From: Planctomycetaceae bacterium
GTDB lineage: Bacteria > Planctomycetota > Planctomycetia > Planctomycetales > Planctomycetaceae
NCBI GenBank assembly: GCA_003445035.1
Contig: DLVV01000116.1
Coordinates: forward strand, 1-15,617
DNA: 15,617 nucleotides
Reading direction: 5' to 3'
In this document: positions 1 to 15,617 of the stretch, piece by piece
Layout: every line of letters begins with the position of its first letter
How positions within the stretch are numbered: position 1 is the first letter of the stretch
The notes under the pieces: model-generated
Seen by the model: the letters and a program-made list of their open reading frames with translations, nothing else
What the model was told of the DNA's origin: nothing
The model's database searches: none
Position numbers and translations under genes: made by a program

Positions 1-486
1 TTGCGAGGGTACCGCATCCCAGGTTCGCAGGACCGCAGGATCCCCCGCGAGCATCTCATCCGCTTCCTCAAGGAGCACGGGATGCCGCTGGGAGAACTCG
101 AAGACGAGGCGATGGGCAAAGTGCTGCTCGTCGGCGTCGACCCGACCATCCGGGCCGGAGTTGTCGACATGCTCGACAGCGACGACTACAAGGTGGATTC
201 CGCGATGAGCGGTTTCGAGGCCGGCATCCAGGCCGAATCGCTGCATCCGGACTGCGTGATCGTCGACTTCGGAATGGGCCGCTCAGAGGCCCTGATGATC
301 GCCCAGAACCTTCGCAAGAACGGCGAGTACAGCGAGACGGTCTTGATCGCCTTGCTGACCGACGATGACAACGCGAGTGGTTTCGACCGGACGATCTTCA
401 ACGAGACGTTCCGGAAGCCATTCGATACCGGATTGCTTGCAGAACGCGTCCGCACTCTGATCAGCCGCAAGAAGCAGCTGGCCTAG
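1..486 (+). CDS. HTH (excisionase-type) plus receiver-like domain protein, 5' truncated
   Basis: The frame is open at the left edge, so the true start lies outside; the TTG at base 1 is probably an internal Leu codon. Residues 1-32 resemble the wing and last helix of a MerR/excisionase-type HTH (GYRIPGSQDRRIPREHL), a module that planctomycetes often place before a receiver domain. Residues about 39-158 look like a response-regulator receiver: hydrophobic strand VLLVGVD (41-47), Asp89 at the phospho-acceptor position, Thr120, and Lys139 in RKPF. The acidic pair that normally binds Mg2+ on the first strand appears replaced by Gly45-Val46, with only Asp47 left, so phosphorylation may be weak or absent. 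It is probably a DNA-binding regulator whose target is unknown. A strong terminator follows, so it is not co-transcribed with the next gene. Confidence 0.8.
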   Translation: MRGYRIPGSQDRRIPREHLIRFLKEHGMPLGELEDEAMGKVLLVGVDPTIRAGVVDMLDSDDYKVDSAMSGFEAGIQAESLHPDCVIVDFGMGRSEALMIAQNLRKNGEYSETVLIALLTDDDNASGFDRTIFNETFRKPFDTGLLAERVRTLISRKKQLA

Positions 487-599
487 AGCTGGACAACCGG
501 GAAGGGCTCCACGGAAGAAACCCGCAGACACACGGCCCCAGGGATGAATTGACCGGCCATCGACCCCGGCCGTCCGAGAAGACGCGGTTTCAACCAGAG

Positions 600-637
600 G
601 GAATGCCCGGCCAGGATGGCCGGGCATTCCTTTTTTT
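600..637 (+). terminator. Intrinsic terminator
   Basis: A perfect 13-bp stem (600-612 pairs with 618-630, GC-rich core GCCCGGCC) encloses the 5-nt loop AGGAT and is followed at once by seven T residues (631-637). It lies 114 bases after the HTH/receiver stop and should end that transcript. The rest of the 487-708 gap shows no convincing gene. A poor promoter-like pair (TTGGCG 649-654, TAGAGT 674-679, 19-nt spacer) could serve the next gene but is too weak to call. Confidence 0.9.
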
Positions 638-708
638 CGTACTCCCGGTTGGCGATCCCGCCGACGAGCACCGTAGAGTGACTAGAGATCCTCCTGGCCG
701 TCCCGCCT

Positions 709-2466
709 ATGCCCGACCCCGCCCTTCCACCGTCCACTCTCGAATCCACCGATGTCTCGTGGCGCGTCCGTTTGGCGGTGGCGGCCCTGGCGGTGCTGGG
801 CCTGCTGGGAGTGGTTTCCAACCTGGACGCTGCCGGTGACTATCCCGGCCTGGGCGAAGGGCCGGGTTTGACCGTTGACGAGATGTTCAACGTCTCCGAG
901 GGGTTCCGGCTGGTCGAGGCGGCCCGCTTCTGGTTCCTGGGCGAGTTGAGCTGGCAACAGATCTTTGGCCAGCAGGAGGACCTGCTGGCGGCGGCACCTG
1001 CGGGTTACCACCTGGCCGACCATCCACCATTGGGCCGGGTGGCCCTGGGACTGGCCCACGCGACGGTCACCGCCCTGGTCGCTCCGACCCACTCGGAAGC
1101 GACCCCGTTGGCACCAACGGCCGCCCGGTTCGGATCGGCGATCGCCTTCGCCTGGCTGGTCTACCTGGTGGGCCGGACCACCGCCGGCTGGTACGGCTCC
1201 GTCGCCGGATTTTCGGCAGCCACCTCGCTGTTGCTGATGCCACGCCTGGTCGCCCACGCCCATCTCGCTTCACTGGAAATGATGATCACCCTCGCCTACA
1301 CCGCGTCGGTGCTGTCACTGGCTGACCGCTGGGCCTCCGGCTCTGAAGCCCCCCGCGCTCGCCAGGCGGTGGTCCCCGGGCTGCTGCTGGGACTGGCGCT
1401 GCTGACGAAGATCCAGGCCATCCTGCTGGTTCCGGCGGTCGTCGCGTGGTCCCTGTGCAAATTCCGCACGCGGGCCATTCGGCCCCTGTTGTGCTGGACG
1501 GCGATCGGCGGCGCGGTGTTTTTTGTCGGCTGGCCCTGGCTGTGGCTCGATCCACTGGATCACCTGGTCGAATACTTCGCCCGAACCACCGAACGGGCAC
1601 AACTGTCGGTCTATTACCTGGGCGACAAGACCCCCGACACCGACGTCCCCTGGCACTACCCCCTGGTGCTGTTTGGCGTGACGGTCCCCCTGGGCCTGCA
1701 CGCCCTGGCGGCCTGCGGGCTGGTCTTCCGCAATCGCCCATGGTGGCACGATCCCCGGGCTGTGCTGCTGGTCACCGGCATCGCCTTTCCGCTGCAGGTG
1801 TTCATGACACCGGGCGTGGCCGTCTACGACGGCACTCGACTGTTTCTGGTCGTGTTTCCGCTGTGGGCCGTGCTGATCGGCCGCGGCACGATGATCCTTT
1901 CCGAATGGATCTCGCAACGCCGGGGCAAGCTGGTCCGAGCCACCGCCTGGCTGTTGCCTGCTGCGATTCTGCTCTCTGCCAGTTGGGGCCTGGTCGCCAC
2001 CCACCCCTGCGGCCTCTCGTATTACAACATCGCCGTGGGTGGGCCTGAGGGTGCCGAATCGCTGGGATTCGAACCCACCTACTGGGGCGACAGCCTGACC
2101 CGCGAATTCCTGGTCGAAGTGGCCGAGCAGGTTCCCGAGGGCGAAACGATCGCGGTGTTTCCGTCGTTGCACCCCCTGCAATGGCCCACGTTCACCAAGC
2201 ACGCCCGGGTCTGGGATCACACACCCAGGCGACTGGCTCTCTACGGCACACCCGACGCGGCCGAAGCCAGCTGGGTGATGATCTTTCGACGCAAGGCCGA
2301 TTTGCCCGAACACCTCCGCAACGATCCTCCGGATACGAGACGTGTGTGCGAAGTCCGCCGAGCGGGGGTGCTGCTCGCGGCGCTGTATCACCGAGACACA
2401 CCTCAGAATCCGTCTGCCGAACTCCGCAAGCCCCGCCCGGACACCTATACTGAAGCCAACCCCTGA
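709..2466 (+). CDS. GT-C membrane glycosyltransferase (GT39/PMT-ArnT-like)
   Basis: A 585-aa polytopic protein with a short N-terminal tail, a first membrane helix at about 20-38, then a long extracytoplasmic loop. The loop holds an acidic pair Asp57-Glu58 (TVDEMF) and the motif ADHPPLGR (103-110). In protein mannosyltransferases and ArnT-type enzymes, acidic residues in this first loop are catalytic and act on a polyprenyl-phosphate-linked sugar. About ten further hydrophobic segments follow up to about residue 435, then a soluble C-terminal part of about 150 residues. It probably transfers a sugar from a lipid carrier to protein, lipid or glycan on the outer face of the cytoplasmic membrane; donor and acceptor cannot be read from the sequence. 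The ATG at 709 has no clear Shine-Dalgarno sequence. The gene ends 34 bases before moaC and may share its transcript. Confidence 0.8.
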
Positions 2467-2500
2467 TCCCGTCCTCACCACCGACCCGAACCCGACACCC

Positions 2501-2995
<495 letters not shown>

Positions 2996-2998
2996 AGG

Positions 2999-4702
2999 GT
3001 GCTGGCCGGACCGATCTTCACCCGTGAGGCGACCACTGCCCCCCGCCAGCTGCGGCACTTCCTGGTCCGCGCCGGTTACGTCGCTGCACTGTTCGTTCTG
3101 ATGTACACCGCCGACCAGGCGGTGTTCGGCTGGCAGCAGGTTCGCAACATCGGCGACACGGCCCGCTTTGGCGGCCTGCTGTTTGAGATCTTCTCGTTGG
3201 TCCAGCTGCCGCTGGTGCTGTTCTTCGCGTTGATCTTCTGTGCCGGTAGCATCGCCCAGGAAAAGGACCGCCGCACGCTTCTGCTGCTGCTGATGTCCGA
3301 CCTGACCTCCCGCGAACTCGTCCTCGGCAAACTCGGCTCCAGCCTGCTGATCGTCATGGTGCTGCTGGGCGTCTCGGTCCCGGTGTTTTTTCTGGTGCAC
3401 CTGCTGGGCGGAGTCAGCTGGGAACAGATCGCCTGGGTCCTGGCACTGTGCGTGGCGGTGGCGGTGGCGGCTGGCAGCTGGGGGGCGATGGTCGCATTCT
3501 GGAGAGAGAAGACATTCCAGACGCTGGCCATCGGCGTTCTGGGCGTTGTCGGCTTCCTGGGGATCGTCGAAGCGACCCGGGCCCTGGTCGGTGACCAGAC
3601 CTGGGTGTCGGCCCTGAATCCCTTCCGAACGCTGCTGACGGTCCTGGACCCCTTCGCCCGCGACCGCGATCCCGTCGCGCTGAGATCGGTCGTCTCTCTT
3701 TCGGGACTGGGACTGGTCCTGATCTCCGTCACGGTGTGGCGGCTGCGAATCTGGAACCCATCGCGGGTGACCTACGTGCAGCCCGAGGAGGAGACCGACG
3801 ACGCATCGGGCGAGACGCGGGTGCGACACCGCCGGATCTGGTCCAATCCGGTCATCTGGCGCGAAATCCGTACCCGGGCCTATGGTCGCAAGGTCCAGCT
3901 GATCAAGGCGGCCTACCTGCTGCTGGCCACGGCGGTGGTGTACCTGGTCACCGTTGCCACCGGCGACGGCCTGGTCCTGAACATCATCTCTCCCGGCGGG
4001 CTGGCGGTGGTCGGCTTGTCACTGCTGAGCCTGTTGCTGATCAACGCCCAGGCGGTCACCGCACTGACCAGCGAACGCGACGGTAAGACGCTGGACCTGC
4101 TGCTGGCCACCGACATTTCGGCCAAGGAGTTCATCTACGGCAAGCTGGGCGGGATCGCCTGGAACACCCGCGAGTTGATCGTGGTGCCATTGGCACTGGC
4201 CGGATGGCAGGCGATGATCGGAGCGATCCTCTGGGAAGACTTTGTCTACCTGCTGATGGGGTTCTCGATGCTGTCCGTCTTCGCCGCGATGCTCGGATTG
4301 CACTCCGGACTGACCTTCGAAGCCTCCCGGATGGCGATCGGCAACAGCCTGGGAACACTGTTCTTCCTGTTCATCGGGATCTTCGTGTTCCTGATGCTGC
4401 TGGTCGAAGCCAGCGGCTCATTTGCGTCGCAGTTGCTGAGCTTCATCGTGTTCATCGGACTGGGGGGCATCGGACTCTGGGCCAGCCTGACCCACAAGAA
4501 CCCTTCACCGGCACTGACCCTGGCAGCCGGCTGGCTGCCGTTTGTGACCTTTTACAGTATCACCGAGTTCCTGCGTGAGGGGACGCTCAGCGTCTGCCTG
4601 GCGATCGTGGCCGTCTACGGCTTCACGTCGCTGGCGATGCTGGTCCCGGCTGTCAGCGCCTTCGACGTGGCGCTGGGGCGGACGACAGGAGACCGGGGCT
4701 AG
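2999..4702 (+). CDS. ABC-2 type transporter permease, internally duplicated
   Basis: A 567-aa integral membrane protein with about 12 hydrophobic segments and no ATP-binding motifs. It contains two similar halves. Each begins with a short amphipathic entry (GPIFTRE at 4-10; NPVIWRE at 283-289) leading into a helix, and each has a cytoplasmic motif of one pattern: QEKDRRTLLLLLMSDLTSRE (87-106) and SERDGKTLDLLLATDISAKE (358-377), both followed by LGKLG or YGKLG. This charged motif after the second helix is typical of ABC-2 permeases of the ABC-export/gliding type. It probably works with a separate ATPase encoded elsewhere, since none is in this window. The substrate is unknown. The GTG start has a strong Shine-Dalgarno 7 bases upstream, within moaC. 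The stop is 32 bases before the first CNNM-type gene. Confidence 0.85.
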   Translation: MLAGPIFTREATTAPRQLRHFLVRAGYVAALFVLMYTADQAVFGWQQVRNIGDTARFGGLLFEIFSLVQLPLVLFFALIFCAGSIAQEKDRRTLLLLLMSDLTSRELVLGKLGSSLLIVMVLLGVSVPVFFLVHLLGGVSWEQIAWVLALCVAVAVAAGSWGAMVAFWREKTFQTLAIGVLGVVGFLGIVEATRALVGDQTWVSALNPFRTLLTVLDPFARDRDPVALRSVVSLSGLGLVLISVTVWRLRIWNPSRVTYVQPEEETDDASGETRVRHRRIWSNPVIWREIRTRAYGRKVQLIKAAYLLLATAVVYLVTVATGDGLVLNIISPGGLAVVGLSLLSLLLINAQAVTALTSERDGKTLDLLLATDISAKEFIYGKLGGIAWNTRELIVVPLALAGWQAMIGAILWEDFVYLLMGFSMLSVFAAMLGLHSGLTFEASRMAIGNSLGTLFFLFIGIFVFLMLLVEASGSFASQLLSFIVFIGLGGIGLWASLTHKNPSPALTLAAGWLPFVTFYSITEFLREGTLSVCLAIVAVYGFTSLAMLVPAVSAFDVALGRTTGDRG

Positions 4703-4734
4703 CCACACCTGGCGAAGAAACGGGATGGACAGAG

Positions 4735-6033
4735 GTGTCTGCGGCGGAAACCTGGTTGCCCGCGATCCTGGCGATGGCCGGACTGGTCCTGGCCAGTGGG
4801 TTCTTCTCGTCCAGCGAGACCGCCCTGTTCTATCTTTCGCGAGACGACCTGATCGCGTTTCGGGTCGGACGGCGGCGTCAGAGGATGGTGGCCGACCTGC
4901 TGGCCGACCCGGATCGCCTGTTGACAGCCGTAATTTTCTGGAACCTGCTGATCAACCTGACCTATTTCGCGATCAGCGTCGTCCTGGCACGGCACATCGG
5001 CCGCGACAGCACTGCAACCGCCACGATGATCCCGCTGGTCAGCCTGGTTGGCATCATTCTCTTTGGAGAGGTCATCCCCAAGAGCGTGGCGGTTGTCTTT
5101 CGCCGCCGCCTGGCCACCGTGGTGGTGTGGCCGCTGTCGGCCGCCGTCCGGATCTTCGACCCGATCGCTCCGGTGTTCCGGTCCACCACCGATTTCCTGT
5201 TCAGGGTCTTCTGGCCGCACGTGACCGTCGAACCGGCACTCGAAGCCGAGGACCTCGAGCAGGCCATCGAGAATTCGATTGGCACCACCGAGATCTTCCG
5301 GCAGGAACGACAGGTCCTGCACAATATCGTCGATCTCGGTGAGATTTCCGTCGAGGAGGTCATGAGACCGCGGGGCACGTGGAGCACCCTGCCGCTACCG
5401 ATCCACCTCGAAGACCTCGACGCCCAGGCCATCGACGCCGGATTCGTCGTCCCCGGCGGTGACCCGGACATCGTCGAGTCGATCATCCCGCTGGATCACC
5501 GTATCCCGTTCACCGATCGACACCTCGAACAACTCGCCCGGGAGGTGATCCCGGTTCCCTGGTGCGCGCGGTTGGCACCCGTGCTGCAGCAGATGCGAGA
5601 CACGAACGCCACCGCGGCCAGTGTGATCAACGAGTACGGCGAGACGATCGGAATCCTCACGCACGACGACATTCTCGATACCATCCTTTCCCCGGAACCC
5701 AGCCGGGCCCGCAGGCTGCTCAGACGCGAACCGGTCGAATCGGTGGGACAGGGCCGATTCGAAGTCCAGGCCCTGACCACGCTCAGACACCTCTCGAAAC
5801 GACTTCAGCTCGAGTACGACCCTGATCCCGAACAACAGATCACCGTCAGCGGCCTGCTGCAGGATCAACTCGAGAGAGTGCCGGAGGTGGGAGACGAGTG
5901 CCTGTGGCAGGGCTTCCGGATCCGTGTGATCGAGGCCTCCGGACGTGGGCCAGTCAAGGTGCTGATCGCACCCGCCGACGACCCGTTCGATGACCTCCCG
6001 TCGGGGCCGCAGGCCGCGGGGGGTGCGGAGTGA
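4735..6033 (+). CDS. CNNM/CorC-HlyC family membrane protein (DUF21, CBS, CorC_HlyC)
   Basis: A 432-aa protein with three parts. Residues 1-165 form a DUF21/CNNM transmembrane domain: SSSETALFYLS (25-35), a short re-entrant stretch, NLLINLTYF (70-78) and GEVIPKS (111-117). Residues about 205-320 form a CBS-pair region, recognisable by EEVMRPR (207-213) and VINEYGETIGILTHDDIL (297-314). Residues about 340-412 form a CorC_HlyC accessory domain (VSGLLQDQLERVPEVGDECL). Family members transport or sense divalent cations, often exporting Mg2+ or conferring Co2+ resistance; the ion here cannot be predicted. The GTG at 4735 gives the complete first helix but only a weak upstream purine tract. The stop overlaps the next start as GTGA, suggesting coupled synthesis with the second CNNM-type protein. 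Confidence 0.9.
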   Translation: MSAAETWLPAILAMAGLVLASGFFSSSETALFYLSRDDLIAFRVGRRRQRMVADLLADPDRLLTAVIFWNLLINLTYFAISVVLARHIGRDSTATATMIPLVSLVGIILFGEVIPKSVAVVFRRRLATVVVWPLSAAVRIFDPIAPVFRSTTDFLFRVFWPHVTVEPALEAEDLEQAIENSIGTTEIFRQERQVLHNIVDLGEISVEEVMRPRGTWSTLPLPIHLEDLDAQAIDAGFVVPGGDPDIVESIIPLDHRIPFTDRHLEQLAREVIPVPWCARLAPVLQQMRDTNATAASVINEYGETIGILTHDDILDTILSPEPSRARRLLRREPVESVGQGRFEVQALTTLRHLSKRLQLEYDPDPEQQITVSGLLQDQLERVPEVGDECLWQGFRIRVIEASGRGPVKVLIAPADDPFDDLPSGPQAAGGAE

Positions 6034-7007
6034 CGATTTTTATCTCACTGCTGATCTTCATCCTGGGACTCTGGCTCTCGGCCTTCTTCAGCGGGTCGGA
6101 AACGGGGTTCTACCGAATGAGCTTCGTGAGACTGAGTATCGACGCGCATGCGGGAGACCGGACGGCCAAACGGATCCTGTGGTTCGTAAGACACCCTTCG
6201 GCATTCGTCGCCACCACGCTGGTCGGCAACAACGTCGCCAATTTCCTCACCGCACAGGGTGTCACCCTGGCCATCGCCGCCCTGGTCACCTCCCCGGGGG
6301 CCGCCTGGGAGATCGGCAGTGTCCTGGCCATCTCCCCGGTCGTATTTCTCTTCGGTGAGCTGATGCCCAAGAACCTCTACTTCCGCTCCCCTCAGCAACG
6401 CCTGGTCCGCAATGCTCCACTGTTCAGCATCTTCTTCTATCTCTTCTTTCTCATCAGCGCCCCGCTGATCCTGATCACCCACTGGCTGAAGCGGTTCGGT
6501 CCCCCCGACCAGCAAGCCATGCCACTGGTGCTCGGACGCAAGCGGTTGGTGCGGGTGCTCGAGGAAGGTCACGAACACGGCCTGCTGGCCGACATCCAGA
6601 ACCGGCTGGTCGGCGGATTGCTCAACACCACCCGCGTGCCGATCGAATCCAACATCGAACCCCGTGACCACGTCCCGGGACTCCCCGCCACCGCCTCTCG
6701 CGAACAGATGCTCGATCACGCGCGCCAGCACCAGTTGGCCGAGATCCCGTTGCATCGCGAGCAGGAACCCGGCAACTGGTTCGCCTGTGTGCGGGTGATC
6801 GAACTGGCGACCGGCGAGACTCCGATCGAGGACCTGCTGATCGAGCTGCCCCGGGTCACTCCCGACACCAGTCGGCTCGAAGCGCTCATGCAACTCAACG
6901 CCGCGGCGGCTCCCATCGCCGCCGTCGTCGATGACAACCAGGCCATCGGGCTTGTCCACCACCGGCAGCTCACCGAACAGCTCTTCGAATGGCAGGCGCC
7001 GGTATGA
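6030..7007 (+). CDS. Second CNNM-type membrane protein (DUF21 plus CBS, no CorC_HlyC)
   Basis: A 325-aa protein related in plan, but not closely in sequence, to its upstream neighbour. The DUF21 domain (1-155) carries SGSETGFYRMS (21-31), VGNNVANFLTAQG (65-77) and FGELMPKN (108-115), all hallmark positions. A degenerate CBS pair spans about 205-320 (APIAAVVDDNQAIGLVHHRQL near the end). The C-terminal CorC_HlyC domain of the first protein is absent. The GTG start lies in the GTGA overlap with the upstream stop and is preceded by a G-rich tract. Its own stop overlaps the next gene as ATGA. The adjacent, coupled pair with unequal tails suggests a heteromer, since CNNM/CorC proteins act as dimers; this is inference. 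Confidence 0.88.
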   Translation: MTIFISLLIFILGLWLSAFFSGSETGFYRMSFVRLSIDAHAGDRTAKRILWFVRHPSAFVATTLVGNNVANFLTAQGVTLAIAALVTSPGAAWEIGSVLAISPVVFLFGELMPKNLYFRSPQQRLVRNAPLFSIFFYLFFLISAPLILITHWLKRFGPPDQQAMPLVLGRKRLVRVLEEGHEHGLLADIQNRLVGGLLNTTRVPIESNIEPRDHVPGLPATASREQMLDHARQHQLAEIPLHREQEPGNWFACVRVIELATGETPIEDLLIELPRVTPDTSRLEALMQLNAAAAPIAAVVDDNQAIGLVHHRQLTEQLFEWQAPV

Positions 7008-7756
7008 CCACGCCGGATTCCCCACCTCGAACCTGCTCGCAGGGTCACACCGTTCCCGACGAACTGGGCGAGTGCCCCGTCTGTGGAGAGCCCGTGGCCG
7101 GAACCGAGACCCAGCGGGGACGCAGCCTGTGGGACGTGATGGGACAGAACTCCACACCCACTCAGGCCAAAACCGCCGACCCCGGCGAACTCGAAGACGA
7201 CGGCTCCCCCCTCGACTCGACGGACCAGGGCGAAACCGACGAGGAGGCCGAAGAGGCACCGCGGCCGAAAGGGCTGTGGAGCATGATGGAGCCGAATCGG
7301 GATGACGTGCCGCCGGAGACGACCGCATCCGCGCCACGACTGCCGGAAATCGAACCGGTGGAACTGGCCGAAGCCGTCGACAATGATGACCGGACCGAAT
7401 GGAGGGAGAGCGACGGCGGAGAGCACGACGGCGAACAACAGGACGAAGGGGGCGGGGAAACGGACTTCGACGCCGCCGAGTCGGTCAGCCCGAGGTCCCG
7501 ATCGTGCCGGACCAGCCTGATCCTGGGCATCGCGGCGTTGCTGCTGGCCGGACTGGGCCTGGTGCCGCCAACATTCTGGACCAGCCTGCCGGCGTTGGCG
7601 GCCGGGCTGGTGGCCGTCTACACCGGACTGGTGGGAACCGGTGAAACCGGGGCGTCCTCGGGGAGACGCCTACGAGGACGAGCCGAGGCGATGGTGGGAA
7701 TCGGCCTGGGCACCCTCGGCATGTTCCTGCCCCGGCTGTTGCAGATGTTGCTTTAG
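7004..7756 (+). CDS. Zinc-ribbon protein with acidic linker and C-terminal membrane segments
   Basis: A 250-aa protein of no named family. Residues 11-28 carry Cys11, His15, Cys24 and Cys27 (CSQGH, CPVCG), a probable zinc ribbon. Two short matching motifs follow: GRSLWDVMGQN (39-49) and PKGLWSMMEPN (88-98). Between and after them, to about residue 160, lies a strongly acidic, probably disordered stretch. Residues 170-250 hold about three hydrophobic segments with DUF4190-like Gly patterns (LILGIAALLLAGLGL; GIGLGTLG). The likely topology puts the ribbon and motifs in the cytoplasm on a membrane anchor. The ATG at 7004 is preferred over the ATG at 6989 because it forms an ATGA overlap with the upstream stop, as elsewhere in this operon. 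It may be an accessory or scaffold protein for the CNNM-type pair, but no function is recognised. Confidence 0.75.
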   Translation: MTTPDSPPRTCSQGHTVPDELGECPVCGEPVAGTETQRGRSLWDVMGQNSTPTQAKTADPGELEDDGSPLDSTDQGETDEEAEEAPRPKGLWSMMEPNRDDVPPETTASAPRLPEIEPVELAEAVDNDDRTEWRESDGGEHDGEQQDEGGGETDFDAAESVSPRSRSCRTSLILGIAALLLAGLGLVPPTFWTSLPALAAGLVAVYTGLVGTGETGASSGRRLRGRAEAMVGIGLGTLGMFLPRLLQMLL

Positions 7757-7783
7757 GAGAACACGGCTGGGCTGGGAACGGTC

Positions 7784-7813
7784 TTGACCCACCGAAGCAA
7801 AATCCGCTACAAG
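7784..7813 (+). promoter_or_regulatory. Candidate sigma70-type promoter for the YTV-like gene
   Basis: TTGACC (7784-7789, five of six matches to the -35 consensus) and TACAAG (7808-7813, four of six to the -10) are separated by 18 bases. The site lies 97 bases before the ATG at 7910, in the 153-base gap after the zinc-ribbon gene, the first sizeable gap after the moaC-to-zinc-ribbon run. The call rests on pattern alone. Confidence 0.35.
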
Positions 7814-7897
7814 CCCGCTTCACTCGACGCGGACGGCAGCCACCCTCGCCGCCGCAGACTCACTCGTACCTCTCCCGTCACAATCTCATCGCGTGGT

Positions 7898-7901
7898 AGG
7901 A
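7898..7901 (+). promoter_or_regulatory. Ribosome binding site deciding the YTV-like start
   Basis: AGGA lies 8 bases before the ATG at 7910. It supports that start over the in-frame TTG at 7784, whose extra 42 residues are not coding-like and would bury the signal peptide. Confidence 0.6.
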
Positions 7902-7909
7902 CTGTGCCC

Positions 7910-8866
7910 ATGTCTGTCAACATGACCCGTTTCGCTTCCGTCCTCGCATCATTACTGGCCCTTCTGGGCGGCGACGCCCACGCCCAGTTCCTGACCGGGA
8001 CCGGGTCGTGTTACTGCATCCGGCCGGTGACACAAACCTATTACCAGGCGGTTCCGGTGACCGAGTATCGCCAGGTCACACGGACAGTTCGTCGACCGGT
8101 GATCGAGACCAAGTACGTCGACCAGCCGGTGACCGAGTACCGGCCTGTGACCGAGGTCAAGACGGTGCAGATGCCCACGGTCAACTACCAGACGGTGACC
8201 AGCTACCAGACCGTCCAGCAACCCGCCGGCCAGTGGGTCACGCGGTTCCACCAGATTCCCCGGGTCACCCCCTGCCAGTACGACAACCGCCCCGACCTCT
8301 TCGGGCTGATCAACCGCACCGCGTTCGCAATCCGCCAGGCCTTCACCCCGACAGTGGTCGCCAGCCGCGAGTACGTCGGTGGAATGATCACCCAGCAGAT
8401 CCCGATCACCAAAACCGTCGCCGTCCAGGGCACCAAGCAGGTCTCCTACAACGTCACCCGCATGGTCGCCCACACCTCCACCCGCAAGGTCGCCGTCAAC
8501 TCGGTCCGCTATGTCAGCCAACAGGTGGCGATGCTGCAACCGGTGACGGTGATGAGAAGCATCCCGGTCGGTACCCGCACCGTCTACTCGTACTCTCCCT
8601 ACAACACCGTCGGCACACAGACCGTGCTGCTGCCGACCCCGGCAGCCCCCAACACCAACCGCTCGGCCCAATCCCCACGTCGTTTTGACGCTGGCGAAGC
8701 CAATCCGGGTCGTTCGGCCACCGGCAATGCCGAAGACAACCGCACGTCACTGAAGCGGCCCGCCGTCCGCGGTTACCTGCCGGCAGCAGCCGTCCTGACC
8801 GGTTGGCGAACTCGCACCACGGCCAGCCGGACAGGCACCGGGCCCCGGCTGATCGTCACCCGCTAA
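7910..8866 (+). CDS. Exported YTV-motif-like repeat protein
   Basis: A 318-aa protein with a signal peptide (hydrophobic core about 7-20, likely cleavage after AHA, residue 25). Residues about 40-105 and 160-240 are short alternating strands rich in Tyr, Thr, Val, Gln and Arg, such as PVTEYRQVTRTV, PVTEYRPVTEVKTV and YQTVTSYQTV. One 24-residue unit is seen twice (from 49 and from 73), and PVTEY is conserved at DNA level (8054 and 8126). This matches the YTV-type motif described for secreted planctomycete proteins. Residues 110-155 form a non-repeat insert with one Cys (122), besides Cys34 and Cys36 near the N-terminus. The C-terminal 80 residues are Pro/Arg-rich and low in complexity. It is probably an envelope or extracellular beta-rich protein; no enzymatic motif is seen. 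It has its own promoter candidate and terminator. Confidence 0.8.
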   Translation: MSVNMTRFASVLASLLALLGGDAHAQFLTGTGSCYCIRPVTQTYYQAVPVTEYRQVTRTVRRPVIETKYVDQPVTEYRPVTEVKTVQMPTVNYQTVTSYQTVQQPAGQWVTRFHQIPRVTPCQYDNRPDLFGLINRTAFAIRQAFTPTVVASREYVGGMITQQIPITKTVAVQGTKQVSYNVTRMVAHTSTRKVAVNSVRYVSQQVAMLQPVTVMRSIPVGTRTVYSYSPYNTVGTQTVLLPTPAAPNTNRSAQSPRRFDAGEANPGRSATGNAEDNRTSLKRPAVRGYLPAAAVLTGWRTRTTASRTGTGPRLIVTR

Positions 8867-8949
8867 AAGCGGACCGGCGCCCGGCAACGGGTTGCCGCCG
8901 CCATCCGGGATACGCCGACGGAGGTGACTCCACCAATCGGCCGGCGTGA

Positions 8950-8965
8950 AACCCTCGCGAGGGTT
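8950..8965. repeat. 16-bp perfect palindrome
   Basis: AACCCTCGCGAGGGTT reads the same on both strands. It lies in the 195-base gap between the YTV-like gene and the convergent glnS, 15 bases before the terminator stem. Two copies of a dimeric protein half-site, or part of a dispersed intergenic repeat, are both possible. No loop is present, so it is a weak RNA hairpin. Confidence 0.6.
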
Positions 8966-8980
8966 GCACTTCCCCCCCGC

Positions 8981-9011
8981 GGCACCGGCTTCATGCCGGT
9001 GCCCTTTTTTT
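8981..9011 (+). terminator. Intrinsic terminator after the YTV-like gene
   Basis: A perfect 9-bp GC-rich stem (8981-8989 GGCACCGGC with 8995-9003) encloses loop TTCAT and is followed by C and seven T residues (9005-9011). The T-tract is only on the + strand side, so it serves the YTV-like gene and not glnS, whose own end shows no clear intrinsic terminator. The rest of 8867-9061 shows no gene. Confidence 0.88.
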
Positions 9012-9061
9012 GGTGGAGCGAGGAACCGACGCGGGCCACCCGGGGAAATGGCACCGCTGGC

Positions 9062-10768
9062 TCACTTCTTCTGCAACTTGGCCCACTGGTCCCGCATCGT
9101 GACCGTGCGATTGAAAATCGGTGTCTCGGGGCGGCTGTCCTGGTCGACGCAGAAGTAACCCAGCCGCTCGAACTGGTAACGCTGCCCGTCGGTCGCTTCG
9201 CCAAGTGACCTCTCGAGACAACACTCTTGAAGCGTCTCCAGAGCGTTGGGATTGAGGTGCTGCATCCAGTCCTCGTCCCGGGCGATCACCGACGGATCCG
9301 GTTCACTGAACAGGTGGTCGTACAACCTCACCTCGGCTCGCACCGCATGCGCGGCCGAAACCCAGTGAATCGTCGACTTCACCTTGCGGCCATCGGGAGC
9401 CGATCCGCCGCGGGTCTCGGGATCGTAACTGCATCGCAGCTCGATCACCTCGCCGGATTCGTCCTTGATCACGTCGTTGCAGGTCACGAAGAACGCGTAA
9501 CGGAACCGAACCTCGCGACCCGGAGCCAACCGGAAAAACTTCTTCGGAGGATCCTCCATGAAGTCATCCCGCTCGATGTAGAGTTCTCGTGAAAACGGCA
9601 CGTTCCGCGTCCCGGCCGATTCGTCTTCGGGATTGTTGATCGCCTCCAGTTCCTCAACCTGTCCCTCGGGGAAGTTCTCGATCACCACCTTCAACGGCCG
9701 CAACACCGCCATCCGCCTCTCGGAGGTCCGGTTCAGGTCCTCACGCAGGCAGTGCTCGAGCAGCGCGATCTCGGTCACTCCGTCGAACTTGGTCACGCCG
9801 ATCCGATTGCAGAATGACCGGATCGCCTCGGGAGTGTACCCCCGCCGTCGCAGGCCGCGGATCGTCGGCATCCTGGGATCGTCCCAGCCGACGACCATCC
9901 CGTCGTTGACCATCTGCAACAGCCGCCGCTTGCTCATCAACGTATGGGTCAGGTTCAACCTCGCAAACTCGGTCTGCTCGGGGACGTAGATTCCCAGTTG
10001 CTCGATGTACCAGTCGTACAAGCGTCGGTTGTTTTCGAATTCGAGCGTGCAGATCGAATGCGTCACGCCCTCGATCGAATCGGACTGGCCGTGGGTGAAG
10101 TCGTACATCGGGTACAGACACCAGTCGTCACCCTGGCGGTAGTGATGAGCGTGGCGGATCCGGTACATGATCGGATCCCGCATGATCAGGTGAGGCGAGG
10201 CCATATCGATCCTGGCCCGCAACACGTGTTCGCCGTCAGCGAACTCGCCCGCACGCATCTTCTGGAACAGGTCGAGATTCTCCTCGACCGACCGATCTCG
10301 AAACGGGCTCTCAACTCCCACCTCGGCCGACGTCCCCCGGTTCCGACGGATCTCCTCGATCGACTGGCTGTCGACGTAAGCCTTGCCCGAGTTGATCAGT
10401 TGCACCGCCCACTCGTAGAGCTGTTCGAAGTAATCCGATGCGTAGCGGACATCGCCGTGCCATCCGAACCCCAACCAGGTGATGTCCTGCTGGATCGCCT
10501 CGACGAAATCAACGTCCTCCTTGGTGGGATCGGTGTCGTCCATCCTCAGATGGCAAACGCCTCCGTATTCCTCGGCAATCCCGAAGTTCAGACAGATTGA
10601 CTTGGCATGTCCGATGTGCAGAAACCCGTTGGGCTCCGGTGGAAACCGTGTCACAACGCGTTGATCGAACTTGCCCGATTCGTTGTCGGCCTCGACCTTC
10701 TGACGAACGAAATCCACCGAACCGCCTTCGCCCTGGTCGTCGGTCGGGTTCCCGGCCTGGTCATTCAT
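9062..10768 (-). CDS. glnS: Glutaminyl-tRNA synthetase
   Basis: A 568-aa class I synthetase, close to the 554 aa of E. coli GlnRS. It charges tRNA-Gln directly with glutamine in the cytoplasm. The nucleotide-binding HIGH motif is at 51-54 within [21 protein letters not shown] positions 43-63, the KMSKS-type motif is MSKR at 278-281, and the GlnRS-typical stretch [12 protein letters not shown] is at 74-85. The C-terminal half carries the beta-barrel anticodon-binding region. The ATG at 10768 overlaps the gltX stop as ATGA, with an AGGGAG Shine-Dalgarno 7 bases upstream inside gltX, so the two are probably translationally coupled. GlnRS is present in only some bacteria and is thought to derive from the eukaryotic enzyme; its presence implies that the Glu-tRNA-Gln amidotransferase route is not the only one for Gln-tRNA here. 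Confidence 0.97.
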
Positions 10769-12357
10769 TGTCCCGCTCCCTGGTCATCCTCGGGTGTCTC
10801 ACACAACTTCAGTGCCCGTTCGATTCTCCGCAGCACGCGCTCGCGCCCCAGCAACTCGAGGCCTTCAAACATCCCGATCCCGGCCGATTTTCCGGTGACG
10901 GCCACCCGGACCGGATGAATGATCTGTCCCAGCTTCAGTTCCTGGCGTTCAACCCACGACTTCATCAACTCCTCCAGCCCCGTCGCATCGAACGATTCGA
11001 CCGAGGCCAACTCGTCGCGGAACGCCGCCAACCAGCCCGCCACACCGTCCTTCCTCAAACGTTTTTTGACCGCCTTCGTATCGTAGACCAGTTCCGCGTC
11101 GTCGACGAAGAACTCGTCGTAGTCCAGCACATCGCTGTAGACTTTCAACCGCTCGCCCATCGCCTCCAGCAACGCCGCGACGAATCCCCGGGTCTCCGCC
11201 TCGGCGACGTCCTCGATCAGTCCGGCCCGCGAGAGGTAGTCCAGGCATCGTTCGAGCCGCTCGTCGGGACACGACTCGTTCATCCAGTGCCCCTGCAGGC
11301 TGACCAGCTTGTCGGGATCGAGTCCGGCCGGACTCTTGACGACCCGGTCCAGAGTGAACGCCCCCACGATCGTCTCGCGAGACATCACCTCGGTCTTGTC
11401 GTCCAGCGACCAGCCCAACCGCGACAGTGCATTGAAGACCGCCTCGGGACGATACCCCATCACCTGGTAGTACTCGACCATCACCGGGTCCGGCCGGTCC
11501 TCACCCCCGCGGCCAATCCGAGGCAGTACGCGGTCGGCGGCCTCGAACAACCGGCGAAACTGGGGATTGTTGCGATACTTGTCGAGCTTCCGCTTGCTGA
11601 GCTTTTCCTGGGTCCCCGGTGCGGCGACATAGGGCACGTGGGCGAAGATCGGCAACTCGTGACCGAGAGCCTGGTGGAGCAGGACCTGTACGGGCGTGTT
11701 GGAGAGGTGTTCTTCGGCACGGATCACGTGGGAAATCCGCATCGCGGCGTCGTCGACGACGGTGGCGAAGTTGTACAGCGGACTGCCGTCTCCTCGCTGA
11801 ATCACCGGATCGGGAATCAGGCCCGCATCCCATTCGACCCGTCCCCGTACCGCGTCCTCGATGACCACCGACTGATCACGGGGCACCTGGAAGCGGACGA
11901 CAAACGGTCGGCCCTCGGCCACGTAGGCTTCGACGGTCTCGGGATCGAGCTCCAGGGAACGGCGAGTCCCCAGAAACGGGACCTGCCGGGCCTCGGCCTC
12001 GGCCCGGGCCGACTGGACTTCCTCGGGAGTGTCGAAACAACGGTACACCCGGCCCTCGGAAAGCAACCGCTCGGCCGCTACCCGATACAGGTCGTCCCGC
12101 TGGCTCTGGAAATACGGCCCCAGGTCTCCCCCCACCTCGGGACCCTCGTCCCAGTCCAACTCGAGCCAACGGAAAGCGTCCAGGATCGGGGCCAGGGCCT
12201 CTTCGACGTTTCGTTGCCGATCGGTGTCGTCGATCCGCAATACGAACGTGCCACCGTGGTGACGGGCGAATAGCCAGTTGAACAGGGCCGTCCGCATCCC
12301 GCCAATATGCATGTAGCCGGTCGGACTGGGGGCAAAACGGGTGCGGATCGACGTCAT
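10765..12357 (-). CDS. gltX: Glutamyl-tRNA synthetase
   Basis: A 530-aa class I synthetase, slightly longer than most bacterial GluRS (about 470-500 aa). It attaches glutamate to tRNA-Glu. The ATP-site motif appears as [20 protein letters not shown] (8-27), and the second signature as KLSKR (252-256). The C-terminal region beyond about residue 340 is the helical anticodon-binding part. The Cys cluster that binds zinc in E. coli GluRS is not conserved here ([10 protein letters not shown] at 105-114, then FLGTRRS), as in several other bacterial GluRS. Because GlnRS is encoded directly downstream with an ATGA overlap, this GluRS is likely the discriminating type specific for tRNA-Glu; that is inference. 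The start at 12357 aligns with the family N-terminus. It lies 56 bases after the LigD-PE-like stop and may share its transcript. Confidence 0.97.
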
Positions 12358-12413
12358 CGTGAGGTCCGTGTGTGGCTGGAGCGGTCGATCTTAGGGGAGG
12401 ATTTCGGCGAGGG

Positions 12414-12821
12414 TCAATCCGGCAGTCGTCGAAAGACCCAATGCGATTCTTCGGGAACCAGTTCGATCCGAGCATTCCAACGGGTCCCGTCGCAGGAGAT
12501 CACTCCACCGTGTCGGACCACCGCAGCCCCGACATCGGATTGGTAGCTCCCCGCGTCCCAACGTATGACCGTTCCGCGATCACCACCGACCGGACCCTCG
12601 TAGTCCAGGTAGACACGTCGATGGGCGGGAAGCGACTCGGCTCGCCACCGTGTCCCCTGCCCCGGATCGTCCAGGATCCGCCAGGTCGCCAGGGGACTCT
12701 CGTCGTCAAGCTCCAGCAGCAGGTCCCAGTGCAGGACCGGGTGGTCGTGAGTCAGGATCACGAAACGGAACACGGGCACCACGCAGTGGGAAGAGCGGCC
12801 GATGGAACACCATTTGCACAC
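12414..12821 (-). CDS. Stand-alone LigD 3'-phosphoesterase-like domain protein
   Basis: A protein of up to 135 aa resembling the 3'-phosphoesterase (PE) domain at the N-terminus of bacterial NHEJ ligase LigD. FVILTHDHPVLHWDLLLEL (20-38) corresponds to the PE motif normally ending HYDFRLE, and LPAHRRVYLDYEGPV (64-78) plus GTVIRWDAGSY (83-93) match the later conserved strands. By spacing, His25, His31, Asp33, His67 and Tyr71 correspond to Pseudomonas LigD His42, His48, Asp50, His84 and Tyr88, while Arg52 is replaced by Leu35. No polymerase or ligase domain is attached, and no Ku gene is in view. The start is uncertain: the GTG at 12821 has a purine tract directly against it, and the GTG codons at 12782 or 12773 would better fit the domain edge. 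Activity is unproven; it could be a divergent nucleic-acid end-processing protein. Confidence 0.72.
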   Translation of the reverse strand: MCKWCSIGRSSHCVVPVFRFVILTHDHPVLHWDLLLELDDESPLATWRILDDPGQGTRWRAESLPAHRRVYLDYEGPVGGDRGTVIRWDAGSYQSDVGAAVVRHGGVISCDGTRWNARIELVPEESHWVFRRLPD

Positions 12822-12899
12822 CTCTTACCATAGACGACTCCGGCGTGCGAACCGCCAAGACCTTCGTGATCAAGTACTCCGCTTTTGGACACCCGTCCC

Positions 12900-14309
12900 A
12901 TGACTCCTCGCGAAGTCCTCGCCCTGTGCCGAGAACGAGAAATCCGGGCCGTCGACCTGCGGTTCATGGACTTTCCCGGGACGCAGAAGCACTTCACGAT
13001 CCCCGTCGAGACGCTGACCGAAGCGTCTTTCGAGGACGGGCTGGGGATCAGTGGGTCAAGCCTGCAGGGATGGCAGGCGATCAACGAAAGCGACATCCTG
13101 GTCGTTCCCCAGCCGGAAACCGCATTCGTCGACCCTTACCGGGCCGGCACCCTGGCGATTTTGGCCAATATCCAGGACCCGATCACCCGCGAGGACTATG
13201 CCAAGGATCCGCGCAATGTTGCCCGAAAAGCGGCACATTACCTCCAATCACTTGGCCTGGCTGACGAAGCTCGAGTGGGGCCGCGGATCGATTTTTTCGT
13301 CTTCGACGGGATCGGGTTCGGCCAGAACGAACAGGAAGCGTTCTACCGGATCGAGAGTCGTGAGGGCCAGTGGCGTGGACGCGACGACCTGCCCGGAACC
13401 GGCACCACCGGGATCCGGCACCGCCAGGGATACCTGGCCGTCCCGCCGACCGATACGCTGCAGGAACTCCGCAACGAGATCCTGCAATCGCTGACCGAGT
13501 GCGGCGTCGCCGTCAGCGGCCACCACCACGGGGTGGCCTCGGCCGGACAGTGCAAGTTTGATCTCGCCCCCGAACCACTGGTCACCGCAGCCGATCACCT
13601 GGTCCGGACCCGCTACCTGGTTCGGAACGCCGCCGCCGTGGCGGGCCAGACGGCCACCTTCATGCCCAAGCCATTGTGGAACGACAACGGCTCCGGACTC
13701 CACCTCAACCTCTCACTCTGGAAGGACGGCGAACCCCTGTTCGCCGGCTCCGGCTACGGGGGACTCTCGCAAACGGCGATGCACGCGATGGGCGGCATCC
13801 TGGCACACGCCCCGGCGCTGTCGGCTTTCTGCTGCCCGACCACCAACAGCTACAAACGACTGGTTGCCGGCTTCGACGCCCCCGTCAACCTCACCTACAG
13901 CTACCGCAACCGCTCGGCGGCAATCCGCATTCCCGTTCACGCCGTGCGGCCCGAGGACAAGCGGTTCGAGTTCCGCTGTCCCGACTCATCGGCCAACGCC
14001 TACCTGGCTCCCGCCGCCCTGCTGATGGCCGCCCTGGACGGCATCCAGAACCAGATCGACCCCGGCCCCCCGCTCGACAAGGATCTCTACGACCTTCAGC
14101 CCGAGGAACTGGGCGAGGTGCCCCGGTTGCCGGGATCACTGACCGAGGCACTGGCGGCGCTGAGAGACGACCACGAGTTCCTGCTGCGGGGCGACGTCTT
14201 CACCGAAGACGTGATCGACACCTGGACGTGGTACAAGACCGAACACGAAATCGACGCGATCCGGCAGCGGCCGCACCCGTTCGAATTCTCACTCTACTAC
14301 GACGTCTAG
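12900..14309 (+). CDS. Type I glutamine synthetase-family protein (GlnA-like) with altered active site
   Basis: A 469-aa protein, the length of E. coli GlnA, and alignable from end to end by eye. Conserved blocks include GWQAINESDI, the HHH run with AGQ (210-221 region), TATFMPKPLWNDNGSGLH, PTTNSYKRLV, RNRSAAIRIP and the C-terminal HPFEFSLYYDV. Tyr397 in DLYDLQPEE matches the adenylylation tyrosine. Normal GS joins glutamate and ammonia using ATP and two metal ions. Here most acidic ligands are changed (E. coli position to residue here): Asp50 to Ser51, Glu129 to Arg129, Glu131 to Asp131, Glu212 to Gly211, Glu220 to Lys219, His271 to Asn270, Glu327 to Asp326. His269, Glu357, Arg321 and Arg359 are kept as His268, Glu357, Arg320 and Arg359. 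It is therefore probably not an ordinary GS: either a pseudoenzyme or a ligase for another substrate. The ATG at 12900 gives the family N-terminus; the in-frame TTG at 12885 is less likely. Confidence 0.9.
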   Translation: MTPREVLALCREREIRAVDLRFMDFPGTQKHFTIPVETLTEASFEDGLGISGSSLQGWQAINESDILVVPQPETAFVDPYRAGTLAILANIQDPITREDYAKDPRNVARKAAHYLQSLGLADEARVGPRIDFFVFDGIGFGQNEQEAFYRIESREGQWRGRDDLPGTGTTGIRHRQGYLAVPPTDTLQELRNEILQSLTECGVAVSGHHHGVASAGQCKFDLAPEPLVTAADHLVRTRYLVRNAAAVAGQTATFMPKPLWNDNGSGLHLNLSLWKDGEPLFAGSGYGGLSQTAMHAMGGILAHAPALSAFCCPTTNSYKRLVAGFDAPVNLTYSYRNRSAAIRIPVHAVRPEDKRFEFRCPDSSANAYLAPAALLMAALDGIQNQIDPGPPLDKDLYDLQPEELGEVPRLPGSLTEALAALRDDHEFLLRGDVFTEDVIDTWTWYKTEHEIDAIRQRPHPFEFSLYYDV

Positions 14310-14329
14310 CAGCCGCACGCGGACCACCA

Positions 14330-15007
14330 CTACCTGGTCGTCTTCTTCTTCTTGGCCTTGGGCTTCACGACCCGCGCGGACTTGATGTAATCCATCCGGG
14401 GAAACTCGGCCTTCAGGTACGCGTTGCCTTCGCTCTGGATCACGCCCTGGTTGGCCTTGCCACCGTACTCGGCGTTGATCTTCGCGATCGCCGTCATCCC
14501 CTCGACCACTTTGCCGAACGGGGTGAATCCCATCTGGTCGAGAAACTTGTTGTCCTTGATGTTGATGAACAACTGGGTGGTCCGGGTGTTGGCTCCGGCC
14601 GTGGCAAAAGTCACCATCCCCTTCAGGTTGCTCTTGCCCGCCGCCGGATCATCCTTGAGATTCGCCAGCCGCCACTTCCCCTGCACCTTCGGATCCCCGT
14701 TGATGCCGAACTGGACCACGAAATTGGGGACGACGCGGAAGAACCGGCACTCGTCGTAGAAACCTCCGGTGACCGCCTCGTGGAACCGATCGGCCCCTCG
14801 CGGTGCCCACTTGCGGGTCACCTCGACAACGAAGTCGCCGCACGACGTCACGAACTTTACCCGGTAACTCTCGGGGCCTTTCGGCGGTGTCGGCTTGGGC
14901 GCCGCCACCTCCTTGGCACCTTTCGCGGCCGGCTTCTTCTCGTCAGCCGCTCCGACCAACACCGCAACCAGGACGGCTGCCGCCAGAACACTCGTGAACT
15001 TCGTCAT
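14330..15007 (-). CDS. Exported cyclophilin-type peptidyl-prolyl cis-trans isomerase
   Basis: A 225-aa protein with a signal peptide (hydrophobic core about 6-18), a Lys/Ala/Pro-rich linker to about residue 45, then a cyclophilin domain of about 160 residues. The catalytic block FFRVVPNFVVQFGINGDP retains the Arg, Phe and Gln that match human CypA Arg55, Phe60 and Gln63. The later strand NTRTTQLFINIKDNKFLD has Phe where CypA has Trp121. It is expected to speed proline isomerisation during folding outside the cytoplasm. The C-terminus ends in a basic tail (KPKAKKKKTTR), unusual for the family and absent from the neighbouring paralogue. The ATG at 15007 has GGAGGA 7 bases upstream and begins the signal peptide; the upstream in-frame extension overlaps the next gene and lacks these. 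The stop faces the GS-like stop with 20 bases between. Confidence 0.9.
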   Translation of the reverse strand: MTKFTSVLAAAVLVAVLVGAADEKKPAAKGAKEVAAPKPTPPKGPESYRVKFVTSCGDFVVEVTRKWAPRGADRFHEAVTGGFYDECRFFRVVPNFVVQFGINGDPKVQGKWRLANLKDDPAAGKSNLKGMVTFATAGANTRTTQLFINIKDNKFLDQMGFTPFGKVVEGMTAIAKINAEYGGKANQGVIQSEGNAYLKAEFPRMDYIKSARVVKPKAKKKKTTR

Positions 15008-15014
15008 GCCGATT

Positions 15015-15020
15015 TCCTCC
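15015..15020 (-). promoter_or_regulatory. Strong Shine-Dalgarno deciding the cyclophilin start
   Basis: On the minus strand GGAGGA precedes the ATG at 15007 by 7 bases (AATCGGC). It lies in the 22-base gap after the upstream paralogue and fixes the start at the signal peptide. Confidence 0.85.
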
Positions 15021-15029
15021 GGTTGGTTG

Positions 15030-15617
15030 TCAGTTCTGCGTCTTGTCGGCCTTGCCATCTTTGTCGGTCCCTTCGACCGTGGCCGTCTTGACGTAATCCA
15101 TGTTGGGAAATTCTTTCTCCAGGTACACGTTGCCCTGCTGCTCGATCAACGGCTGCTGGGGCCGCTCGCCGTACTCGGAGGTGATCTTGTCGACGGCTTC
15201 CATCCCGGACACGATCCGGGCGAAGGGCGAAAAGCCCATGCCGTCAAGCCGCGCGTTGTCCTTGAGACTGATGAACAGCTGGGATGTCCGGGTGTTGGGA
15301 CCCGAGGTGGCAAACGTCAGCGTGCCCCGCTTGTTGCTCTGCGTGACCGGATCGTCGGAGATCTTCTTGTCCCACTTCGAATGGACCGCCGGGTCACCGT
15401 TGATCCCGAACTGGACCACGAAGTTGGGCACCACGCGGAAGAACCGGCAACCGTCAAAGAAGCCGTCCTCGACCAGCTCGCGGAACCGTGCCGCTCCCAG
15501 GGGAGCCCACTCGGGAATCACCTCGATCACCACCTTCCCCTGTGATGTCTCCATCACCACCTGGAAACTCTCCGCCGAGTCCTGTTTCCCCGATGCGGCC
15601 TGTTTCCCCTGTGCGGC
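15030..15617 (-). CDS. Second cyclophilin-type peptidyl-prolyl isomerase, 5' truncated by the window
   Basis: The minus-strand frame is open to the right edge, giving 195 residues without a start. The first visible residues are an Ala/Gly/Lys/Gln-rich linker (AAQGKQAASGKQDSAESF), as in the adjacent paralogue, so a signal peptide probably lies just outside. The domain carries the same catalytic block FFRVVPNFVVQFGINGDP and a similar strand NTRTSQLFISLKDNARLDGMG. The GTG at 15560 (VVMETSQGK) is an internal codon of the first strand and not a real start. The C-terminus (KDGKADKTQN) is acidic/basic mixed and lacks the poly-Lys tail of its neighbour. Closeness in sequence and the 22-base gap indicate a tandem duplication transcribed together. 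Confidence 0.88.
   Translation of the reverse strand, partial: AAQGKQAASGKQDSAESFQVVMETSQGKVVIEVIPEWAPLGAARFRELVEDGFFDGCRFFRVVPNFVVQFGINGDPAVHSKWDKKISDDPVTQSNKRGTLTFATSGPNTRTSQLFISLKDNARLDGMGFSPFARIVSGMEAVDKITSEYGERPQQPLIEQQGNVYLEKEFPNMDYVKTATVEGTDKDGKADKTQN

Follow-up and report, generated by a model that had tools for sequence, protein, structure and literature searches.

The glutamine synthetase (GS) homologue GSI-A, encoded in the window analysed here (the whole 15,617-nucleotide stretch of Planctomycetaceae contig DLVV01000116.1), is probably a pseudoenzyme derived from the lineage's own GSI-beta that still binds ligands as a sensor of nitrogen status or as a scaffold. The loss of ordinary GS chemistry is well supported by the residue comparisons below, and we infer a regulatory role from what has been kept. 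GlnA ranks with the best-conserved enzymes known, and a marine survey reported that, with the exception of Y179, the active-site residues of GS are very well conserved (PMC1821046). If the interpretation is correct, a GlnA orthologue that has repeatedly lost its metals and yet remains selected and full length would separate GS signalling from catalysis.

The GSI-A frame extends from an ATG at 12900 to a stop codon ending at 14309 and is the only full-length GSI homologue in the window; a mechanical list of open reading frames begins it at TTG 12885, whereas homologues begin at ATG 12900. Membership of GSI is indicated by a score of 545.3 bits against the TIGR00653 (GlnA) profile (curated cut-off 429.15) and by an alignment to PDB 3ng0 that covers residues 2-468, i.e. 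the protein from end to end. The approximately 25-residue insert region, which aligns without loss to 3ng0 and 4xyc, and the presence of Y397 place the protein in GSI-beta. Scores against the type III glutamate-ammonia ligase model TIGR03105 (218 bits; cut-off 469.6) and the PuuA model NF045547 (195 bits; cut-off 650) fall far below threshold, and PDB 2j9i, which we take to be lengsin, the vertebrate lens GSI pseudoenzyme, matches at 29.1 bits over 204-438, arguing against close kinship. Automated annotation would be misled by such a gene, which despite its altered site scores as a glutamate-ammonia ligase far above the NCBIfam cut-off.

Substitutions were read against the GSI references 3ng0 and 4xyc (M. 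tuberculosis GlnA1). Site numbering and residue roles are assumed to follow E. coli/Salmonella GlnA, in which we take E131, E212 and E220 to be the ligands of metal n1, E129, H269 and E357 those of n2, D50 the ammonium site, E327 the flap residue, E207 a nucleotide-site residue, R321 and R359 the glutamate site, and Tyr397 the adenylylation-site position. The gene and its replaced and kept positions are:

12900..14309, plus strand: GSI-A, GSI-beta-type glutamine synthetase homologue with altered catalytic site, 469 aa
13050..13052, plus strand: D50S, ammonium-site position (by alignment)
13284..13286, plus strand: E129R, n2 metal ligand, Arg in 14/14 clade rows (by alignment)
13290..13292, plus strand: E131D, n1 ligand, private to the window's genome (by alignment)
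13515..13517, plus strand: E207S, presumed nucleotide-site equivalent (by alignment)
13530..13532, plus strand: E212G, n1 ligand (by alignment)
13554..13556, plus strand: E220K, n1 ligand (by alignment)
13701..13703, plus strand: His269 kept, n2 ligand (by alignment)
13707..13709, plus strand: H271N (by alignment)
13857..13859, plus strand: Arg321 kept, glutamate site, invariant in 164 GSI-A genes
13875..13877, plus strand: E327D, flap residue (by alignment)
13968..13976, plus strand: Glu357 (n2 ligand) and Arg359 (glutamate site) kept, invariant in 164 GSI-A genes
14088..14090, plus strand: Tyr397 kept, adenylylation-site position, invariant in 164 GSI-A genes

R339, R344 and G265 are also kept. 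Of the n1 and n2 ligands expected intact in a catalytic GS, four of six are changed in the window's genome, and the ammonium-site Asp and flap Glu expected of such an enzyme read S50 and D327. Compared with GSI-beta GlnA (TIGR00653; 3ng0, 4xyc), GSI-A shares full length, the insert region, Tyr397, the substrate-holding arginines, E357 and H269, but has replaced E129, E212, E220, D50, H271, E327 and E207, with E131 changed to Asp in the window's genome. A preliminary description of this DNA had reported D50S, E129R, E131D, E212G, E220K and E327D, each of which was confirmed against both references, while H271N and E207S are additional to it; its GGG and AAG codons are correct, although the coordinate range it gave for the HHH region is one base off. 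Its statement that most metal ligands are replaced applies to the window's genome (4/6) but not to most of the clade, in which just three of six are changed, and the Asp at 131 on which it drew is present here but private to this genome rather than a clade trait.

The altered clade comprises 14 distinct rows (the window, homologue clusters P0002-P0011, and genomes G002, G001 and G011), all of which have R129, G/A212, K/R/Q220, S/N50 and D/G327. N271 occurs in 13 of them and Glu131 likewise in 13 (all but the window), and position 220 is basic in 12. A search for orthologues with a shared signature had been proposed; R129, G/A212 and K/R/Q220 recur together in 14/14 clade rows. Beside the clade in the tree are stepwise relatives, first G016 and P0028 with K129 and D327 and next P0012 and P0013 with N50, K129, Q220, N271 and D327; because these extant relatives carry graded sets of the changes, the order in which residues were lost can be tested. 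Among the closest orthologues beyond the clade (~70% identity) most have intact sites, and all 22 scored sites are intact in 64 of the 149 family GSI-A genes read, so the concern that canonical GS of this lineage might simply carry the same changes is not borne out. In 84 intact rows (72 GSI-A, 10 second-GSI, 2 references), 147 positions reach a conservation of 97% or more; ten of them are changed in at least 10 of the 14 clade rows, and six of these ten are among the 22 scored active-site positions, which do not include E207. The active site is thus enriched for clade changes, with 6/22 compared to 4/125 of the other conserved positions (hypergeometric P 0.0008; genome G020 is entered twice in this count, as in the 195-row tree and the Fisher test below, and once in the 149-gene counts).

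Ligand loss recurs across the family. A GSI match at 1e-100 was obtained in 162 of 170 family genomes, a few of which have a second GSI only, and 149 GSI-A genes from 147 of the 162 were read, the others being partial, second-GSI only or lower-scoring; the lowest-scoring family genomes, outside the 147, may hold further altered copies. At least one of the six metal ligands is changed in 37 of the 149 genes (35 of the 147 genomes), at least two in 15 and at least three in 9, and the class-level sample has 4 changed among 15 GSI-A genes from 14 genomes. A 195-row FastTree tree needs 16 changes of state, and a tree of 48 rows made with IQ-TREE after removal of the scored active-site columns needs 7, at least 6 of them forced by well-supported branches, these being counts that cannot separate loss from regain. 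A single altered clade was rejected on the IQ-TREE tree (p-AU 2e-52), the group having been named after the first tree was seen. Across lineages E129 is replaced by A, D, R, K, Q or S, E212 by G, A or S, and E220 by Q, K, A, S, H or R, and there is zero variation at G265, R321, R339, R344, E357, R359 and Y397 in 164 GSI-A genes. The retention of pockets for glutamate, phosphate and nucleotide as opposed to the loss of metal and ammonium chemistry is the strongest clue to function.

Second-GSI genes, of which ten were read, show no change at any of the 22 sites; on the 195-row tree nine of the ten form one clade and L117 stands apart. Two GSI-A copies each were seen in G145 (L093, L172) and G157 (L111, L112), all four with a changed metal ligand, and both genomes may be mixed assemblies. 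In another family of the class, L136 (G053) and L133 (G051) have lost H269 (Pro, Asn) and read Ala or Tyr at N264, and the sole other GS-domain gene found in either genome has GSIII length.

The genomic neighbourhood bears on descent. Two adjoining genes, both named from sequence, serve as markers:

12414..12821, minus strand: LigD 3'-phosphoesterase-like ORF, divergent neighbour of GSI-A, marker of positional orthology
10765..12357, minus strand: gltX, conserved neighbour, dN/dS control

Both adjoin altered GSI-A and also the intact GSI-A of G005, G015 and G117; among loci with enough flank the LigD-like ORF is upstream in 12/52 and gltX in 7/52, altered and intact cases alike. Because the same neighbours lie beside altered and intact genes, GSI-A is taken to have descended vertically from the lineage's own GlnA. 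Also beside GSI-A, glnS-like and gltX-like genes overlap by four bases (window 9062-12357, minus strand); the altered clade retains glnS as a neighbour, which G005, G015 and G117 do not have at that position. Two overlapping peptidyl-prolyl isomerase-like genes (14330-15560, minus strand) lie tail to tail with GSI-A and are shared with G001, G002 and G011.

Pairwise dN/dS, calculated by the Nei-Gojobori method with our own script, is 0.068-0.151 for GSI-A (six pairs among G000, G002, G001 and G011), compared with 0.070-0.151 for gltX, 0.070-0.104 for glnS and 0.216-0.324 for the LigD-like neighbour, distant pairs being partly saturated at synonymous sites. The clade's GSI-A is under strong purifying selection, like neighbouring gltX. 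Catalytic residues have thus been lost with purifying selection retained, the combination that marks a GS pseudoenzyme, and as the gene is selected yet site-altered, with repeated separate losses in relatives, GSI-A probably does something other than glutamine synthesis. A dN/dS of ~2 for PPI1 against G011 was taken as a misaligned match and left unused, and codon bias, considered as a sign of high GSI-A expression, was not distinctive.

GSI-A could instead be a neofunctionalised enzyme that catalyses another reaction, in which the substrate would resemble glutamate or phosphate and Arg129 and Lys220 would stand in for the metal charge. This would account for the fixation of R129 in 14/14 clade rows, the basic residue at 220 in 12/14, the retention of every substrate-holding arginine and selection as strong as that on gltX; we nevertheless consider it unlikely, since other lineages place Ala, Ser, Asp, Gln, His or Gly at the same ligands and share no new motif, and neither an operon partner nor a new pathway was seen next to GSI-A. 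PuuA, the GlnT/type III ligase and the GlnA2/3/4-like ligases belong to the same catalytic-domain family and have changed substrate pockets, but GSI-A scores far below the PuuA and type III cut-offs, and the window's genome encodes PuuA-like and GlnT-type proteins in which most or all of the metal-ligand motifs are still present. The new chemistry raised in the preliminary description is retained as a rival, against which the lineage-specific substitutions look more like loss.

Whether glutamine can be made without GSI-A depends on the other GS genes. The window's genome has four genes with a GS catalytic domain: GSI-A, a GSII with complete motifs (430 bits, below the GlnII cut-off of 500), a type III/GlnT-type enzyme scoring over its cut-off, and a PuuA-like gene. 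A check for a canonical glnA alongside had been proposed; no second GSI-beta was found in this genome. GSII motifs are intact in all three genomes of the window's genus. Family totals are 68/170 genomes for GSII, 66/170 for GSIII and five for both, and a second GSI besides GSI-A is apparent from match counts in 42. In each of the single-contig genomes G068, G006, G047 and G053 there are precisely two GS-domain genes, of which one is an altered GSI-A and the other a GSII or GSIII, the GSIII call in G047 and G053 resting on frame length. A GSII, GSIII or second GSI is present in 136 of the 147 family genomes (end-of-contig pieces in G134, G111, G093 and G013 included), and those without one amount to 4/35 altered genomes (G011, G016, G029, G152) vs 7/112 unaltered. 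A Fisher test gave no association of ligand loss with possession of another GS class (P 0.20, with the trend in the opposite direction). Gain of GSII or GSIII as the trigger of ligand loss is not claimed for this reason. GSII and GSIII genes lie within ~2 kb on one contig in four genomes of genus g35 (G169:C1176, G175:C164, G173:C155, G036:C101).

These counts also bear on the possibility that GSI-A is still a working GS that tolerates its substitutions, which we regard as improbable. It is favoured by a family score well over the GlnA cut-off, by the absence of a statistical link between loss of ligands and possession of a further GS class, and by two genomes in which no GSII, GSIII or second GSI was detected: in G029 (99% complete) the altered GSI-A is the only GS gene detected, and in G011 (96% complete) it is accompanied by just GlnT- and PuuA-like genes, so that glutamine in these two, if the assemblies are complete, must come from the altered GSI-A or from GlnT. 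G016 and G152 have a completeness of 78-79%. For G029, however, a contig could plausibly be missing, because both its genus mates have GSII. The loss of E212, E220 and E129 moreover removes half of the metal ligands, in addition to D50 and E327, and the window's genus has intact GSII throughout (3/3).

GS active sites form between neighbouring subunits, and a dead subunit could therefore act in a mixed ring, co-assembling with and modulating another GS. The 42 family genomes with an apparent second GSI (match counts) would permit such an arrangement; it is very improbable for GSI-A, since the other three GS genes of the window's genome are GSII-, GlnT- and PuuA-like and none is GSI-beta, contrary to the earlier suggestion of a subunit mixing with a true GS, and closed genomes with altered GSI-A have just GSII or GSIII-length partners. 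A decaying pseudogene or assembly error, to which the private E131D might point, can hardly be reconciled with intact frames in 14/14 clade rows from separate assemblies and a clade dN/dS of 0.068-0.151, and the earlier judgement that an intact full-length frame is not decay stands.

We therefore favour a GSI pseudoenzyme, with the frame intact and under selection, and the metal-poor regulator envisaged in the preliminary description is still the best reading, against which stand the GS gene content of G029 and G011 and the missing association of ligand loss with another GS class. In the sequence of GSI-A, which descends vertically from the lineage's GSI-beta, the two sites for divalent metals are dismantled, as are the ammonium site and the flap residue, while the arginines for glutamate, phosphate and nucleotide binding, the full length of the GSI chain and Tyr397 are kept. 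With the metal and ammonium sites and the flap residue dismantled, GSI-A should not make glutamine, which, judging from motif completeness, would be made instead by GSII and perhaps also by the GlnT-type enzyme. The fold would still be a GSI oligomer in which glutamine, glutamate or nucleotide may be bound without turnover, with Arg129 and Lys220 filling the former metal-ion positions and possibly replacing their charge. Nitrogen status could be reported through protein contacts, in the manner of feedback-inhibited GS with GlnR in Gram-positive bacteria, and gated perhaps by GlnE at Tyr397. It is quite possible, though we hold this more tentatively, that planctomycetes have a recurrent class of GSI pseudoenzymes in which the GlnA orthologue repeatedly sheds its metals (for Arg/Lys here) and becomes a GlnE-modifiable sensor that binds Gln or Glu, synthesis being left to GSII or GSIII.

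Lengsin works in the way proposed for GSI-A, as a non-catalytic GSI descendant, and is described as a dodecameric, catalytically inactive GSI remnant (PMC2667176). It differs in being distant in sequence (29.1 bits), whereas GSI-A comes from bacteria, is orthologous to the GlnA of its own lineage and shows repeated loss; the lens role is inapplicable. Feedback-inhibited GS acting on GlnR/TnrA provides a model for GS signalling nitrogen status by protein contact (PMC9249791), but this Gram-positive GS remains catalytic and is a GSI-alpha. No earlier description of a planctomycete or other bacterial GSI pseudoenzyme was found among the open-licence papers listed, and what seems new here, beside lengsin as the known GSI pseudoenzyme, is a bacterial one that would have evolved repeatedly.

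GlnE was found in all 13 genomes searched, including eight whose GSI-A has altered metal ligands; PII was found in 12 of the 13. Both features expected of a GlnE-regulated GS, a genomic GlnE and a Tyr at 397, are present, and GlnE may modify GSI-A. No other GSI-beta was found in G000, G001, G002, G011 or G068, and GlnE's GSI target in these genomes, if any remains, is therefore the altered GSI-A; GlnE could also have another substrate. Tyr397 was dropped as proof of adenylylation, as GlnT- and PuuA-like proteins also have Tyr there and its conservation may for that reason be structural. No erosion of GlnE was seen alongside altered GSI-A, with SDIE or SDLE in the second domain of 12/12 GlnE proteins read, whether GSI-A is intact or altered. 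GlnE consists of two copies of the domain, which are split over contigs in G002, and the first half reads SDID or SDVD in all 11 proteins that include it. In the GlnE of this family, ~1240 aa long (L303 in G011, L298 in G000), the two nucleotidyltransferase halves are separated by an insert, which in G011 scores as an ACT domain.
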